A stretch of 64,000 bases of DNA, taken from Streptomyces sclerotialus (lineage in GTDB: Bacteria; Actinomycetota; Actinomycetes; Streptomycetales; Streptomycetaceae). The DNA is taken from assembly GCF_040907265.1 (NCBI RefSeq), contig NZ_JBFOHP010000002.1:2628501-2692500 (forward strand), read 5' to 3'. Shown one piece after another: positions 1 to 64,000 of this stretch; the stretch's first letter is position 1; each line of letters starts with the position of its first letter. Under the pieces are notes generated by a model that saw nothing but the letters and a program-made list of their open reading frames with translations, made no database searches and was not told the DNA's origin. Position numbers and translations under genes: made by a program.

Positions 1-1547
1 CGTCCGGGAAGGGCCACTCCGGCCACTCCGGCCACTCCGGCACCGACGGGCGGACCGTCGCCCGCCCCGTGGGCCCCGACGGCTTCGTGTCCCCCGACGG
101 CAAGGAGGTCGCCGCGGCCGAGAAGGCCCGCGCCAGGAAGGGCGGCACCGTCCGGAAGGTCGCCCTGACCGCCGCCGCCACCCGCCTCGACCTCGGCGGC
201 CGTACGGTCCGCAGCTGGGCATACGGCGACGCGCTCCCCGGCAAGGAGATCCGGGCCACCGCGGGCGACACCCTCGCCCTCACCCTCGCCAACCACCTCC
301 CGCAGGCCACGTCGATGCACTGGCACGGCCTCGCCCTCCGCAACGACATGGACGGCGTCCCGGACCTCACCCAGCGCGCCGTCAGGCCCGGCGGGTCGTT
401 CGAGTACCGCTTCACCACCGCCCACCCCGGCACGTACTGGTTCCATCCGCACTCGGGCACCCAGCAGGACCGGGGCCTGTACGCGCCGCTGATCGTCGAG
501 GACCCCAAGGAGCCGCTGAAGTACGACAAGGAGTGGGTCGTCGTCCTGGACGACTGGGTCGACGGGGTGGACGGCTCCACCCCGGACGCCGTGCTCGCCG
601 AACTCCGCAAGGGCATGGGCGGCATGGACCACGGTGACATGGACCACGGTGACATGGGCCACGACATGTCGGCCATGTCGATGACGTCGAAGACGGCGGC
701 CGCGGCGGGTGACGGCCCCTCCCGGATGACGATGGGCGCCACCAGCAAGCTGCTCGGCGGTGACGCGGGCGATGTGGCGTACCCGTACTACCTGGTCAAC
801 GGGCGTACGGCGACGGACCCGCAGACGTTCAGGGCCCGGCCGGGCGACCGCATCCGCATCCGCCTGATCAACGCGGGCGGCGACACCGCCTTCCGGGTTG
901 CGCTCGGCGGCCACGCGATGACGGTCACCCACACCGACGGCTTCCCCGTGGCGCACCAGGACACCGACGCGCTGCTGCTGGGCATGGGTGAGCGCTACGA
1001 CGTGCTGGTCACGGCCGGGGACGGCGCCTTCCCGCTCACCGCGCTCGCCGAGGGCAAGAAGCGCACCGGGCTGGCCGTGCTGCGCACCGGCGGCGGCGCC
1101 GCGCCCGACGCCTCCGTACGCCCCGCCGAGCTGTCCGGCAAGCTGCTGACCGCGGACCGCCTGAAGGCCGGTCCGTCCGTACGGCTGCGGTCGCGCACGC
1201 CGGACCGCACCGTGACGTTCGACCTCACGGGTTCGATGGCGAAGTACGACTGGGCGCTCAACCGGCTGCCGTACGACCCCGACCAGCGCTACCCGGTCCG
1301 TGCGGGGGAACGCGTACGGCTCTCCTTCCGCAACCGGACCACGATGTGGCACCCGATGCACCTGCACGGCCACACCTTCGCGCTGGGCGGCGGCAGCGGC
1401 CCGCGCAAGGACACCGCGATCGTGCTGCCCGGTGAGACCGTGCACGCCGACTTCGACGCCGACAACCCGGGCCTGTGGATGCTCCACTGCCACAACGTCT
1501 ACCACTCGGAGTCCGGGATGATGACGGTCCTCGGCTACCGCAAGTAG
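1..1547 (+). CDS. Multicopper oxidase (laccase/copper oxidase type), 5' end cut by the window edge
   Basis: The reading frame is open to base 3, so the start lies outside the window; 514 residues are visible. All copper-ligand blocks of the cupredoxin oxidases are present in order: HWHGL (about 319-333), WFHPHSG (about 440-460), HPMHLHGHTF (about 1352-1381) and HCHNVYHSESGM (about 1486-1521). The last two form the trinuclear and type 1 sites. The first visible residues are a GHS tripeptide repeat. A Met/His-rich insert (GGMDHGDMDHGDMGHDM, around 615-670) sits between domains, as in copper-tolerance oxidases of the CueO/CopA type. It would oxidise cuprous ions or phenolics, probably extracellularly, but the export signal is not visible. 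A hairpin follows the stop. Family assignment is firm; the substrate is inference. Confidence 0.93.
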   Translation, partial: SGKGHSGHSGHSGTDGRTVARPVGPDGFVSPDGKEVAAAEKARARKGGTVRKVALTAAATRLDLGGRTVRSWAYGDALPGKEIRATAGDTLALTLANHLPQATSMHWHGLALRNDMDGVPDLTQRAVRPGGSFEYRFTTAHPGTYWFHPHSGTQQDRGLYAPLIVEDPKEPLKYDKEWVVVLDDWVDGVDGSTPDAVLAELRKGMGGMDHGDMDHGDMGHDMSAMSMTSKTAAAAGDGPSRMTMGATSKLLGGDAGDVAYPYYLVNGRTATDPQTFRARPGDRIRIRLINAGGDTAFRVALGGHAMTVTHTDGFPVAHQDTDALLLGMGERYDVLVTAGDGAFPLTALAEGKKRTGLAVLRTGGGAAPDASVRPAELSGKLLTADRLKAGPSVRLRSRTPDRTVTFDLTGSMAKYDWALNRLPYDPDQRYPVRAGERVRLSFRNRTTMWHPMHLHGHTFALGGGSGPRKDTAIVLPGETVHADFDADNPGLWMLHCHNVYHSESGMMTVLGYRK

Positions 1548-1565
1548 GCCGCCGGCGCCCGCGGA

Positions 1566-1588
1566 TCCCCGCACCGGAGGTGCGGGGA
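1566..1588 (+). terminator. Hairpin terminator after the multicopper oxidase
   Basis: Perfect inverted repeat CCCCGCACC / GGTGCGGGG with a GGA loop, extended by a T-A pair, 19 bases after the stop codon. There is no T-tract, as is common for actinobacterial terminators. Confidence 0.55.
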
Positions 1589-1658
1589 ACCGCTCCGGCA
1601 ACACCCCCGAAACGCCGGCGCCCCCTATAACGTCAGTGCGACGATTACACTCGGCCGC

Positions 1659-3410
1659 GTGCCCCGACTTCGACTCGCTCTGCATCAGGCGGACTTCTGC
1701 GTGGGTGACATCGCGCGGAACGCCGAAACGATCGTGCGCCGGACCCGGGAAGCCGCCGGACGGGGAGCGCACCTGGCCGCGTTCCCCGAGATGGCGCTGA
1801 CCGGCTATCCCGTGGAGGACCTCGCGCTGCGGCCCTCCTTCGTCGAGGCGAGCCGCGACGCGCTGCGCGCCCTCGCCGCCCGGCTGGCCGACGAGGGCCT
1901 CGGCGGGACCGCCGTCGTCACCGGCTACCTGGACCGCTGCGAGCAGGCCCGGCCCCGGTACGGACGGCCCGCCGGCGCCCCGCAGAACGCCGCCGCCGTG
2001 CTGCACCGCGGCCGGGTGGCGCTCACCTTCGCCAAGCACCACCTGCCCAACTACGGCGTCTTCGACGAGTACCGGTACTTCGTGCCCGGCGACACCCTCC
2101 CCCTCGTCCGGGTGCACGGCGTCGACATCGCCCTCGCCATCTGCGAGGACCTGTGGCAGGACGGCGGCCGGGTCCCGGCGGCCCGTACGGCGGGCGCCGG
2201 CCTGCTGCTGTCCGTCAACGCCTCCCCCTACGAGCGGGACAAGGACGACACCCGGCTGGAGCTGGTGCGCAAGCGCGCCCAGGAGGCCGGCTGCACGACG
2301 GCGTACCTGGCGATGACCGGCGGCCAGGACGACCTGGTCTTCGACGGCGACTCGATCGTGGTCGACGCGCACGGCGAGGTGCTGACCCGGGCCCCGCAGT
2401 TCACCGAGGAGTGCCTGCTCCTCGATCTGGACCTGCCGGCCGCCGCGGCGGAACCGCCGTCCGGCGTCGTGGACGACGGCCTCCGCATCGACCACGTCAC
2501 CCTCTCCGCCGACCCGCTGCCGCCGTACGAAGCGCTGTCGCCGCCCGCCCCGGCCCCCCGCCTGGACGCGTCCGAGGAGATCTACGGCGCGCTGGTCATG
2601 GGCCTGCGCGCCTACGTCACCAAGAACGGCTTCCGCAGCGTCGTCATCGGGCTGTCCGGCGGCATCGACTCGGCGCTGGTCGCGGCCGTCGCCGTCGACG
2701 CCCTCGGAGCTGCGCAGGTGTACGGCGTCTCCATGCCGTCCCGGTACTCCTCCCAGCACTCCCAGGACGACGCCGCCGAACTGGCCCGCCGCACGGGGCT
2801 GCACTACCGCACGGTCCCCATCGGGCCCATGTTCGATGCCTACATGCAGTCCCTCCCGCTCACCGGCCTGGCCGAGGAGAACCTGCAGTCCCGCATCCGC
2901 GGCACGACGCTCATGGCGATCTCCAACCAGGAGGGCCACCTCGTCCTGGCCCCCGGCAACAAGTCCGAGCTGGCGTGCGGCTACTCGACGCTCTACGGCG
3001 ACTCCGTGGGCGCGTACGGCCCGATCAAGGACGTCTACAAGACGACCGTCTTCCAGCTCGCGAAGTGGCGCAACCAGGCGGCAGCGGAGCGCGGCGAGAC
3101 ACCGCCCGTCCCGGAGAACTCGATCACCAAGCCGCCCAGCGCCGAGCTGCGCCCCGGTCAGGTCGACACCGACTCGCTGCCCGACTATCCGACGCTCGAC
3201 GCGATCCTGGACCTGTACGTCGACCGGGACCTCGGCCATCAGGAGATCATCGCCCGCGGCTTCGCCCCGGAGCTGGTGACCCGTGTCCTGCGGCTGGTCG
3301 ACGCGGCCGAGTACAAGCGCCGGCAGTACCCGCCGGGTACCAAGATCTCCGCCAAGGGCTTCGGCAAGGACCGCCGCCTGCCGGTGACCAACCGGTGGCG
3401 CGAGGGGTGA
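1659..3410 (+). CDS. nadE: Glutamine-dependent NAD+ synthetase
   Basis: 583 residues, GTG start. It catalyses the last step of NAD synthesis, amidating deamido-NAD with ammonia taken from glutamine. The N-terminal CN-hydrolase (glutaminase) domain shows the catalytic triad Glu44 (FPEM), Lys126 (FAKHHL) and Cys162 (AICEDLW). The C-terminal synthetase domain has the ATP-pyrophosphatase P-loop SGGIDS at residues 333-338 and later NKSELACGY. Length and domain order are those of the two-domain bacterial enzyme. It is a single gene with intergenic space on both sides. A very confident core-metabolism call. Confidence 0.97.
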   Translation: MPRLRLALHQADFCVGDIARNAETIVRRTREAAGRGAHLAAFPEMALTGYPVEDLALRPSFVEASRDALRALAARLADEGLGGTAVVTGYLDRCEQARPRYGRPAGAPQNAAAVLHRGRVALTFAKHHLPNYGVFDEYRYFVPGDTLPLVRVHGVDIALAICEDLWQDGGRVPAARTAGAGLLLSVNASPYERDKDDTRLELVRKRAQEAGCTTAYLAMTGGQDDLVFDGDSIVVDAHGEVLTRAPQFTEECLLLDLDLPAAAAEPPSGVVDDGLRIDHVTLSADPLPPYEALSPPAPAPRLDASEEIYGALVMGLRAYVTKNGFRSVVIGLSGGIDSALVAAVAVDALGAAQVYGVSMPSRYSSQHSQDDAAELARRTGLHYRTVPIGPMFDAYMQSLPLTGLAEENLQSRIRGTTLMAISNQEGHLVLAPGNKSELACGYSTLYGDSVGAYGPIKDVYKTTVFQLAKWRNQAAAERGETPPVPENSITKPPSAELRPGQVDTDSLPDYPTLDAILDLYVDRDLGHQEIIARGFAPELVTRVLRLVDAAEYKRRQYPPGTKISAKGFGKDRRLPVTNRWREG

Positions 3411-3450
3411 GACACCGCGTATCGGAACGGGCTCGGCCTCCGGAACGGGC

Positions 3451-3481
3451 TTGACCTCAAGCGCACTTGAGGCTGTTGGCT
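3451..3481 (+). promoter_or_regulatory. SoxR-type operator/promoter, probably giving a leaderless transcript
   Basis: The perfect inverted repeat CCTCAAG-CGCA-CTTGAGG (3455-3472) matches the 18-bp SoxR operator known from enterobacteria and Streptomyces. It lies between a -35 TTGACC (3451-3456) and a -10-like TTGGCT (3476-3481) separated by 19 bases, the long spacing typical of MerR-family activated promoters. Six bases separate the -10 from the ATG at 3488, so transcription should begin at the start codon. The matching to SoxR is from memory of the consensus; no soxR gene is in this window. Confidence 0.75.
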
Positions 3482-3487
3482 CGTGCC

Positions 3488-3967
3488 ATGACCACTTCAC
3501 AGGATCATGCCGAGATCACCCTGCTCGTCAGCCGCTTCTTCCGCGCCCTGGACGAGCGGAAGTTCGACGCGGGGTGGGCCCGCGCCTACGTCACCGACGA
3601 CGTCCGTACGGTGACGCCGATCGGCCTCGCGGAGGGCGCCGCCGCGGTGCGCCACACCGAGGAGGCGATCGGGCGGTTCGCCCGGACCCAGCACGTCTCC
3701 GCCGACGTCCTCGTCGACGCCGACGCCGCCTCGGGAACGGCCACCGCGTCCTGGAACGCGCTGATGACCCATGTGCACCACCCCGCCACCCTGGAGCGGC
3801 GCGGCCCGGACGCCGACCCCCTGTTCACCGTGGGCGGCCGCTACGACGCGCAGCTGCGCCGCACGGACGACGGCTGGCGGATCTCCCGGATGTCCGTCGA
3901 GGCGATCTGGACCACGGGACAGCCCCCGGTCCTGCCCGAGGGCGTGGAGCCGGTACTGCCGCGGTGA
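3488..3967 (+). CDS. SnoaL-like (NTF2 fold) protein under a SoxR-type box
   Basis: 159 residues from ATG 3488. An upstream in-frame codon at 3467 falls inside the SoxR-type operator and is rejected as start. The sequence fits the SnoaL_4/NTF2 fold: an N-terminal helix (ITLLVSRFFRALDERKFDAGW), a strand with DDVRTVTPIG and the closing segment GWRISRMSVEAIW. Such proteins act as cyclases, dehydratases or isomerases on small hydrophobic ligands; no specific reaction can be read here. The redox-responsive promoter suggests a role in handling redox-cycling compounds such as quinones or phenazines, which is inference. It stands alone, convergent with the MFS gene downstream. Confidence 0.8.
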   Translation: MTTSQDHAEITLLVSRFFRALDERKFDAGWARAYVTDDVRTVTPIGLAEGAAAVRHTEEAIGRFARTQHVSADVLVDADAASGTATASWNALMTHVHHPATLERRGPDADPLFTVGGRYDAQLRRTDDGWRISRMSVEAIWTTGQPPVLPEGVEPVLPR

Positions 3968-4014
3968 TCGCCGCCGGGAACGGAAACGGCCTCGACCGCG
4001 ACGGATACGGAAAC

Positions 4015-4049
4015 GGCCGGCAGGACGCCACGGGGGCGCCCTGCCGGCC
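4015..4049. terminator. Bidirectional hairpin between convergent genes
   Basis: Fifteen-base arms GGCCGGCAGGACGCC and GGCGCCCTGCCGGCC with one mismatch and a 5-base loop, placed between the SnoaL-like gene (stop 3967) and the convergent MFS gene (stop 4071). Confidence 0.6.
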
Positions 4050-4070
4050 GGGTCGTCCGGACCGCCTGGC

Positions 4071-5279
4071 TCAGCCGAGCCGGGCGGGTTCGTGCCGGGC
4101 CTTGTCGTCACTGGTGGCAACGATGCGGGACCGGTTCGGCGAGCGGTCCATCAGAGCGGCCGTCACCGCGATGGAGAGGCCGACGACCGCCAGGACCGCG
4201 CCGACCAGGGTCGGGGAGGTCCAGCCCCAGTCCGCGGCAATCGCGACGCCGCCGAGCCAGGCACCGCCCGCGTTCGCGAGGTTGAACGCGGAGTGGTTGG
4301 ACGCGGAGGCGAGCGTCGGGGCGTGCTCGGCCTTGTTCATCACCAGCATCTGGAGGGGTGTGGTGGTCATGAAGCCGACCGCACCCAGGATCACGACCGT
4401 GACCAGCGCCGCCCACTTCACGTGCACGGTGAAGTCGAAGACGACGAGGGTGACGGCGAGGGCTCCGAGCGCGCCGAACAGCGTCGGGCGCAGCGCCCGG
4501 TCGGTCAGCGGGCCCGCGGCGAGCGCGCCGAGGGTCATACCGATGCCGAAGAGGGCGAGCACGACGGGGACGGTCCCCTCGCCGAAGCCGGTGACCTTGG
4601 TCATCATCGAGGCGAGGTAGCTGTAGACGGCGAACACGCCGGCGAAGCCGAAGACCGCGGTGAGCAGGCCGAGCAGCACCTGGCGGTTGCCGAGGGCCCG
4701 GATCTCCTGCCGCACGCCGTTCTGCTCGTCGCGCGGTACGTGCGGGACGAGCTTGGCCAGCGAGGCCATGGCGATCAGCCCGATGGCGGCGACGACCAGG
4801 AAGGTCGCGCGCCAGCCGAGGTGCTGGCCGAGCAGGGTCGCGGCGGGCACGCCGACGATGTTGGCCACGGTCAGACCGAGGAACATCGTGGCGACCGCGC
4901 GGGCCTGGCGGCCCTCCTTCACCAGCCGGGCCGCGACGACCGCGCCGACACCGAAGAACGCACCGTGCGGCAGACCGGCCAGCAGCCGGCCCGCGACGAG
5001 CATGCCGAAGTTCGGGGCGAGCGCGGACGCGAGGTTGCCGGCCGTGAAGACCGCCATCATGAGCAGCAGCATCCGCTTGCGGGGGATGCGCGAGCCGAGC
5101 GCGGTCAGCAGCGGGGCGCCGATGACGACACCGATGGCATAGGCGGAGACGAGGTAGCCGGCGGTGGGCACGGAGGTGCCCAGGTCGTCCGCGACGTTGG
5201 GCAGCAGGCCCATCATCACGAACTCGGTGGTGCCGATACCGAAGGCCGAGATCGCGAGCGCGAGCAGAGCCAAGGGCAT
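4071..5279 (-). CDS. MFS drug exporter, DHA1 (12 transmembrane) family
   Basis: 402 residues. The start at 5279 is preceded by AAAGG at ribosome-binding distance; a codon 36 bases further up is possible but lacks a site. About twelve hydrophobic segments are visible. The first helix carries AISAFGIGTTEFVMMGLLP, characteristic of the AraJ/YdhP/CmlR branch of DHA1 exporters. The loop GSRIPRKRMLL corresponds to motif A between TM2 and TM3, and GRLLAGLPHGAFFG to the TM4 motif. It should export small drugs or sugars by proton antiport. The substrate is unknown. It is convergent with the SnoaL-like gene and not in an operon. Confidence 0.9.
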   Translation of the reverse strand: MPLALLALAISAFGIGTTEFVMMGLLPNVADDLGTSVPTAGYLVSAYAIGVVIGAPLLTALGSRIPRKRMLLLMMAVFTAGNLASALAPNFGMLVAGRLLAGLPHGAFFGVGAVVAARLVKEGRQARAVATMFLGLTVANIVGVPAATLLGQHLGWRATFLVVAAIGLIAMASLAKLVPHVPRDEQNGVRQEIRALGNRQVLLGLLTAVFGFAGVFAVYSYLASMMTKVTGFGEGTVPVVLALFGIGMTLGALAAGPLTDRALRPTLFGALGALAVTLVVFDFTVHVKWAALVTVVILGAVGFMTTTPLQMLVMNKAEHAPTLASASNHSAFNLANAGGAWLGGVAIAADWGWTSPTLVGAVLAVVGLSIAVTAALMDRSPNRSRIVATSDDKARHEPARLG

Positions 5280-5450
5280 GTGTGACCTTTCGGGATCAAA
5301 GGGAGGCGCGCCCACGGTGGCGCGCGCGAGACAGGGACAGCGTTAAGTTCTATCCGGGAACAAAGTCTCTCAGGGTTTTCATTCCTGCGCGCGAACAGGG
5401 CGTTACGGGGACAAGTCCCGGCCCCGGAAGAGGGAAAAATGAGGGAAACA

Positions 5451-5488
5451 CCGCGGGGCGGGACCACTCCCGTGGTCCCGCCCCGCGG
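5451..5488 (-). terminator. Strong hairpin terminator of the EEP-family gene
   Basis: Perfect 17-base inverted repeat (CCGCGGGGCGGGACCAC and its complement) with a TCCC loop, 21 bases past the stop of the minus-strand gene at 5510. The 5280-5450 stretch between it and the MFS start is relatively AT-rich and probably holds the MFS promoter. Confidence 0.75.
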
Positions 5489-5509
5489 CCTCTCGCCGTC
5501 GCCGACGGC

Positions 5510-6529
5510 TCAGATCTTGAAGGACGCCGCCAGCGGAAGGTGATCGCTGCCCGTCGACCTCAGCGTCCACGCCGACGCCGGGTCCACGCCCTTGACCATG
5601 ATCTGGTCGATCCGGGCCATCGGGAAAGCGGCCGGCCAGCTGAAGCCGAAGCCGTCACCGGCCGCGCCCTGCGCCGACCGCATCTGCGCCGTGACCGGGG
5701 CCAGCGACCGGTCGTTCATCGTGCCGTTCAGGTCGCCGAGCAGCACGACCTTGGACAGCCGCTCCTGCGCGATGGCCTCGCCCAGCGCCGCGGCACTCCG
5801 GTCCCGCTGGTTCGCGGTGAACCCGGCCTTGACCTTCACCCGGACCGAGGGCAGGTGCGCCGCGTAGACCGCGACCCGCTGCCCGTCGGGCGCGGTGACC
5901 GTGGCGCGCAGGGCCCGCGTCCAGCCCATCTTGATGTCCACCGGGCGGGCGTCGGAGAGCGGGTACTTGCTCCACACGCCGACCGTGCCCTGGACCGTGC
6001 GGTACGGGTACTGCTTCGCCAGCGCCGCGCGGTACTCGGGCAGCGCCTCGGCGGTCAGCTCCTCCAGCGCGATCACGTCGGCCCCGGAGGAGGCGACCTG
6101 GCGGGCCGTGCCGGCCGGGTCGGTGTTCGCCGCGTCGACGTTGTGCGTGGCCACCGTCAGATTGCCGGCGTTGCCGGACTTGTCGGTGAGCTGCCCGGCG
6201 AAGAGGTTCGCCCAGACGACCGCCGGCAGCACGAGTGCGACCAGCGCGGTCGCCGAGCGCCGCAGCAGGGCCGCGACGAGCAGCACCGGAACGCCCAGCC
6301 CCACCCACGGCAGGAAGGTCTCCAGCAGGCTGCCGAGATTGCCCACCGAATTGGGGACGTCGGCGTGCAGGACCATCAGCAGGCCGAGCACCACGGCGAG
6401 CGCCGCGAGCACGATCCCGCGCCGCCACATGCCCTCGCGACGCCACCAGCCGGACAGACGGCCCGTCCGGCGGCCGGTCCCGTCGGGGTCCGCGCCCCGG
6501 CCCGCCTCCGACATGTACGCCTGCGTCAT
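5510..6529 (-). CDS. Membrane-anchored endonuclease/exonuclease/phosphatase family protein
   Basis: 339 residues from ATG 6529, preceded by GAGGG. The N-terminal quarter has about three hydrophobic helices (GIVLAALAVVLGLLMVL, LPWVGLGVPVLLVAALL, ALVALVLPAVVWANLF). The rest is a metal-dependent EEP domain, probably facing outside. Active-site motifs are visible: THNVDAAN, ALEEL (metal-binding Glu), GDLNGT, RIDQI and the C-terminal SDHLP with the catalytic His. Family members hydrolyse phosphodiesters in nucleic acids or phospholipids; nothing here fixes the substrate. Monocistronic, with a strong terminator after it. Confidence 0.87.
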   Translation of the reverse strand: MTQAYMSEAGRGADPDGTGRRTGRLSGWWRREGMWRRGIVLAALAVVLGLLMVLHADVPNSVGNLGSLLETFLPWVGLGVPVLLVAALLRRSATALVALVLPAVVWANLFAGQLTDKSGNAGNLTVATHNVDAANTDPAGTARQVASSGADVIALEELTAEALPEYRAALAKQYPYRTVQGTVGVWSKYPLSDARPVDIKMGWTRALRATVTAPDGQRVAVYAAHLPSVRVKVKAGFTANQRDRSAAALGEAIAQERLSKVVLLGDLNGTMNDRSLAPVTAQMRSAQGAAGDGFGFSWPAAFPMARIDQIMVKGVDPASAWTLRSTGSDHLPLAASFKI

Positions 6530-6853
6530 CCCGATGCCCTCACTGCCGTACTTCGTGCGCCCCGCCTGGCCACCGACCCTAGGGCCTTCGACCATAGGCG
6601 ACGCTCAGCCTGTGCTGTCCCCTCAGGGGACGATGCACGACTGGCCAGGAGTTCCGCGGCCGCCCGCACCGACAGGTGCTGTGACAGAACGGGCATGAAG
6701 CGCTCATGGAGCGGTCGGATTCGGGCGCGGATTCGGGCGCGGGAAGATCATTCTGCCTGCCGCCCGGGACGGACCGCAACGCCGCCCGGTAGGGACCGCA
6801 AGGCCGCCCCGGGCCGTCCCGTAGCCGCCCCTGCACGGCCGGTACCCCGGGGC
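6530..6853. other. Intergenic region with a palindrome and a small tandem repeat
   Basis: There is no gene in these 324 bases. It holds the 15-base palindrome GTCCCCT-C-AGGGGAC at 6617-6631, upstream of the EEP-family gene and a possible operator for it. It also holds two tandem copies of GGATTCGGGCGC (6717-6740). The 3' part carries GTAGGGACCGCAAGGC-like repeats just after the TetR gene. Confidence 0.45.
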
Positions 6854-7534
6854 TCACGTACGCGGGCGCACCCCGTCCAGGACCGTGTCGACGATCTGCT
6901 CGGCGAGCCCCTCGGGCAGTTCCTTCCACTCGTGCAGCAGCGCCCGGGAGAGCATCGGCGCCACGAAGAGGTCGGCGAGGACGTCGATGTCGCAGTCCCC
7001 GCGGATCTCGCCGCCGGCGATCCCGCGCCGCAGGACGGCCAGCAGCGCGTCACGGCGCGCCTGGACGACCGTGTCGTGGTACTCACGCCACAGCTCGGGC
7101 TGCGCCTTGACCTGGGTGATCACCGTCCGCATCAGAGCGGAGTTCCGCTTGGCCAGGCCGCGGCGGCGCAGAAACTCCAGCAGCGACACCAGGTCGTCGC
7201 GGACCGACTCCCCGGGCAGCTCGGGGTTCTCCTCCTCCAGCGAGCGCATGACGTCGAGCATCAGGTCGGTCTTGCCGGACCAGCGCCGGTACACCGTAGC
7301 CTTGCCCACGCCCGCCTCCCTGGCGATGCGCTCCATCGACAGGTCGGCGAGCGGGACGTCGCGCTCCAGGAGGTCCAGCACGCTCTCGATGATCGTGGAC
7401 TCCAGTGCTTCGTTGCGCGGCCGCCCGGGCCTCCGGACGGCCGCCGCGCAGGAGGGCCCGGCCGCGGCGGACGGTTCCGCCGCGGTCCGCTCCGCCTCGT
7501 CGGCCGGTGTCCCGTCCCGTTTCGCGCTCGTCAC
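6854..7534 (-). CDS. TetR-family regulator, likely repressor of the adjacent DHA2 exporter
   Basis: 226 residues, GTG start at 7534. After an Ala/Arg-rich lead of about 37 residues comes a canonical TetR helix-turn-helix (LADLSMERIAREAGVGKATVYRRWSGKTDLML). The C-terminal part contains FLRRRGLAKRNSALMRTVITQ and an Asp/Leu-rich ligand-binding region. It lies 39 bases downstream of the exporter gene in the same direction, so the two are probably co-transcribed. A TetR-like palindrome precedes the exporter (9273-9295), suggesting autoregulation through that promoter. The inducer is unknown. Confidence 0.88.
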   Translation of the reverse strand: MTSAKRDGTPADEAERTAAEPSAAAGPSCAAAVRRPGRPRNEALESTIIESVLDLLERDVPLADLSMERIAREAGVGKATVYRRWSGKTDLMLDVMRSLEEENPELPGESVRDDLVSLLEFLRRRGLAKRNSALMRTVITQVKAQPELWREYHDTVVQARRDALLAVLRRGIAGGEIRGDCDIDVLADLFVAPMLSRALLHEWKELPEGLAEQIVDTVLDGVRPRT

Positions 7535-7573
7535 GCCTGGCCCGCCTCTCGTTCCGTACCGCCCGGGGAGCCG

Positions 7574-9250
7574 TTACGGCCGCCGCCCCGTGGGAGCAGT
7601 CTCTCGCGGCGTCTCCTGGGGCGGCCCGGCAGGCCGGTCGGCCGCCCTGCCGGGCAGGAACAGGCCGACGACCAGCGCACCGACGACGGCGACCGTGGCG
7701 GAGCCGAGCGCGGTGACGTGCATGGCGTGCACGAAGGCGTCGTCGGCCGCGGCGGCCAGCTGCCGCCCCGCGGGCCCCAGCTTGTCGGCGACGCCGAGCG
7801 TGGCCTCGATGGACTCGCCCGCCGCGTGCCGCGCCGCGTCCGGCAGGCCCGGTACGGCGTTCAGCGTGCCCTCGATGTCGTTGCGGTAGGTCGCGGACAG
7901 CACGGAGCCCAGGACGGCGACCCCGAGCGTGCCGCCGACCTGCCGGAACGTGTTGTTCAGCGCCGACCCGGAGCCGGCCTTCTCGCGCGGCAGGGACTGC
8001 ATGATCGAGACGGTGACCGGCGGCATGATGTGCGCCATGCCGGTGCCCTGGAGGAAGAAGAGCACTTCCAGCACCCAGATCGGGGTGTCCGTGCCCATCA
8101 GGACGAAGCCGGACATGGTGACGGCGACGAGCAGCATGCCGACCGTGCAGACGACGCGGGCGCCGAAGCGGTCGACGACGTGCCGGGCCCGCGGCGCGAA
8201 GATCATCTGAGCGGCGGCCAGCGGCAGGAGCAGCAGGCCCGCCTGGAGCGGGGAGAAGCCGCGCACGCTCTGGATGTAGAAGACCATGAAGAACGTGACG
8301 CCCATCAGCGCGAAGAAGACCAGCGCGATGGCGGCGACGGCCGCGGAGAAGGCGGGCTTGCGGAAGTAGCCGATGTCGATCGACGGATGGTCGATGCGCT
8401 TCTCGTAGAGCACGAAACCGGTCAGGACCAGCAGGCCGCCGAGGACCGTACCGAGCACCTGCGGGTCGGTGAAGTCGGCGAGCTGGCCGCCCTTGATGAT
8501 GCCGTACACCAGCAGCACGAGGCCGACGACGGACAGCAGCACGCCCACCGGGTCGAGCCGGCCGGGCCGGGGGTCCTTGCTGTCCGGGACCAGGAGCACC
8601 ATCGCGGCCAGCGCGATCAGCACGATCGGCACGTTGACCAGGAAGACCGAGCCCCACCAGAAGTGGGCGAGCAGCAGGCCGCCGGCGATCGGGCCGATCG
8701 CGATGGCGAGGCCGACGCCACCGGCCCAGATGCCGATGGCCTTGGGCTGCTCGTCACGCTCGAAGACGTTCATGAGGATGGCGAGGGTGGCCGGCATGAC
8801 CAGCGCGCCGCCGAGGCCCATCACCGCGCGGAAGGCGATCAGCTGGCCGGGCGAACCGGACACGGCGGCCAGCACGGACCCGAGGCCGAAGATCACCAGG
8901 CCGGTGAGCAGGATCTTCTTGCGGCCCAGCCGGTCACCGAGGAGCCCAGCGGTGAACAGCAGGCCCGCGAAGACCAGCGTGTAGGAGTTGATCGCCCACT
9001 CCAGCTGGCTCTGGCTCGCGCCGAGGCCGGTGGGGGCAGGGGTGGCGATCGTCTTCATCGCCACGTTCAGGATCGAGTTGTCCAGCACCACGATGAGCAG
9101 GCTGAGCATCAGCACCGCGAGGATCGCCCACCGGCGGCGGTGGATGTGCTCGGGCACCTGCCGGGCGGCGCCCGACGCGGCTGTGCCCGGGCCGTCGGAG
9201 GGACTCCCGGCGGCACCGGCGCCGGGCGGAGAAGCGGATGAACGTGCCAT
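7574..9250 (-). CDS. MFS drug exporter, DHA2 (14 transmembrane) EmrB/QacA type
   Basis: 558 residues from ATG 9250. A start 33 bases further up would lie closer to the operator and add nothing conserved. About fourteen hydrophobic segments are seen. TM1 has [18 protein letters not shown], the conserved Asp motif of this family. [16 protein letters not shown] is motif A, and motif C appears as [12 protein letters not shown]. It exports cationic or aromatic drugs in exchange for protons. A Gly/Ala-rich cytoplasmic lead of about 30 residues precedes TM1. First gene of a two-gene unit with the TetR regulator. Confidence 0.93.
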
Positions 9251-9272
9251 ACGACTCAGCGTACGCCAATAT

Positions 9273-9295
9273 CGATACGGCACCGTTCCGTATCG
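9273..9295. promoter_or_regulatory. TetR-type operator upstream of the DHA2 exporter
   Basis: Perfect arms CGATACGG / CCGTATCG with a 7-base spacer, 23 bases upstream of the exporter start. The length and symmetry fit a TetR dimer site, and the only regulator in the transcription unit is of that family. Assignment to the neighbouring repressor is inference. Confidence 0.6.
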
Positions 9296-9456
9296 TTAGC
9301 TGTACGTGGCACGTAACGCTGCGGGGCACTCTGCTCCTCGCCGGGGAGGGGGCGCCGGGCCCTCTTCCACCGGTCCGCTGTGGCGTGTCAGCATGGGCAG
9401 TGAGTCCGGGGACGCCGTCAGGGCGCCTCGAGATGACCTGAACAGGAGCCGTCGTC

Positions 9457-10371
9457 ATGACGCAGATCTCGCCTGCCCAGACGCAGGACAAGAAGCAGGG
9501 GACACAGGACGGGAAGCCCGGCGCCGACCCGAAGGCCACCGGGGTCAAGTCGCTCTACGGCGGCACCCGCTCCCGCCGCGTCACCGTCCGCGACATCGCC
9601 GCCGCCAAGTCCCGCGGCGACAAGTGGCCCATGCTCACGGCGTACGACGCGATGACCGCTTCCGTCTTCGACGACGCGGGCATCCCCGTCCTGCTCGTCG
9701 GTGACTCCATGGGCAACTGCCACCTCGGGTACGAGTCGACCGTCCCCGTCACCATGGACGAGATGACACTGCTCTCCGCCGCCGTCGTACGCGGCACCGA
9801 GCGCGCCCTCGTCGTCGCCGACCTGCCCTTCGGCGCGTACCAGGAAGGCCCCGTCCAGGCGCTGCGCAACGCCACCCGGCTGGTCAAGGAGGCCGGCGTG
9901 GGCGCGGTGAAGCTGGAGGGCGGCGAGCGCTCGGCCGACCAGATCAAGCTGCTGGTCGACGCCGGCATCCCGGTCATGGCCCACGTCGGGCTGACCCCGC
10001 AGTCGGTCAACGCCTTCGGCGGCTACCCGGTGCAGGGCCGCGGCGAGGAGGCGGCCCAGCAGCTGCTGCGGGACGCCAAGGCGGTGCAGGACGCGGGCGC
10101 CTTCGCGGTGGTCCTGGAGGCCGTACCGGCCGAACTGGCCGCCGAGGTCACCCGCTCGCTGCACATCCCCACGATCGGCATCGGCGCGGGCCTGGACTGC
10201 GACGCGCAGGTCCTGGTCTGGACGGACATGGCCGGCATGACCAAGGGCCGGGTGCCGCGCTTCGTGAAGCAGTACGCGGAGCTGCGGAACGCACTGGGCG
10301 ACGCGGCGAAGGCCTTCGCGGAGGACGTCGTCGGCGGCACCTTCCCGGCGGAGGAACACACCTTCCACTGA
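9457..10371 (+). CDS. panB: 3-methyl-2-oxobutanoate hydroxymethyltransferase
   Basis: 304 residues; ATG 9457 is preceded by AGGAG. First committed enzyme of pantothenate (coenzyme A) synthesis, transferring a hydroxymethyl group from methylene-tetrahydrofolate to ketoisovalerate. Family motifs are clear: [33 protein letters not shown] (metal-binding Asp), [16 protein letters not shown] and [17 protein letters not shown]. The first 35 residues are a poorly conserved Gln/Lys-rich extension, as in other Streptomyces PanB. Followed by a strong hairpin. Confidence 0.96.
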
Positions 10372-10415
10372 GCCCTGGGGGCCGGGGTACCAGCGCTCCA
10401 CCCCTCCGCGGCGCA

Positions 10416-10446
10416 CGGGGCGCCGGCGAACTTCGCCGGCGCCCCG
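10416..10446 (+). terminator. Hairpin terminator after panB
   Basis: Perfect 15-base arms (CGGGGCGCCGGCGAA and complement) around one central base, 45 bases after the panB stop. Confidence 0.72.
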
Positions 10447-10540
10447 TCGGCGGTTCCTGCCGCCCCGGGGAAGGGGCTGTCGGTCGTCTGTCGGTGGGGC
10501 GCAGGGGGCTGGCCTGGGCTGTAGGCGCTCTGTCGGGGCA

Positions 10541-10563
10541 TTGTCAGTGGTGCCTGTCACTGT
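10541..10563 (+). promoter_or_regulatory. PafBC/RecA-NDp-type DNA-damage promoter motif before the drug ABC exporter
   Basis: TTGTCAGTG (10541-10549), eight bases, then CACTGT (10558-10563). The mycobacterial and streptomycete LexA-independent damage promoter is TTGTCRGTG-N8-TAnnnT, so nine of nine upstream bases match and only the first -10 base differs. Six bases then precede ATG 10570, placing transcription start at the start codon (leaderless). Consensus recalled from the literature; activity is inference. Confidence 0.65.
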
Positions 10564-10569
10564 GGACCC

Positions 10570-11598
10570 ATGACGCAGAACACTCACTCCGCCGACGGCC
10601 GCACGGCCGTCCAAGTCCGGGGCCTGGTCAAGCACTTCGGCGACGTCAAGGCCGTCGACGGGGTGGACCTGGACGTGCGGGAAGGCACGGTCATGGGCGT
10701 GCTCGGGCCGAACGGCGCGGGCAAGACCACGCTCGTGCGCTGTCTCTCCACCCTCCTCGTGCCGGACGCCGGCACGGCCGTCGTGGCCGGGTACGACGTC
10801 GTGCGCCAGCCGCGCGCCCTGCGCCGCACGATCGGCCTGACGGGGCAGTACGCCTCCGTGGACGAGAAGCTCTCCGGCCGGGAGAACCTCTACATGATCG
10901 GCCGGCTGCTCGACCTCTCCCGCAAGGACGCCCGGACCCGCGCCGACGAGCTGCTGGAGCGGTTCTCGCTCACCGAGGCCGCCAAGCGCCCCGCCGGCAA
11001 GTACTCCGGCGGCATGCGCCGCCGCCTCGACCTCGCGGCGTCGATGATCGGCAGGCCCGCCGTGCTGTATCTGGACGAGCCGACGACCGGCCTCGACCCC
11101 CGCACCCGCAACGAGGTCTGGGACGAGGTCAACCACCTCGTCCGCGACGGCGCGACGGTCCTGCTGACCACGCAGTACATGGAAGAGGCCGAGCGGCTGG
11201 CCGATGAGCTGACCGTCGTCGACCGCGGCCGGGTGATCGCCGAGGGCCAGGTGGACGAGCTGAAGGCCAAGGTCGGCGGGCGCACGCTGCAGATCCGCCC
11301 GGCGGTCGGCGGCGAGCTGGACCGGATGGTCGGCGCGATCACGCAGGCCGGCCTGGACGGCATAGCCGGCGCCACGGCGGACCACGAGGACGGCGTGGTG
11401 AACGTCCCGATCATCAGCGACGAGCAGCTGACCGCGGTGGTCAACGTCCTCGGCGAGCGCGGCTTCGCGCTGGCCGGCATCAACACCCACCTGCCCAGCC
11501 TGGACGAGGTCTTCCTGGCCATCACCGGCCAGAAGACGTCCGAGACCGAAGCGCCCGCCGAGCCGGCGGACGCCCAGTACGAGGAGGTCGCGGCATGA
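10570..11598 (+). CDS. ABC transporter ATP-binding protein, DrrA (daunorubicin resistance) family
   Basis: 342 residues from ATG 10570. Nucleotide-binding domain with Walker A GPNGAGKT (46-53), signature YSGGMRRRL (145-153) and Walker B LYLDEPTTGLDP (167-178). It carries the C-terminal DrrA-type extension ending in LPSLDEVFLAITGQ. It powers the permease encoded immediately downstream with an ATGA overlap. Such pairs export DNA-intercalating drugs or lipids. No ribosome-binding site is visible, consistent with a leaderless message from the damage-type promoter. Confidence 0.93.
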   Translation: MTQNTHSADGRTAVQVRGLVKHFGDVKAVDGVDLDVREGTVMGVLGPNGAGKTTLVRCLSTLLVPDAGTAVVAGYDVVRQPRALRRTIGLTGQYASVDEKLSGRENLYMIGRLLDLSRKDARTRADELLERFSLTEAAKRPAGKYSGGMRRRLDLAASMIGRPAVLYLDEPTTGLDPRTRNEVWDEVNHLVRDGATVLLTTQYMEEAERLADELTVVDRGRVIAEGQVDELKAKVGGRTLQIRPAVGGELDRMVGAITQAGLDGIAGATADHEDGVVNVPIISDEQLTAVVNVLGERGFALAGINTHLPSLDEVFLAITGQKTSETEAPAEPADAQYEEVAA

Positions 11599-12425
11599 GC
11601 GCCGCAACGATCACGGCGCCCGTCGCGAAGCCCGGGGCCGCCGAGGGCCGGATCGGCCTGCGGGCCAACCTGCGCCACATCGGCGCGCTGGTGCGGCGCA
11701 ACGCCCTGCAGATCAAGCAGGACCCGGAGTCGATGTTCGACGTCCTGCTGATGCCGATCATCTTCATCCTGCTCTTCGTGTACGTCTTCGGCGGCGCCAT
11801 CGCCGGCAAGGGCAATCAGCAGGAGTACGTCCAGTACCTGGTCCCCGGCATGATGGCCATGATGGGCATGAACATCGCCATGGCGGTCGGCACGGGTGTC
11901 AACGAGGACTTCCGCAAGGGTGTGATGGACCGCTTCCGCACGATGCCCATCGCGCGGTCCTCGGTCCTCATAGCCAAGATCGTCGTCGAGATCGGCCGGA
12001 TGCTGATCGCCACCGCGATCCTGCTGTGCATGGGCTTCCTGCTCGGCATGGAGATCAGGGGCTCGGTGCCGGAGTTCGTCGCGGCGATCGTGCTGTCGAC
12101 CGTCTTCGGCGCGGCGCTGATGTGGATCTTCATCCTGCTGGGGCTGTCGGTGAAGACGCCGCAGGCCGTGCAGGGGATGGCGATGCTGGTGCTGATGCCG
12201 CTGCAGTTCGGCTCGTCGATCTTCGCGCCGCCCACGTCGATGCCCGGCTGGCTGGAGGGGTTCACGAAGGTCAACCCCCTCTCCAACCTCGCCGACGCGG
12301 CCCGCAGCCTCCTGGGCGGCCAGGGCCCGGTGGCCCAGCCGGCCCTGATCACACTGGCCTGGGCGATAGGCATCACGGCCGTCACCATGCCGCTGGCGGT
12401 CCGGAAGTTCCGCTCGAAGACCTGA
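11595..12425 (+). CDS. ABC transporter permease, DrrB/ABC-2 family
   Basis: 276 residues; its ATG overlaps the TGA of the ATPase gene (ATGA), implying translational coupling. ABC-2 type membrane protein with about six helices: an N-terminal cytoplasmic stretch (LVRRNALQIKQDPESMFDVLLMPIIF), the EYVQYLVPGMMAM segment and the family-typical MPGWLEGFTKVNPLSNLADAAR near the C terminus. Together with the ATPase it forms a drug exporter of the DrrAB type. Substrate not deducible. Confidence 0.92.
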   Translation: MSAATITAPVAKPGAAEGRIGLRANLRHIGALVRRNALQIKQDPESMFDVLLMPIIFILLFVYVFGGAIAGKGNQQEYVQYLVPGMMAMMGMNIAMAVGTGVNEDFRKGVMDRFRTMPIARSSVLIAKIVVEIGRMLIATAILLCMGFLLGMEIRGSVPEFVAAIVLSTVFGAALMWIFILLGLSVKTPQAVQGMAMLVLMPLQFGSSIFAPPTSMPGWLEGFTKVNPLSNLADAARSLLGGQGPVAQPALITLAWAIGITAVTMPLAVRKFRSKT

Positions 12426-12442
12426 GCACGGGGCCGATGGGG

Positions 12443-12485
12443 CCGGCCTTGTTCCGACCTCCCCCGGATGTCGGCACAAGGCCGG
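12443..12485. terminator. Bidirectional hairpin between drrB-like gene and SARP gene
   Basis: Arms CCGGCCTTGT and ACAAGGCCGG with an inner CCGAC/GTCGG extension, between the convergent stops at 12425 and 12539. Confidence 0.6.
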
Positions 12486-12538
12486 TCAGCTGGAGCTCGG
12501 ATCAAGGTCAGCTGGAAGTAGATCGAGGACAACCAAGG

Positions 12539-15500
12539 TCAGATCAGGGCCAGCGCGTCGTCCAGGGTGAGGGCGGCACCCGCGGCGTGGGCGGCGGTGT
12601 ACGCCGGTCCGTCGAGGACGGCGCGTACGGCCTCCTCCGCCGCGGCGCGGCTGAACGAGGTGATGCGCGGCGTGTGCCGACGGGGCGCACGCAGCGCGTC
12701 GAAGGCGCCCAGCAGCCGGGCGCCGTCCGCCGCACCGGCCTCGCCGCCCGTCAGGGCCAGTACGCGGGCCGCGACGAGCAGCTGGGACAGCGGCAGGTCG
12801 GGAGCGATCGTCTGGGTGAGGGGGTCACGCATCTTGGCGACGGCCCCGCGCAGGGCGGTCAGTACGCCGTCGTACCGGCCCTCCTCCACGTCCAGCGCGG
12901 CGAGCGCTCCCTCGACCATGCCGAGGAACATCTCCGGCGCGAACCGGTCGACGTACTCCTCCCGCACCCGCTCCAGATGGTGCCGGGCCTCGCCGTGCCG
13001 GCCGACCGTCGTGAGCCAGGTGGCGAGCTGCACGCGCGCGAACGGCATGGCGTCACGGTTGCCGTGCTGTCCCTCCTCCAGCACCTCGCGCAGCAGCCGC
13101 TCCCCCGTCTCCACGTCGCCCGACTCGGTGAGCACGCCGCCCAGCCGGGTCTTGAGCAGCGGGAGCTGGCCGTGCGCGCCGAGCTCCGCCGCGTACCGCA
13201 TCGCGGCGCGGTAGTCGTCGGCGGCGAGGCCGTACTCCCCGTCTCCCTCGCGGGCCTCACCGCGCCCGGCCAGTGCCTCGGCGACCCCCCACGCGTCGCC
13301 GATCCTGCGGAAGATCGCCAGCGCCTCGTCGGCGTCGCGGGCCGCCTGTGGAAGGCCGCCGGGCCGGTCGTTCTGGATCTTCGCCCGCAGCTGGAGGATG
13401 AACGCCAGCTCCCAGTCGTAGCCGAACTCCCGGCAGCCGCGTACGGTCTCGTCGGCCAGGCCGACCAGGTCGTCGACGTGGCCGGTCAGCATGACCGCGA
13501 AGAACCACATCACGCCCGGCACCCGGCAGGTCTGCGGCAGGCCGCCGCGGTAGGCGGCGACCACGCCGCGCAGCTCCTCCTGCTGCTCGGGCCGCTGCAA
13601 CGCCCGCATGTCGTTGTCCTCGTTGGCCAGCGCGACCAGCCGGACCTCCCGCCGGGCTTCGAGGAGCTGCTCGGGCGGCATCGGCGGCGGGGCGTCGATG
13701 GGGCGCTCGTGCAGAGGCGGGGCCGGGGTGACCGGCGGCAGGAAGGGGTTGGGGCCGAGCCCGGCGGCGGCCGCGGTCCAGGTGCGGCCGTCGCCGCGGT
13801 GGTCGCGCAGCGTCCAGAACCACTGGAGGGAGAGGACGAGGCAGAGCGCCTCGTGTTCGTCGCGGGCGGCGACGGCGCGCCGCAGTGCGGTACGGAGGTT
13901 GTCGTGCTCCTGCTCCAGCCGGTCCAGCCAGTGGCGCTGCTCGGGGCCGCGCAGCAAGGGGTCGGCCGTACGGGCCAGCTCGCGGTAGGCGACGAGGTGC
14001 CGCCGCTCGGCCGCGCCCCGCTCCCCCGCCTCGTCCAGCCGCTCCCCGGCGTACTCCCCGACGGTCTCCAGCAGCCGGTACCGCATCTCCCCGTCGGCCG
14101 ACGGCCCGGCCACCACCAGCGACTTGTCGACAAGCGAACCGAGCAGCGGAGCCACGTCCCCCGGTGCGACGAGCCGCCCGGCCCGGTCGGGCGATGCGCC
14201 GGTCGTGTCCTGCCGGCCAGGCGCCTCCCGACCGGGTGTGCCCGGGTCTACAGGCGTGCCCGGACCACCAGGCATGCCCGGCCCGCCGGACCTGCTCGCA
14301 CCGGCAGGCGTGCCCGAAGCACCGGGCGTGCCCGGACCGGCGGGTGCGTCTTCCGCGGGGGCGGCCGCGTCGGCGCGGACGGCGGTGGGAGCCGAGTCGG
14401 GTGGGGCGACCGGGGCGGCGGCCGGGCCGTCCGGAGTCGCCGAGGTGTCCGAGAGGCCGACGGTGTTCGGGGTGTCCGGAGTCGCCGAGGTGTCCGGGAG
14501 GCCGGAGGTGTCCGGGGCATCCGGGGTGTCCGCGCAGACGGATTCCGCCGCGGTGAGGTCCGTGCCGCCGGAGAAGACGGAGAGGCGGCGGAGGACCGCG
14601 CGTTCGGGGGCGTCGAGCAGGTCCCAGGACCAGTCGACGACCGCGCGCAGCGTCTGCTGACGCGGCAGTACCGTACGGCTGCCGCTGGTCAGCAGCCGGA
14701 AACGGTCGTCCAGCCGGTCCGCGAGCTGCCGCGGCGCGAGCGACCGCAGCCGGGCCGCGGCCAGTTCGATGGCCAGCGGCAGGCCGTCCAGCCGGCGGCA
14801 GATCTCGGCGCACGCCTCCGGGTCGTCCTCGATCCGGAAGCCGGGCCGGGCCGCGGCACCCCGGTCTGCGAGCAGGCGCAGCGCGACGGGATCGGGCAGC
14901 GGTTCCACCGGCCGGACGAGCTCACCGGGCACGGCGAGCGGTTCCCGGCTGGTGGCCAGCACGCTCACGCCGGGGCACTCGGCCAGCAGCCGTTCCGCGA
15001 GCAGGGCCGCCGCGTCGATGACGTGCTCGCAGTTGTCCAGCACGAGCAGCATGCGGCGGCCCGCGCAGTGCTCGGCGAGCTGCGCGAGCGGGTCGAACGC
15101 GAGCGGATCGGCGGCGGCCCGCAGCCCCTCGGCGGCGCCGCCGCGTACGACGGTCTCGCGGGCGCCGAGTGCGGTGAGGACGGCCTCCGGCACCGTACCG
15201 GGGTCCTGCACGGGGCCGAGCTCGGCGAACCACACGCCGTCCGGCCAGGCGCCGGGCTCGCCGGCCGCCGCGGCCTCCGCGCCTTCCTGCGACAGCCGCG
15301 TCTTCCCGGCGCCGCCCGGCCCGAGCAGCGTCACGAGACGGTGGGCCGACAGGTCGGCGCGCAGGGTGTGCAGCTCCGCCTCGCGCCCGACGAACGATGT
15401 CAGCCGCGCGCGCAGGTTCCCGGCCCGCCGCCGGGACTGTGGGGACGAGGACGAGGACGAGGAAAAGGAAGAAGAAGACGAGGACGAGGACGAGGGCAGG

Positions 15501-16330
15501 CCGGGCGCCGAACCCGGCGGCGGGGTCGCCGGGTGAGCCCCCGGGCCCGGCGTGGGCAGGGGCGCCGAGGCTGCCTCCAGGAGTTCGGCGTGGAGGGTGC
15601 GGAGGGCCGGGGACGGGTCGGTGCCGAGACGGTCGGCGAGGTCGGCGGCGAGGCGGGCGTACGCGTCCAGCGCCTCGGCCGTGCGGCCCGTGTCGCGGAG
15701 GGCGCGCAGCCGCAGAAGGTGCAGCGGCTCGTCGAGCGGGTGCCGGCGGCAGAGCGCGGTGAGGGCGGGGAGCGCCTCGTCCGCGCGGCCGAGCGCGAGG
15801 TCCGCTGCGAGGCGGACGCGCCGCGCGTCCAGGCGCAGCCGTTCGGCCCCGGCCGCCTCCGCGACCGCGTCCGGGAGGTCGGCGAGGGCGGGGCCGCGCC
15901 ACAGTGCCAGCGCGTCGTCCAGCAGTGCGGCGGCCTTCGCCGGGTCGCCGTCCGCGAGCGCGCGTTCGCCCTCGCCCGCCAGCCGCTCGAAGCGGTGTAG
16001 GTCGACGTCGTCGGGGGCGGCGGCCAGGTAGTAACCGCCGGTCACGGAGACGACCGCCGCGTGGCCGAGGGCCCGCCGCAGCCGTCCGACGAGCGCCTGG
16101 AGCGCGGCGCCCGCGTCCCTCGGCAGGCCACCGCCGGACGGCCCGTCCGGCACCGCGTACCCGTCCGGCCCCGGGCCCCAGACGTCGGCGATCAGGGTGT
16201 CGGCGGTACGGGGCCGCCCCGGTGTGAGCGCGAGGGCGGCGAGGAGTGCGCGCAGGCGGGCGCCGCCGAGGGCGACGTCGGTTCCGTCGTCCCGGCGTGC
16301 CTGGGTCGTCCCGAGGATTTCGTAGCGCAC
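12539..16330 (-). CDS. Large SARP-type transcriptional regulator (HTH-BTAD-NTPase-TPR)
   Basis: 1263 residues taking the GTG at 16330, which places the first conserved strand (VRYEILGTTQARRDD) at the N terminus; earlier codons add a non-conserved lead. Order: OmpR-like winged helix (1-90), BTAD domain (about 95-245), a serine-rich linker (about 277-293), an NB-ARC/AAA NTPase with Walker A LLGPGGAGKT (about 335) and Walker B LLVLDNCEH, then a C-terminal TPR-like helical half. Within the NTPase there is a second low-complexity insert rich in DT, PGTPG and SATPD repeats (about 600-730). This is the AfsR/large-SARP architecture that activates secondary metabolism or development genes in response to nucleotide-dependent oligomerisation. 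No biosynthetic cluster adjoins, so the target is unknown. Confidence 0.88.
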   Translation of the reverse strand: MRYEILGTTQARRDDGTDVALGGARLRALLAALALTPGRPRTADTLIADVWGPGPDGYAVPDGPSGGGLPRDAGAALQALVGRLRRALGHAAVVSVTGGYYLAAAPDDVDLHRFERLAGEGERALADGDPAKAAALLDDALALWRGPALADLPDAVAEAAGAERLRLDARRVRLAADLALGRADEALPALTALCRRHPLDEPLHLLRLRALRDTGRTAEALDAYARLAADLADRLGTDPSPALRTLHAELLEAASAPLPTPGPGAHPATPPPGSAPGLPSSSSSSSSSFSSSSSSSPQSRRRAGNLRARLTSFVGREAELHTLRADLSAHRLVTLLGPGGAGKTRLSQEGAEAAAAGEPGAWPDGVWFAELGPVQDPGTVPEAVLTALGARETVVRGGAAEGLRAAADPLAFDPLAQLAEHCAGRRMLLVLDNCEHVIDAAALLAERLLAECPGVSVLATSREPLAVPGELVRPVEPLPDPVALRLLADRGAAARPGFRIEDDPEACAEICRRLDGLPLAIELAAARLRSLAPRQLADRLDDRFRLLTSGSRTVLPRQQTLRAVVDWSWDLLDAPERAVLRRLSVFSGGTDLTAAESVCADTPDAPDTSGLPDTSATPDTPNTVGLSDTSATPDGPAAAPVAPPDSAPTAVRADAAAPAEDAPAGPGTPGASGTPAGASRSGGPGMPGGPGTPVDPGTPGREAPGRQDTTGASPDRAGRLVAPGDVAPLLGSLVDKSLVVAGPSADGEMRYRLLETVGEYAGERLDEAGERGAAERRHLVAYRELARTADPLLRGPEQRHWLDRLEQEHDNLRTALRRAVAARDEHEALCLVLSLQWFWTLRDHRGDGRTWTAAAAGLGPNPFLPPVTPAPPLHERPIDAPPPMPPEQLLEARREVRLVALANEDNDMRALQRPEQQEELRGVVAAYRGGLPQTCRVPGVMWFFAVMLTGHVDDLVGLADETVRGCREFGYDWELAFILQLRAKIQNDRPGGLPQAARDADEALAIFRRIGDAWGVAEALAGRGEAREGDGEYGLAADDYRAAMRYAAELGAHGQLPLLKTRLGGVLTESGDVETGERLLREVLEEGQHGNRDAMPFARVQLATWLTTVGRHGEARHHLERVREEYVDRFAPEMFLGMVEGALAALDVEEGRYDGVLTALRGAVAKMRDPLTQTIAPDLPLSQLLVAARVLALTGGEAGAADGARLLGAFDALRAPRRHTPRITSFSRAAAEEAVRAVLDGPAYTAAHAAGAALTLDDALALI

Positions 16331-16466
16331 CGGCCCATTGTCGTCCACGCCCCGGATGCCTCGCCCGTCCCCCACCGCTGCCCGCTCCCCCGTCATCCCC
16401 CTCGCCCCCGGCATTGCCCGTACTCCCCCGACTCCCACATGCTCCGTGCGCCACTCGCCGCGGCCC

Positions 16467-16580
16467 GGCCCCGGGGCTCAGCTTCCCCCGGCCCCGGGGC
16501 TCAACCTCCCCCGGCCCTGGGCTCAGCCTCGGCCGGCCCCGGGGCTCAACCTCCCCCGGCCCCAGGGCTCAGCCTCCGCC
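16467..16580. repeat. Five-copy 23-bp GC-rich minisatellite
   Basis: Units start at 16467, 16490, 16513, 16535 and 16558; each begins GGCCCCGGGGCTCA and continues with a pyrimidine-rich tail. Unit 3 is one base shorter. Every unit contains a short CCCCGGGG palindrome. The stop codon of the minus-strand DUF6578-like gene (16569) lies in the last unit, and the array separates it from the SARP start. Confidence 0.8.
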
Positions 16581-17135
16581 GGGCGCGTCGGCGCGCGCAC
16601 CCGCAGCCCCGGCCGCGGCACCGGCGGGCGGCCCCACCTCCAGCTCCACCAGGACGCCGCTCTCCCCCACGTAGTGGTCCGGGCGGTGGCCCGCCGCCCC
16701 GTCGGCCCGGCCGTCGGCGAACCACTTCGGGCACGTACGGACCGGACGCAGGTGGCGCTCACCGGGCACGGCCTCGTACGTATGGGTGCCGGGCGGCCGC
16801 CGGTAACCCTGGAGGACCATCTGGATGGAGCGGACCAGGCCGGTGATCGCGGACGGGTCCTCGGGGCCGGGGCCGTGGTTGTTCAGCTCCCAGTCCCACA
16901 TCCGGTCCTTCGCGCGGCCCGTCGCGCGCTTCAGTGTCCAGGTGACCCGGTCCCCCACGGAGAAAGGGGTGCCGCAGCACTCCATCTCCCAGTCCTCGTA
17001 GAAGATCCGCAGCACCTCGCCGGACGGGCCGTCACCGGACGGGCCGTCACCGGACGGCACATCGGCCCCCGACGCATCGTCGGCGGTGTTCGGGGGAGAA
17101 ACGTTCTCGGCGGGTTCTGACATCGGATCGAACAT
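16569..17135 (-). CDS. DUF6578-like protein of unknown function
   Basis: 188 residues from ATG 17135; ATG 17123 is an equally possible start and neither has a good ribosome-binding site. The conserved part begins with FYEDWEMECCGTPFSVGDRVTWTL, which I associate with the DUF6578 family of actinobacteria (from memory), including a Cys-Cys pair that might bind metal. The N-terminal segment has tandem GPSGD repeats encoded by two exact 15-bp DNA repeats (17021-17050). The C terminus (PPAGAAAGAAGA) runs into a minisatellite. No signal or membrane segment. Function unknown. Confidence 0.7.
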   Translation of the reverse strand: MFDPMSEPAENVSPPNTADDASGADVPSGDGPSGDGPSGEVLRIFYEDWEMECCGTPFSVGDRVTWTLKRATGRAKDRMWDWELNNHGPGPEDPSAITGLVRSIQMVLQGYRRPPGTHTYEAVPGERHLRPVRTCPKWFADGRADGAAGHRPDHYVGESGVLVELEVGPPAGAAAGAAGARADAPGGG

Positions 17136-17268
17136 GGGCACCAGACTGCCTGGAACCACCGGCAGCCCGCTCGTCGTTTTCCGAGTACGATCCGCCGCCT
17201 CCCCCACGCGGGGCCCCGTCCCCCGTACGCCTCCCGCCCCCTCCCCCCCCCCTCAGGAGCACCGCACG

Positions 17269-18057
17269 ATGACCACCGCAGTCCGGCGCGCGGACCAGCG
17301 CGTCAGTCCCGTCTTCCTCGCGCTCGTCGCCGTCATGGCGGTCTCGGGCTGGGCCGTGTGGACGGGGAAGCTCGCCGCGAGCACCGGCTTCGCCGTGTTC
17401 CTGTTCGTGGTGTCCGGGTGGATCGTCTCGCTGTGCCTGCACGAGTACGCGCACGCCCGTACGGCGCTGCACAGCGGCGACATCTCGATCGGGGCGAAGG
17501 GCTATCTGACCCTGAACCCGCTGAAGTACACCCACGCGCTGCTCAGCATCGTGCTGCCGGTGATCTTCGTGATCATGGGCGGGATCGGGCTGCCGGGCGG
17601 CGCCGTCTTCATCGAGCGCGGCCGGATCAGGGGCCGCTGGCGGCACAGCCTGATCTCGGCGGCGGGCCCGCTGACGAACATCCTGTTCGCGGCCGTCGTG
17701 ACCGCGCCGTTCTGGCTGGGCGCGATGGGCGGCGTGCCGGCGCCGTTCAGGTTCGCGCTGGCGTTCCTCGCACTCCTCCAGGTGACGGCCGCGATCCTGA
17801 ACTTCGTCCCGGTGCCGGGGCTGGACGGGTACGGCGTGATCGAGCCGTGGCTGCCGTACACGCTGCGGCGGCAGGTCGAGCCGTTCGCGCCGTTCGGCCT
17901 GATCGCGGTCTTCGGACTGCTGTGGGTGCCGGGGGTGAACCAGGTGTTCTTCGAGGCGGTGCACGCGATCCTGGGGGCGCTGGGCGTCTCGGACCTCGAC
18001 ACCTACCTCGGGCAGGAGTTCTTCCGCTTCTGGCAGGGCGAGCCGCAGATGTACTAG
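17269..18057 (+). CDS. Site-2 protease (M50) family membrane metalloprotease
   Basis: 262 residues from ATG 17269, with AGGAG nine bases upstream. Intramembrane zinc protease: HEYAHARTAL carries the HExxH zinc site in the second hydrophobic segment, and NFVPVPGLDGYG carries the second-motif Asp. About six hydrophobic helices are seen. There is no PDZ or CBS domain, so it belongs to the compact S2P-like group. Family members cleave membrane-bound anti-sigma factors or regulators. The target is unknown; the neighbours do not encode an anti-sigma factor. Confidence 0.9.
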   Translation: MTTAVRRADQRVSPVFLALVAVMAVSGWAVWTGKLAASTGFAVFLFVVSGWIVSLCLHEYAHARTALHSGDISIGAKGYLTLNPLKYTHALLSIVLPVIFVIMGGIGLPGGAVFIERGRIRGRWRHSLISAAGPLTNILFAAVVTAPFWLGAMGGVPAPFRFALAFLALLQVTAAILNFVPVPGLDGYGVIEPWLPYTLRRQVEPFAPFGLIAVFGLLWVPGVNQVFFEAVHAILGALGVSDLDTYLGQEFFRFWQGEPQMY

Positions 18058-18103
18058 TCAGGGAGGGGAGGGACGGGGCGGACCCCCGGTTCCTGAGCCT
18101 GCT

Positions 18104-18355
18104 CTAGCCCTGGGCCTGCGCCTGGGCCTGGGCCTGGGCCTGGGCCTGTTCCTCCGCCGCCGCCCGCTCCGCCTTGGCGCGGCGCAGGTAGAACCACGCC
18201 ATGTTGCTGGAGACGCCGGCCACCAGGACCCATGCGATGCCGATGAGGTTGCCCGCCACGAAGGACACGACGGCCGCGGCGACCGCGAGGACGCAGACGA
18301 CGAGGGCGAAGACGGCGAGGCGCCGGGCCGGGCCGGAGGAGGGCAGGGCGGGCAT
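18104..18355 (-). CDS. Small two-helix membrane protein with QA-repeat tail
   Basis: 83 residues. Two hydrophobic helices (LAVFALVVCVLAVAAAVVSF and IGIAWVLVAGVSSNMAWFYL) are followed by RRAKAERAAAEE and a tail of alternating Gln-Ala, encoded by a six-base tandem repeat at about 18110-18150. The repeat length is likely to vary between strains by slippage. Function unknown; probably a real gene because the hydrophobic core is well formed and codon use matches its neighbours. Confidence 0.65.
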   Translation of the reverse strand: MPALPSSGPARRLAVFALVVCVLAVAAAVVSFVAGNLIGIAWVLVAGVSSNMAWFYLRRAKAERAAAEEQAQAQAQAQAQAQG

Positions 18356-18462
18356 GGGAGGGGGCTCCTGTCAGAGGTACTGCGGTACTGCGGTCTCCTC
18401 CAGTGTCCCCCATGCCCCGGTTCGGCCCGCCCCCCGGGCCCGGCGGCGCGGCGCCGCGCCCG

Positions 18463-19167
18463 TCACATGTCCGTGAGCCGCAGCCCCGCGTGCACCTTGT
18501 AGCGGCGGTTGGTGGAGATCAGGTTCGCGACCAGGGACTCCACCTGGTGGGCGTTGCGCAGCCGGCCCGCGAAGACGCCGCGCATGCCGGGGATGCGGGC
18601 GGCCAGCGCCTGGACCACGTCCGTGTCGGCCCGCTTCTCGCCGAGCACCATCACGTCCGTGTCGATCTCCGCGACCTCCGGGTCCTGGAGGAGCACGGCG
18701 GAGAGGTGGTGGAAGGCGGCGGTCACCCGGGAGTCCGGGAGGAGCGCCGCGGCCTGTTCGGCGGCGCTGCCCTCCGCCGGCTTCAGCGCGTAGGCGCCCT
18801 TCTTGTCGAAGCCGAGCGGGTTCACGCAGTCCACGACGAGCTTGCCGGCCAGCTCCTCCCGGAGCGACTCCAGCGTCTTGGCGTGGCCGTCCCACGGTAC
18901 GGCCACGATCACCACGTCGGAGCGGCGCGCGCACTCCGCGTTGTCCGCGCCTTCCACCCCGTGGCCGAGCTCGTCGGCCGCCGACTGTGCCCGTTCGGCC
19001 GCACGCGAGCCGATGATCACCTTCTGGCCCGCCCTGGCGAACCGGTACGCCAGCCCCCGGCCCTGGTCACCGGTGCCGCCGAGTACGCCGACGACGAGCC
19101 CGGACACGTCCGGGAGGTCCCAGGGGTCCTTGGCCGGTGCCTTCTTCTGCTCTCCATCAGTAGTCAT
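18463..19167 (-). CDS. npdG: F420-dependent NADP+ reductase (NADPH:F420 oxidoreductase)
   Basis: 234 residues from ATG 19167. Rossmann domain at the N terminus with GVLGGTGDQGRGLAYRFA and IIGSRAAERA (binding of the NADP phosphate), then VVIVAVPWDGH and VVDCVNPLGF, the conserved hallmarks of F420:NADP reductases. The C-terminal helical part contains GVFAGRLRNAHQVESL. It moves hydride between the deazaflavin cofactor F420 and NADP in the cytoplasm, a typical actinobacterial and archaeal activity. A single gene. Confidence 0.92.
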   Translation of the reverse strand: MTTDGEQKKAPAKDPWDLPDVSGLVVGVLGGTGDQGRGLAYRFARAGQKVIIGSRAAERAQSAADELGHGVEGADNAECARRSDVVIVAVPWDGHAKTLESLREELAGKLVVDCVNPLGFDKKGAYALKPAEGSAAEQAAALLPDSRVTAAFHHLSAVLLQDPEVAEIDTDVMVLGEKRADTDVVQALAARIPGMRGVFAGRLRNAHQVESLVANLISTNRRYKVHAGLRLTDM

Positions 19168-19251
19168 GCCAGCGATACTGGCACGCGGTGCCGTACCGCA
19201 CACGGGCGGCAGGCCGCGCCACCGCTCACGGGCAGCTGCGCCGCCCGCCGG

Positions 19252-20097
19252 TCATGCCTTGACGCTCCCCTCCGTCAGCCCCGTACGCCAGTACCGCTGC
19301 AGCACCGTCATCAGGATCATCAGCGGCAGGACGGACAGGAACGCGCCGCCGACGGTGTACTGGTACAGCTCGGGCTGCCGGTCGGCGTAGCCGGTCCAGG
19401 AGGTCAGGCCCAGCTGGATCGGGTACAGGCCGGAGTCGGAGAGCATGACCAGCGGCAGGAAGTAGTTGTTCCAGATGTGCACGAACTGGAAGAGGAAGAC
19501 GGTGACGAGGGCCGGGGTCATCAGCCGCAGGCCCAGCCCCGCGAAGATCCGCCCCTCCCCCGCGCCGTCGATCCGGGCCGCCTCCAGCAGCGAGTCGGGA
19601 ACGGCGGCGGCCGCGTAGATCCGGCAGAGGTAGACGCCGAACGGGCTGACCACGCTGGGGATCAGCACGGACCAGTAGGTGTTGGACATCCCGAAGCCGC
19701 TGAAGAGGAAGTACAGCGGCAGGGCGAGCGCCGTGCCGGGGATCAGCACGCCGGCCAGGATGACGTTGAAGATCGCTTCCCGGCCCGGGAAGGGGAACTT
19801 CGCGAGCGCGTAGCCGGCCGCGGCGGACAGCAGGGTCGCGGCGAGCGCGCCGACGCCCGCGTACAGCAGGGAGTTGGCGAACCAGCGGACGTAGATGCCG
19901 CGGTCGTAGGTGAGGACGTCGGTCAGGTACTCGACGGGGCGGGGGTTCGCGAACCAGAAGCCGAAGCTGCCGAAGAGGTCGCCGCTGCTCTTCGTGGCCG
20001 AGACCACCAGCCAGTACACCGGTACGAGGAAGTAGACCGCGGCGACGGTCAGCAGGGCGAAGGTGATGATGCGGTAGCGGAGCGCCGAGGGGGTCAC
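19252..20097 (-). CDS. CUT1 sugar ABC transporter permease (MalG type), sialic-acid operon
   Basis: 281 residues. The start is the GTG at 20097, which overlaps the upstream permease stop as GTGA. Six helices. The MalG-type inner-membrane signature is EAARIDGAGEGRIFAGLGLRL, the EAA loop contacting the ATPase. Last gene of the unit sialidase - binding protein - permease - permease. No ATPase gene follows, so the transporter probably uses a shared multiple-sugar ATPase such as MsiK encoded elsewhere, as is usual for Streptomyces CUT1 systems. Substrate, from context only: a sialic acid or sialylated oligosaccharide. Confidence 0.92.
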   Translation of the reverse strand: MTPSALRYRIITFALLTVAAVYFLVPVYWLVVSATKSSGDLFGSFGFWFANPRPVEYLTDVLTYDRGIYVRWFANSLLYAGVGALAATLLSAAAGYALAKFPFPGREAIFNVILAGVLIPGTALALPLYFLFSGFGMSNTYWSVLIPSVVSPFGVYLCRIYAAAAVPDSLLEAARIDGAGEGRIFAGLGLRLMTPALVTVFLFQFVHIWNNYFLPLVMLSDSGLYPIQLGLTSWTGYADRQPELYQYTVGGAFLSVLPLMILMTVLQRYWRTGLTEGSVKA

Positions 20098-21011
20098 CGG
20101 CCGTCTCCCTTCCCCCGCTGCCCGACCAGCCGCAGGAAGCCGAACGACAGGACGCAGGCGACCAGCGCGAGCAGGACCGCCTCGGCGGCCGCGAGGTGCT
20201 GGTTGTTGCCGACGAACGCCTCGCTGTAGGCGTGCAGGTTGGGCGTGTAGCCGGAGTCGATGGAGGAGGCCAGCGGCCGCAGCACCATCGGCTCGGCGAA
20301 CAGCTGGAGCGTGCCGATGATGGAGAAGACGCAGGTCAGGACGAGGGCCGGGCGGATGAGCGGGATCTTGATGTGGAGGGCCACCTGGCGGGCGTTCGCG
20401 CCGTCGATGCGCGCCGCCTCGTACAGCTCCTGGGGGACGGCCTTGAGCTGGGCGATCAGGACGAGCATGTTGTAGCCGGTGAACTGCCAGGTGACGATGT
20501 TGGCGATGGACCACAGGACGGCGTCCCGGGACAGGAAGTCCACCTGCCAGCCGACCGCGTCCGCCATCTTCACCAGCGGGCTGATGCCGGGGACGTAGAG
20601 GAAGCCCCAGAGGATCGAGGCGATCACGCCGGGGACGCCGTACGGCAGGAAGAACGCGCTGCGGAAGAACGTCACCCAGCGGGCGCTCGCGCTCTCCAGG
20701 AGCAGCGCGAGGACGGTCGCCAGGATGATCATGAGCGGGATCTGGACGGCGCCGAACAACAGCACCCGGCCGAAACCGGAGAGGAAGCGGTCGTCGGCGA
20801 GCGCCTGTGCGTAGTTGGCGAATCCGGCGAAGACCTCGCGCTCCGCGCCGCCGAGGCCGAGCGGCCCGGTGCGTTCGGTCTTGTGCAGGCTCTGCCACAC
20901 CGCGTACACGATGGGCGTGATGAAGCAGAGCAGGAACAGGGCGAGGAAGGGGAGGAGGAAGCCCGCCGCCGCGCGGGCGTTGCGGGCTTCCGTGCGGGTC
21001 GGCCGTCTCAC
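20094..21011 (-). CDS. CUT1 sugar ABC transporter permease (MalF type), sialic-acid operon
   Basis: 305 residues from GTG 21011, overlapping the stop of the binding-protein gene (GTGA). Six transmembrane helices after a short Arg-rich cytoplasmic lead. The EAA loop is ELYEAARIDGANARQVALHI. It forms the heterodimeric channel with the MalG-type partner. Tight overlaps on both sides indicate co-translation of binding protein and both permeases. Confidence 0.92.
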   Translation of the reverse strand: MRRPTRTEARNARAAAGFLLPFLALFLLCFITPIVYAVWQSLHKTERTGPLGLGGAEREVFAGFANYAQALADDRFLSGFGRVLLFGAVQIPLMIILATVLALLLESASARWVTFFRSAFFLPYGVPGVIASILWGFLYVPGISPLVKMADAVGWQVDFLSRDAVLWSIANIVTWQFTGYNMLVLIAQLKAVPQELYEAARIDGANARQVALHIKIPLIRPALVLTCVFSIIGTLQLFAEPMVLRPLASSIDSGYTPNLHAYSEAFVGNNQHLAAAEAVLLALVACVLSFGFLRLVGQRGKGDGR

Positions 21012-22360
21012 CCGCCGCTCTCCACCTTCAGGCCCTTGCCCTTGAGGTCGCTCACGGTCTGCGCCTGGACCTTCTTCAGCACCGAGCGGAAGGAGTCGCC
21101 GCTGCTCAGCGCCTCGGTGAAGGCGTCGCCCAGGCGCTGGTAGAGGGTGTCGACGCCAGGGCCCCACTGCCAGCTGGTGTCCACGTGGTCACCGGCCTCC
21201 CGGAAGACCTGGCTGTACGCCTGGCCGCCGAAGAAGTCCTTGTGGACGTCCAGGTCGCTGGTCTTGTAGCCGGTCTTCGCGCTGGGGAACCCGTAACCGC
21301 CCTCGATGAGCAGCTTGATCGCTTCGGGGTCGGTGTTGAGCCAGACGGCGAAGTCCAGCGCGTCCTTGGGGTACGCGGCCCCGGCGAACACCGCGGTGGT
21401 CGAGCCGCCCCAGTTGGCCTGCGCGTTCGCGCCCTTGGTCCACTGCGGCAGGGGGACGGCACGCCATGTGCCCTTGGTGTCGGGCGCGTTGCCGACGAGC
21501 AGTGCGTCGCCCCAGCTGGCGCCGAGCCAGGCGGGGATGGCGCCGGTCTGGATGTCCTTGTACCAGGCGTTCTGGCGGTCCGGGATGGTCTTGACGAGCT
21601 TCTGCTTGACCAGTGCTTCCCAGTAGTCGGCGACCTTGCGGGTGGGTTCGTCGTCGATGGCGACGGTCCAGTTGTCGCCCTCGGCGGCGTACCACTTGGC
21701 GCCGGCCTGCCAGGCGTAGCCGGCGAAGCGGTTGCCGTTGGTGGGCGCGAAGGTCTCGATCCAGGCACCCTTCTTGCGGATCTTCCTGGCCGCGGCCTCG
21801 TACTCGTCCCAGGTGGCGGGCGGCTCGATGTCCCACTTGTCGAAGAGGTCCTGGCGGATGAACAGGCCCATGGGGCCGGAGGCCTGCGGGATGGCGTAGA
21901 CGCCCTTGCCGAAGACGGACTGCTGCCACTGCCAGCCCACGAACCGGCTCTTGTACCGCTCGCCGCCGACGGTCGTCAGGTCCAGCAGCCCGTTGTCGAG
22001 CAGGAAGCCGGGCACGACGGGGAACTCGATCTGGCCGAGGTCCGGCGGGTTGCCCGCCTTGATGGCGGCGTGCATCTTGGCGTACTGCGCGCCGTTGACC
22101 GCCGACACCTTCTCGACCTTGACCTGCACCTCGGGGTTCTTGCTGTTCCACAGATCGACGGGCTTGTCGATGCCGGGCACCCAGGACCAGAAGGTCAGCG
22201 TGATCTTCTGCCCCTTCTTGCGTTCCTTGGGCGCGGCCTTCTCGTCCTCGGCACCGCCCCCGCACCCGGCCAGCGCGAAGCCGGCGGCCACGGCAGCGGC
22301 CCCGCCCAGCACGGATCTGCGGCGCGCGCCGCCCGGAGGGATCGTGTCGTACGTCCTCAT
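21008..22360 (-). CDS. Extracellular solute-binding lipoprotein of the CUT1 transporter
   Basis: 450 residues, ATG overlapping the sialidase stop (ATGA). The signal sequence has a twin-arginine-like RRRSVLGGAAAVAAGFALAGC ending in a lipobox Cys, so it is a membrane-anchored lipoprotein, possibly Tat-exported. The mature part is a MalE-type (family 1) binding protein with ITLTFWSWVPG at its start and the CLUSTER 1 features of oligosaccharide binders. It delivers ligand to the two permeases downstream. The sialidase partner upstream suggests a sialoside ligand. Confidence 0.92.
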   Translation of the reverse strand: MRTYDTIPPGGARRRSVLGGAAAVAAGFALAGCGGGAEDEKAAPKERKKGQKITLTFWSWVPGIDKPVDLWNSKNPEVQVKVEKVSAVNGAQYAKMHAAIKAGNPPDLGQIEFPVVPGFLLDNGLLDLTTVGGERYKSRFVGWQWQQSVFGKGVYAIPQASGPMGLFIRQDLFDKWDIEPPATWDEYEAAARKIRKKGAWIETFAPTNGNRFAGYAWQAGAKWYAAEGDNWTVAIDDEPTRKVADYWEALVKQKLVKTIPDRQNAWYKDIQTGAIPAWLGASWGDALLVGNAPDTKGTWRAVPLPQWTKGANAQANWGGSTTAVFAGAAYPKDALDFAVWLNTDPEAIKLLIEGGYGFPSAKTGYKTSDLDVHKDFFGGQAYSQVFREAGDHVDTSWQWGPGVDTLYQRLGDAFTEALSSGDSFRSVLKKVQAQTVSDLKGKGLKVESGG

Positions 22361-23460
22361 GCCAGCTCCTCCACGGGGATGCGGCGGAAGGTGATCGTCG
22401 AGTAGGCGCTGAAGTCGCCGGTCTCGTAGAGCAGTCCGACGGTGCCGGGGTCGGCCCGTACCAGGTCGGAGTAGGCGGCCGGGAGGCCGCTGACGGTATG
22501 GGCGTCGTACCAGGTCAGGCCGTGGTCACGGCTGGCGCGTACGGTCATCAGGGCGCGGGATTCCCGGTCGGCGGGGGCCGAGAAGAGCAGTACGTCCGGA
22601 GTACCGAGGTGGAGCACGCTGCCCTGGACGACGGGCGCCGCGAGGCCCGCCTGCGACCGGAAGGGCTTCTCCAGACGTTCGCCGCCGTCGGCGGAGTAGG
22701 CGTCGACGCGGGTGCCGGGCGCGCCGGAGTCGTTGCGGGCGTTGAAGTAGAGGCGTCCCCCGGGGAGTTCGGCTGCGGTGGTCTCGTTGGTGTTGATGTA
22801 GCCGTTGGGGTTGGAGTCGGTGTAGCCGATCCGCCAGGTGTCACCGGAGTCGTCGCTGAGCAGGCCGTGGCCGCCGTCGTAGCGGCCTTCGGCGCCGGTG
22901 TCGCCGGGCACGGTGGGGGCGATGGAGTGGTTGCCGGGGACGACCAGCCGGCCGGCGTGCGGGCCGTCGCGGAGCTGGAGTGCGTGCCCGGGGGTGGTGG
23001 CGTACCAGCGCCAGTCGGACCGCTTCGTCTGCGAGGTGATCTCGCGGGGTTCGCTCCAGGTGAGGCCGTCGTCGTCGCTGTGCTGGATCCAGACGCGGCG
23101 GCCGTCCGCGTCGGACACCTCGCCCCGGCGGATGGCGCTCTCGGTGGCGCTGCCCGCGTTGCGTACGTGGACCAGCACGGTGCGGCCGGCGTGCGGGCCG
23201 GTGTGCAGTACGACGGGGGCCGGGTTGCCCGCGGTGCCGGTGCCGTTGCGGTCGACGACGGTCAGCGGACCCCAGGTGCGGCCGCCGTCGGTGGAGCGTT
23301 TGAGGACCAGGTCGATGTCGCCGGTGTCGGACGCCGAGGCGACCCGGCCCTCGGCGAAGGCCAGCAGGGTGCCGGCCCGGGTGACGACCACGGCCGGGAT
23401 GCGGTAACTGGCGTAGCCACCGGTCCCGGCGCGGAAGGGTTGCGAAGTCTCGTACGCCAC
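22357..23460 (-). CDS. Exo-alpha-sialidase (GH33-like), without signal peptide
   Basis: 367 residues from GTG 23460, preceded by AGGGG. Six-bladed propeller sialidase. The FRIP-equivalent YRIP carries the first triad Arg (R20). Four Asp-box sequences are STDGGRTW (56-63), SDDDGLTW (128-135), SDDSGDTW (202-209) and SRDHGLTW (310-317). Candidate further active-site residues are Asp45 (acid/base), Glu231, Arg242, Arg302 and Tyr330. There is no signal peptide or anchor, so the enzyme should act in the cytoplasm, releasing sialic acid from imported sialosides. It opens the five-gene order sialidase-SBP-permease-permease with an operator and promoter in front. Confidence 0.9.
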   Translation of the reverse strand: MAYETSQPFRAGTGGYASYRIPAVVVTRAGTLLAFAEGRVASASDTGDIDLVLKRSTDGGRTWGPLTVVDRNGTGTAGNPAPVVLHTGPHAGRTVLVHVRNAGSATESAIRRGEVSDADGRRVWIQHSDDDGLTWSEPREITSQTKRSDWRWYATTPGHALQLRDGPHAGRLVVPGNHSIAPTVPGDTGAEGRYDGGHGLLSDDSGDTWRIGYTDSNPNGYINTNETTAAELPGGRLYFNARNDSGAPGTRVDAYSADGGERLEKPFRSQAGLAAPVVQGSVLHLGTPDVLLFSAPADRESRALMTVRASRDHGLTWYDAHTVSGLPAAYSDLVRADPGTVGLLYETGDFSAYSTITFRRIPVEELA

Positions 23461-23477
23461 GGGCAGCCCCTAACGAC

Positions 23478-23500
23478 CAGACGTAGGACGTCCCTTGTCC
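23478..23500. promoter_or_regulatory. GntR-family operator 2, upstream of the sialidase operon
   Basis: Core GGACGT-CCC-TTGTCC at 23486-23500, preceded by CAGACGTA. It is nearly the same as the operator at 24502-24524: 20 of 23 positions agree. It lies 18 bases upstream of the sialidase start and just downstream of the promoter at 23508-23536, where bound protein would block initiation. Confidence 0.75.
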
Positions 23501-23507
23501 TGCGGCG

Positions 23508-23536
23508 ACCTTAGGGAGCGCCCAACGGGGCGTCAA
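23508..23536 (-). promoter_or_regulatory. Promoter of the sialidase/ABC operon
   Basis: On the minus strand TTGACG (23531-23536), a 17-base spacer, and TAAGGT (23508-23513): a good sigma-70-like (HrdB) promoter reading toward the sialidase gene. The repressor site at 23478-23500 covers the expected start of transcription. Confidence 0.65.
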
Positions 23537-23666
23537 GGCACCCGACATGCCCCGTGTCGCCCGCCTCGCGCGGATGCCACAGCCAGGGGAACTACGGGTG
23601 AACCTCGGTTGTACGCAAGGAGACCGGACGTGGCGGACTTCCTGGAGCCTTCCGCCCCCTGGCCCG

Positions 23667-24377
23667 TTACACGGCTCCGATGCGGGACTGCGCGGCGTCC
23701 TTCAGCCGCTCCCGGATGCCGTCGAAGTGCCGGTGCATCGCCTCGACCGCGCGGTCGCCGTCGCCCGTCTCCAGCGCGGTGACGATCTCCTGGTGCTGAC
23801 GCCAGGTCACCTCCGGGTCCTGACTGCTGTCGTCCAGGTCCTTGCGGACCCGGCGCAGCGCGTCCCAGAAGGCGTCCAGCACCTCGCTGAGCAGGTGGTT
23901 GCCGAGCGAGCGGTACAGCGCGAGGTGGAAGGCGCGGTCGGTGGCGCTCTCCACCCGGCCGGCCGCCGCCTCCTTCTCCATCCGGTCGACCAGGCCGCGC
24001 AGTACGGCCAGGTCCTCGGCGGGCAGACCGCGCGCGACCGACGCGACGAGCCCGGCCTCCAGCGCCTCGCGGACCTCCATCAGCTCGTAGAGGCTGGCCT
24101 CGCCCTGGTGGTGGCGGACCGCGGCCCGGAAGGCGATGCCCTCCACGAGCGGGTCGAGGGTGAGCGTCCCGACGTACGTGCCGAAGCCGTGCCGGATCTC
24201 GACGATGCGCATGGCCTGGAGCGCCTTGAGGGCCTCGCGGACGGAGTTGCGGCTGACGTCGAGCAGCTCGACGAGCTCGGCCTCGGTCGGCAGCGGGTCG
24301 CCGGGCACCAGCTTCCGCCGCAGGATGAGCCGTTTGATCTGCGCCTGGACGTCCTCGGACATCGTGCCGCGCGCCAT
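23667..24377 (-). CDS. GntR/FCD-family regulator of the sialic-acid genes (NanR-like)
   Basis: 236 residues from ATG 24377, with GGAGAGG upstream. N-terminal winged helix (PGDPLPTEAELVELLDVSRNSVREALKALQAMRIVEIRHGFGTYV) and an all-helical FCD ligand domain (YELMEVREALEAGLV ... AFHLALYRSLGNHLL ... HQEIVTALETGD), whose Asp/His residues usually bind a metal and the effector. The same subfamily includes NanR, the sialic-acid repressor of enterobacteria. It lies between the two divergent sialic units, and two matching operators flank it. The effector (sialic acid or a derivative) is inferred. Confidence 0.87.
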   Translation of the reverse strand: MARGTMSEDVQAQIKRLILRRKLVPGDPLPTEAELVELLDVSRNSVREALKALQAMRIVEIRHGFGTYVGTLTLDPLVEGIAFRAAVRHHQGEASLYELMEVREALEAGLVASVARGLPAEDLAVLRGLVDRMEKEAAAGRVESATDRAFHLALYRSLGNHLLSEVLDAFWDALRRVRKDLDDSSQDPEVTWRQHQEIVTALETGDGDRAVEAMHRHFDGIRERLKDAAQSRIGAV

Positions 24378-24466
24378 GTGTCTGCCTCTCCGTCTCCTCG
24401 CGGGACCCGCGTCCAGGCCCCGCTGACCGGACCGGCGGCGGGGCGGATGACGTGCCCCGCGACCTC

Positions 24467-24497
24467 TTGACCGATCCCTTCGCTGCGGGTCTATTGT
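24467..24497 (+). promoter_or_regulatory. Promoter of the lyase-nanT unit
   Basis: TTGACC (24467-24472), 19 bases, TATTGT (24492-24497), followed four bases later by the GntR-type operator. The spacing is longer than ideal, so the exact hexamers are less certain than those of the sialidase promoter. Confidence 0.5.
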
Positions 24498-24501
24498 GAC
24501 C

Positions 24502-24524
24502 CAGACATAGGACATCCCATGTCC
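24502..24524. promoter_or_regulatory. GntR-family operator 1, upstream of the lyase-nanT unit
   Basis: Perfect inverted repeat GGACAT-CCC-ATGTCC (24510-24524) preceded by CAGACATA. It sits in the shared region between the divergent regulator gene (start 24377) and the lyase gene (start 24627), so it can control both. The second copy precedes the sialidase operon. Confidence 0.78.
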
Positions 24525-24626
24525 GACGTCCGATCACCTGCCGTTCCCCGTGTTCGCCGGCCGTTCCCCCGTTCTTCACCGGACCCGTGGTCGGCGGCCC
24601 CGCACCATCACCGCCTGGAGCCCGTC

Positions 24627-25585
24627 ATGGCACTGCCCACCCCGCTGACCGGTGTCGTACCGCCGGTCTGCACCCCCTGGACCCGCACGGCGAGGTCGAC
24701 ACCGGCTCCCTCGGGCGGCTCGTGGAGCACCTGGTCGGCGGCGGGGTGCACGGCCTCTTCGCGCTCGGCTCGACCAGCGAGGTCGCCTACCTCACCGACG
24801 CGCAGCGGGCCACGGCCCTCGAAGCCGTGATCAAGGCGGCGGACGGCCGGGTGCCGGTGCTGGCCGGGGTCATCGACACCACCACGGCCCGGGTCGCCGA
24901 GCACGCCCGCACCGCCGCCGAGCTGGGCGCCGACGCGCTGGTGGCCACCGCGCCCTTCTACACCCGTACGCACCCCAAGGAGATCGCCGGGCACTTCCGC
25001 ACGCTCCGGGCCACCGTGGACCTGCCGCTCTTCGCGTACGACATCCCGGTGTCGGTGCACAGCAAGCTCTCCCCCGCGCTGGTGCGGGAGCTGGCCGAGG
25101 ACGGCACGCTCGCCGGGCTCAAGGACAGCAGCGGCGACGAGGGCGGGCTGCGCCGGCTCCTCGTCGAACTGGGCGGCAGGGCCGGCCGCCGCACCGGCCC
25201 GGTGCCCGATTTCGCGGTCCTCACCGGCTCCGAACTGACCGTGGACGCCGCGCTGCTCGCCGGCGCGGACGGCGTGGTGCCGGGCATCGGCAACGTCGAC
25301 CCGGCCGCCTACGTCCGGCTGTACGACGCCTGCCGCGCGGGCGACTGGGCGGCGGCAGCGGCCGAGCAGGAGCGGCTGGTCGCGCTCTTCGGCATGGTCG
25401 ACGCCGGCCCCGAGGCGGAGATGGGCCGCAGCTCCTCGGCGCTGGGCTCCTTCAAGGCGGCGCTGCACCTGCTCGGCGTCATCGACCACCCGGCCACCGC
25501 GGCGCCGCAGCTCCCGCTGGGCCAGGAGTCCGTCGCCGTGGTCGCCCGCCGGCTGACCGCCGCGGGCCTGGAGCCGGTCCGATGA
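24627..25585 (+). pseudogene. N-acetylneuraminate lyase / DapA-family aldolase, split by a one-base frameshift
   Basis: DHDPS/NAL family TIM-barrel aldolase, expected to cleave N-acetylneuraminate to pyruvate and N-acetylmannosamine. The N terminus (MALPTPLTGVVPPVCTPW) is in the frame of ATG 24627. Everything from DPHGEVDTGSLGRL onward is in the frame ending at 25585. The switch falls at the C5 run 24673-24677; one extra C restores the family consensus PPV-TP-L-D-GEVD. The downstream frame keeps the catalytic features: GSTSEV, Tyr in YDIPVSVH and the Schiff-base Lys in GLKDSSGDE. A true null mutation, an assembly homopolymer error or slippage are all possible. Its stop overlaps nanT (ATGA). 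The exact substrate within the family is inferred from nanT and the sialidase. Confidence 0.8.
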
Positions 25586-27075
25586 CGGGGCCCGCGCGCC
25601 CCGCGCGCAAGGCGGCGCTGCCCTGGTACCGAGAGGTGACCCCGGCCCGCTGGAAGGCGTTCTTCGCCGCCTGGATCGGCTACGTCCTCGACGGCTTCGA
25701 CTTCGTACTGATCACCCTGGTGCTGACCGAGATCAGCGCCGAGTTCGAGCTCAGCACGGTGCAGGGCGCGAGCCTGATCTCCGGCGCCTTCATCACCCGC
25801 TGGCTCGGCGGCGCGGTCCTCGGCGCGCTCGGCGACCGCTTCGGCCGCAAGGCGTCGATGGTGGCGAGCATCCTGCTCTACTCCCTCGGCACCTTCGCGT
25901 GCGGTTTCGCCTGGGACTTCACCAGCCTGTTCGTGGCCCGGCTGCTGATCGGCATGGGCATGGCCGGCGAGTACAGCGCCAGCGCCACGTACGTGCTGGA
26001 GAGCTGGCCGTCCCGGGTACGCGGCCGGGCCAGCGGCTTCCTGATCTCCGGCTTCTCCCTGGGCTCGGTGCTGGCCGCCGAGTGCTACAAGTGGGTCGTG
26101 CCGTCCCTCGGCTGGCGCTGGATGTTCTACATCGGCCTGGCCCCGATCCTGATCGCGCTGTGGGTACGGCGGGCCCTGCCGGAGGCCGATGAGTGGAGCG
26201 CGACGGTCTCCGGACGGGAGACGAAGCCCAATCCCTTCCGGCCGCTGTTCGGCACACCGGTCCGCGCCACGGTCAACACCGTACTGACGGTCGTCGCGAC
26301 GCTCGCCCTCTTCGGCGTCTTCACCCCGGTGGGCGAGGGCGCGGTCCCGGTGCTCTCCGTCCTCGCGGCGCTCGCCCTGGGCGGGCTCGCGGTCCAGCTG
26401 GGCGGCCGCCGCGGCTGGCTGCTGTACCTCGCCCTGATCGTCACCGTCTTCGTCGCCTTCCTCTACACCTGGCCCATCCAGGCGCTGCTGCCGACGTACC
26501 TGAAGACCGAGCTGCACTACTCCCCCGGCGAGGTCACGAACGTGCTGTTCTTCGCCGGGTTCGGCACCATGGCGGGCTGCTGGCTGGCGGGGTTCGTCGG
26601 CGACTGGATCGGGGCGCAGAAGGCGTACGCGTTCACCCTGCTCGCCTCGCTCGTCTTCGTCTTCCCGGTCTTCGCCGCCCGCGACAGCCTGCTGGTCCTC
26701 GGCGTCCTGCTCTTCGTCCTCCAGGCGCTCAGCTTCGGCATCTCCGGCCTGCTGCCCCGGTACATCGGCGGGCACTTCCCGACCGAGAGCCGGGCCGCGA
26801 GCCTGGGCTTCACGTACAACGTGGGGGCGCTGGGCGGCGCGGTGGCGCCGGTCCTGGGCGCGAGCCTGGCCGAGGGCAGGTCGCTGGGCGGCTCGCTGGC
26901 CCTGCTCACCTTCGCCGGCACGGTCCTGGTGGTACTGCTCGTCGGCTTCGACGTACCGGCCCGGCTGAACCGCCTGCTCGACCCGGACGCCCCGCGCGAC
27001 CACCTGGCCGCCGAGGAGTCGGCGGTGGAGGGCGCGGGGCCGACGGGGCCGGCGCGCGTGCAGCAGGAGGCGTAG
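25582..27075 (+). CDS. nanT: Sialic acid:proton symporter NanT
   Basis: 497 residues from ATG 25582, overlapping the lyase stop as ATGA. It follows E. coli NanT closely as I remember that protein: an LPWYR motif before TM1, AAWIGYVLDGFDFVLITLVL in TM1, IGMGMAGEYSASATYV, RASGFLISGFS, the central FLYTWPIQALLPTYLKTEL and GFTYNVGALGGAVAPVLGA. About 14 helices including the extra central pair typical of the sialate:H+ symporter family. It imports free sialic acid across the membrane. Second gene of the operator-controlled lyase-nanT unit. Confidence 0.93.
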   Translation: MTGPARPARKAALPWYREVTPARWKAFFAAWIGYVLDGFDFVLITLVLTEISAEFELSTVQGASLISGAFITRWLGGAVLGALGDRFGRKASMVASILLYSLGTFACGFAWDFTSLFVARLLIGMGMAGEYSASATYVLESWPSRVRGRASGFLISGFSLGSVLAAECYKWVVPSLGWRWMFYIGLAPILIALWVRRALPEADEWSATVSGRETKPNPFRPLFGTPVRATVNTVLTVVATLALFGVFTPVGEGAVPVLSVLAALALGGLAVQLGGRRGWLLYLALIVTVFVAFLYTWPIQALLPTYLKTELHYSPGEVTNVLFFAGFGTMAGCWLAGFVGDWIGAQKAYAFTLLASLVFVFPVFAARDSLLVLGVLLFVLQALSFGISGLLPRYIGGHFPTESRAASLGFTYNVGALGGAVAPVLGASLAEGRSLGGSLALLTFAGTVLVVLLVGFDVPARLNRLLDPDAPRDHLAAEESAVEGAGPTGPARVQQEA

Positions 27076-27173
27076 GCGGCCCACGGGCACACGCCGAACG
27101 GCCATGCCCCGTACGGGTGGCGGCGTTCGACGTCGGCACACGCGGACCGCAGCGCGGGGCAGGATGCGGGGGC

Positions 27174-27800
27174 ATGGATGCCGTACGCGTCGCGCTGCTG
27201 CGCGAAGTCCTCGCCGGGACCGAGTGGATCCAGGCCACCCGCCGCTTCGCCGGGTCGCTGCGCGCTTCCGTCGCGCCGCACGGCGGCGGGCTGCTGCTGG
27301 TCGGCAGCGCGGAGTACGAGCCGTGGCACCTGGCGGCGCATCTGGACGACGAAGCCGCCTGGTCGGGGCTCCCCGAACTGTCCCCGACACTGGTGCGGCA
27401 CCGCGTCCCGCTGGGCGTCCCGGCACACCTGTCGGTGGGTCTCGGCAGGCTGGAGACGGCCCGGCGGGGCGAGACCCTGCTGGTCGTGGCGCCGGACGCG
27501 CCGGGACCCGGCCTGCTGGAGCGGGTACACGACGCGCGGCGCAACGGCGCGACGGTGCTGGCCCTGGACGCGGGCGACCGGGAGCTGGCGGGGCTCGCAC
27601 ACGACGCGCTGGCCGTCCCGGGGCCGGAAGCGCCGGGGCCGGACGTACCGGCCGACCTGGACCTGGACACCGTCCAGCACCTGGTCAGCGCGGCCGCCGG
27701 CGAGAACAGCCTGCCCGCGCCCCGCCGCCACCGCCGCTTCCGCGACCGCCTCTCCCGCCTCGCGGACCAGCTGACGGCACCCCCGCCGCCCCGTTGGTGA
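27174..27800 (+). CDS. Conserved hypothetical protein
   Basis: 208 residues from ATG 27174, with a GGGG-type binding site. Pattern: helix-strand alternation with SLRASVAPHGGGLLLVGSAEYEPWHLAAHLDDEA, LETARRGETLLVVAPDA and RNGATVLALDAGDRELAGLAHDALAVPG, followed by a basic C-terminal helix (RRHRRFRDRLSRLADQL). The alternation and the sequence ATVLAL resemble a Rossmann or SIS-like sugar-binding fold, but I do not recognise the family. No signal or membrane helix. It precedes the Rsm22-like gene with about 130 bases between. Confidence 0.7.
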   Translation: MDAVRVALLREVLAGTEWIQATRRFAGSLRASVAPHGGGLLLVGSAEYEPWHLAAHLDDEAAWSGLPELSPTLVRHRVPLGVPAHLSVGLGRLETARRGETLLVVAPDAPGPGLLERVHDARRNGATVLALDAGDRELAGLAHDALAVPGPEAPGPDVPADLDLDTVQHLVSAAAGENSLPAPRRHRRFRDRLSRLADQLTAPPPPRW

Positions 27801-27928
27801 CGCCGACCGGAGGCCCGCCACCGGCACCCACCACCGACCGGCGCACTCCCCCCACGGCGCCCGGCGACGAGCTCGGGCCCCCGGCATCCGCCCCAGAGGC
27901 CCGACATCCGCCCCGTAGAATCGGCGGA

Positions 27929-28885
27929 ATGCACGAAGAACTCCGCGGCGCCCTGGCCGGGCTCCTCGACGGCCTGCCTGCGAAGCAGGCATCGGCGGCG
28001 GTCGAGCGGCTGATCGCCAATTACCGGGGCCGGACGCCGACCGACGCGCCGGTGCTCAGGGACCGTGCGGACGTGGCCGCGTACGCCGCGTACCGGATGC
28101 CCGCGACGTTCGAGGCCGTACGGTCCGCGCTGGCGGCGTTCGAGGAGCGGGTGCCCGGCTGGGCGCCCGGCTCGCACCTCGACATCGGCGGCGGTACGGG
28201 CGCGGCGGCCTGGGCGGCGGCCGACGTCTGGCCGGAGCTGCGGACGACCGTGCTGGACTGGGCGGAGCCGGCCCTCGCGCTCGGCCGGGAGCTGGCCGCC
28301 GGCACGCTCCCCGACACCCGCTGGCAGCGCCAGGTGATCGGTGAGGGGCTGACCGTCCCCGAGGACACCGGCCTGGTCACCGTGTCGTACGTGCTCGGCG
28401 AGCTGACCGGCGCCGACCGGGAGGCGGTCGTCGCGGCGGCGGCCCGGGCGCGTACGGCCGTACTGATCGAGCCGGGCACCCCGGACGGGTACGCGCGCAT
28501 CCGCGTGGCCCGCGAGCAGCTGGTGGCGACGGGGATGCGGGTCGTCGCACCGTGCCCGCACAGCGCGGCCTGCCCGATCGTCCCGGGCGAGGACTGGTGC
28601 CACTTCTCGGCCCGGGTGAACCGCTCGTCGCTGCACCGTCAGGTGAAGGGCGGTTCGCTGCCGTACGAGGACGAGAAGTTCGCGTACGTCGCGGCGACCC
28701 GCGTCGAGGCGCGCCCGGTGGCCGCCCGGATCGTACGCAAGCCGCAGCTGCGCAAGGGGCAGGTACTGCTCGACGTGTGCACCGAGGACGGTCTGGCGCG
28801 GCGTACGGTCACCAAGCGGCAGGGGGCCGTGTACCGCGCGGCGCGCGACGCCGCGTGGGGCGGCACCGTGCCGGGCGGGGAGTAG
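27929..28885 (+). CDS. Rsm22-like small-ribosomal-subunit methyltransferase
   Basis: 318 residues from ATG 27929. SAM-dependent methyltransferase core with HLDIGGGTGAAAWAAADVWP (SAM loop) and SYVLGELTGADRE. A Cys/His cluster reads CPHSAACPI ... DWCHFSARVNRSS, the iron-sulfur-type Cys motif of the Rsm22/METTL17 family. It is followed by KGGSLPYEDEKFAYVA and a C-terminal strand region (RIVRKPQLRKGQVLLDVC). Likely acts on the ribosomal small subunit or its assembly. A TetR gene starts four bases after the stop. Confidence 0.85.
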   Translation: MHEELRGALAGLLDGLPAKQASAAVERLIANYRGRTPTDAPVLRDRADVAAYAAYRMPATFEAVRSALAAFEERVPGWAPGSHLDIGGGTGAAAWAAADVWPELRTTVLDWAEPALALGRELAAGTLPDTRWQRQVIGEGLTVPEDTGLVTVSYVLGELTGADREAVVAAAARARTAVLIEPGTPDGYARIRVAREQLVATGMRVVAPCPHSAACPIVPGEDWCHFSARVNRSSLHRQVKGGSLPYEDEKFAYVAATRVEARPVAARIVRKPQLRKGQVLLDVCTEDGLARRTVTKRQGAVYRAARDAAWGGTVPGGE

Positions 28886-28888
28886 GCC

Positions 28889-29491
28889 GTGGCGAAGAGA
28901 GCTCCGGACGCCGCGCGCCGCAGCGAGCGCTCGCGGCAGGCCATCTTCGACGCCGCCCTTTCGCTGGTCGGTGAGGTCGGGTACCAGCGGCTCACGATCG
29001 AGGGGATCGCCGCCCGGGCGGGCGTCGGCAAGCAGACGATCTACCGGTGGTGGCCGTCCAAGGCCGACGTGCTGCTGGACGCCTTCACCGCGGACGCGGA
29101 CGTCGAGGGGTACGCGGCGGGGCTGCCGGACACCGGGGACCTCGCGGCGGACCTGAAGGCCGTGCTGCGGGCCACGGTGGACGAGTTCCGGGACCCGGCC
29201 TTCCAGGCGCCGTACCGCGCGCTGGCAGCCGCCGGCGCGGCCGACGCCCAGCTCTCGGCGCGCTTCGTCGAGCGGCTGCTGGAGCCGGGCGTGCGGGTGT
29301 ACGTCGAGCGGCTGCGGGCGGCCCAGGAGGCCGGGGAGATCGCGGCCTGGGTGGACCTGCGGATCGCGGCGGAGCTGGTGCTGAGTCCTTTCTCACAGCG
29401 CTGGCTGATGCGGACCGGCGAACTGACGTACGCGTTCACCGACAGCCTTGTCGATACGGCGCTCGCAGGCTTCCGTCCGCGCCCCTCTTGA
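28889..29491 (+). CDS. TetR-family regulator
   Basis: 200 residues from GTG 28889, three bases after the preceding stop and so probably co-transcribed with the Rsm22-like gene. Helix-turn-helix: YQRLTIEGIAARAGVGKQTIYRWWPSKADVLLDAF. The C-terminal part (TetR_C type: LRATVDEFRDPAFQAPYRALAAAG ... LRAAQEAGEIAAWVDLRIAAELVLSPFSQRWL) forms the ligand pocket and dimer helices. No obvious palindromic operator is seen directly upstream; the target is unknown. Confidence 0.88.
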   Translation: MAKRAPDAARRSERSRQAIFDAALSLVGEVGYQRLTIEGIAARAGVGKQTIYRWWPSKADVLLDAFTADADVEGYAAGLPDTGDLAADLKAVLRATVDEFRDPAFQAPYRALAAAGAADAQLSARFVERLLEPGVRVYVERLRAAQEAGEIAAWVDLRIAAELVLSPFSQRWLMRTGELTYAFTDSLVDTALAGFRPRPS

Positions 29492-29610
29492 GCGCCGGGT
29501 GCGCCCCCTTTACAACGCGTCCCGTACACCCCGAATCTCCGCTCCGGTCACCCTAGGAGGAGGATGGTGGCAGCATTGATCCCAGACCACCGCTCGAAGT
29601 GAGGGGATAG

Positions 29611-30357
29611 ATGGAACGCAAGAGCAGGTTCTCCCAGTGGCTGCGCCGGCCGAGGAGCGGTTCGGACGGCGTCGATACGGACACGGGATCATCCGCGGCC
29701 GGACGCGGCCGCGAGGACCTGCTGCTGGCAGCGGCCGACGCGGGTTTCCCGCTGGCCCCGGCGGCGCACCCCTCCGGCTACGGCTGTTCCTGTGAGCGCA
29801 TCGGCTGTCCCACCCCGGGCCGTCATCCGATCTCCTTCGGCTGGCAGACCGTCGCCAGCACGGACCGCGAGAAGGTCCAGCAGTGGCTGCGCAAACACCC
29901 GCAGGCCAATTTCGTCACCGCCACCGGCATCGCCCACGACGTGCTGGACGTGCCCCTGGACGCCGGGCGCGCCGCGCTGGAGCGGCTGGAGGCCGAGGGC
30001 GTCGAGGTCGGCCCGGTCGCGCTGAGCGGTGCCGGGTACGGCCAGGGCCGGATGCTGTTCTTCACCGCCACCCGCGGCACCCCGGACGACGAGGACGAGT
30101 GGTGGCCCTGCGAGCTGGACTGCCATCCCGAGACGATGGACGAGCATCCGGGCCTGCGCTGGCACTGCCGTGGGAGCTACGTCCTGCTGCCGCCCTCCCG
30201 GCTCGGCGGTGACCAGCCGCCGGTGTCCTGGCTGCGCGGCCCGGAGCGCCCGCTGCCGGACCCGCTGTCCCTCCTGGAGACGCTGACCGACGCCTGCGCC
30301 GCGCACGCGGGCGACGAGGACGCGCACGAGTCGGCGGCCTGGCCGATCGGCCGCTGA
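29611..30357 (+). CDS. Bifunctional DNA primase/polymerase (prim-pol) N-terminal-domain protein
   Basis: 248 residues from ATG 29611, preceded by AGGGG. An N-terminal basic stretch, then GYGCSCERIGCPTPGRHPISFGWQTVAS with a Cys cluster, TDREKVQQWLRKHPQANFV and DVLDVPLDAG, which carry the Asp pair of the archaeo-eukaryotic primase/prim-pol active site. There is no helicase or C-terminal domain, so it is a free-standing domain. Such genes are common and chromosomal in Streptomyces; a plasmid or phage origin cannot be excluded. Its biochemical role is unproven. Confidence 0.82.
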   Translation: MERKSRFSQWLRRPRSGSDGVDTDTGSSAAGRGREDLLLAAADAGFPLAPAAHPSGYGCSCERIGCPTPGRHPISFGWQTVASTDREKVQQWLRKHPQANFVTATGIAHDVLDVPLDAGRAALERLEAEGVEVGPVALSGAGYGQGRMLFFTATRGTPDDEDEWWPCELDCHPETMDEHPGLRWHCRGSYVLLPPSRLGGDQPPVSWLRGPERPLPDPLSLLETLTDACAAHAGDEDAHESAAWPIGR

Positions 30358-30385
30358 GCCCCGTCCGCCTCCCGCCTGCCGGCCG

Positions 30386-31237
30386 CTATACGGCCTTGGC
30401 GCCGTCCACGGCCGCCGGGGTGGCTCGCTTCCGGTCGGCCCTGCCGGGGGCGAGGAAGAGGAGCAGCGTGGGGATCAGGTAGAGGGCCCAGACGACCACC
30501 TGGACGACGGTGGGGTCGGGCTGGAAGTTGAAGACGCCCTTCAGCAGCGTGCCGTACCAGCTGTCGGCGGGGATCTGCTCGCTGATGTCGAACGCCTTGT
30601 GCGCCAGGCCGGGGACGAAGCGCGCCTCCTGGAGGTCGTGGAAGCCGTACGCGAGGACACCGGCGGCGACCACGACGAGCATGCCGCCGGTCCAGGTGAA
30701 GAACCTCGCCAGGTTGATCTTGAGTGCGCCGCGGTAGAAGAGCCAGCCGAGCAGAACGGCGGTGAGCAGGCCGAGTACGACGCCGATGAGCGGCTTGGGC
30801 GTACCGTCCGAACTGGCCTGGACCGCGGCCCAGACGAACAGCGCGGTCTCCAGCCCCTCGCGGCCCACCGCGAGGAAGGCGGTGAGGACCAGGGCCGTGG
30901 TGCCCATGGCGAGCGCCGCGTCCAGCTTGCCGTGCAGTTCGGCCTTCAGGTGCCGCGCGGTGCGCCGCATCCAGAAGACCATCCAGGTCACCAGGCCCAC
31001 CGCGAGGATCGACAGGGAGCCGCCGAGCGCCTCCTGCGCCTCGAACGTCAGCGTCTGCGAGCCGAACTGGAGCGCGCAGCCGAAGCCGAGCGCCAGGAGT
31101 ACCGCGACCGCGATGCCCAGCCAGATGGGCTTCAGCGCCTCACGGCGGTCGGTCTTCACCAGGTACGCGACGAGGATGCAGACGACCAGACTGGCCTCCA
31201 GGCCCTCGCGCAGGCCGATCAGATAGTTACCGAACAC
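30386..31237 (-). CDS. efeU: FTR1-family iron permease (EfeU)
   Basis: 283 residues, seven hydrophobic helices, with the two iron-transport REGLE motifs (LIGLREGLEASLV near the N terminus and AVGREGLETALFVW in the middle). Third gene of the efeO-efeB-efeU unit: EfeO gathers iron, EfeB oxidises and releases it, EfeU carries it across the membrane. The gaps to efeB are under 40 bases. The group is preceded by an iron box. Confidence 0.93.
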   Translation of the reverse strand: MFGNYLIGLREGLEASLVVCILVAYLVKTDRREALKPIWLGIAVAVLLALGFGCALQFGSQTLTFEAQEALGGSLSILAVGLVTWMVFWMRRTARHLKAELHGKLDAALAMGTTALVLTAFLAVGREGLETALFVWAAVQASSDGTPKPLIGVVLGLLTAVLLGWLFYRGALKINLARFFTWTGGMLVVVAAGVLAYGFHDLQEARFVPGLAHKAFDISEQIPADSWYGTLLKGVFNFQPDPTVVQVVVWALYLIPTLLLFLAPGRADRKRATPAAVDGAKAV

Positions 31238-31265
31238 GTCGGTTCCCTCTCGTGTGCATCGGGTG

Positions 31266-32567
31266 TCAGGCGAAGAGCGTCCGGCCCCACCAGTCGTCCT
31301 CGCCGCGGACGCCCGGCGGGACGGCGAACAGCGCCGAACCCACGTGCTGGATGTATTCGTTGAGTGCGTCGCTGCGCGCGAGGCTGCGCTGCAGGGGCAC
31401 GAAGCCGTCCCGTACGTCCCGCTGGTAGGCGAGGAAGAACAGCCCCGCGTCCAGCCGCCCCAGGCCGTCCGTGCCGTCGGTGAAGGAGTAGCCGCGGCGC
31501 AGGATGCGGACGCCGTTGTTGGAGTCGGGGTGGGCGAGCCGTACGTGCGCGGTGGGCAGCATCGACTTCAGGTGCGGCGCGTCGAACTCGCGCTGCTTCC
31601 CGACCGGGGCGCCTTCGCCCTTGTCGCGGCCGAAGATGTCCTCCTGCTCCTTGAGCGAGGTACGGTCCCAGGTCTCGATGTGCATCCGGATGCGGCGCGC
31701 GACGAGGTAGGAGCCGCCGGCCATCCAGGCCCCGGCGCCCTTGTCGTCGTTCTTCCCCACCCATACGTGCGTGTCGAGCGCGGCGGTGTCCGTCCCGGCG
31801 ATGTTCCGGGTGCCGTCCTTGAAGCCGAACATGTTGCGCGGGGTGTGCGCGTCCGGCGTCGTGGAGGAGGTCTTGCCGAAGCCCAGCTGGGACCAGCGCA
31901 CCGCGACCTTGCCGAAGCCGATACGGGCGAGGTTGCGGATGGCGTGCACCGCCACCTGCGGATCGTCGGCGCAGGCCTGGACACACAGGTCGCCGCCGCT
32001 GCGGGCCGCTTCGAGGTTGTCACCGGGGAACTTCGGCAGGTCGACGAGGGCTGCGGGGCGCTTGTCCTTGATCCCGAAACGGTCCTCGCCCTTCTTCTCG
32101 AAGAGCGTGGGCCCGATGCCGAAGGTGAGGGTGAGCCGGGAGGGCTTGAGGTCCAGCGCCTCGCCGGTGTCGTCGGGCGGCGCCTCGGCGGGCCCGCCGA
32201 CCGCGCCCTCCCCCACTGGGCGGCCCGCCGTCATCCGCGCCGCGGCGGCCGTCCACTCCTTGAGGAGGGCGATCAGCTCTGCGCGGTCGTCGGTGGTGAC
32301 GTCGAACGCGGCGAAGTGCAGGCGGTCCTGGACGGCGGTGGCGATGCCGGCCTGGTGGGGGCCGTGGAAGGGGACGGCGCTCTCGGCGGCGGGCGCCGGG
32401 TCGTCGCCGGTGTTCAGCACCGCCGCGGTGCCGCCGGCCGCGACGGCGCCGAGCGCGAGCCCGGCGCCGCCCCAGCCGAGCAGCGCACGGCGGGACGGGG
32501 TGCGCGCGTTCTCGTCCCGGGCGCCCGCCGTGCTGCGGGCGATCTCCTCGGATTCCGGTGCTGCCAT
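31266..32567 (-). CDS. efeB: EfeB-type dye-decolorizing (Dyp) heme peroxidase
   Basis: 433 residues. A twin-arginine signal (SRRALLGWGGAGLALGAVAAGG) marks Tat export of a folded heme protein. Dyp features: the conserved GFKDGTRNI stretch containing the GxxDG motif with the catalytic Asp, and a proximal His region. It oxidises ferrous iron or extracts iron from heme at the cell surface within the EfeUOB system. It begins ten bases downstream of efeO. Confidence 0.92.
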   Translation of the reverse strand: MAAPESEEIARSTAGARDENARTPSRRALLGWGGAGLALGAVAAGGTAAVLNTGDDPAPAAESAVPFHGPHQAGIATAVQDRLHFAAFDVTTDDRAELIALLKEWTAAAARMTAGRPVGEGAVGGPAEAPPDDTGEALDLKPSRLTLTFGIGPTLFEKKGEDRFGIKDKRPAALVDLPKFPGDNLEAARSGGDLCVQACADDPQVAVHAIRNLARIGFGKVAVRWSQLGFGKTSSTTPDAHTPRNMFGFKDGTRNIAGTDTAALDTHVWVGKNDDKGAGAWMAGGSYLVARRIRMHIETWDRTSLKEQEDIFGRDKGEGAPVGKQREFDAPHLKSMLPTAHVRLAHPDSNNGVRILRRGYSFTDGTDGLGRLDAGLFFLAYQRDVRDGFVPLQRSLARSDALNEYIQHVGSALFAVPPGVRGEDDWWGRTLFA

Positions 32568-32576
32568 GGGCTTCTC

Positions 32577-33713
32577 CTACTCGGCCACGGCGGCGGCGAG
32601 CTTGGACAGGGGTTCGGCCAGCGCGCTCACGCCGTCGGACAGGTCCTTGCGGTCGCCCTTGGAGACGGTGTCGTACGCGACGAAGCCGTCCCCCTCGCGG
32701 TACTCGTCCAGTTGCTTCCCGATCGCCTCGAACTGCTTGTCCAGCTCCTTGACCAGCGCCGGGTCGTTCTTCTTCGCGACCGGCTTCAGCAGCTCGTACG
32801 CCTTCTCCGCGCCCTCGACGTTGGCCTGGAAGTCGACCAGGTCGGTGTGGCTGTAGCGCTCCTCCTCACCGGTGACCTTGCCGGTGTAGACCTCGTCCAG
32901 CAGTTCCTTGGCGCCGTTGGCCATGCTGGTGGGGGTGATCTCGGCCTTGCCGACCCGCTGCTGCCAGTCCTCGAGGTCCTTGATCAGCTGGTCGGCGAGC
33001 TTCTTGTCGTCCGCGGAGATCTTCTTCTGCTGCCACAGGGACTGTTCCAGCTTGTGCCAGCCGGTCCACTTCTGGCCGTCCTCCAGGCCGTCCGCGCGGA
33101 CGTCGACCTTGGGGTCGATGTCACCGAAGGACTCCGCGACCGGCTCGGTGCGCTCCCAGCCGATGCGGGACGGCGCGTACGCCTTCTTCGCGGCTTCCAG
33201 GTCGCCGCTCTTCACGGCCCCGGCGAACTCCTCCGCCTTGGGCAGCGTCTCGTCGGCCTGCCGCTGCACGTACTTGCGGTACTCGGCCACCGCCGCGTCC
33301 AGCTTCGGGTCCCGCTTCGCCGGGGCACCCTTGCCGGTCACGGTGACCTTCTGCCGGATGCCGTCGCCCTTCATGCCGGGCTTGCAGGCGATCTCGTACG
33401 CACCTGCCTTCACCTCGGCGGTGATGGCGGCCTTGGTGCCGGGGCCGATGTTCTCCCGCTCGGTGACGATGCGGTCGCCGGGCGCGTAGACGTAGACCTC
33501 GGTGACCTTGCTGCCCTTGTTCTCGACGGCGAGCCGCACGTGCCCGGCCGGGAACTCCTTCCTCGACACCTCGCACGCGTCGTCGGACGCCGTCACCTGC
33601 ACGGCACCGGCTTTCCCGGTTCCTGCGACCTCGCTCTTCGCGGCGCAGCCGGCTGCGGTGAGGGCGGCGGCCACGGTGATCGCGGCGGCGGTGGCGGAGC
33701 GGAGGGCTCGCAT
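32577..33713 (-). CDS. efeO: EfeO iron-binding lipoprotein (cupredoxin plus M75 domain)
   Basis: 378 residues. ATG 33713 gives a lipoprotein signal (MRALRSATAAAITVAAALTAAGC); the upstream in-frame codon at 33782 would place a non-hydrophobic lead before it. An N-terminal cupredoxin domain (to about 120) is followed by the helical M75 domain with the metal-binding HxxE-type motif GWHKLEQSLW. It binds ferric/ferrous iron and passes it to the EfeU permease. First gene of the unit, behind an iron box. Confidence 0.93.
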   Translation of the reverse strand: MRALRSATAAAITVAAALTAAGCAAKSEVAGTGKAGAVQVTASDDACEVSRKEFPAGHVRLAVENKGSKVTEVYVYAPGDRIVTERENIGPGTKAAITAEVKAGAYEIACKPGMKGDGIRQKVTVTGKGAPAKRDPKLDAAVAEYRKYVQRQADETLPKAEEFAGAVKSGDLEAAKKAYAPSRIGWERTEPVAESFGDIDPKVDVRADGLEDGQKWTGWHKLEQSLWQQKKISADDKKLADQLIKDLEDWQQRVGKAEITPTSMANGAKELLDEVYTGKVTGEEERYSHTDLVDFQANVEGAEKAYELLKPVAKKNDPALVKELDKQFEAIGKQLDEYREGDGFVAYDTVSKGDRKDLSDGVSALAEPLSKLAAAVAE

Positions 33714-33797
33714 ACGGGCTCCAGGCAGGGTCGGGCGGCGCTCGGGCAAGGGGGACGGGCCCGGCGCGCGTCGGTCATCCACTAAGGCGCGCCTAAC

Positions 33798-33816
33798 TTA
33801 TCTGAGCCTTACCTGA
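33798..33816 (-). promoter_or_regulatory. DmdR/IdeR iron box upstream of efeO
   Basis: On the minus strand the 19-mer starting TCAGGTAAGGCTCAG matches the actinobacterial iron-box consensus (TTAGGTTAGGCTCACCTAA, recalled) at 15 of 19 positions. It lies 85 bases upstream of efeO. A second AGGCGCGCCT palindrome at 33785-33794 lies nearer the gene and could be part of the same regulator's site. Repression under iron-replete conditions is expected. Confidence 0.6.
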
Positions 33817-33961
33817 ACGCAACCCGGCTGTCCAGTGATCCCCCTCTCACGGACAACGAGGCCGTAACGGACACCCCAGGCACGGGCAATGACCCGGCAA
33901 TGCGCAGGTCAAGGTAAGGGCCGGTACCGCCGATGATCTCGGACGCCTCTTGAATGGACCC

Positions 33962-34639
33962 ATGACGGAACTTCATGTGGTGCGGGTGTTCTGCGGTCCG
34001 GACGGCGGGGGCGGAAATCCGCTGGGGGTGGTGCGGGACGGCGCGGCGGTCCGGGACACGGACGCGCGGCAGGCGCTCGCGAAGGAGCTGGGGTTCAGCG
34101 AGACGGTGTTCGTCGACGACGCGGGGCGCGGGGCGGTCGACATCCGCACGCCCACGCTGCGGCTGCCGTTCGCCGGCCACCCGCTGGTCGGCACGGCCTG
34201 GCTGCTGCGGGAACTGGGCGAGCCCGTCGGCGTACTGCGGCCGCCGGCCGGGGAGGTGGCGGTGCGGCACGACGGGGAGTTCACGTGGGTGCGGGGCCGC
34301 GCGGAGTGGGCGACGGGCCGCACTCCGCGGCAGTACGCCTCGGCCGCCGAGGTGGACGCGCTGCCCGCGCCGCCCCCGGGCGAGGGGTGGCTGTACGCGT
34401 GGGCCTGGGCCGATGAGGCGGCGGGGCGAGTGCGGGCGCGGGGCTTCCCGCGCCGGGGCGACGGCATCGCGGAGGACGAGGCGACCGGCGCCGCGGCCCT
34501 CCAGCTCACGCACGAGCTGGGCCGCGCCCTGGACGTACGCCAGGGCCGCGGCTCACAGATCCTCGCGCGACCGCGGCCCGGCGGGGAACTCGGCCTCGGG
34601 GGCCGGGTGACGCTCAGCGAGGTACGGCGGCTCGGCTAG
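33962..34639 (+). CDS. PhzF-family isomerase/epimerase-like protein, short version
   Basis: 225 residues from ATG 33962; a codon four residues earlier is possible. The diaminopimelate-epimerase-like fold is shown by FCGPDGGGGNPLGVV, the catalytic-glutamate region GFSETVFVDD, PFAGHPLVGTA and a C-terminal EDEATGAAALQL. About 60 residues shorter than typical PhzF proteins. The central hinge is reduced, so activity as a phenazine-type isomerase is doubtful. No phenazine genes are nearby. Divergent from efeO; it shares the intergenic region with the iron box. Confidence 0.8.
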   Translation: MTELHVVRVFCGPDGGGGNPLGVVRDGAAVRDTDARQALAKELGFSETVFVDDAGRGAVDIRTPTLRLPFAGHPLVGTAWLLRELGEPVGVLRPPAGEVAVRHDGEFTWVRGRAEWATGRTPRQYASAAEVDALPAPPPGEGWLYAWAWADEAAGRVRARGFPRRGDGIAEDEATGAAALQLTHELGRALDVRQGRGSQILARPRPGGELGLGGRVTLSEVRRLG

Positions 34640-34662
34640 GACCGCCGTACGGAACCGGGACC

Positions 34663-35352
34663 TCAGGCGCTCAGGGGGCTGGCGCCGCCCCCGCCGAACT
34701 CCTCGCCCAGCTCGCGGAAGACCGCGGTGTTCAGCGCGAACGCACGCTTGCACTCGTCGACCACCCGCTGCTTCTCCAGGTCGTCGACGGGCAGCGCGTC
34801 GAGCAGCGCGCGGTACTCGCGTTTGAAGGCGGCCGGATTGCCGATGCCCTCGAAGACGTAGAACCGGACGCCGTCGCCCTTGCGCGCGAAGCCCCAGGTC
34901 TTCTCGGCCGTGCCCCGGATGATCTGGCCGCCGGAGAGGTCACCGAGGTAGCGGGTGTAGTGGTGCGCGACGTAGCCGGCCGGCCAGTCGCGGGCGCACT
35001 CGGCGACCCGTGCCGCGTACGCCTCGGTGGCGGGCAGCGGCCGGACCGCGCTGCGCCAGCCGGCCCCGCCGAGGTGCGCGAGGTCGCGCTCCAGCTCGGG
35101 GGTGCGGGCCAGCTCGGGCCGCAGGAAGGGGCCGGCGACCGGATCGTCGGCGAGGGCGTCGGCGCTGCCCTCCAGGGCGCGGTAGACGAACCACAGCTGC
35201 TCGGTGTAGCGGCGGTAGGCCGAGACACCGAGCCGCCCGCCGAGCATGTCGCCCATGAAGGAGGAGTTCTCCGCCTCGGTGTGGGCCTCGTGCGACGCCG
35301 TGCGGATCAGCGTCGAGAAGGGCGTGGGCAGGGCGGTGCTGTGCGCGTCCAT
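34663..35352 (-). CDS. hmuO: Heme oxygenase (biliverdin-producing)
   Basis: 229 residues from ATG 35352, preceded by GGAGG. It degrades heme to biliverdin, carbon monoxide and iron. The proximal heme ligand is in HEAHTEAE near residue 22, and the distal-helix glycine stretch reads YLGDLSGGQIIRG. Length fits bacterial HO-1-like enzymes. An iron box overlaps its upstream region, so it should be induced when iron is scarce. The Efe genes lie about 1 kb away in the same direction but are separated by the divergent PhzF gene. Confidence 0.92.
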   Translation of the reverse strand: MDAHSTALPTPFSTLIRTASHEAHTEAENSSFMGDMLGGRLGVSAYRRYTEQLWFVYRALEGSADALADDPVAGPFLRPELARTPELERDLAHLGGAGWRSAVRPLPATEAYAARVAECARDWPAGYVAHHYTRYLGDLSGGQIIRGTAEKTWGFARKGDGVRFYVFEGIGNPAAFKREYRALLDALPVDDLEKQRVVDECKRAFALNTAVFRELGEEFGGGGASPLSA

Positions 35353-35398
35353 GGCGGGCCTCCAAGGACCGATGGGTAGCGGCCGGGAACCGATTGTG

Positions 35399-35417
35399 AC
35401 AACTTAGGCTCACCTAA
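35399..35417 (+). promoter_or_regulatory. DmdR/IdeR iron box upstream of heme oxygenase
   Basis: ACAACTTAGGCTCACCTAA matches the consensus iron box at 15 of 19 positions, with a perfect 14-base TTAGGCTCACCTAA half. It lies 47 bases upstream of the heme oxygenase start and is the second such box in this window. Confidence 0.68.
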
Positions 35418-35429
35418 GTCAATCGGTTC

Positions 35430-35444
35430 CCGACAGCCTGTCGG
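35430..35444 (-). terminator. Short hairpin after methionine aminopeptidase
   Basis: CCGACAG-C-CTGTCGG, 40 bases downstream of the map stop on the minus strand. Short arms and no T-tract; it may be part of the regulatory region of the next gene instead. Confidence 0.35.
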
Positions 35445-35483
35445 TAAGAGCCTACCCCTGCCCGCGCCCGGGGACCCCCGCAA

Positions 35484-36341
35484 TCAGGGAAGCGTGAGGA
35501 TCTCCGCCCCGCTGTCCGTGACGACGAGGGTGTGCTCGAACTGCGCGGTGCGCTTCCGGTCCTTCGTGACGACCGTCCAGCCGTCCTCCCACATGTCGTA
35601 CTCGTACGTCCCCAGCGTCAGCATCGGCTCGATCGTGAAGGTCATGCCGGGCTTGATCTCGGTGGTGTGGTGCGGGCTGTCGTAGTGCGGCACGATCAGG
35701 CCGGAGTGGAAGGACGTGTTCACGCCGTGGCCGGTGAAGTCGCGGACGACCCCGTAACCGAAGCGCTTGGCGTAGGACTCGATGACCCGGCCGATGATGT
35801 TGATCTGCCGGCCCGGCTTCACGGCCTTGATCGCGCGGTTCAGCGACTCACGGGTCCGCTCGACCAGGAGCTTGGACTCCTCGTCGACGTTGCCGCAGAG
35901 GTAGGTGGCGTTGTTGTCGCCGTGCACCCCGTGGATGAACGCGGTGACGTCGAGGTTCACGATGTCGCCGTCCTGCAGGACGGTGGAGTCGGGGATCCCG
36001 TGGCAGATGACCTCGTTCACCGAGGAGCACAGCGACTTGGGGAACCCGCGGTAGCCGAGCGTGGAGGGGTAGGCCCCGTGGTCGCACATGTACTCGTGCG
36101 CGACGCGGTCCAGCTCATCGGTGGTCACGCCCGGCTCGATGAGCTTGGCCGCCTCCTCCATCGCCTGGGCCGCGATCCGGCCCGCGATGCGCATCCGCTC
36201 GATGGTGTCGGCGTCCTGCACCTCGGGGCCCGTGTACGGGGTGGGGCCCGACTTGCCGACGTACTCGGGACGCGGGATGGAAGCGGGGACGGGGCGCTGC
36301 GGGGAGATGGTCCCCGGGACAAGAAGAGACTGGCCAGACAT
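35484..36341 (-). CDS. map: Type I methionine aminopeptidase
   Basis: 285 residues with an N-terminal extension of about 40 residues carrying PPxP-like motifs seen in actinobacterial MapA. Metal ligands are visible: NLDVTAF (Asp), [10 protein letters not shown] (Asp), [12 protein letters not shown] (His), TIEPMLTLG (Glu) and [10 protein letters not shown] (Glu). It removes the initiator methionine from nascent proteins in the cytosol. A single gene divergent from the small hypothetical that follows. Confidence 0.96.
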
Positions 36342-36414
36342 GCCAGCGAGTGTATCCGCGAGCCATCGGGCAGGATGGCGTCAGGCAAGGCGCCCCTAGG
36401 TGGAGGAGGCCGGG

Positions 36415-36642
36415 ATGGCACTGTTCAAGCGGGGTACGGCAGGAAAGCCCGGCGAGTGGTACTACTGCCTCAAGCACGGCACGGTCGAGGAGGGCCCGGA
36501 GTGCCGGGCGGCGGACCGCATGGGGCCGTACGCCACCCGCGAGGAGGCCGGGCACGCGATGGAGACCGCCCGCGAGAGGAACGCGGAGTGGGAGAACGAC
36601 GCCCGCTGGACCGACAGGGGAACGGCCGGCGGCAGCTCCTGA
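36415..36642 (+). CDS. Small conserved hypothetical protein
   Basis: 75 residues from ATG 36415, with GGAGG upstream; an earlier codon at 36400 lacks a site. Composition is polar, with GEWYYCLKHGTVEEGPECR and YATREEAGHAMETARERNAEWENDARW. The last part resembles the SPOR-like tail of small Streptomyces proteins of unknown role. It lies divergent from map and close to the end of the serine-hydrolase gene; function unknown. Confidence 0.7.
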   Translation: MALFKRGTAGKPGEWYYCLKHGTVEEGPECRAADRMGPYATREEAGHAMETARERNAEWENDARWTDRGTAGGSS

Positions 36643-36654
36643 GGCGCCCGGGGA

Positions 36655-37782
36655 TCAGCCGGCGGACGCCCGCGCCAGGTACGTCGCCAGCCGCGCCCGC
36701 GGCACCGGTTCGCCGCCGCGGCGCGGGTGCACCGCGTTCGTGAGCAGCACCAGGAACGTGTCCGACGCCCGGTCCAGCACCAGGCTCGTCCCGGTGAAGC
36801 CGGTGTGCCCGGCGGCGCCCCGCTCCGCCAGCTCGCCCATGAAGCCGGGCTGAGCGATGCGGAAGCCCAGGCCGGGCGGGGTGAGCATCAGATCGACGGT
36901 CTCCGGGCGCAGGACCGGGCCGCCCCCGGTGAGCAGCGCCCGGCACAGCACCGCGAGGTCCTGCGCGGTGGCGAAGAGCCCGGCCTGCCCGGCGACGCCG
37001 CCCAGCGCGTAGGCGTTCTCGTCGTGCACCTCGCCGCGCACCACGCCGCCCGTGCAGGACGGCCGCCGGGCCTTGAGCAGCGCCTCGGCCTCGGTGGCGG
37101 CCACGCCCGCCGGGGCCAGCGGCCCGTACGTGGTGCTGGTCATGCCGAGCGGTCCGGTGATCCCGTCCCGCACGAGGGTGTCCAGCCGTGCTCCCGCGAC
37201 CTCTTCCAGCAGCAGCTGGAGCGTGAGGAAGCCGAGGTCGGAGTAGCGGAACGGCCCGGGTACGGCGTCGGCGGCCGCCGCCCACAGCGGCCCGAGCCGC
37301 CCGCCCCCGGCGCCGTCGGCGGGGCCGTCGTACAGCGGAAGCTCGGCGGCCAGCCCGGAGGTGTGCGTGAGCAGGTGGCGGATCGTTACGGCGGGGGCGA
37401 CGGACGGCAGGTGGCGGGCCACCGGATCGTCCAGACCGAGCGTCCCGCGCTCCACCCGCTGGAGCACCGCGATGGCCGTGAACAGCTTCGACAGCGACGC
37501 GAGGTCGAAGACCGTACCGGCCCGCACCGGCTCCCACCGCTCCCGGGCCAGCGGCACCCCACGCCCCCGCGCCACGTCGTAGGACGCGTACCGCAGCGCC
37601 CAGCCCGCGGCCTCCTCGACCGCGACGACGGGCCCGCGCCCGGCCACCGCCACGACACCCGCGCAGCAGGGCGCCGGCCCTTCGGGCAGCGCGCGGACCT
37701 CCGCGACCAGCCGCCGGGTCCATGCCGGATCGAGCCCTGCCTGGGCGGGGGTGCCGTGGCGTAGTGGTGCGGGTGCTTTCAG
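36655..37782 (-). CDS. Class C beta-lactamase-like serine hydrolase, CTG start
   Basis: 375 residues. Penicillin-binding/esterase fold: catalytic Ser-Lys in DLASLSKLFTAIAV (SxxK), YSD in place of YxN, and HTGFTG as the KTG-equivalent. The frame is open up to 37827, but no ATG, GTG or TTG lies upstream of the conserved N terminus (APLRHGTPAQAGLDPAWTRRL). The only start matching a binding site (GGAGGG, eight bases away) is CTG at 37782, overlapping the upstream MFS stop as CTGA. A GTG at 37653 would cut 43 conserved residues. Likely role: peptide, ester or cell-wall hydrolysis; no export signal is seen. Confidence 0.82.
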   Translation of the reverse strand: MKAPAPLRHGTPAQAGLDPAWTRRLVAEVRALPEGPAPCCAGVVAVAGRGPVVAVEEAAGWALRYASYDVARGRGVPLARERWEPVRAGTVFDLASLSKLFTAIAVLQRVERGTLGLDDPVARHLPSVAPAVTIRHLLTHTSGLAAELPLYDGPADGAGGGRLGPLWAAAADAVPGPFRYSDLGFLTLQLLLEEVAGARLDTLVRDGITGPLGMTSTTYGPLAPAGVAATEAEALLKARRPSCTGGVVRGEVHDENAYALGGVAGQAGLFATAQDLAVLCRALLTGGGPVLRPETVDLMLTPPGLGFRIAQPGFMGELAERGAAGHTGFTGTSLVLDRASDTFLVLLTNAVHPRRGGEPVPRARLATYLARASAG

Positions 37783-39158
37783 AGCCGGTTCCCTCCGCCG
37801 GTCGTGCCGTCCTCCGTGGACTCCTCCCTACGCTGCCACGGACGGCACAGTCCCAGGAAGCACGCGAGCGCCAGAAGTGCGCAGGAACCCTGGACGACGG
37901 CCATCGGCACGGCCGTCCCCTCGCCGGCGATGCCGACCAGCGGGGAGGCGATCGCGCCCATGAGGAAGGTGGAGGTGCCCAGCAGGGCCGAGGCGGAGCC
38001 GGCCGCGTGCGAGGTACGCAGCAGCGCCTGGGTGTTGGTGCTCGGCATGACCAGGCCCATCGAGGCCATGAGCACGAACAGTCCGGCGGCCATCGGCACC
38101 AGCCCGACGTGCCCGAAGACGCCGGTGGACATCAGCAGCAGCGCGGCGGCCGCGACGGTGATCAGGCCCAGTCCGACGGCCAGTACCTTGTCCAGCGACA
38201 CCCGCCCGACCAGCACCTTTCCGTTGACCTGGCCGAGGATGACCAGTCCGACGGAGTTGATGCCGAAGAGCAGGCTGTAGGTCTGCGCCGAGGCGCCGTA
38301 GATCTCCTGGATCACGAACGGGGAGGCGCTGATGTACGCGAAGAGCGCGGCGAAGGCGAAGGCGGAGACCAGCAGGTAGCCGGCGAAGACGCGGTCGGCG
38401 AGCAGGGCGCGCATGGTGTGCAGCGCGGCGCCGAGGCCGCCCGCGTGCCGGCGCTCCGGCGGCAGGGTCTCGTGGAGCTTGCGCCAGACGACGAGGGTGA
38501 GCAGCACACCGATGACGGTGAGCAGGACGAAGACGCCGCGCCAGTCGGTGATCCGGAGGATCTGCCCGCCGATGAGCGGGGCGACGACCGGCGCGACGCC
38601 GGATATCAGCATCAGGGTGGAGAAGAAGCGGGCCATCGCCACGCCGTCGTACATGTCGCGGACCACGGCCCGGGCGATGACGATGCCGGCGGCGCCGGCC
38701 AGGCCCTGGACCAGCCGGGCCGCGATCAGGAATTCGGCGTTGGTGGCGACCGCGCACAGGGCGGTGGCCAGCACGTAGATGACCATGCCGATGAGGAGCG
38801 GGCGGCGGCGCCCCCACTTGTCGCTCATCGGGCCGACCACCATCTGCCCGAGGGCCATGCCGGCGAGGCAGGTGGTGAGGGTCAGCTGGACGGTGGCGGC
38901 GGGGCTGTCCAGGGACCGGGTGACCGCCGGCAGGGCCGGCAGGTACATGTCCATGGAGAGCGGCGGGACGGCGGTGAGGCCGCCCAGGACGAGGGTGACC
39001 AGGAGGCCGGTGCGACGCGTGGCCGCGGGAACCGGGGCGCCGGTCGCGGCGGGGACCGGCGGGTCCGGTACGGCGGAGGCGGCGGCGGGGTCAGGGGACT
39101 CGGCGGATATCCGGGGGTTGGGGTGGCTCTCGGCCGTGACGTGGCCGGGGTCCGACAT
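37779..39158 (-). CDS. MFS multidrug exporter, Bcr/CflA subfamily
   Basis: 459 residues from ATG 39158, preceded by GGAGA. A Pro/Ala-rich cytoplasmic lead of about 45 residues, then twelve helices. Bcr/CflA hallmarks include PPLSMDMYLPALPAVTRSL in TM1, MVVGPMSDKWGRRRPLLIG (motif A) and LVQGLAGAAGIVIARAVVRD. It exports drugs or sulfonamide-like compounds by proton antiport. Its stop overlaps the CTG start of the serine hydrolase, so the two are translationally coupled. Confidence 0.93.
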   Translation of the reverse strand: MSDPGHVTAESHPNPRISAESPDPAAASAVPDPPVPAATGAPVPAATRRTGLLVTLVLGGLTAVPPLSMDMYLPALPAVTRSLDSPAATVQLTLTTCLAGMALGQMVVGPMSDKWGRRRPLLIGMVIYVLATALCAVATNAEFLIAARLVQGLAGAAGIVIARAVVRDMYDGVAMARFFSTLMLISGVAPVVAPLIGGQILRITDWRGVFVLLTVIGVLLTLVVWRKLHETLPPERRHAGGLGAALHTMRALLADRVFAGYLLVSAFAFAALFAYISASPFVIQEIYGASAQTYSLLFGINSVGLVILGQVNGKVLVGRVSLDKVLAVGLGLITVAAAALLLMSTGVFGHVGLVPMAAGLFVLMASMGLVMPSTNTQALLRTSHAAGSASALLGTSTFLMGAIASPLVGIAGEGTAVPMAVVQGSCALLALACFLGLCRPWQRREESTEDGTTGGGNRL

Positions 39159-39247
39159 GACTGTCTCCGTGGTTTGTAGATGTACGCACCATGGTGTCAT
39201 GTTCAGCGCGGCCCCCGGCCCTTTTCGCCATTCGCCCGGCGTACCGG

Positions 39248-40876
39248 TCAGGCAGGCTTGAGCCCCGGGTCGCCCGCCTCGGAGACGAAGGACGCGGCGG
39301 TGGCGACCGGCGCGCCCTGCGTGGTCACCGCGGACACGGTCCGGTAGTCGGCACGCGCCTTCTCCTGGTCCAGCTCGATCCGCACGTAGCCGCGGCGGCC
39401 GTTGTAGAACTTCATGTGCGGGTTGGCTGCCATGTACGCGTCCCAGTTGGCGGGCTTGTCGGCGCCGTCCTTGCCGCTCGCGATGGAGGTGGTCACGAAC
39501 TCCACGCCCTGCGTCCGCGAGTTCTGATCGGCGAAGTCCTTCTTGATGTCCAGGGCGTAGTGCACGTGCACATCACCGGTGAGGACCACGAGGTTGTCCA
39601 CACCCGCCGCCTCGGCGCCGGCCAGCACCCGGTCCCGGGAGGCGGTGTAACCGTCCCAGGAGTCCATGCTCACCTTGTACGTGTCGGCGGTGGTGCTGCG
39701 CCGCTCGGCGAAGGTGACCTGCTGCGGTACGACGTTCCACAGCGCGCCGGACCCACGCCAGCCGTCGATCAGCCAGCGCTCCTGGGTGGCACCGGTCAGC
39801 GTCCGGCTCTCGTCCGTGGACTCCGGGCCCGGCGCGTGCCAGCCGTCGCCGTACGCCTGGTCCGAGCGGTACTGCCGGGTGTCGAGGATGTCGAACTGGG
39901 CGAGCCGGCCGTAGTGCACCCGGCGGTAGAGCTGCATGTCGGAGCCGCTGGGCCGCTGCGGGCGGCGCAGCGGCTGGTTCTCCCAGTACGCGCGGTAGCC
40001 GGCGGCGCGGCGGGCCAGGAACTCGGCCGGCGGCAGCTCGTCCTCGCTGACGCCGGACGCGTAGTTGTTCTCCACCTCGTGGTCGTCCCAGGTGACGACG
40101 AAGGGGTGCGCGGCGTGTGCGGCCTGGAGGTCCGGGTCGGACTTGTAGAGCGCGTACCGCAGCCGGTAGTCCTCCAGCGTGACCGTCTCCTTGTTGAAGA
40201 GCGCGGGCAGCGTGCGGTCGGTGTAGTTGCGCGCGCCACCGACGGCGTTCACCGGGTACTCGTAAAGGTAATCCCCGAGGTGGAAGACGACGTCCAGATC
40301 CTCCTCCGCCAGGTGCCGGTGGGCGGTGAAGTACCCGTCGTGGTACGCCTGGCAGGAGACGGCGCCCAGGCGCAGGCTCCGGAGCTGCGCGCTGCGGGCC
40401 GGCGCGGTACGGGTACGGCCGACCGGGCTGATCCAGTCACCGGCGCGGAACCGGTAGTAGTACACCCGGTCCGGACCGAGGCCGGTCGCCTCGACATGTA
40501 TGGAGTGGTTGAACTCCGGATGCGCCTCGGCCTTGCCCTGCCCCGCGATACGGGCGAACTTCTCATCGTGCGCGATCTCCCAGCGAACAGAGACCCGCGC
40601 ATCGGGCATGCCGTTACCCGGCTCGTACGGCCGGGGCGCCAGCCGCGTCCACAGGACGACCGAACCGGGGAGCGGGTCACCGGAGGCGACGCCGAGCGTG
40701 AAGGGGTCCTCGGTGAGCCGCTTCGCGTCCGCCTCGGCGGCGTGCGCCGCGCCGCCCGGCAGGTTGGTCGCGAAGGCGAGCGTCGCGGCGGCCCCGGCGA
40801 CGGTGAGGAAACGACGGCGGCCGAGGTGCTCGGCCGCGGCCCGCAACTGCTGGTCGTGCTGGGAGTGCTGAGTCAT
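39248..40876 (-). CDS. PhoD-type alkaline phosphatase/phosphodiesterase
   Basis: 542 residues from ATG 40876. Twin-arginine signal HLGRRRFLTVAGAAATLAFA; a calcium/iron metallophosphatase domain follows. Motifs: VFHLGDYLYEY, VVTWDDHEVENNYA, VLTGDVHVHYALDI and GVEFVTTSIASG. It releases phosphate from phosphomonoesters or teichoic-acid-type phosphodiesters outside the cell. No clear PHO box is found in the upstream 240 bases. Confidence 0.93.
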   Translation of the reverse strand: MTQHSQHDQQLRAAAEHLGRRRFLTVAGAAATLAFATNLPGGAAHAAEADAKRLTEDPFTLGVASGDPLPGSVVLWTRLAPRPYEPGNGMPDARVSVRWEIAHDEKFARIAGQGKAEAHPEFNHSIHVEATGLGPDRVYYYRFRAGDWISPVGRTRTAPARSAQLRSLRLGAVSCQAYHDGYFTAHRHLAEEDLDVVFHLGDYLYEYPVNAVGGARNYTDRTLPALFNKETVTLEDYRLRYALYKSDPDLQAAHAAHPFVVTWDDHEVENNYASGVSEDELPPAEFLARRAAGYRAYWENQPLRRPQRPSGSDMQLYRRVHYGRLAQFDILDTRQYRSDQAYGDGWHAPGPESTDESRTLTGATQERWLIDGWRGSGALWNVVPQQVTFAERRSTTADTYKVSMDSWDGYTASRDRVLAGAEAAGVDNLVVLTGDVHVHYALDIKKDFADQNSRTQGVEFVTTSIASGKDGADKPANWDAYMAANPHMKFYNGRRGYVRIELDQEKARADYRTVSAVTTQGAPVATAASFVSEAGDPGLKPA

Positions 40877-41113
40877 CTGCCCCTGCCCTGCCTGAAGTGG
40901 TCTCGGACTGCTCGTTGTCAGCAGTGATTGCAGAGGCAGGGAACGGCGCCGTGGCATCGGATGTACGACGCAACGATGACGGCCGGATGAGGAGTGTGAC
41001 CGCATCGGACAATTGCAGGCCGGTCCGGCGATTGAGGACGAACGCCAAGGCCCGGTGGTTCGCGTACGGGGCCGGACCGCATGGCCCGGCGCCGCACGGC
41101 CTACGCTGCCGCC

Positions 41114-41884
41114 ATGACTGACACGGAGAATCCGAAGGTGCCGAAGGTGGCGGTGGTGACCGGTGCCGGGTCCGGCATCGGACGCGCGGTGGCCCTGACG
41201 CTGGCGGCCGACGGCTGGTCGGTGGCGCTGGCGGGGCGGCGCGCGAAGGCCCTGGACGAGACGGCCGCACTGGCCGGGGACGACGCGAAGCTGCTCACCG
41301 TCCCCACCGACGTCTCCGACGAGGACGACGTCGCGGCGCTCTTCTCCGCCGTACGCGACCGCTTCGGCCGGACCGACCTGCTCTTCAACAACGCCGGCAC
41401 CTTCGGCCCGCCGGTCCCCCTGGAGGACCTCTCCTACACGGACTGGCGGTCGGTCGTCGACGTCAACCTCAACGGCGCTTTCCTCTGCGCCCAGGCGGCG
41501 TTCCGCGCGATGAAGGAGCAGTCACCCCAGGGCGGCCGCATCATCAACAACGGCTCCATCTCCGCCCACGTCCCCCGCCCGCACTCCGTCGCGTACACCG
41601 CGACCAAGCACGCCATGACGGGCCTCACCAAGTCCCTCTCCCTGGACGGCCGCCCGTACAACATCGCCTGCGGCCAGATCGACATCGGCAACGCGGCAAC
41701 GGAAATGACCGGCCGCATGCAGACCGGCATCCTCCAGCCCAACGGCGAACTCGCCGTCGAACCGGTGATGGACGCGGCGGACGTGGCCCGCACGGTCCTC
41801 CACATGGCCGCGCTGCCCTTGGAGGCGAACGTCCAGTTCGCCACGGTCATGGCCACCACGATGCCGTACATCGGACGGGGCTGA
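41114..41884 (+). CDS. Short-chain dehydrogenase/reductase
   Basis: 256 residues from ATG 41114. Classical SDR: cofactor motif [22 protein letters not shown], the catalytic Ser in NGSISAH, then YTATKHA (YxxxK). The C-terminal segment ([28 protein letters not shown]) is the substrate-loop region. It reduces or oxidises a ketone/alcohol using NAD(P)H. The substrate cannot be told. Divergent from phoD and isolated. Confidence 0.9.
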
Positions 41885-41924
41885 GACGCGGGGCTGAGGG
41901 GACGCCGGGGGCGGGGCAGGACGT

Positions 41925-42062
41925 ACGGCTGCACGGCTGCACGGCGACGGGGCACGGGGGTACGGCGGCGGGGCACGAGCGGGGCTGTACGGGTACGGGG
42001 GCACGGGCAGGGCTGTACGGGTACGGGGCTCTTACGGCGACGGGGCACGGGCGGGCGCACCG
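41925..42062. repeat. GC-rich imperfect repeats after the SDR gene
   Basis: The 41885-42201 stretch has no gene. It is built of recurring GGGCTGTACGGGTACGGGG (two copies) and ACGGCGACGGGGCACGGG (two copies) blocks, with many GTACGG steps. Probably neutral tandem expansion; no hairpin terminator was seen. Confidence 0.6.
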
Positions 42063-42201
42063 GGGCGCGGAGGCCCCGTACCGCCGCGCCGCCGTGCACT
42101 CACACCCCCGTCACACGTCCCCCACACCCCGCCCCGACAACCTCCACCGCCCCTTCCGTGCCACCCCCCACATCCGCCGACCGCTCGGTACGATCCCGCG
42201 C

Positions 42202-42555
42202 ATGCCTCCCCACAACGACCTGGATGACCAAGGGACCGCGCTCCTCCTGGAGTCCGCCACACCCCGGGAGCGCCGCGCGGTACTGCGCCGCCGTCGCCAC
42301 CGGCCGTCGTCCCCGCGCGAGGCCCGCATCACCCAGCTCGTCGTCTCGCTGCTCTTCCTGACCGGTGGCATCGGAGCCCTCGTCGAACACGTCGACGCGC
42401 ACACCTCGACCCGCACCGTCGCCGCCTACCTCACCCTGATCGCCCTGTGCGCCGTCTCCGCCGAACTCAGCCGCCGCGGCCGCACCCGCATCAGCTTCTG
42501 GCTCCTGTGCACCGGCATGATCGCCCTGGGCCTCACCACCCCCTTCCTCCTCTGA
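42202..42555 (+). CDS. Small two-helix membrane protein, hypothetical
   Basis: 117 residues from ATG 42202. A basic N-terminal stretch (RERRAVLRRRRHRPSSPREARITQL) is followed by two or three hydrophobic helices (VVSLLFLTGGIGALV, TVAAYLTLIALCAVSAEL, FWLLCTGMIALGLTTPFLL). Good codon use supports it as real. Not assigned to a family; it precedes the accessory segment. Confidence 0.65.
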   Translation: MPPHNDLDDQGTALLLESATPRERRAVLRRRRHRPSSPREARITQLVVSLLFLTGGIGALVEHVDAHTSTRTVAAYLTLIALCAVSAELSRRGRTRISFWLLCTGMIALGLTTPFLL

Positions 42556-42914
42556 CCTCTCGTTCCCGCCCCCTTCGCCCCCGATTTTCGTGCAGTTGTG
42601 GAGACGGCTTTGTGAGGGAGATCGGGCTGGGGTGTGGGGATGTGACGATGCCCGGCGAGCACGCACCTGAGACAGCAAGGAAGCGGAGTCACGGGCGCGG
42701 CACCGTCCCCTCACGACTCACCATGCGGGGCTCACGACTCACCATGCGGGGCGCGGAGAAATGCGAGGGACAGCAGAGCTGCGATTTACCCATGCTCCGC
42801 ACCGGCCGAACGGCGAACTCGCCGCGGGTACCCAAGCCCTGACTGGATCTGCTTTGCTTTGACGGATAACGGGTGCGGGGGCGCAGCTGTCGGCGAACCT
42901 CGGGGGGAGGGGTC
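42556..42914. other. Gene-free spacer with a 21-bp direct repeat
   Basis: A 359-base stretch holding two exact tandem copies of the 21-mer starting CTCACGACTCACCATGC at 42710-42730 and 42731-42751. I see no convincing gene. It marks the start of a region that looks lower in GC by eye, an accessory boundary candidate. Confidence 0.5.
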
Positions 42915-43445
42915 GTGAGCGACCCGAACGGTAGCGGTGGGACGAGTGGTTTTCTCGGCCGGACGGCCGCTTTCTGGACCATGGTCGGCGGCGTATTCGC
43001 AGTCATCGGCGTCGTGGTCACCATTGCGCTGGCCATTCCGCGCCCCAACGGTCCGACACCGACGCCCGGCCCGACCACCGCCGAGCCGACCACCCCCGAG
43101 CCGACCACCAGCCCACCCACCACGGAGCCGACAGCTGACGGCGACTGGCACTGGGACACCACGGGAGCCGGCCCGTACGCCTGCAATTATGAGGGCCGCA
43201 TTCGTTCACAGCCCGGCGGGGGCATGGTGCAGTACGAGGTGAACAACGTCACCGACCACGAAATCCTGTTGTTCTGGATCGACTATTCAGGCAGTCGCCA
43301 ATCCGTAGCCAACGTAAAAGCCGGCGAGCGGGATTCCAGGACCTGGCAAGCAGGCCAGATCCTCATGATCGCGGACTACAGCGCTGACTGCGTGGAAATC
43401 TTTTCGATATCCGGAAACGGCCGCGTGATCCTGAGCAAGGAATGA
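42915..43445 (+). CDS. Membrane-anchored protein with a VHL-beta-like domain
   Basis: 176 residues from GTG 42915, with GGAGGGG directly before it. Layout: a short Gly/Ser lead, one hydrophobic helix (MVGGVFAVIGVVVTIALAI), a Pro/Thr linker (repeats of TPEPTTS, residues about 55-75), then a C-terminal beta domain. That domain (VQYEVNNVTDHEILLFWID ... VKAGERDSRTWQAGQILMIADYS ... CVEIFSISG) matches the N-terminal VHL beta fold in pattern: Asn-containing first strand, W-x-D-Y, Gly-x-x-x-x-x-x-W. Bacterial members are mostly uncharacterised. Alternative: a generic beta-sandwich of unknown family. Confidence 0.7.
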   Translation: MSDPNGSGGTSGFLGRTAAFWTMVGGVFAVIGVVVTIALAIPRPNGPTPTPGPTTAEPTTPEPTTSPPTTEPTADGDWHWDTTGAGPYACNYEGRIRSQPGGGMVQYEVNNVTDHEILLFWIDYSGSRQSVANVKAGERDSRTWQAGQILMIADYSADCVEIFSISGNGRVILSKE

Positions 43446-43526
43446 ATTCCGCACCCGCCGAGGCCCCCGCGCCGCCCCAGCGGTGCGGGCCGACGCGCGG
43501 CCTGTTCCCCGTGCGGACCCGCACGG

Positions 43527-44791
43527 TCAGCCGATGGGCCCCCACTGGCGCTTACGCGACTGCTCTTCACTCGCCGCGGCCTTCGGCTTCGCCACGGGAC
43601 GCCCGTGCTCCACGCAACGCACAGGCATGACAGCCCCGTCGGCACGCAGCGACACCACACCCTCCCCATAAATATCGCCCACGTACCAGACCTGCGCCCG
43701 CCCGGCCGGCGGCCGACGAAGAGCGAACTGCGTGCGCAGCGCCTCGTTGCCGGTGACCAGCACCAGCGCACGCCCACGATGCCGTATCTCGACATCCGTC
43801 GTCCGCCAGGGGGTATTTCTGCTGCGCAGCTTCCGATACAGACTGAAGCTGGTCCGCACACGCTGGAAAGCCGGGACCACAGTGATGAGCAGCACGAATC
43901 CGAGCCCCTTGCCGGCGTGGTACCCCTGATGCCCGCCCGGGAGGAGCCAGAGAAAGGGGACCGGCGAGACGGCCAGAAGGGCTGCCCCTCGAAGCAGCCG
44001 TAGCCGCATCGAGCGACGCGTGGCCGGGAAGGACCAGGCCGGTCCCGGAGGCGGCTCGGGAGCCGGTACCACCGGGGTGCGGTCCGTTTCCATTGCCGGA
44101 ATGGCGAGTTCAGGCAGATCGACACCTGCCTTGGCGGCCCGGATCAGTGCTGCGGGAGAGGCATGGGCAAGACGCTCGGCCCGTCGGCCCCCTTCTGGGA
44201 GCTCCAGCATGCGCCGCGGCCCGCGCTTTCCTGGTACCGCGAGCACAGCACGGAAACGCGGATCGCCGACAACCCACAGCGTGCGGATCTCCGCCTTCGC
44301 CTCGGGCTGGGCCTGCGGGAACATCCGCTCCAACCACCAGCGGGTGTACCGGTTCACGTCCAGGTAGACCGTGACCGAGGACCTCGGATGGTCCGGATCC
44401 GGAACCTGGAACCAGTGCCTGTCGCCATGCCGGGAGTCACGCCGGCCGAACGAGTACGAAAGGCCCTTCTTGTGAACCTGCCACGGATAGGCGCGCAGAA
44501 CGCGACGCACCCGGAACATCCGCCTGACACGAGGGACTTGGCGGCAGACCCCCAGATCCCCGCGATGACGAGCACCGCAGCCAGAATCCAACACACCCAC
44601 GTCGGACCGGGCAGACGCGCGATGACGAAACCGCCGGCCGCAACTCCGAGAGGAAGTCCCAGCAGCTGCAGCGCGAGACCGGCCATCCAGGCACGACGGG
44701 TGGCGGGGTGCCGCCAGGCGGTGTCACCGGTGGCGTGGGACGGAGAAGCACTGGATTGCCGGGTCACGGGACTATCGACGGACTGTCTCAT
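43527..44791 (-). pseudogene. Membrane protein split by a one-base frameshift (T7SS-locus protein)
   Basis: The N-terminal part, starting at ATG 44791 (MRQSVDSPVTRQSSASPS), has two hydrophobic helices (WMAGLALQLLGLPLGVAAGG, WVCWILAAVLVIAGIWG). Its frame then degenerates. A second frame from about 44550 to 43527 carries the rest (RRMFRVRRVLRAYPWQVH, then RLRLLRGAALLAVSPVPFLW). At the G5/C5 run 44549-44553, one extra base joins IWG to VCRQVPRVRRM and restores a single chain of about 420 residues. The topology (2 TM, soluble domain, 2 TM, soluble C terminus) is consistent. Sequencing error or true mutation cannot be told apart. It is the last gene of the minus-strand T7SS-like unit; function unknown. 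Confidence 0.65.
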
Positions 44792-44942
44792 GGCGTGTTT
44801 CTTTCGCTGTGCGTTACGCGGGCGCTGCCCCGGAAAGGAACTGCCGGCCGCAGCACCGGCACGACGCCCCTCCGTCCCGCGGCCCAATCAGTCGACTGTG
44901 ACGTCGAGGCACTCGGGGCGCGCTGCACTCCATCAGCGCCGG

Positions 44943-45755
44943 TCACCTCTGAGTCGTCTCCCGGATCGCGTTCTCTTCCGCGCTCACGACCTCACCCTCG
45001 TCCACGAACTCGATCTCCGGCTCCTCGAAGGACACCGTCCGGAGGATCGCCGTCATGACATCGCAGAACTCGGCCCAGTAGTCCGTGGAGGCGGTGTGGA
45101 GGGTGAAGACCGCGGTGAACGGGCCTGTGGGAAACGGAACATGGACCTGGATCTGCCCGGTGAGCAGCTTCGCCGCCTCGCCGGTCGCCGTGATTTCCGG
45201 GTTCAGTTGGTACTCGGTCAGCGTGATGCAGGAGACCGCGGGTCCGCACGGCAGATCCAGCGGACGGGCATCGTTGTGCTGATCGCGGGAGAGGGTCTCA
45301 AGGATGCGCTCAGCGGCCCGGCCCGGATCGTTCGGGTGCCGCTCCGTCGGGACGACGGCCAGGGTGAAGGCGCATTGGACGACGCCCAGGGAGGGTTCGT
45401 GTCGGGCATCGGCCTCGGACCTCGGAGCGGTGGTGCCGCCCTCCACCGTTGCGCCCTCCAGCGCGCCCTCCTCCGCCGTGGAAAAGAGGCCCATCGCGGC
45501 GTACGAAGCCCCGGACTGTGCCATGGTCTCGGCTATCGCGGCGTAATACTCCGCGGCGGGTTCCCAGATGCTCTCGTCGCCACGTGAATAAAGACCGCGC
45601 ACGAACTCCTGGGCCCGCTCGGCACGCTCCTCGGCCGTGTCGGCAAGAGGAAGCGCGAAGAAGCCGTCGGGGGTGGCGAACCAGACGGGAGGGGGCTCGA
45701 GTGCGTCGGCGGGCACAGGCGCAGGTGGGCCGGCGGGGACGGAGGGAATCGTCAT
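44943..45755 (-). CDS. Hypothetical protein of the T7SS-like locus
   Basis: 270 residues from ATG 45755, overlapping the upstream stop as ATGA. Acidic protein starting with a Pro-rich lead, then VWFATPDGFFALPLADTAEERAERAQEF, CAFTLAVVPTERH and FTAVFTLHTASTDYWAEFCDVMTAILRTVSF. The last part resembles a ferredoxin-like or ABM-type strand pattern. No membrane helix. Context (between a T7SS-secreted-type protein and a membrane protein) suggests an accessory or immunity role, which is inference. Confidence 0.65.
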   Translation of the reverse strand: MTIPSVPAGPPAPVPADALEPPPVWFATPDGFFALPLADTAEERAERAQEFVRGLYSRGDESIWEPAAEYYAAIAETMAQSGASYAAMGLFSTAEEGALEGATVEGGTTAPRSEADARHEPSLGVVQCAFTLAVVPTERHPNDPGRAAERILETLSRDQHNDARPLDLPCGPAVSCITLTEYQLNPEITATGEAAKLLTGQIQVHVPFPTGPFTAVFTLHTASTDYWAEFCDVMTAILRTVSFEEPEIEFVDEGEVVSAEENAIRETTQR

Positions 45756-46711
45756 GAGCTGGGGTTGTCCTTGGCGGGGGCGAAGTAGAGGTGCTGGATG
45801 TGGTCGGAAAGCGCCTGTCCTTGGAGTTCCCTGCCCTCGGCATCCATGATCGTGTAGTCGCCGCTGATACCGAAGCGCGAGTCGGTCGTCGGCTCCGCCA
45901 CGGCGATCCGGTAGCACCCGCATGTGTACCGAGTGACGGTCGGAGACCCGGCGTCCCAGAGCTGTGCCGCCGCAAAGGCCCGGGCGGTTGCCTGATGCGC
46001 CGGCGGGAGCGATTCCAGCGGAATCAGGTCGAGATGACCGGTGAGGTATTCGGTGAGATCAGATCGCGAGTGGGCCTGAAGCCTGCACCAGGAGCCGTCC
46101 GTGAAGACAATCTTGATGTCCCATCCGTCCTTGAAGTTCTTACGCTCGACCGCTGCGATGGCGGAGCGCGAAATCTCCCAGAGCACCTCGTCTTCGATGA
46201 TCTCCGTGTCTTTGTGGACAGGTAGTCCCACGATCACGAGGCGGCGGTCGGTGACGATGGCGTGGGTGGTGTACTCCTTCTTGTTCACCCGGCCGGGATC
46301 CAATTGCCAGGGCAGGGTGCGGGCGATGGTGCCGGGCGCCGCCCACATCACGGGGAAGTCCTCGACCTCGTCGGGCCGGTCGTGGCTGGTGTCCGAGCCG
46401 GCGTCCGGGTCGGAAGGATCCCGCCACGTGCCACCGCCAGGGCTTCCTCCCTGTGAGGTCAGGATCCCGCCTACGATGGCTCCCGCCGCGATGAGCGCCC
46501 CTTTGATGGTGTTGCGGGCGCCCGCGTTCGCGTGAGTGCGGGCCGTGTAACTCGGGCCATCGGGCCAGCCCGGGAGTTCACTCTGAATGTCCCGCCGTTC
46601 CGTGTCACGGAACCAGCGCATGCCCTTGACGGTCATCGCCGCGCCCGTGGCGAACCGGACGGGGGTCCGGGCGAGGAGGGTCTCGCCCGGTTCGGGCTGC
46701 CAGATACTCAT
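45752..46711 (-). CDS. Hypothetical protein of the T7SS-like locus
   Basis: 319 residues. N-terminal strands (WQPEPGETLLARTPVRFATGAAM), one hydrophobic helix (TIKGALIAAGAIVGGILTS), a Gly/Ser/Asp linker and a C-terminal domain of unknown type (ALSDHIQHLYFAP). The segment VTDRRLVIVGLPVHKDTEIIEDEVLWEISRSAIAAVE resembles a PH-like or GRAM-type lipid-binding fold. Family not recognised. It sits immediately after the predicted secreted protein, a position often held by immunity or chaperone genes. Confidence 0.65.
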   Translation of the reverse strand: MSIWQPEPGETLLARTPVRFATGAAMTVKGMRWFRDTERRDIQSELPGWPDGPSYTARTHANAGARNTIKGALIAAGAIVGGILTSQGGSPGGGTWRDPSDPDAGSDTSHDRPDEVEDFPVMWAAPGTIARTLPWQLDPGRVNKKEYTTHAIVTDRRLVIVGLPVHKDTEIIEDEVLWEISRSAIAAVERKNFKDGWDIKIVFTDGSWCRLQAHSRSDLTEYLTGHLDLIPLESLPPAHQATARAFAAAQLWDAGSPTVTRYTCGCYRIAVAEPTTDSRFGISGDYTIMDAEGRELQGQALSDHIQHLYFAPAKDNPSS

Positions 46712-46773
46712 ATGCGTATGCTTCTTCCTACGTGAGGGCTCTGATCCTGAATCCGCTGATTCCGGTAGGACGC

Positions 46774-47949
46774 TCAGTGGGCCGCAGCCGACTTCTGGAA
46801 CTGGTCACCCGGGAAAAGGGCCTCCCCCACATGCTGGGGGATACTCAAAACCTTGGGGGCTATCTTGATCCCCGCATCGATGGCAATTCCTGCACCCGTG
46901 GGGTTGATATTCACCCCTGGGATCATATTGAGCCCCTTGGATCCGAGGAGCTGACCATCGAGATATCCGGCCTTGGCGACACCGCCCATGCGGGACATCA
47001 GGCCACTGCTCTCATGCGCAATCTCGTACATTTTGTTGGAGCCGCCGCCGATCTTCAGCAGGCCTGCCTTACCGATGCCGCCCGTGAGACCCTTCGAGTC
47101 CTTACCCCAGGCGAGGATCTTCGTCGCCCGCCCTGGAATCTTCGTGGCCGCGAACCCCTCGCCGAACTTGGCGGCCACGTTGTCCACCTTGCCGACCACC
47201 TTGACGCCCTTGCCGAACAGCCCGATCCCCGGCAGCAGCCCCACCGCGTCCAGCCCTATCTGCAGCCAGCTCACGTCGGCGCCGCCCGCCTTGGCCAGCC
47301 CGTGTGCCGCCAGCGCGCCCGCGCCCGTGATGAGAGCGGCGGTGCCGAAGATCGCCGCGAGGGGCGGGAAGGGGAGCGAGAGGATCGCCAGCGTTCCCAG
47401 GACCGCGGTCAGGTCGCTCAGTAGGTCGCCGATCAGCTTGAAGTCGTCGGCGTGCTCCTCGACGAAGCCGGCCACGTCATCGAACAGGCTGTCTTCGACC
47501 GCGTCGTCGAGAGCCTGCCGAATTTGATTGGCGATTCTGACGCCGGCGAGATGATAGTTGGCCACGGCCTCGTCCATCCGAGCCCTGGCGTCCTTCAGCG
47601 CGTCCTCGTCCTTCTCGTCCACCATGGCCTGGGTGCGAGCCTTGCTCGTCTCACCTTGGGCATATTCCAGTTCATCTGCCCATTTGCGGAGCAGACCGCC
47701 TACCTTGTCGTACCTTCCCTCAGCCTTGGCGAGCTTTCCCGCAAGGTCGTCCGCGCCTTCTTTGAGCTTCTCGGCGTATTGCCCCTTGAGGTTTTCGCCC
47801 TTACCGACCTCGCGGAGCTTCCTCGACTGCTCTCTGATGGTCTCCCCGATGCCCTCGAGTCGGCGAGCCTCCTCCCTTATCTCATGAGGGTCACCTGGAG
47901 TCGGGTCCTGTTCAGCGAGCGGAGACCAGTCCACCGGACGCTTAGCCAC
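46774..47949 (-). CDS. Predicted T7SS-secreted protein (WXG-type N-terminal domain)
   Basis: 391 residues. The N terminus follows the DWSPL..DPTPGDP pattern that opens many Streptomyces polymorphic toxins exported by type VII secretion. It is followed by a long helical bundle (REEARRLEGIGETIREQSRKL ... LLRKWADELEYAQGE). A hydrophobic stretch (TLAILSLPFPPLAAIFGTAAL ... LQIGLDAVGLLPGIGLFGKG) is the usual linker. After it comes a C-terminal region I cannot assign to a toxin family. It begins seven bases after the small ESX-like gene, in an apparent operon with EccC upstream. Confidence 0.8.
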   Translation of the reverse strand: MAKRPVDWSPLAEQDPTPGDPHEIREEARRLEGIGETIREQSRKLREVGKGENLKGQYAEKLKEGADDLAGKLAKAEGRYDKVGGLLRKWADELEYAQGETSKARTQAMVDEKDEDALKDARARMDEAVANYHLAGVRIANQIRQALDDAVEDSLFDDVAGFVEEHADDFKLIGDLLSDLTAVLGTLAILSLPFPPLAAIFGTAALITGAGALAAHGLAKAGGADVSWLQIGLDAVGLLPGIGLFGKGVKVVGKVDNVAAKFGEGFAATKIPGRATKILAWGKDSKGLTGGIGKAGLLKIGGGSNKMYEIAHESSGLMSRMGGVAKAGYLDGQLLGSKGLNMIPGVNINPTGAGIAIDAGIKIAPKVLSIPQHVGEALFPGDQFQKSAAAH

Positions 47950-47956
47950 GAGATCA

Positions 47957-48223
47957 TCAATCCTTTTCGCCGTCGGCTTCCTTGAAAGACTTGATGGTCT
48001 TTCTTACCCGCTTCTCCACGTCCCCCATCTGTTTCATGAGGTCTTTGCGGTGCTCGTCCCAGCTGTCAGCGAACGCTTCCATCGCAAATTTAATCGAATC
48101 ATGTCCGTATGCTTCGGCCATGGAATCCTGGTTGGCCGCACAGGACTCGAATTCCCTTTTGAGGGTTCCGAAGTTCTTCTTGATCTCGTGCAGTTCGTCG
48201 TAGGAAACAACCAGATTACTCAT
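47957..48223 (-). CDS. ESX/WXG100-like small protein
   Basis: 88 residues, all predicted helical: YDELHEIKKNFGTLKREFESC, then a turn containing AYGHDS, then FADSWDEHRKDLMKQMGDVEKRVRKTIKSF. It lacks the exact WxG turn but has a Trp followed by charged helix, in the size range of ESX partners. It is directly upstream of the predicted secreted protein on the same strand and downstream of EccC past a hairpin. A second ESX-size gene is encoded divergently at 53291. Confidence 0.72.
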   Translation of the reverse strand: MSNLVVSYDELHEIKKNFGTLKREFESCAANQDSMAEAYGHDSIKFAMEAFADSWDEHRKDLMKQMGDVEKRVRKTIKSFKEADGEKD

Positions 48224-48252
48224 TCATTACCCCCGTGGAGATTTTTCAGGAC

Positions 48253-48288
48253 CGCCTGCCGGCCCGCGCACCCGCGGGCCGGCAGGCG
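48253..48288 (-). terminator. Hairpin between eccC and the ESX-like gene
   Basis: Perfect 16-base inverted repeat CGCCTGCCGGCCCGCG with loop CACC, 20 bases after the eccC stop. It is likely to separate transcription of eccC from the downstream minus-strand genes, or to attenuate it. Confidence 0.7.
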
Positions 48289-48307
48289 TACCACTTGATC
48301 GAGAGCC

Positions 48308-51300
48308 TTAGCCCACCGGCACAGTCACCGTGAACGCCTCCCCGTTGCCCAGGTGCAGGAGGCCCTTGCCCGGGTTCACCGGGCCGCCTACCGCGCTGCG
48401 GGTCAGGCGGACGCCGATCAGTTCGCCGCTCGAGGTGTCCTGCGGGGACAGCAGCAGGCCGCGCTTGGACTTCTTGAGGTCGACCTGCCAGCCGCTGAAG
48501 CCCGAGCAGACGTCGTCCTCGTCGCCGGCGATGACGATGCCGATGCCGCGGTCGGAGCCCGTCGCGATCAGGCGCTTGAACTCGTCCTCCGCGTCGCAGT
48601 CCTCCAGCAGCTCGCCGTCGTCGATCAGGATGACGATCGGGTGCTCGACGGACGCCGTCGCCACGGCCTCCTGGAGTTCGTCCTCCTCGATGTCGCTGCC
48701 GGTGAAGACCGCCAGCACGCCTTCGAGGCCCTTGAGTTCACGCAGCGGGGAGTTCCGCGGGGCGGCGACGACCAGGCGGGCGCCGAGGCCCACGAACGTA
48801 CGCGCCAGGTTCATCAGCACCGTCGAGCGGCCCGACTTCGCCGGGCCCGCGATCACGAAGCCCGGCGAGCCCTGTGCCAGGTCCGGGCCGAAGGCCGTCA
48901 GGTCGTCGCCGCCGACGCCCACCAGGCCCCACATCCGCGAGGTGGCCGCCGTCGGGTCGATGTGCTGCCACGCCTCGGCGAAGGTGATGCGGCTGGGCAG
49001 CGAGTCCACCCGGAACGGCCGCAGGGCCCGCGGCACCGCCGCGTCCCGGCGGGCCGCCCCCTCCCCGATGGCCACGAGCGCCGCGTTCTGCCCCTGTCCG
49101 GTGGCGTCCTCGCTCAGCAGCGCGAACTGGATCTCCGTACCGGTCTCGTTGCGGAACGCGCGGCCCGGCGGGATCTCGTCCGGCACCTTGCGGCTGTTGA
49201 TGCCCAGCATCGAGAAGTCGGTACGGTCCGCGAGGCGCAGGCCGAGCTTGTCCTCGGTGAGCGAGGCGATGCGACCGGTCAGCAGCTGCCTGTCGCCCGT
49301 GATCACCAGGTGGATGCCGACGCTCGCGCCCTCGCGCATCAGGGTCAGCAGCTCGTCGGTCAGCTCGCCGTGCTCCAGCTCGCCCAGCGAGGACATCCAG
49401 CCCTCCCAGCGGTCGAGGAGCAGCACGATGTGCGGCAGCCGCTGGTCCTCCGGCGACCCGGCGCGCTGCTCGCCGATGTCCGCGAAGCCGTACTGGGCAA
49501 GGAGCTCCTGCCGCCTGCTCGCCTCCGACGAGAGCCGGCGGACCAGCCGGACGGCCCGCTCGCTCTGGTTGCGGCTCACCACCGCGCCGCAGTGCGGCAG
49601 CTTGGACAGGGCGTTCAGCGCGCCGTTGCCGCAGTCGATGCCGTACAGGTGGACGTCGGCGCAGGAGAGGGTGCGGGCCAGGGAGCCCGCGATCGTCCGC
49701 AGCACCTGGGAGCGGCCGCTGCGCGGCGCGCCCGCGATGAGCAGGTGGCCGAAGGTCGCGAAGTCGACCGCGACCGCGCGGCGGGCCTGGCTCGAGGGCA
49801 GGTCCTCGATGCCGTACGGCGCCGGGGGCAGCGCGCCCAGCCCCTGCACCGGCGGCAGGTCCTCCGGGAGCAGGGTCTCCGCGAGGGCCGGCAGCCACGG
49901 GCTGTGCTGCTGCGGGATCTGCAGGTACGTGTTGGCCTCGCGGACGGCGTCGACCAGCACCTTCAGGTCGGTGATCTCCTCTTCCTCGCTCTTGGCTGCC
50001 GCGGGCTTCGCCAGCGCGGCGCGGCCCAGGTCGGCCCAGTCCAGCTCCCCGGTCCACGGGGCGATGGCCATCGGGTCGACGGTGCCGGGGCGGCGGCCGC
50101 CGACGCGGCCGGACTGGAAGGGGATGAGGGAGGCGGCGCCGGTGCGCACGTAGGCGCGGCCCGGGTTGTTCTTGGAGATGTTGCCGGCCTCGGGCGAGTC
50201 GATGACGTCCGACGACTCGCCGCCGTCGGTGACCCGCAGGGCGATACGGAGGTTGGTGTTGGCCCGGATCTCCGGCGAGACCACGCCGGACGGCCGCTGG
50301 GTGGCCAGCATCAGGTGGATGCCGAGGGAGCGGCCGCGCTGGGCGATGTTGACGAGGCCGGTGACGAAGTCCGGCAGGTCGCGGACCATGGACGCGAACT
50401 CGTCGATGACGAGGAGGAGTCGGGGCAGCGGTGCCATGCCGGGGTTGCGGCGCACCAGGTCCTGGTAGTCCTCGATGTCCTTCGCCCCGACCTGGGCCAG
50501 GATGTGCTCGCGGCGGTGCAGTTCGGCGCCGAGCGACTCCAGGGCGCGCTCGACGAGGTGGGCGTCGAGGTCGGTGACCATGCCGACGGTGTGCGGCAGG
50601 TTGACGCAGTCCTTGAACGCGCTGCCGCCCTTGTAGTCGACGAGCACGAAGGTCATGTTCTCCGGCGTGTTCGCCACCGCCAGCGCGGCGACGATCGTCT
50701 GCAGCAGCTCGGACTTGCCGGAACCCGTCGTACCCGCGATGAGGCCGTGCGGCCCGTCCTTGCGGATGTCGATGCCGAACGGTCCGTCGTACGACTCACC
50801 GACCATGGCCAGCGTGGACTGCCCGCCGGTCTGCCAGCGGGCGATCACCGCGTTGGCCGTCGGCGGCTCCATCCCGATGACGTCGAGGAGCCGGCTGGAG
50901 TCCGGCAGCGCGCTGTCCGTCGCCTCGCCGCTGATGTCGCGCAGCGGGGCGAGCGCCCGGGCCACCCGGGCGCACCAGGCCGGCGAGACGAAGTCGGGCC
51001 GTACGCCGAGGATCTTGTCCGCGCCCTCCTGCTGCACGCGCAGCCGCAGCACGGAGGGGTCGATCTGCTCCGCAGTGGTCGGCATCGCGGGCATGGGGGC
51101 GCCGCTCTGGTTGTCGAGGGAGAGCATCACGGCGGCGGTGTTGGTCAGCGCCGCCGAGGCGGCCGCGGGCGACTTCTTCTTCCGCTTGCCCTTCCCCTTG
51201 CGGCGCGACCGGCCGGCCTCGGCCGCCTTCTTCTTCTGCTCGTCCTCGGCGGCCCGCCGCAGCGCTTCGAGAGCGTCGCTCGCGCCACCGCCGACCTGGC

Positions 51301-53044
51301 GCTCGTGCCGGGCGTGCCGGGCGTTGCGCGGCTCCGCGATCACGATGCCCTTGCACTCGCCCGGCAGGAAGCGCTCCTCGGCGTCCAGGCAGATCGCGTA
51401 CATCGATACGGCCGGGCCCTCCTGGAGCAGCCGTACGACGCCGGGCATCGAGCGCAGCCGGCGCGAGCCGTCCCAGACGACGACGATGTCGGGGTCGGAG
51501 AAGCCGGCCTGACCGCGGTTCTCCTGGGCGGCCTTCTGCCGGGCTTCGAGGATCTGGGTGAGTTCGCCGATACGGGCGCCGACGGTCTCGGCGTCGTTCC
51601 CGATGAGGACGTTGGCGTCCTGCGCCGTCGGGCGGGCGTGCGGCAGCCAGCGGACCCAGTCCCAGCTCTGCTGCGCGTGCGCCTCGGTGAGTACGTAGAA
51701 CTGCACGTCCAGCGGGCTGTGCAGGGTGGCCGCCTGCGCCACCGTCCACCGCGCCAGGCTGCGCGCGGTCTCGTCGGGACCCGCGATGCCGATCACGCCG
51801 AGCTGCCCCAGGTGCAGGGCGACGGGGGTGTCGGCGATCTCCCAGGTGACCTGGCGGCGGTGGTCGTCCTGCTCGGGGTCGTCGAGGACGACGGCGGAGG
51901 GCAGCCGGCCGGTGCCCACCCGCAGCAGCAGGTGGTCGGCGTCGCTGCGGCGGCGCTCCCACAGACGGGTGCGGGGGCCGGTGGCGTTGGCCCAGATGGT
52001 GCCGGGGTCCGGGTGGTCGACGCGGCGGTCACCGCGCTCCAGGACCAGCGCCTCCTGCGCGTCGCGCTCGATCCGGGCCTTGTGCTCCTCGTACTCCTCG
52101 ACCTGCTTGGCGTGGGACTTGCGGCCGTGCTTCTTGTCCCAGAAGTAGTTGCCGATCATGATCAGCGGGCTGAAGACCGCCATCAGCAGGTACGTCGAAC
52201 GCCCCATCACCAGCGCCATGGTGACGGCCATGACGAGCGGGGACGCCGCCATCAGCCAGGGCAGCGGCCGCGCCTCGTACTCCTTCGGGGGCGACGGCAG
52301 GCGGAACTTGGTGGTGCGCTCCGGCGGGCGCAGCCGCGGCGGGCGGTTGTAGTCGAGGCCTGAGCCGTCGTCGGACCACTTCAGGGCCGCGTCCGGGGGC
52401 ATGTAACGGTCGACGTCGAGCAGGGTGTTGCCGATGGCGAGCTGGGAGCCGACCGGCAGTTGCTGCCCTTCGAGGGGCTTGCCGTCGACACGCACCTCGA
52501 ACGCGGACTGCCCGCTTCGGGGCGCCGCATCCGGCCCGCCGGGCTGTCCGGTGGCCTGCTCGACGCCCTGCCCGCCGTCGTGCACGGCCAGGCGGAGGTC
52601 GTCCGCCGAGACCACGTAGAGCGTCATCGCTCGCTGCGGCAACTCGGGGTCGTTGATGAAGAGTTGGCAGTTCGGGCTGGAGCCTATGTCGTACCGGCCG
52701 ATGCCGAGCCGGTACACGGCACCGGCGTCGGGCCCGCCGGCCACCCGGATCTCGATGACACCGGACTGCTCGCCGGGCAGTGTGCCGGAGGGGTCGTCCA
52801 GGCTCACCACCGCACCGTCGCGCAGCGGGGAGGTGGTGACGGTGTGGGCGGGGTCGACCTGGTAGTTGTCGACGTAGAGCACGGGACCGGGCTGTCCGGG
52901 GAACGTGCCGGGCGCGCCCGCGCCCCGCACCCGGGCTGCCAACTCCCGGGCGACGGCGTCGATTCGGGTTTCCGGGTCAGCGTCGAGGACGAGGTCTTTG
53001 CTGGCGTGCGTATAGGGGTCGACGACGGTCAGCTTCAAACGCAC
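48308..53044 (-). CDS. EccC/EssC-type FtsK/SpoIIIE ATPase of a type VII-like secretion system
   Basis: 1578 residues. N-terminal FHA domain (DIGSSPNCQL region, about 100-190), a two-helix membrane segment (PWLMAASPLVMAVTMALVMG ... AVFSPLIMIGNYFWDKKHG, about 260-300), then three ATPase domains. Domain 1 has GTTGSGKSELLQ (about residue 770) and LLLVIDEFASM. Domains 2 and 3 have degenerate Walker A motifs, GAPRSGRSQV (about 1105) and GPAKSGRSTV (about 1405), with Arg replacing Lys. The FHA plus one-polypeptide layout resembles the Firmicutes EssC more than the split mycobacterial EccCa/EccCb. It is the motor that binds ESX substrates through its last domain. No eccB, eccD, eccE or mycP is nearby. 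Confidence 0.88.
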   Translation of the reverse strand: MRLKLTVVDPYTHASKDLVLDADPETRIDAVARELAARVRGAGAPGTFPGQPGPVLYVDNYQVDPAHTVTTSPLRDGAVVSLDDPSGTLPGEQSGVIEIRVAGGPDAGAVYRLGIGRYDIGSSPNCQLFINDPELPQRAMTLYVVSADDLRLAVHDGGQGVEQATGQPGGPDAAPRSGQSAFEVRVDGKPLEGQQLPVGSQLAIGNTLLDVDRYMPPDAALKWSDDGSGLDYNRPPRLRPPERTTKFRLPSPPKEYEARPLPWLMAASPLVMAVTMALVMGRSTYLLMAVFSPLIMIGNYFWDKKHGRKSHAKQVEEYEEHKARIERDAQEALVLERGDRRVDHPDPGTIWANATGPRTRLWERRRSDADHLLLRVGTGRLPSAVVLDDPEQDDHRRQVTWEIADTPVALHLGQLGVIGIAGPDETARSLARWTVAQAATLHSPLDVQFYVLTEAHAQQSWDWVRWLPHARPTAQDANVLIGNDAETVGARIGELTQILEARQKAAQENRGQAGFSDPDIVVVWDGSRRLRSMPGVVRLLQEGPAVSMYAICLDAEERFLPGECKGIVIAEPRNARHARHERQVGGGASDALEALRRAAEDEQKKKAAEAGRSRRKGKGKRKKKSPAAASAALTNTAAVMLSLDNQSGAPMPAMPTTAEQIDPSVLRLRVQQEGADKILGVRPDFVSPAWCARVARALAPLRDISGEATDSALPDSSRLLDVIGMEPPTANAVIARWQTGGQSTLAMVGESYDGPFGIDIRKDGPHGLIAGTTGSGKSELLQTIVAALAVANTPENMTFVLVDYKGGSAFKDCVNLPHTVGMVTDLDAHLVERALESLGAELHRREHILAQVGAKDIEDYQDLVRRNPGMAPLPRLLLVIDEFASMVRDLPDFVTGLVNIAQRGRSLGIHLMLATQRPSGVVSPEIRANTNLRIALRVTDGGESSDVIDSPEAGNISKNNPGRAYVRTGAASLIPFQSGRVGGRRPGTVDPMAIAPWTGELDWADLGRAALAKPAAAKSEEEEITDLKVLVDAVREANTYLQIPQQHSPWLPALAETLLPEDLPPVQGLGALPPAPYGIEDLPSSQARRAVAVDFATFGHLLIAGAPRSGRSQVLRTIAGSLARTLSCADVHLYGIDCGNGALNALSKLPHCGAVVSRNQSERAVRLVRRLSSEASRRQELLAQYGFADIGEQRAGSPEDQRLPHIVLLLDRWEGWMSSLGELEHGELTDELLTLMREGASVGIHLVITGDRQLLTGRIASLTEDKLGLRLADRTDFSMLGINSRKVPDEIPPGRAFRNETGTEIQFALLSEDATGQGQNAALVAIGEGAARRDAAVPRALRPFRVDSLPSRITFAEAWQHIDPTAATSRMWGLVGVGGDDLTAFGPDLAQGSPGFVIAGPAKSGRSTVLMNLARTFVGLGARLVVAAPRNSPLRELKGLEGVLAVFTGSDIEEDELQEAVATASVEHPIVILIDDGELLEDCDAEDEFKRLIATGSDRGIGIVIAGDEDDVCSGFSGWQVDLKKSKRGLLLSPQDTSSGELIGVRLTRSAVGGPVNPGKGLLHLGNGEAFTVTVPVG

Positions 53045-53290
53045 TTAGCTCCTCCTCGAAATGCCTCTCTACGGGGAAGAGAATATCGTCCCGGCAACTC
53101 GGCCGGGTACCTGTGGCGAGCCTCAACAATATCCGGATTTGGGGGGAGTTAATGGCCGTCACGGCTGCGCTCATATGCGCCGGTGAGAGTTACCGACTAG
53201 GGTGCCAGGCGGCGTGTGCCGAAGCGGTGCGCGCCATGCGTGTGCCGGGAGGGGGACCTCGCGGTTGTTAACGGAGGGAAGGGGAGCATC

Positions 53291-53578
53291 ATGGCTAAAG
53301 ACCTCGATGTCACATATGAGGACATGCGGGCCGCCGCGAAGAAGATGAACCGCGAGAAGGAGCGCATCGAGGAGAAGCTCCACGACCTGAAGACCTACAT
53401 CGACGGCCTGCTCGAGAAGGGCTTCGTCACCCGGCAGGCGTCGAAGAAGTTCGGCCAGGACTTCGACGAGTTCAAGCAGGGCATGTCGAAGACCAACGAG
53501 GGCCTCGACGGTCTCGCCCAGTACCTGGAGAAGGCGGCGGACTCCTTCGAGAACCTCGACGCGGAGCTCGGCAAGTAA
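53291..53578 (+). CDS. WXG100-family (ESX) protein, divergent from eccC
   Basis: 95 residues from ATG 53291, preceded by GGAAGGGGAG. Two amphipathic helices with a short turn, YEDMRAAAKKMNREKERIEEKL and FDEFKQGMSKTNEGLDGLAQYLEKAADSF, matching the WXG100 pattern. The turn lacks Trp: it reads LLEKGFVTRQ. ESX proteins are secreted as helical-hairpin dimers, normally with a partner; the 88-residue protein at 47957 is a candidate. Divergent from eccC across a 246-base promoter region. Followed by a T-tract terminator. Confidence 0.82.
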   Translation: MAKDLDVTYEDMRAAAKKMNREKERIEEKLHDLKTYIDGLLEKGFVTRQASKKFGQDFDEFKQGMSKTNEGLDGLAQYLEKAADSFENLDAELGK

Positions 53579-53620
53579 GCCGGCGACTGCCACGGTTGAA
53601 GCTGCCCGCGCGCAGCACCG

Positions 53621-53672
53621 GGGGTGAGGGTGGTATCGGCCTGGATAGGCCGGCACCACCCTCACCCCTTTT
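53621..53672 (+). terminator. Rho-independent terminator after the WXG100 gene
   Basis: Arms GGGGTGAGGGTGGT / ACCACCCTCACCCC followed by TTTT, 42 bases after the stop; one of the few terminators in the window with a T-tract. Confidence 0.8.
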
Positions 53673-54010
53673 AGCTTTCAGCGGCACGGGGTAAGGGGTG
53701 TATTGGGTGGCCGGACCGCCGCCCCGAGAATTCACACGCCTTTTCCCTCTTTCCATGCCTCCCTTACGGCGCGGCCACAGAATATTCACAAGAGAGGCAG
53801 CCGGAGATCCGATCGCTGTCCGGATTGATGAGTTTTCGTGATTCTTGCCCTGTGGTCCCGGTCACGGCCGTGGCGAATTGCGCCGTGCGGAGAACTCGAC
53901 GACTCACCGGCAACGAAGGAAACGGCGCCCGGGAGGCATGTGGAGCAGGCCGACGTGCCGCACGGCGCACGGCCGCCCGGCCGACGTGCCGGTGCAGGAA
54001 AGGGGATGGC
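53673..54010. other. Gene-free stretch between the WXG100 terminator and the 3' end of rnpB
   Basis: 338 bases with no convincing gene. It includes an AT-richer patch (about 53740-53850) unlike the flanks. Either the trailer of the RNase P RNA transcript or remnant sequence; nothing specific is visible. Confidence 0.4.
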
Positions 54011-54422
54011 GGCGGACGAGTCGGCCTGTACGCCGGGTTCTGTCTCCCGGGGCCCTCGCGGGCCTCGGGGAGGCGGCCATCCATCTAGGGCTGCCGTTGC
54101 CGGCAGCCTCGTGCGGTCCACCCGCGGACTCGGGCGGGCAGCCCTCGATCATCCGCGCAGGGCCGTCGTGCGACGGCCCCTCTTGACCTTGCTCCAGGTG
54201 GGGTTTACCTAGCCCTCCGAGTCACCTCGGAGGCTGGTGGTCTCTTACACCACCGTTTCACCCTTACCGGAGCCTCGCGGCCCCGGCGGTCTGCTTTCTG
54301 TGGCACTGTCCCGCGGGTCACCCCGGGTGGGCGTTACCCACCACCCTGCCCTGTGGAGCCCGGACGTTCCTCGGGGAGGTCCGAAGACCCCCACGCGACC
54401 GCCCGGCCGGCTCGTCCGCCGT
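54011..54422 (-). ncRNA. rnpB: RNase P RNA (bacterial class A)
   Basis: The minus strand has the conserved core of the ribozyme in order. GAGGAACGTCCGGGCTCCAC and CAGGGCAGGGTGGTGGGTAA lie near the 5' end. Then CAGTGCCACAGAAAGC, GTAAGGGTGAAACGGTGGTG and AGGTAAACCCCACCTGGAG follow. CTAGATGGATGG and GAGACAGAACCCGGCGTACA lie near the 3' end. Helix P1 is formed by GGCGGACGAG at 54411-54420 and its complement at 54011-54020. About 410 nt, typical for Streptomyces. It processes the 5' ends of tRNAs. The ends are set by P1 and may be off by a few bases. Confidence 0.95.
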
Positions 54423-54429
54423 GCCGACC

Positions 54430-54435
54430 ATCGTA
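54430..54435 (-). promoter_or_regulatory. -10 element of rnpB
   Basis: Minus strand TACGAT, about 8 bases upstream of the predicted 5' end of the RNase P RNA. The matching -35 is not obvious. Confidence 0.45.
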
Positions 54436-54494
54436 CCCGCACGCCACGGCGGGCCGTCCCCGGCCACTGCCGCTGCCACCGCCACCGCCGCGTC

Positions 54495-54515
54495 CTTGAC
54501 CTTGTCGCAGCGTCA
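54495..54515 (+). promoter_or_regulatory. MerR-type operator upstream of the MerR regulator
   Basis: TTGAC ... GTCAA inverted repeat with an 11-base spacer. The -35 TTGACC (54495-54500) is followed after 19 bases by TCTACT, the long spacing of MerR-controlled promoters. Autoregulation of the downstream gene is inferred. Confidence 0.5.
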
Positions 54516-54568
54516 ACGTTTCTACTGTTCGCCATGGAGACGGAGAACTCGTACACCGGACGGCCGGC

Positions 54569-55390
54569 ATGAGGATCGGCGAGCTGGCGGCGCTGGCCGG
54601 GGTCAGCACCCGGACCGTACGCCACTACCACCACCTGGGGCTGCTGCCCGAGCCGGAGCGCCGGGCCAACGGCTACCGGGAGTACGCGCTGCGGGACGCC
54701 GTACTGCTGACGCGGGTGCGGCGCCTCACCGAGCTGGGGCTCGGCCTGGACGAGGTGCGGGACGTACTGGCCGAGGACGCCCGACGCGACCTCCAGGAGG
54801 TACTGACCGAGCTGGACGCGGATCTGGCCCGGCAGGAGGCGGACCTCCGCGAGCGGCGGCAGCGGCTGGGCACGCTGCTGCGCCGGGCCGAGGAGCACGG
54901 CGGTCTGCCCGCCGAGGGCCCGGTGTCCGAGGAGCTGGCGGACGTCTTCAAGAAGATGGCGCACGCGTCTGCCGCGCGTCCGGGCCCGGAGCCCGCGATG
55001 GCCGCCAAAGAGCGGGAGCTGATGACGCTGTTCGAGGGGATGGGCGCGGCGACGGAGCAGGTGTCACAGCTGCTCGGCGCGGCGTTCGACGACCCCGGGG
55101 CGATGGACCGCGCGTACGAGGTGTACGCGCTGCTGGACGAACTGGCGGAGGCCGAGGTGGACGACCCGAGGGTGGCGCGGGCCGCACGACAGCTGTACGA
55201 GTGCCTGCCGGACGAGGTCAGCGCCGAGCTGGCCGCCGGCGCGCACCAGGCGCTGGCCGCGGAGGACGCCAGGCCCGGGGACCGGACGGGGGCGCGGGCC
55301 CTGCTCGACGCCTTCTACGCGTCCTTCGCACCCGCTCAGGCCGCGGCCTTCCGGCAGGCGATCCGTCTCTTCGTGGAGCGTGCGGGATGA
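54569..55390 (+). CDS. MerR-family regulator
   Basis: 273 residues from ATG 54569. The N-terminal MerR winged helix-turn-helix reads MRIGELAALAGVSTRTVRHYHHLGLL then RRANGYREYALRDAVLL, and is followed by the dimerisation helix (LLRRAEEHGG end). A longer C-terminal region of about 150 residues could bind an effector; no Cys pair of a metal sensor is visible, so a small-molecule sensor of the TipA/BmrR kind is more likely. Its stop overlaps the membrane-protein gene (ATGA), so the two are co-expressed. Confidence 0.88.
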   Translation: MRIGELAALAGVSTRTVRHYHHLGLLPEPERRANGYREYALRDAVLLTRVRRLTELGLGLDEVRDVLAEDARRDLQEVLTELDADLARQEADLRERRQRLGTLLRRAEEHGGLPAEGPVSEELADVFKKMAHASAARPGPEPAMAAKERELMTLFEGMGAATEQVSQLLGAAFDDPGAMDRAYEVYALLDELAEAEVDDPRVARAARQLYECLPDEVSAELAAGAHQALAAEDARPGDRTGARALLDAFYASFAPAQAAAFRQAIRLFVERAG

Positions 55391-56031
55391 ACCGGGGGCG
55401 GGCGCTGCGTCTGCTGCTCGCGCACGAGGGGCGGTGGCTGGCCAGCCTGGGGATGTGGGTGGTGCGGCGGCAGGACGGCGCGGGCCCGGGAGCGCGCGAG
55501 GTACGTGCCTTCGGGTACGCACGGGCGCAGGCCCCGTTGGTGCTCGGCTTCGCCTTCGTGTGCCTCGTCGAGACCGTCGGCGTCTCCTTCCTGCTCGCGG
55601 ACCACCCCACGCTCCACTGGATCGTGCTGGTGCTGGACGTCTACACGGTGCTGATGGCGGTCGGGATGCACACCGCCGCGGTGACCCGGCCGCATCTGCT
55701 GGGCCCCGAGGGGCTGCGCATACGGAACGGCGCCCGGCTCGACGCCACCGTCCCCGTGGAGCTGATCAGCACCGTGCGGCGCGACCTCCGCTTCCCGAAG
55801 GACAAGCCGCCCGCCGGCGTCCTGGAGGCGGCCGTCGCCGGGCAGACCTCGGTGACACTGGAGCTGTCGGCGCCGGTCACGGTCGTACGGCGGTTCCTGG
55901 GGGCGCCCGAGGAGGTGCGTACGGTCCGCTTCCACGCGGACGACTCACGGGCGGCGGTGACGGCCCTGCGGGCGGCGGCCGAGGCGGCGCGGGAGGCGGG
56001 CGCCGCCGAGCCGGAGCCGGCCGCCTCCTGA
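55387..56031 (+). CDS. Hypothetical membrane protein coupled to the MerR regulator
   Basis: 214 residues from ATG 55387, overlapping the MerR stop as ATGA. Two hydrophobic helices (PLVLGFAFVCLVETVGVSFLL and HWIVLVLDVYTVLMAVGMH), then a soluble C-terminal part with strands (LLGPEGLRIRNGARLDATVPVELISTVRRDL, VTLELSAPVTVVRRFLGAPEEVRTV) like a small PH-type or YdbT-like fold. A Glu/Ala-rich tail ends it. Function unknown; co-translation suggests the regulator senses a signal related to this protein. Confidence 0.7.
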   Translation: MNRGRALRLLLAHEGRWLASLGMWVVRRQDGAGPGAREVRAFGYARAQAPLVLGFAFVCLVETVGVSFLLADHPTLHWIVLVLDVYTVLMAVGMHTAAVTRPHLLGPEGLRIRNGARLDATVPVELISTVRRDLRFPKDKPPAGVLEAAVAGQTSVTLELSAPVTVVRRFLGAPEEVRTVRFHADDSRAAVTALRAAAEAAREAGAAEPEPAAS

Positions 56032-56055
56032 CGCGCCGGGCGGTCAGGCCCGCGC

Positions 56056-57516
56056 TCAGGCCGGTACGAAGCGGACCGGTGCGCGGCCCGGGTCCGCGGC
56101 GGTGAGCCGGACCCGGAGGGGGTGGCCGAGGGGCAGCGGCGGGGCGTCGGGAGCGGCGTCCACGCGGCCGACGACCGCCGGGGCACAGAGGTGGACGGTG
56201 CCCTGGCGGGGCCGGTCCTCGTGGACGTCGACGACGTAGCCGTCGAAGAGCTCACCGACCCGGTCGTGCAGGACCGCCGCCTCGACCAGGTCCACGCACT
56301 CCCGCTCGACACGGTGGGCGCGCCGGCCGCCCTCCGCCATCTCCCCCGGCAGTGCGGGCAGCGCCGCCCGTACCCGGTCCGGTGCCGGCTCCCCCGCCGC
56401 CGCTGCCAGGCACAGCTCGGCGACGTACCGGTCGACGAGGCGGCGCAGCGGCGCCGTGGCGTGCGCGTACGGTGCGGCGACCGCGGAGTGCACCGCGTCG
56501 CCGGGCGCGGGCGCCGTGCCGTCGAAGACCGTGTAGTCCGCGCCGCGCAGCAGGGAGGTGCACTCCTGGAGGAACGCGGCGTGGGTGGCGCGGTCCGGGT
56601 CGAGGCCGCGGATCAGCGTCGCGTACGAGGTGTGGTGCGGCCAGTCGATGCCCAGCGCGTGGGCGGTACGGCGCAGCCGGCCGACCGCGCCGTCGGGCGC
56701 GTGGGGCAGGGTGCGCAGGATCCCGGTGCCGGATTCGAGCATGAGCCCGGCCGCGGCCATGCCGGTGAGCAGCGAGATCTGTGCGTTCCAGCCGTCGGCG
56801 GGCAACGGGGCCCGGTAGCTGAGGCGGTAACGGCCGTCGCGCCCCACGATCTCCTGCTCGGGCACGTTCAGCGAGATGCCGCCGCGGTCCCGTTCGCGCT
56901 CCTCGCGCAGCTGGCCGATGTCGCGGAGGAGGGAGAGCGGTTCCGCCGCGGTGCCGGACTCGATGGCACGCTGCACGCCCTCGTGGTCGAGCCGGGCGCG
57001 GGAACGGACGACGGCCCGCCGCACGTCCGTGGTGACGAGCGCGCCGTACTCGTCCAGGTCGAGCCGCCAGAGGACGGCGGGCCGGTCCTGGTCGGGCAGC
57101 AGGCCGGCGGCGCCCTCGCCGAGGACGGGCGGGTGCAGGGGGACCCGCCCGTCGGGGAAGTACAGGGTCTGCACGCGGCGGTGCGCCTCGGCGTCCAGCG
57201 CGCCCCCGGGGGTGACGAACGCGGCGACGTCGGCGATGGCGTAGTGCACGCGGAAGCCGCCCGGTTCCCGCCGCGCGAGGTACATCGCCTGGTCGAGGTC
57301 GGTGGCGCCGGGCGGGTCGATGGTGAACAGCGGGAGGCCGGTCGCGTCCTCGGCCGGCAGCCGTGGGGCACGCGCGGCGTCGGCCGCCTCCGCCATGGCC
57401 TCGGCCGGGAAGTCCGCCGGGATCTCCGCGCGTGCCCGCAGCTCCCGCAGCGCTCCGCACAGCGGGGCGGTGTCCTCGGGGGATTCGTCGGTCACACGCA
57501 TCGGACGACGGGGCAT
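56056..57516 (-). CDS. RNB-domain 3'-5' exoribonuclease (RNase II/R family)
   Basis: 486 residues. Starts as MPRRPMRVTD; ATG 57501 is an alternative. The RNB catalytic block TIDPPGATDLDQAMYLARRE carries three of the four usual metal-binding acids, with Gln in the fourth position. The domain then continues with FRVHYAIADVAAFVTPGG, LYFPDGRVPLHPPVLGEGAAGLLP and, further on, DYTVFDGTAP plus a cluster ATAPLRRLVDRYV. There is only a short cold-shock-type lead and a C-terminal S1-like tail; it is compact compared with full RNase R. Degrades structured RNA to small fragments. Convergent with the MerR-coupled membrane-protein gene. Confidence 0.9.
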   Translation of the reverse strand: MPRRPMRVTDESPEDTAPLCGALRELRARAEIPADFPAEAMAEAADAARAPRLPAEDATGLPLFTIDPPGATDLDQAMYLARREPGGFRVHYAIADVAAFVTPGGALDAEAHRRVQTLYFPDGRVPLHPPVLGEGAAGLLPDQDRPAVLWRLDLDEYGALVTTDVRRAVVRSRARLDHEGVQRAIESGTAAEPLSLLRDIGQLREERERDRGGISLNVPEQEIVGRDGRYRLSYRAPLPADGWNAQISLLTGMAAAGLMLESGTGILRTLPHAPDGAVGRLRRTAHALGIDWPHHTSYATLIRGLDPDRATHAAFLQECTSLLRGADYTVFDGTAPAPGDAVHSAVAAPYAHATAPLRRLVDRYVAELCLAAAAGEPAPDRVRAALPALPGEMAEGGRRAHRVERECVDLVEAAVLHDRVGELFDGYVVDVHEDRPRQGTVHLCAPAVVGRVDAAPDAPPLPLGHPLRVRLTAADPGRAPVRFVPA

Positions 57517-57665
57517 GGCACGAGACTAGGACAAATCCCTCCTGAGGGCCGTCAAGCGGCACCTCCTGGGGCCGTCAGGCGCCCTCGCGGCGACGGCATA
57601 GGGTTCTCGGGGGCCGCCCACCCGGCGGCCCGCCCCGTGCCCGTACCGCCGTAAGGAGAACGACC

Positions 57666-58466
57666 GTGCTCACGCTGCTGCCGCCGTCCGAGGGCAAGGC
57701 CGACGGGCAGGACGGCGCGGCCCCGCTGGACGTGGCCGCGCTGTCGCTGCCGGGCCTCGCGCCCGCCCGTGAGGCCGTGCTGACCGAGCTGGTCGAGCTG
57801 TGTGCGGCGGACGCCGGCAAGGCGCAGGAGGTACTGGGCCTGAGCGAGGGCCTGAAGGGCGAGGTCGCGAAGAACGCCGCACTGCGCACCGCCGGCACCC
57901 GCCCGGCGGGCGAGATCTACACCGGTGTGCTGTACGACGCCCTGGGGCTGGCCACGCTGGACAAGAAGGCGCGGCAGCTGGCGGAGCGGTCGCTGCTGGT
58001 CTTCTCCGGGCTGTGGGGCGCGGTGGGCATCGCCGACCGCATCCCCTCGTACCGCTGCTCGATGGGCGTGAAGCTGCCGGGCCTGGGCGCACTGGGCGCG
58101 TACTGGCGGGGCCCGATGGCGGAGGTCATGCCTGCCGCGGCCGGGGACGAGCTGGTGCTGGACCTGCGGTCGTCGGCGTACGCGTCGGCGTGGAAGCCGA
58201 AGGGCGAGGTCGCCGAGCGGACGGCGACGGTACGGGTGCTCCAGTCGAAGATCGTGAACGGGGTCGAGAAGCGCTCCGTGGTCAGCCACTTCAACAAGGC
58301 GACCAAGGGCCGGATGGTCCGCGACCTGCTCTCCGCCGGACTCGATCCGGCAAGCCCGGCGGAGCTGGTGGAGGCGCTGCGTGGGCTGGACTACACGGTC
58401 GAGGCGCAGGCCCCGGTGAAGGCCGGCAAGCCGTGGGCGCTGGACGTGATCGTCACCGAGCTCTGA
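57666..58466 (+). CDS. yaaA: Peroxide stress protein YaaA (DUF328) family
   Basis: 266 residues from GTG 57666, with AAGGAG upstream. The N terminus MLTLLPPSEGKADG and the block FSGLWGAVGIADRIPSYRCSMGVKLPG are the signature of YaaA, which lowers free iron during hydrogen-peroxide stress and binds DNA. Length is close to the E. coli protein, with a central Pro/Ala-rich variation. Single gene upstream of the aldolase gene. Confidence 0.9.
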   Translation: MLTLLPPSEGKADGQDGAAPLDVAALSLPGLAPAREAVLTELVELCAADAGKAQEVLGLSEGLKGEVAKNAALRTAGTRPAGEIYTGVLYDALGLATLDKKARQLAERSLLVFSGLWGAVGIADRIPSYRCSMGVKLPGLGALGAYWRGPMAEVMPAAAGDELVLDLRSSAYASAWKPKGEVAERTATVRVLQSKIVNGVEKRSVVSHFNKATKGRMVRDLLSAGLDPASPAELVEALRGLDYTVEAQAPVKAGKPWALDVIVTEL

Positions 58467-58525
58467 CCGGAGCCCGCACGCCCGGGAGGCGTCACCGCCT
58501 CACAGCATCGCCGCATTGCAGCATG

Positions 58526-58541
58526 CGCAACGCCCGTTGCG
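58526..58541. promoter_or_regulatory. Palindrome upstream of the KDPG aldolase gene
   Basis: Perfect inverted repeat CGCAACG-CC-CGTTGCG, 30 bases before the GTG start. A likely operator of a LacI-, IclR- or GntR-type regulator that is not encoded in this window. Confidence 0.45.
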
Positions 58542-58571
58542 AAGAATGTGCCCGGGGCGCACTATGAACCC

Positions 58572-59228
58572 GTGACTAGTGCTGCCTCTGCTTCCGCCTC
58601 CCCCGCTTCCGAAGGCTCCGTCCTCGGCCTGGCCCCCGTCGTCCCCGTCGTCGTCCTGGAGGACGCCGCCGACGCCGTACCGCTCGCCCGTGCGCTCGTC
58701 GCGGGCGGCCTGCCCGCGATCGAGGTGACGCTGCGCACCCCGGCGGCGCTGGACTCCATCCGGGCGATCGCGGCCGAGGTTCCGGACGCGGTGGTCGGCG
58801 CGGGCACGGTGATCACGCCCGCGCAGGTCGCGGAGACCGTCGCGGCGGGCGCCCGCTTCCTGGTGAGCCCGGGCTGGTCGCCGCGGCTGGTCGGCGCGAT
58901 GAAGGACTCCGGGGTGCCGTTCCTGCCCGGCGTCTCCACCACGTCCGAGGTCGTGACGCTGCTGGAGGAGGGCGTCACGGAGATGAAGTTCTTCCCGGCG
59001 GAGGCCGCGGGCGGCACGGCGTACCTGAAGTCGCTGGCCTCGCCGCTCCCCCAGGCCCGGTTCTGCCCGACGGGCGGCATCAAGGCGGCCAACGCGCCGG
59101 AGTACCTCGCCCTGCCGAACGTCGCCTGCGTGGGCGGCACGTGGATGCTCCCGGCGGACGCGGTACGCACCAAGGACTGGGACCGGGTCGCGCGGCTGGC
59201 GGCCGAGGCGGCTGCGCTGCGCCCCTGA
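58572..59228 (+). CDS. eda: 2-keto-3-deoxy-6-phosphogluconate / 4-hydroxy-2-oxoglutarate aldolase
   Basis: 218 residues from GTG 58572. TIM-barrel class I aldolase: AIEVTLRTPAAL (catalytic Glu), GAGTVITPAQV, FLPGVSTTSEV, Schiff-base Lys in VTEMKFFPAEAAGG, then CPTGGIKAANAPEYL. It splits KDPG to pyruvate and glyceraldehyde-3-phosphate in the Entner-Doudoroff pathway, or 4-hydroxy-2-oxoglutarate in other contexts. No edd gene is adjacent. A palindrome upstream may be its operator. Confidence 0.92.
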   Translation: MTSAASASASPASEGSVLGLAPVVPVVVLEDAADAVPLARALVAGGLPAIEVTLRTPAALDSIRAIAAEVPDAVVGAGTVITPAQVAETVAAGARFLVSPGWSPRLVGAMKDSGVPFLPGVSTTSEVVTLLEEGVTEMKFFPAEAAGGTAYLKSLASPLPQARFCPTGGIKAANAPEYLALPNVACVGGTWMLPADAVRTKDWDRVARLAAEAAALRP

Positions 59229-59345
59229 GGAGCGCGGCACCGCTGCGCCCTTCAGAGGCGCGGCACCGCTGCGCCCTTCAGGGGCGCGGGAAACTGCGCG
59301 ACCGGTCACGACGGCGCGGCGGTCGGCAGCCGGGGCACAGCCCCG
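59229..59345. repeat. Dispersed intergenic repeat of the Streptomyces GCGCG type
   Basis: Two tandem near-copies of GCGCGGCACCGCTGCGCC with the tail CTTCAG (about 59231-59281) run into GGGGCGCGGGAAACTGCGCG. That is the core of a small repeat I know from many Streptomyces intergenic regions, typically next to gene ends. Other copies were not searched for here. Confidence 0.55.
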
Positions 59346-59369
59346 CCCCCGTAGCCGCGTCGGCCGGGC

Positions 59370-60638
59370 TCACCGCAGGTGAGAAGTGTCGTTCAACAGT
59401 CGCAGTGACGCGTTGCCGTCCGCGTAGTACGCGATCGCCGACAGCGACGCCGCGGAGAGTTCCATACGGAACAGCGCCTCCGGCGGGGCGCCCAGCGCCA
59501 GCCGGACCAGGGTCTTGACCGGCGTCACGTGGGTGACCAGCAGGACCGTCTTCCCGGCGTACCGGGCCCTGAGCTTGTCGCGGGTGAGCTCGACCCGGCG
59601 GGCCACGGCCGCGAACGACTCGCCGCCGCCGGTCGGTTCGGCCTTGTCGGAGGCGAGCCAGGCGTTCAGGTCGGCCGGGTGGCGCTCGCGCACCTCGGAG
59701 AAGGTCAGGCCTTCCCACGCGCCGAAATCCGTCTCGCGCAGTCCGTCCTCGACGCGCACGTCCAGGCCGAGCCGGTCGGCGATCGTCTCCGCGGTCTCCC
59801 GGCAGCGTCGCAGCGGCGAGCTGACGACCGCCTGGACCGTGCCGCGTACGGCGAGCGCGGCGGCCGCCTCGCGGGCCTGGAGGCGGCCGGCGGCGGAGAG
59901 TTCGGGGTCCGAGCCGCCGCTGCCGGAGAACCGCTTCTCCGGGGTCAGCGCGGTCTCGCCGTGCCGCAGCAGCACGAAGGTGGTCGGGGTGCCCAGGTCG
60001 GCAGGGGCGGCCCAGCCGGACGACGGGGCGGCGGTGACGGCGGCGTCCGGGCCGGCAGCCTGCGGCTCGGCCGCCGCACCCAGGGGGCCGACTGTCGCGC
60101 CCTGCGGACCGGCCGTCACGCCCTGCGGACCGGTCGTAGCGCCCTGCGGGTCGGCCGTCGCGCCCGCCGGCTCACGAGGGCCCGTGGCGAGCGCCGCCTT
60201 CGACGTGCCCGGCTCCCACTGGCGGCCTGCCGCGCCCGCGTCCATCGCTTCGTTGGCGAGCCGGTCGGCGTGCTTGTTCTGCGCGCGGGGAATCCACTCG
60301 TACGTGACCCGGTCCGGCGGGAAGACCGCCCTGGCGGCGGCCGCGAGCGGCTGCATGTCCGGGTGCTTGATCTTCCAGCGCCCGGACATCTGCTCGACGA
60401 CGAGCTTGGAGTCCATCCGGACTCTGATCTCCGCCTCGGGGTCGAGGGCGTACGCGGCACGCAGCCCGGCCACCAGCCCCTTGTACTCGGCGACGTTGTT
60501 CGTGGCCGTACCGAGGTACTCGGCGGCCTCGGCCAGCGTCTCGCCGGTCCCGGGGTCGATGACGACGGCGCCGTACCCGGCGGGCCCGGGATTGCCCCGG
60601 GAACCGCCGTCCGCCTCGACGATGAACGTCCGCGGCAT
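59370..60638 (-). CDS. Bifunctional RNase H / acid phosphatase (CobC-like) protein
   Basis: 422 residues. The N-terminal RNase HI domain (EADGGSRGNPG with Asp10, NNVAEYKGL with Glu51, RMDSKLVVEQMSG with Asp75) degrades RNA in RNA-DNA hybrids. A low-complexity linker follows (TGPQGVTAGPQGATVG repeats, about 60060-60140). The C-terminal histidine-phosphatase (CobC/PGM) domain has the LLRHGETALTPEKRFSG motif. It stands in the tandem order with the zinc-ribbon gene downstream of NIF3, a block I recall as conserved in Streptomyces and mycobacteria. Confidence 0.93.
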   Translation of the reverse strand: MPRTFIVEADGGSRGNPGPAGYGAVVIDPGTGETLAEAAEYLGTATNNVAEYKGLVAGLRAAYALDPEAEIRVRMDSKLVVEQMSGRWKIKHPDMQPLAAAARAVFPPDRVTYEWIPRAQNKHADRLANEAMDAGAAGRQWEPGTSKAALATGPREPAGATADPQGATTGPQGVTAGPQGATVGPLGAAAEPQAAGPDAAVTAAPSSGWAAPADLGTPTTFVLLRHGETALTPEKRFSGSGGSDPELSAAGRLQAREAAAALAVRGTVQAVVSSPLRRCRETAETIADRLGLDVRVEDGLRETDFGAWEGLTFSEVRERHPADLNAWLASDKAEPTGGGESFAAVARRVELTRDKLRARYAGKTVLLVTHVTPVKTLVRLALGAPPEALFRMELSAASLSAIAYYADGNASLRLLNDTSHLR

Positions 60639-60644
60639 CGCGGC

Positions 60645-61388
60645 TTACAGGCCCGAGTCGGGCGTGCGGACCAGGATGCGGCTGCAGTTCTCGCAGCGCA
60701 CGACCTTGTCGGCGGCGGCGGCCCGCACGTCGTTCAGTTCGGTGATGTCCAGCTCCAGGCGGCAGCCCTCGCAGCGGCGCTGGTAGAGGCGGGCAGCGCC
60801 GACGCCGCCCTGCTTCTCCCGCAGCCGGTCGTACAGCTTCAGCAGGTCGGCGGGGATGTCGGCGACGGTGAGTTCGCGCTCCTTGGTGACGGTGGCGGCC
60901 TCGTCGTCGATCTCGGCGAAGACGGCGTCCCGGCGGGCGACGGCGTCGGCGACCTTGGCCTGGATGGCCTGCACGCGCTCGGTCAGCTCGGTGACGCGCT
61001 CCTGCGCGGACTCGCGGCGTTCCATGACCTCCAGGACGACCTCTTCCAGGTCGCTCTGGCGCTTGGCGAGCGAGGCGATCTCGCGCTGGAGGTTCTCCAG
61101 GTCCTTGGGCGAGGTGATCGCGCCGGAGTCCAGGCGCTGCTGGTCGCGGGCGGCGCGCTGGCGCACCTGGTCCACGTCCTGCTCGGCCTTGGTCTGCTCG
61201 CGGGCGGTGTCGCTCTCCTCGGTCTGCGCGGCGACGAGGAGGTCGCGCTGCTGGGTGAGGTCGCCCTCCAGGGTCTGGAGCTCGGCCAGCTCGGGGAGGT
61301 TCTTGCGCTTGTGCGCGAGCTGGGTGAGGCGGAGGTCCAGGGACTGGACGTCCAGGAGGCGGATCTGGTCTGCGGGCGCGGCGTTCAG
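60645..61388 (-). CDS. C4-type zinc-ribbon protein with long coiled coil, CTG start
   Basis: 247 residues. A helical coiled-coil body (about 20-190), beginning LLDVQSLDLRLTQLAHKRKNLPEL, with heptad repeats; then a C-terminal zinc ribbon: RRCEGCRLELDI and RCENCSRILVR (four Cys). The start is CTG at 61388, with AGGAG seven bases upstream, in a CTGA overlap with the NIF3-like stop. No ATG, GTG or TTG lies before the conserved residues NAAPADQIRLLD. Family function is unclear (nucleic-acid-binding or RNase-H partner). Confidence 0.85.
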   Translation of the reverse strand: MNAAPADQIRLLDVQSLDLRLTQLAHKRKNLPELAELQTLEGDLTQQRDLLVAAQTEESDTAREQTKAEQDVDQVRQRAARDQQRLDSGAITSPKDLENLQREIASLAKRQSDLEEVVLEVMERRESAQERVTELTERVQAIQAKVADAVARRDAVFAEIDDEAATVTKERELTVADIPADLLKLYDRLREKQGGVGAARLYQRRCEGCRLELDITELNDVRAAAADKVVRCENCSRILVRTPDSGL

Positions 61389-62242
61389 TTGGGGGCTCCT
61401 GGTGAATCGGGGGTCGGGGAGGAGGCCGCGTGGGCGGTCCAGGGGTCGGTGACCGTACGGGAGACGTGCGTGCGCAGGTCCCAGCCGTGCCGGTCGGAGA
61501 TCTCGTCGAGCTGCGCTGCGGCCTGCTCGCACCACGGCCACTCGGTGGCCCAGTGCGCGGCGTCCAGCAGCCCGAGCGGGCTCTTCTGGGTGGCCTCGGA
61601 GGCCGGGTGGTGCCGCAGGTCGGCGGTGAGGAAGGCGTCCACGCCCGCCGCGCGTACGTCGTCGAAGAGGCTGTCGCCGGAGCCGCCGGAGACCGCGACC
61701 GTACGGACGGTGCGCTGCGGGTCGCCGGCGAAGCGGATGCCCTGCGCGGTGGCCGGCAGCCGCTCGGCGGCGTACCGGGCGAAGTCGGCGAGCGGCATCG
61801 GGTGGGCGAGTTCGCAGACCCGGCCGAGGCCGCGGCGGCCGGCGGGGTCGCTCGCGTCCGGTACGAGGGGGCGCAGCACGCGCAGGTCCAGGGCACCGGC
61901 GAGGGCGTCGGAGACGCCGGGGTCGGCGGTGTCGGCATTGGTGTGCGCGACGTGCAGGGCGATGTCGTTCTTGATCAGCGTGTGCACGACCTTGCCCTTG
62001 AAGGTGGACGCCGCGACCGTCGTCGTCCCCCGCAGGTACAGCGGGTGGTGGGTGACGACCAGGTCGGCGCCGAGCTGCACGGCTTCGTCGGCGATCTCCT
62101 GCACCGGATCGACGGCGAAGAGCACCCGCTGTACGGGGGCTTCGGGATCGCCGCAGACGGTACCGACGGCGTCCCACGCCTCTGCCCGCTCGGCGGGCCA
62201 CAGGGCGTCGAGGGCGGAGAGGACTTCAGACAGTGCGGGCAC
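61385..62242 (-). CDS. Nif3-like dinuclear metal-center protein
   Basis: 285 residues from GTG 62242. The DUF34/NIF3 fold has metal-binding HHPLYL (VVTHHPLYLRG), the DAVGT region near the N terminus (WDAVGTVCGD), VAHTNADTADPG and the C-terminal LRHHPASEA / DAAHWATEWPW His cluster. A GTP-cyclohydrolase-like or hydrolase role is proposed but unproven. Its TGA overlaps the CTG start of the zinc-ribbon gene, which then precedes the RNase H gene, a co-expressed trio. Confidence 0.9.
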   Translation of the reverse strand: MPALSEVLSALDALWPAERAEAWDAVGTVCGDPEAPVQRVLFAVDPVQEIADEAVQLGADLVVTHHPLYLRGTTTVAASTFKGKVVHTLIKNDIALHVAHTNADTADPGVSDALAGALDLRVLRPLVPDASDPAGRRGLGRVCELAHPMPLADFARYAAERLPATAQGIRFAGDPQRTVRTVAVSGGSGDSLFDDVRAAGVDAFLTADLRHHPASEATQKSPLGLLDAAHWATEWPWCEQAAAQLDEISDRHGWDLRTHVSRTVTDPWTAHAASSPTPDSPGAPN

Positions 62243-62481
62243 GGGTGGAAGGTTACCTCCCACCCGTGGCCGAACGCCCAGCCGTGGTGGCCGCACGGTG
62301 CCGGATGCGCCCTGGCGGGGCGTCGCGCGGGTCCGGCAGGACCGGCCGCGCCGGCACATCCGCCGCACCACCCGCAGGCGAATCGGACAACCGCCACTCA
62401 TACGCGTGAAGTGACCCATCAGCCGTTGATCGGCAGGAAGTGCGAAAACTAGCTTCGATCGTGACTGGAGGTGACCACTCA

Positions 62482-63897
62482 ATGACAGCCTGTGCAACTG
62501 AGCGTGTCAGGACCGACGGGAACACCGAGGACGCCACGGAGCACACCCCTGCGGGTCCCCCTCGCGTCTCCGGACCGCGAGGACTCACCGGGCTGCCCCA
62601 CCGCCCCGCTCCCCTGACGATCGCCGCCGACGGTTCGTACGCCGCACGGCTCGTCCCCGCGCCGGGCGGCGGCTGGTTCCCCGAGCGCTGGACGCTGGAC
62701 GGCTGCGAGCCGTACGCGGTGCGGCTCCCCTGCCGCCGGCCCGAGCGGCCGGACAGCGCGCTGCTGCCGCTCGGTGACGGCCGGGTGCTGATCCTGCGCC
62801 GCGCGGAAGGGCACAGCACGGTCGGCCTCCTCTACCCCACCGGGCCGGGCACCGGCGAACTGCCACTGGGCAGCGTGGAGTCCGGGGAGCTGACGCTGCT
62901 GCCGCCCGCCCCGTGCGGCGCGCGGGCGTACGCCCTGTCCCCCGTGGGCGGTGACGGCCCGCGCCGGGCCACCGCGGTCTGGCTGCTGCACGGCGGCGAC
63001 GGACCGCAGCGGGTCGCCCTGGTGCCGGGCCGCTGTACCGGCGGCGCCTGGCTGGACCGGGAGGGCCGCCTGCTGGCCCTGGACCGCGAGCTGGACGGGC
63101 CGGTCAAGACCGTCGTGATCGACCTCGGCCGGGGCGGCGAGGTCAGCCCGCTGCTGGAGATCACCGAGCGGAGCAACGACCGGCTGCTGCTGGCCGACCC
63201 CGACAGCGGGCTGGTACTGCTGCGGTCGGACGCGCCCGGATACGACCGGATGGGCTGGGGCGTACTGGGCAGCACGCTGCCGGTGCGGTTCCCCGAGGCG
63301 CTGCACGCCGCGGACGCCGCGCTCACCCCCTTCGCCGTCCAGCCGGGGCAGCTGCTCGCCCCGGAGAGCTGCGCGGTGGCGTTCCGGATGGACTCGGCGG
63401 CGGGGACCTGGCTCGCCACGTGGCGGCCCGCGGCGCGGAAGCTGCGGCAGCCGGCCGCGCCCGCGGGCTGGCTGGCCGGCACGGGCCACTGGACGCCGGA
63501 CGGCGAGCTGCGCCTGCCGTACGCGACACCGGCCGCCCCGTGCGGCGTGGCACGGGTGAGCGTGTCGTGGGAGGCGGGGACCAGCTCCCCACCGCCGACG
63601 CCTGCGGTCCCTCCCGCAGCCCCGTCGTCCACGTCGTCCGCCCTCCCCGTGCCGGCCGGGGCGCGGGGGCCCGGATCGCATTCGCAACGACTGAGACGGG
63701 TCTCCTGGGACACCTCGTCCGCCGTGCCGCCTGCTTCCGGAATCCTCAGAACCACCGTCAGACATCCGGACGGCTGCACAACATCCGCACAATCGGACCC
63801 CGCGGCGGGGGAACCGTACAGGGGCCCGGAGCATCCCCAACCGTGCAGGCCAGTACCGCTGCAGCAGGCGCCGCTGGCGGCCCGGGAGGCCCGGTAG
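62482..63897 (+). CDS. Hypothetical beta-propeller-like protein
   Basis: 471 residues from ATG 62482 (GGAGG 11 bases before). Repeating strand patterns read GGGWFPERWTLDG, LLPLGDGRVLILRRAEG, LLYPTGPGTGELPLG, TAVWLLHGGDGPQRVALVPG and RLLLADPDSGLVLLRSDAPG. These indicate a WD/TolB-like propeller of about 350 residues. A Pro/Ser-rich C-terminal tail without structure follows (about 380-471). No signal peptide or membrane helix. Function unknown; divergent from the NIF3 block and the last gene complete within the window. Confidence 0.65.
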   Translation: MTACATERVRTDGNTEDATEHTPAGPPRVSGPRGLTGLPHRPAPLTIAADGSYAARLVPAPGGGWFPERWTLDGCEPYAVRLPCRRPERPDSALLPLGDGRVLILRRAEGHSTVGLLYPTGPGTGELPLGSVESGELTLLPPAPCGARAYALSPVGGDGPRRATAVWLLHGGDGPQRVALVPGRCTGGAWLDREGRLLALDRELDGPVKTVVIDLGRGGEVSPLLEITERSNDRLLLADPDSGLVLLRSDAPGYDRMGWGVLGSTLPVRFPEALHAADAALTPFAVQPGQLLAPESCAVAFRMDSAAGTWLATWRPAARKLRQPAAPAGWLAGTGHWTPDGELRLPYATPAAPCGVARVSVSWEAGTSSPPPTPAVPPAAPSSTSSALPVPAGARGPGSHSQRLRRVSWDTSSAVPPASGILRTTVRHPDGCTTSAQSDPAAGEPYRGPEHPQPCRPVPLQQAPLAAREAR

Positions 63898-64000
63898 AGC
63901 GAGAAAGTACGCCCCGTTAGAATTCGGAAGGGGGCTACGCAGCCGGTTGACCCGGCCACCGACGGTGATGCCGCGGCGGTCCCGACGCGTACACCTGTAA
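63898..64000. other. Window end, no gene visible
   Basis: The last 103 bases follow the stop at 63897; I see no gene. A TAGAAT (-10-like) at 63919-63924 could belong to a promoter of a gene beyond the edge. Confidence 0.3.

Follow-up and report, generated by a model that had tools for sequence, protein, structure and literature searches.

A predicted two-operon sialic-acid-type import and cleavage regulon in Streptomyces sclerotialus, with nanK and nanE at a distant site

Which sugar would a Streptomyces import and cleave with a locus that joins a sialidase, a CUT1 ABC importer, a GntR/FCD regulator, a NAL-type lyase and a NanT symporter, and is its main substrate Neu5Ac or Kdn? The locus lies in a stretch of 64,000 nucleotides of Streptomyces sclerotialus (contig NZ_JBFOHP010000002.1, positions 2,628,501 to 2,692,500), here called the window, and an earlier note on this DNA described it as a complete-looking sialic-acid regulon. 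ORF and profile searches bore out the gene order, strands, coordinates, overlapping stop and start codons and families given there (Table 1). The genes form two operons, within each of which stop and start codons overlap by 4 to 7 bases.

Table 1. Features of the locus, with window positions, strand and the basis of each assignment.
Feature	Position	Strand	Basis
F420-dependent NADP oxidoreductase-like gene, outside the pathway	18463..19203	-	PF03807
CUT1 permease, MalG/UgpE-like	19252..20100	-	PF00528, 62 bits
CUT1 permease, MalF/UgpA-like, overlapping the next gene	20094..21014	-	PF00528, 42.5 bits
Solute-binding lipoprotein of the importer (SBP_bac_1)	21008..22360	-	PF01547, 102.9 bits; LAGC lipobox by eye
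Exo-sialidase without signal peptide, GTG start	22357..23460	-	PF13088, 99.5 bits
Operator-like copy 5' of the sialidase-importer operon	23479..23500	+	22-bp pattern scan
GntR/FCD regulator, NanR by context	23667..24377	-	PF00392 + PF07729
Promoter-like TTGACC-19-TATTGT before the lyase operon	24467..24497	+	By eye; mostly kept in a 7-sequence alignment
Operator-like copy 5' of the lyase-NanT operon	24503..24524	+	22-bp pattern scan
NAL-type lyase, frame as listed	24587..25585	+	PF00701, 149 bits
NanT, sialate:H+ symport family MFS	25582..27075	+	NF003024, 655.6 bits vs cut-off 604

The first operon encodes a CUT1 importer, recognized by profile matches to one SBP_bac_1 protein and two BPD_transp_1 permeases; no ATPase gene was found among the genes of this operon. 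The best solved relative of the solute-binding protein by sequence is 2z8d, a galacto-N-biose/lacto-N-biose binding protein. The ligands of 2z8d are mucin/milk disaccharides, an observation that counts against the overall explanation given below. The sialidase is assigned as a GH33-type exo-sialidase by its PF13088 match and its conserved catalytic residues. Its sialidase domain, YRIP motif, Asp boxes, Arg triad, Glu and Tyr align with S. pneumoniae sialidase A, and the Arg triad, Glu and Tyr have catalytic roles in such enzymes. In a search of solved structures, residues 12-355 match sialidase 1eur, which we take to be the sialidase of M. viridifaciens. No signal peptide was found, and no start codon lies between the GTG and the upstream in-frame stop; the enzyme is predicted to be cytosolic.

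The second operon pairs the lyase with NanT, and NAL enzymes and NanT in general accept Neu5Ac. Compared with its counterparts in two canonical nanA-nanK-nanE-nanT clusters, L017 and L087, the lyase shows 85% and 75% identity, respectively. Among solved structures its best match is 5c54 (298.5 bits), named DHDPS/NAL in the PDB. It stays below the curated NanA cut-offs (80.3 vs 382 for TIGR00683 and 90.4 vs 281 for NF003164), and its best NCBIfam model, dapA (119.7 bits), is also under its cut-off. NanT passes NF003024 and misses TIGR00891 (408.7 vs 552.9). A second lyase in the same genome is 66% identical to the window lyase. The description of the regulon as sialic-acid-type is well supported by the NanT match, the identity of the lyase to canonical lyases and the retained catalytic residues of the sialidase.

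A 22-bp operator pattern was derived from the two window copies, which therefore match it exactly by construction. Two matches at ≤3 mismatches were reached in 0 of 100 shuffles, and with one copy as query only these two sites were found genome-wide at ≤3 mismatches. A looser 21-base pattern (≤2 mismatches) gave one additional weaker site at C2:2574857. We take the TTGACC-19-TATTGT element to be of a promoter type. The regulator carries both a GntR and an FCD domain; its best match among the NCBIfam families listed is the NanR model NF003011, at 128.4 bits and below the cut-off of 260. In other genomes, the looser 21-base pattern gave ten matches in G011 (S. chattanoogensis), where two places were inspected, and further single matches in genomes with the sialidase only. 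Five of these single matches adjoin a gene that shares about 50% identity with NanR.

The claim of completeness did not hold. Lyase, NanT, importer, sialidase and regulator are all present, but nanK and nanE are absent from the cluster, so a complete Neu5Ac cluster at this locus was rejected. A search for both genes elsewhere in the genome, as the earlier note suggested, was successful: the sole NanE match (C2:795310-795888, L091) lies 1.86 Mb away and adjoins genes for a ROK kinase and a different, UTRA-type GntR regulator. In a whole-genome scan no operator copy was found at the nanK-nanE place, and the idea that nanK-nanE share the operator of the cluster was dropped. The nanK-nanE genes and the UTRA-type regulator gene are kept together in all five genomes of the window's clade (the window's genome and four sister species), which favors Neu5Ac use in this clade; its members could use Neu5Ac. 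The genome thus has nanA, nanK and nanE, but these do not lie within 10 ORFs of each other, and under the rule reported in PMC8754123 (nanA/K/E within 10 ORFs) it would therefore score negative.

In other Streptomyces genomes, the importer, sialidase, lyase and NanT recur at two loci and without nanE. We analyzed 14 genomes with importer and sialidase (ranks 4-19 of the sialidase list minus G167 and G140, the latter having no importer). An operator with 0-1 mismatch precedes the sialidase in all 14, compared with 1 of 20 genomes without this importer (Fisher p ~1e-8, for genomes that were picked and not randomly drawn). The lyase-NanT pair lies at another place in each of the 14 genomes, with an operator (≤3 mismatches) in 13 of them versus 0 of 12 other lyase loci, and nanE was found in none of the 14. 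No close NanR was found in the six two-locus genomes examined, the best match being a paralogue (59-61%), so the regulator of these genomes is unproven. Operator values of L055, L063, L066, L197 and L200 were discounted, as only sialidase remnants matched there. An importer and NanT in one operator-controlled set, singled out by the earlier note as unusual, are indeed paired in the window, and the pairing is best explained as two unlinked operons that were joined.

A lyase at the sialidase locus also occurs outside the window's clade, in 17 distinct nanE-less genomes. Seven of these came from a search among nanE-less genomes, so only ten count as evidence on nanE; these ten (two sets of 7 and 4 distinct genomes, one shared) were chosen regardless of nanE, and it was found in none of them. 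The sialidase locus is also where the lyase lies in each of the 13 nanE-less genomes whose lyase reaches ≥77% (12 were fetched; G366 is the contig of L065). More broadly, of 392 Streptomyces genomes at least 118 carry a window-type sialidase (≥64% identity), a lower bound among the matches listed with five candidates scored per genome, and 111 of these have no nanE. The lyase (E 1e-100 or better) is found in 142 genomes, 92 of them without nanE. The nanE genomes counted here number 55, since G228, with a match of 41 residues, was left out of the 56 that passed the cut-off. A GlcNAc 2-epimerase over the cut-off was found in none of 18 genomes (one weak sub-threshold match, in G016), and a Bacteroidetes-type bypass via this enzyme was rejected. 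NeuB is present in all 18 (in the window's genome next to a CTP_transf_3/HAD gene) and therefore does not discriminate. The conserved regulon is, as predicted from gene content, an importer, a cytosolic sialidase, a lyase and NanT, without NanE and NanK.

The sialidase itself is an old Streptomyces gene with a fixed genomic place. An F420 gene lies near it in all 34 fetched loci and marks the sialidase locus in Streptomyces. At 20 of these loci the sialidase adjoins the F420 gene with no window-type importer, regulator or lyase, and we therefore no longer regard the sialidase as bound to the nan genes. In one of the 20 (G385), a CUT1 importer of distant similarity (33-47%) lies nearby.

Our overall explanation, to which we assign a probability of roughly 0.48, is a repressor-controlled two-operon import and cleavage regulon with Kdn as the ancestral substrate and the likeliest main one, and with nanK-nanE as an extra in the window's clade. 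The GntR/FCD protein would repress both operons via one operator type. We infer that import precedes cleavage: sialic-acid-tipped oligosaccharides would enter through the importer and be trimmed inside the cell, while free sialic acid would enter via NanT and be split by the lyase into pyruvate and a mannose-type sugar. From Kdn, presumably supplied by the teichulosonic acid of galactose and Kdn in Streptomyces walls, the lyase would yield pyruvate and mannose. This product would be usable without NanE and NanK in most of the sampled regulon genomes, which is why Kdn is favored; since most sampled Streptomyces regulon genomes lack NanE, Neu5Ac is doubtful as the main substrate. In the window's clade, the two operons, once unlinked but sharing one operator type, would have been brought to a single locus, and the separate nanK-nanE operon would also allow ManNAc from Neu5Ac to be used. 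Streptomyces walls are reported to contain a Gal-Kdn polymer (PMC11481543), and KDN is reported to be transported and catabolized by NanT and NanA of E. coli (PMC7535918). We tentatively suggest a more specific version, namely a dedicated repressor-controlled Kdn salvage regulon made up of the importer, a Kdn-cleaving sialidase in the cytosol, a Kdn lyase and NanT. It would recycle the wall teichulosonic acid of the cell itself or its neighbors, yielding pyruvate and mannose with no need for NanE or NanK, with Neu5Ac catabolism added later in the clade.

It is rather unlikely that the locus is part of an ordinary Neu5Ac regulon in two pieces, finished by the distant nanK-nanE genes, with the nanE-less genomes being relics or ManNAc excreters. 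Such a regulon would fit the presence of nanK-nanE in the window's genome and the four sister species and the sequence relationships of the second operon, as the window lyase and NanT are nearer to their counterparts in canonical clusters (75-85% and 76-79% identity, respectively) than to those in unlinked pairs (64-68% and 67-73%). It would also fit G276, in which nanR/nanA-nanT and UTRA-nanK-nanE are likewise at separate places, and the state of the sialidase, which is truncated or lacks an open frame in 11 of the 17 nanE-less genomes that carry a lyase at this gene's locus. However, nanK-nanE have no operator, all 14 nanE-less two-locus genomes keep all four parts together with the operators at the sialidase (14) and the lyase (13), and the regulon genes of nanE-less genomes are under purifying selection, with median dN/dS values of 0.20-0.42 and thus well under 1.

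The impaired sialidases, with short remnants in five of the 11 genomes and no open frame in six, and the somewhat relaxed selection on the lyase (dN/dS 0.29 in the nanE-less group with lyase and sialidase at one locus vs 0.19 in canonical clusters) make it possible that the locus is decaying, with the pathway being lost from many lineages once nanK-nanE had gone. The window lyase could then represent a further step: its conserved ATG at 24627 is not in the frame listed in Table 1, the frame of this ATG closes after about 67 codons, and in this assembly the rest of the gene is not read in one frame with the initial ~17 conserved residues. The break was seen in the window alone, the stretch being open in 79 of 80 relatives (the pattern gave no match in the 80th, L072). 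Yet it falls within a run of C in a single assembly, with intact copies in relatives, and may equally be a sequencing error; all other genes of the locus have open frames, the seven locus proteins are 89-97% identical in the four sister species, and the window's genome retains nanK-nanE. We consider decay improbable. An ST7/SAT2 system for 2,7-anhydro-Neu5Ac would be expected to include NanOx and an intramolecular trans-sialidase; no GFO/IDH/MocA-type protein, the type to which we assume NanOx belongs, was found among the nine window proteins scanned. A regulon for 2,7-anhydro-Neu5Ac, suggested by the SBP_bac_1 importer, a family called ST7 and reported to import this compound in some bacteria (PMC8754123), is very improbable, as an intracellular sialidase would have no clear role in it.

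With Kdn as its substrate, the regulon would provide a route for breaking down a main wall polymer of Streptomyces; no description of such a route was found in the accessible parts of the literature searched. Kdn use would likewise account for the retention of sialidases and sialic-acid transporters by soil actinomycetes that have no animal host. Counting only side-by-side nanA, nanK and nanE clusters overlooks split and NanE-less systems.

Among known systems, the nanATEK operon of E. coli encodes a NanA-type lyase together with NanT and is controlled by the GntR/FCD repressor NanR; it retains nanE and nanK and is not known to include a sialidase or ABC importer. The window resembles it in its lyase-NanT operon and regulator, and adds a sialidase and a CUT1 importer. 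Bifidobacteria import sialylated oligosaccharides first and cleave them with an intracellular sialidase, the ManNAc follow-up genes being present. The window likewise pairs an ABC importer with a predicted cytosolic exo-sialidase, in a different genus and with different importer relatives. Sialic-acid use is mainly known from host-associated bacteria, as the earlier note pointed out, but clusters are already reported for free-living Streptomyces (8.37% of species, all but one of these free-living; PMC8754123). The canonical actinobacterial nan cluster described there shares the lyase, NanT and FCD regulator families with the window, and a related operator-like sequence precedes its lyase. The window differs from it by the lack of nanK and nanE inside the cluster, by a sialidase without a signal peptide and by an SBP_bac_1 importer, where the canonical cluster usually has SBP_bac_5 (PMC8754123). 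Fungal Kdnases and the M. viridifaciens sialidase are relatives of the window sialidase in the PDB search; the Kdnases are annotated as extracellular, in contrast to the predicted cytosolic enzyme of the window, and the M. viridifaciens sialidase is said to cleave Kdn glycosides too (PMC11727334, PMC5778107).

ORF reading and family searches at 19252-27075 bear out the gene order proposed in an earlier note: a regulon-type set of a sialidase, a CUT1 transporter, a GntR/FCD regulator, a lyase and NanT. Both operons contain stop/start codon overlaps of 4-7 bases. The importer operon carries no ATPase gene, and its binding protein has a lipobox (by eye), with galacto-N-biose/lacto-N-biose binding proteins as the nearest solved structures by sequence. 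The sialidase matches solved sialidases (the match to 1eur covers residues 12-355) and should remain cytoplasmic, because YRIP, the first catalytic motif, lies about 20 residues from the start and no start codon occurs further upstream before an in-frame stop.

Features located in the window
Feature	Position	Direction or strand	Content or score
Importer-sialidase operon	from 19252	leftward	two CUT1-type permeases, solute-binding protein, sialidase
Operator-like copy	23479-23500		22 bp
GntR/FCD regulator gene	between the two operons	leftward	
Operator-like copy	24503-24524		22 bp
Lyase-NanT pair	up to 27075	rightward	
RNase P RNA, class A	54013-54414	-	281.4 bits

The shared operator suggested in the same note finds a candidate in a 22-bp sequence upstream of both operons. 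The pattern was derived from its own two copies; two matches at up to three mismatches were reached by none of 100 shuffles of the window, and one copy used as query against the 8.28-Mb genome at this threshold returned only the two window copies. A weaker third site, with two mismatches to a looser pattern, lies outside the window at 2574857-2574877 of the same contig (C2).

NanT scores above the curated threshold for the sialate:H+ symport family. Measured against the NanA and NanR models, respectively, the lyase and the regulator stay under the cut-off, as the lyase also does for its top-scoring family model, dapA. Among solved structures, the lyase is closest in sequence to 5c54 (PDB name DHDPS/NAL; 298.5 bits, next other protein 127.9), which we take to be the Corynebacterium glutamicum NAL. 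Identities of 85% and 75% to the lyases of two nanA-nanK-nanE-nanT clusters (L017 and L087) argue for the same chemistry as in canonical clusters. The conserved lyase ATG (24627) is out of frame with the gene body in the window, its frame closing after about 67 codons. The gene body itself has an open frame, sharing 92-94% identity with its counterparts in four sister species, and the start stretch is open in 79 of 80 fetched relatives, the search pattern matching nothing in the 80th. The break may be genuine, or it may stem from misassembly of a C run. A second, intact lyase gene elsewhere in the genome is 66% identical to the window lyase, with neither an adjoining NanT nor an operator (six mismatches).

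The set is not as complete as it had looked, since nanE and nanK, for which a search elsewhere in the genome had been proposed, were both found on C2 at about 793-796 kb and not in the cluster. The single NanE match of the whole-genome search (C2:795310) seems to form an operon with a ROK kinase gene, and a UTRA-type GntR gene precedes the pair (L091:7375-9901); this locus holds no operator copy. The pathway as far as GlcNAc-6-phosphate therefore exists in this genome, yet outside this regulon as judged by the operator. The three genes are adjacent in all four sister species as well. Two similar palindromes, ATTGG..GGTACCAATC, were seen by eye upstream of the UTRA regulator gene. Separation of nanA-nanT from nanK-nanE also occurs in other genomes: G276 has the same trio, 79-82% identical, apart from its nanA-nanT.

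The proposed comparison of gene order with other Streptomyces revealed three forms of the sialidase locus. At least 118 of 392 genomes encode a sialidase sharing 64% identity or more with that of the window, and the same F420 oxidoreductase-like gene lies within about 5 kb in all 34 fetched surroundings. The sialidase stands without the CUT1 importer (20 fetched), with it (14 fetched), or, as in the window, with the importer plus regulator and lyase genes. All 14 importer-plus-sialidase genomes have an operator copy (0-1 mismatch) in front of the sialidase; among the 20 loci without this importer, a copy at up to three mismatches was found in one (G315). In each of these 14 genomes a separate locus, the second place, holds a lyase gene (64-68% identity to the window lyase) followed by NanT. 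These pairs have an operator copy at up to three mismatches in 13 of 14 cases (four in G377), compared with 0/12 other lyase loci. Genome scans at up to two mismatches matched just the sialidase and lyase-NanT loci in G086, G075, G182 and G048, and the sialidase locus only in G377 and G053. S. endophytica and S. chattanoogensis retain NanT with an adjoining operator copy at the second place, where the lyase is gone or a remnant; their lyase sits at the sialidase locus instead, with the regulator in the former and without it in the latter. In the window's clade (this species and its four sisters) every part is at the sialidase locus. The pairing of ABC system and NanT, called unusual in the note, thus looks like a merger of two operons already sharing a regulatory signal. 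Genes from a canonical-type cluster probably took part, because the window lyase and NanT are nearer to canonical-cluster versions than to the second-place pairs.

A candidate regulator of the two-locus genomes is a paralogue 59-61% identical to the window repressor, its best match in the six searched. The recognition-helix stretch VSRNSVREALKALQAM of the window repressor is common to three aligned paralogues (window's genome, G086 and G075), and the paralogue adjoins cslA- and glxA-like genes in the window's genome and G086. Loci L270 (7332-8012; C2 at about 3.225 Mb), L271 and L273 show this arrangement with the same helix stretch, and an LPMO gene is also present at the locus in the window's genome.

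Other sialidases were also encountered. Eight loci (L210, L211, L212, L284, L287, L290, L291 and L293) place a 56-64% identical lyase beside a 53-56% identical sialidase and an oligopeptide-type importer (SBP_bac_5, Pfam-confirmed in L210 only), some with a regulator sharing about 50% identity with NanR; nanE occurs elsewhere only in G201, the genome of L212. A second sialidase, 41-45% identical to that of the window, is present in 12/12 genomes examined (L145, at C2:6720221, and relatives); the three that were read (L145, L141, L132) are about 640 aa long and begin with a signal-peptide-like stretch. A further BNR_2 protein (L122, C2:8076284) has the top family score in the genome (225.9 bits), its gene being flanked by dehydrogenase-like and aldolase-like genes (by eye).

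NanE is encoded in none of the 14 two-locus genomes, nor in any of 10 genomes outside the window's clade with a lyase at the sialidase locus, chosen regardless of nanE (seven from one sample and four with an intact sialidase nearby from another, one shared). Seven further such genomes, found via nanE-less selection, were excluded from this evidence. The gene is present in 7 of the at least 118 sialidase genomes (three of the seven being the window's clade as sampled there) and in 48 of 274 genomes without this sialidase; among the 142 genomes whose lyase match reaches E 1e-100 or better, 92 lack it. The alternative epimerase family gave no match above cut-off in 18 genomes. The nanK-nanE of the window's genome and all four sisters counts against a general absence, as do other genomes, such as G276, that have it apart from nanA-nanT.

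In nanE-less genomes the genes of the regulon evolve under purifying selection (median dN/dS 0.20-0.42), the lyase at 0.29-0.30 versus 0.19 in 14 canonical loci and the F420 neighbour at 0.14-0.17. Some decay is under way at their sialidase locus: of 17 nanE-less genomes with a lyase there, five have a shortened sialidase and six no open frame for it (11 in all). Repeated shortening in nanE-less relatives left sialidase remnants of 94-175 aa, with importer genes retained, at L055, L063, L066, L196 and L201.

If a regulon retains an importer, a cytosolic sialidase, a lyase and NanT but neither NanE nor NanK, its sialic acid must give a lyase product that can be used in the absence of the last two. 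Kdn fits, because its cleavage by the lyase yields pyruvate and mannose. A polymer of galactose and Kdn is reported from Streptomyces walls (PMC11481543). E. coli NanT and NanA are described as transporting and catabolising KDN (PMC7535918), and NTHi as using its Neu5Ac machinery for the uptake and degradation of Kdn too (PMC7845648). NeuB is encoded in 18/18 genomes examined, its gene in the window's genome adjoining a cytidylyltransferase/HAD protein. The probability that Kdn was the main ancestral substrate is judged to be slightly below one half; the window's clade may also use Neu5Ac via the remote nanK-nanE.

Searches of the open-licence literature brought up no account of a Streptomyces regulon for breaking down Kdn, and the words Kdn and teichulosonic are absent from the main text of PMC8754123. 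Sialic-acid catabolism in free-living Streptomyces is already published there, for clusters counted as nanA, nanK and nanE within 10 ORFs.
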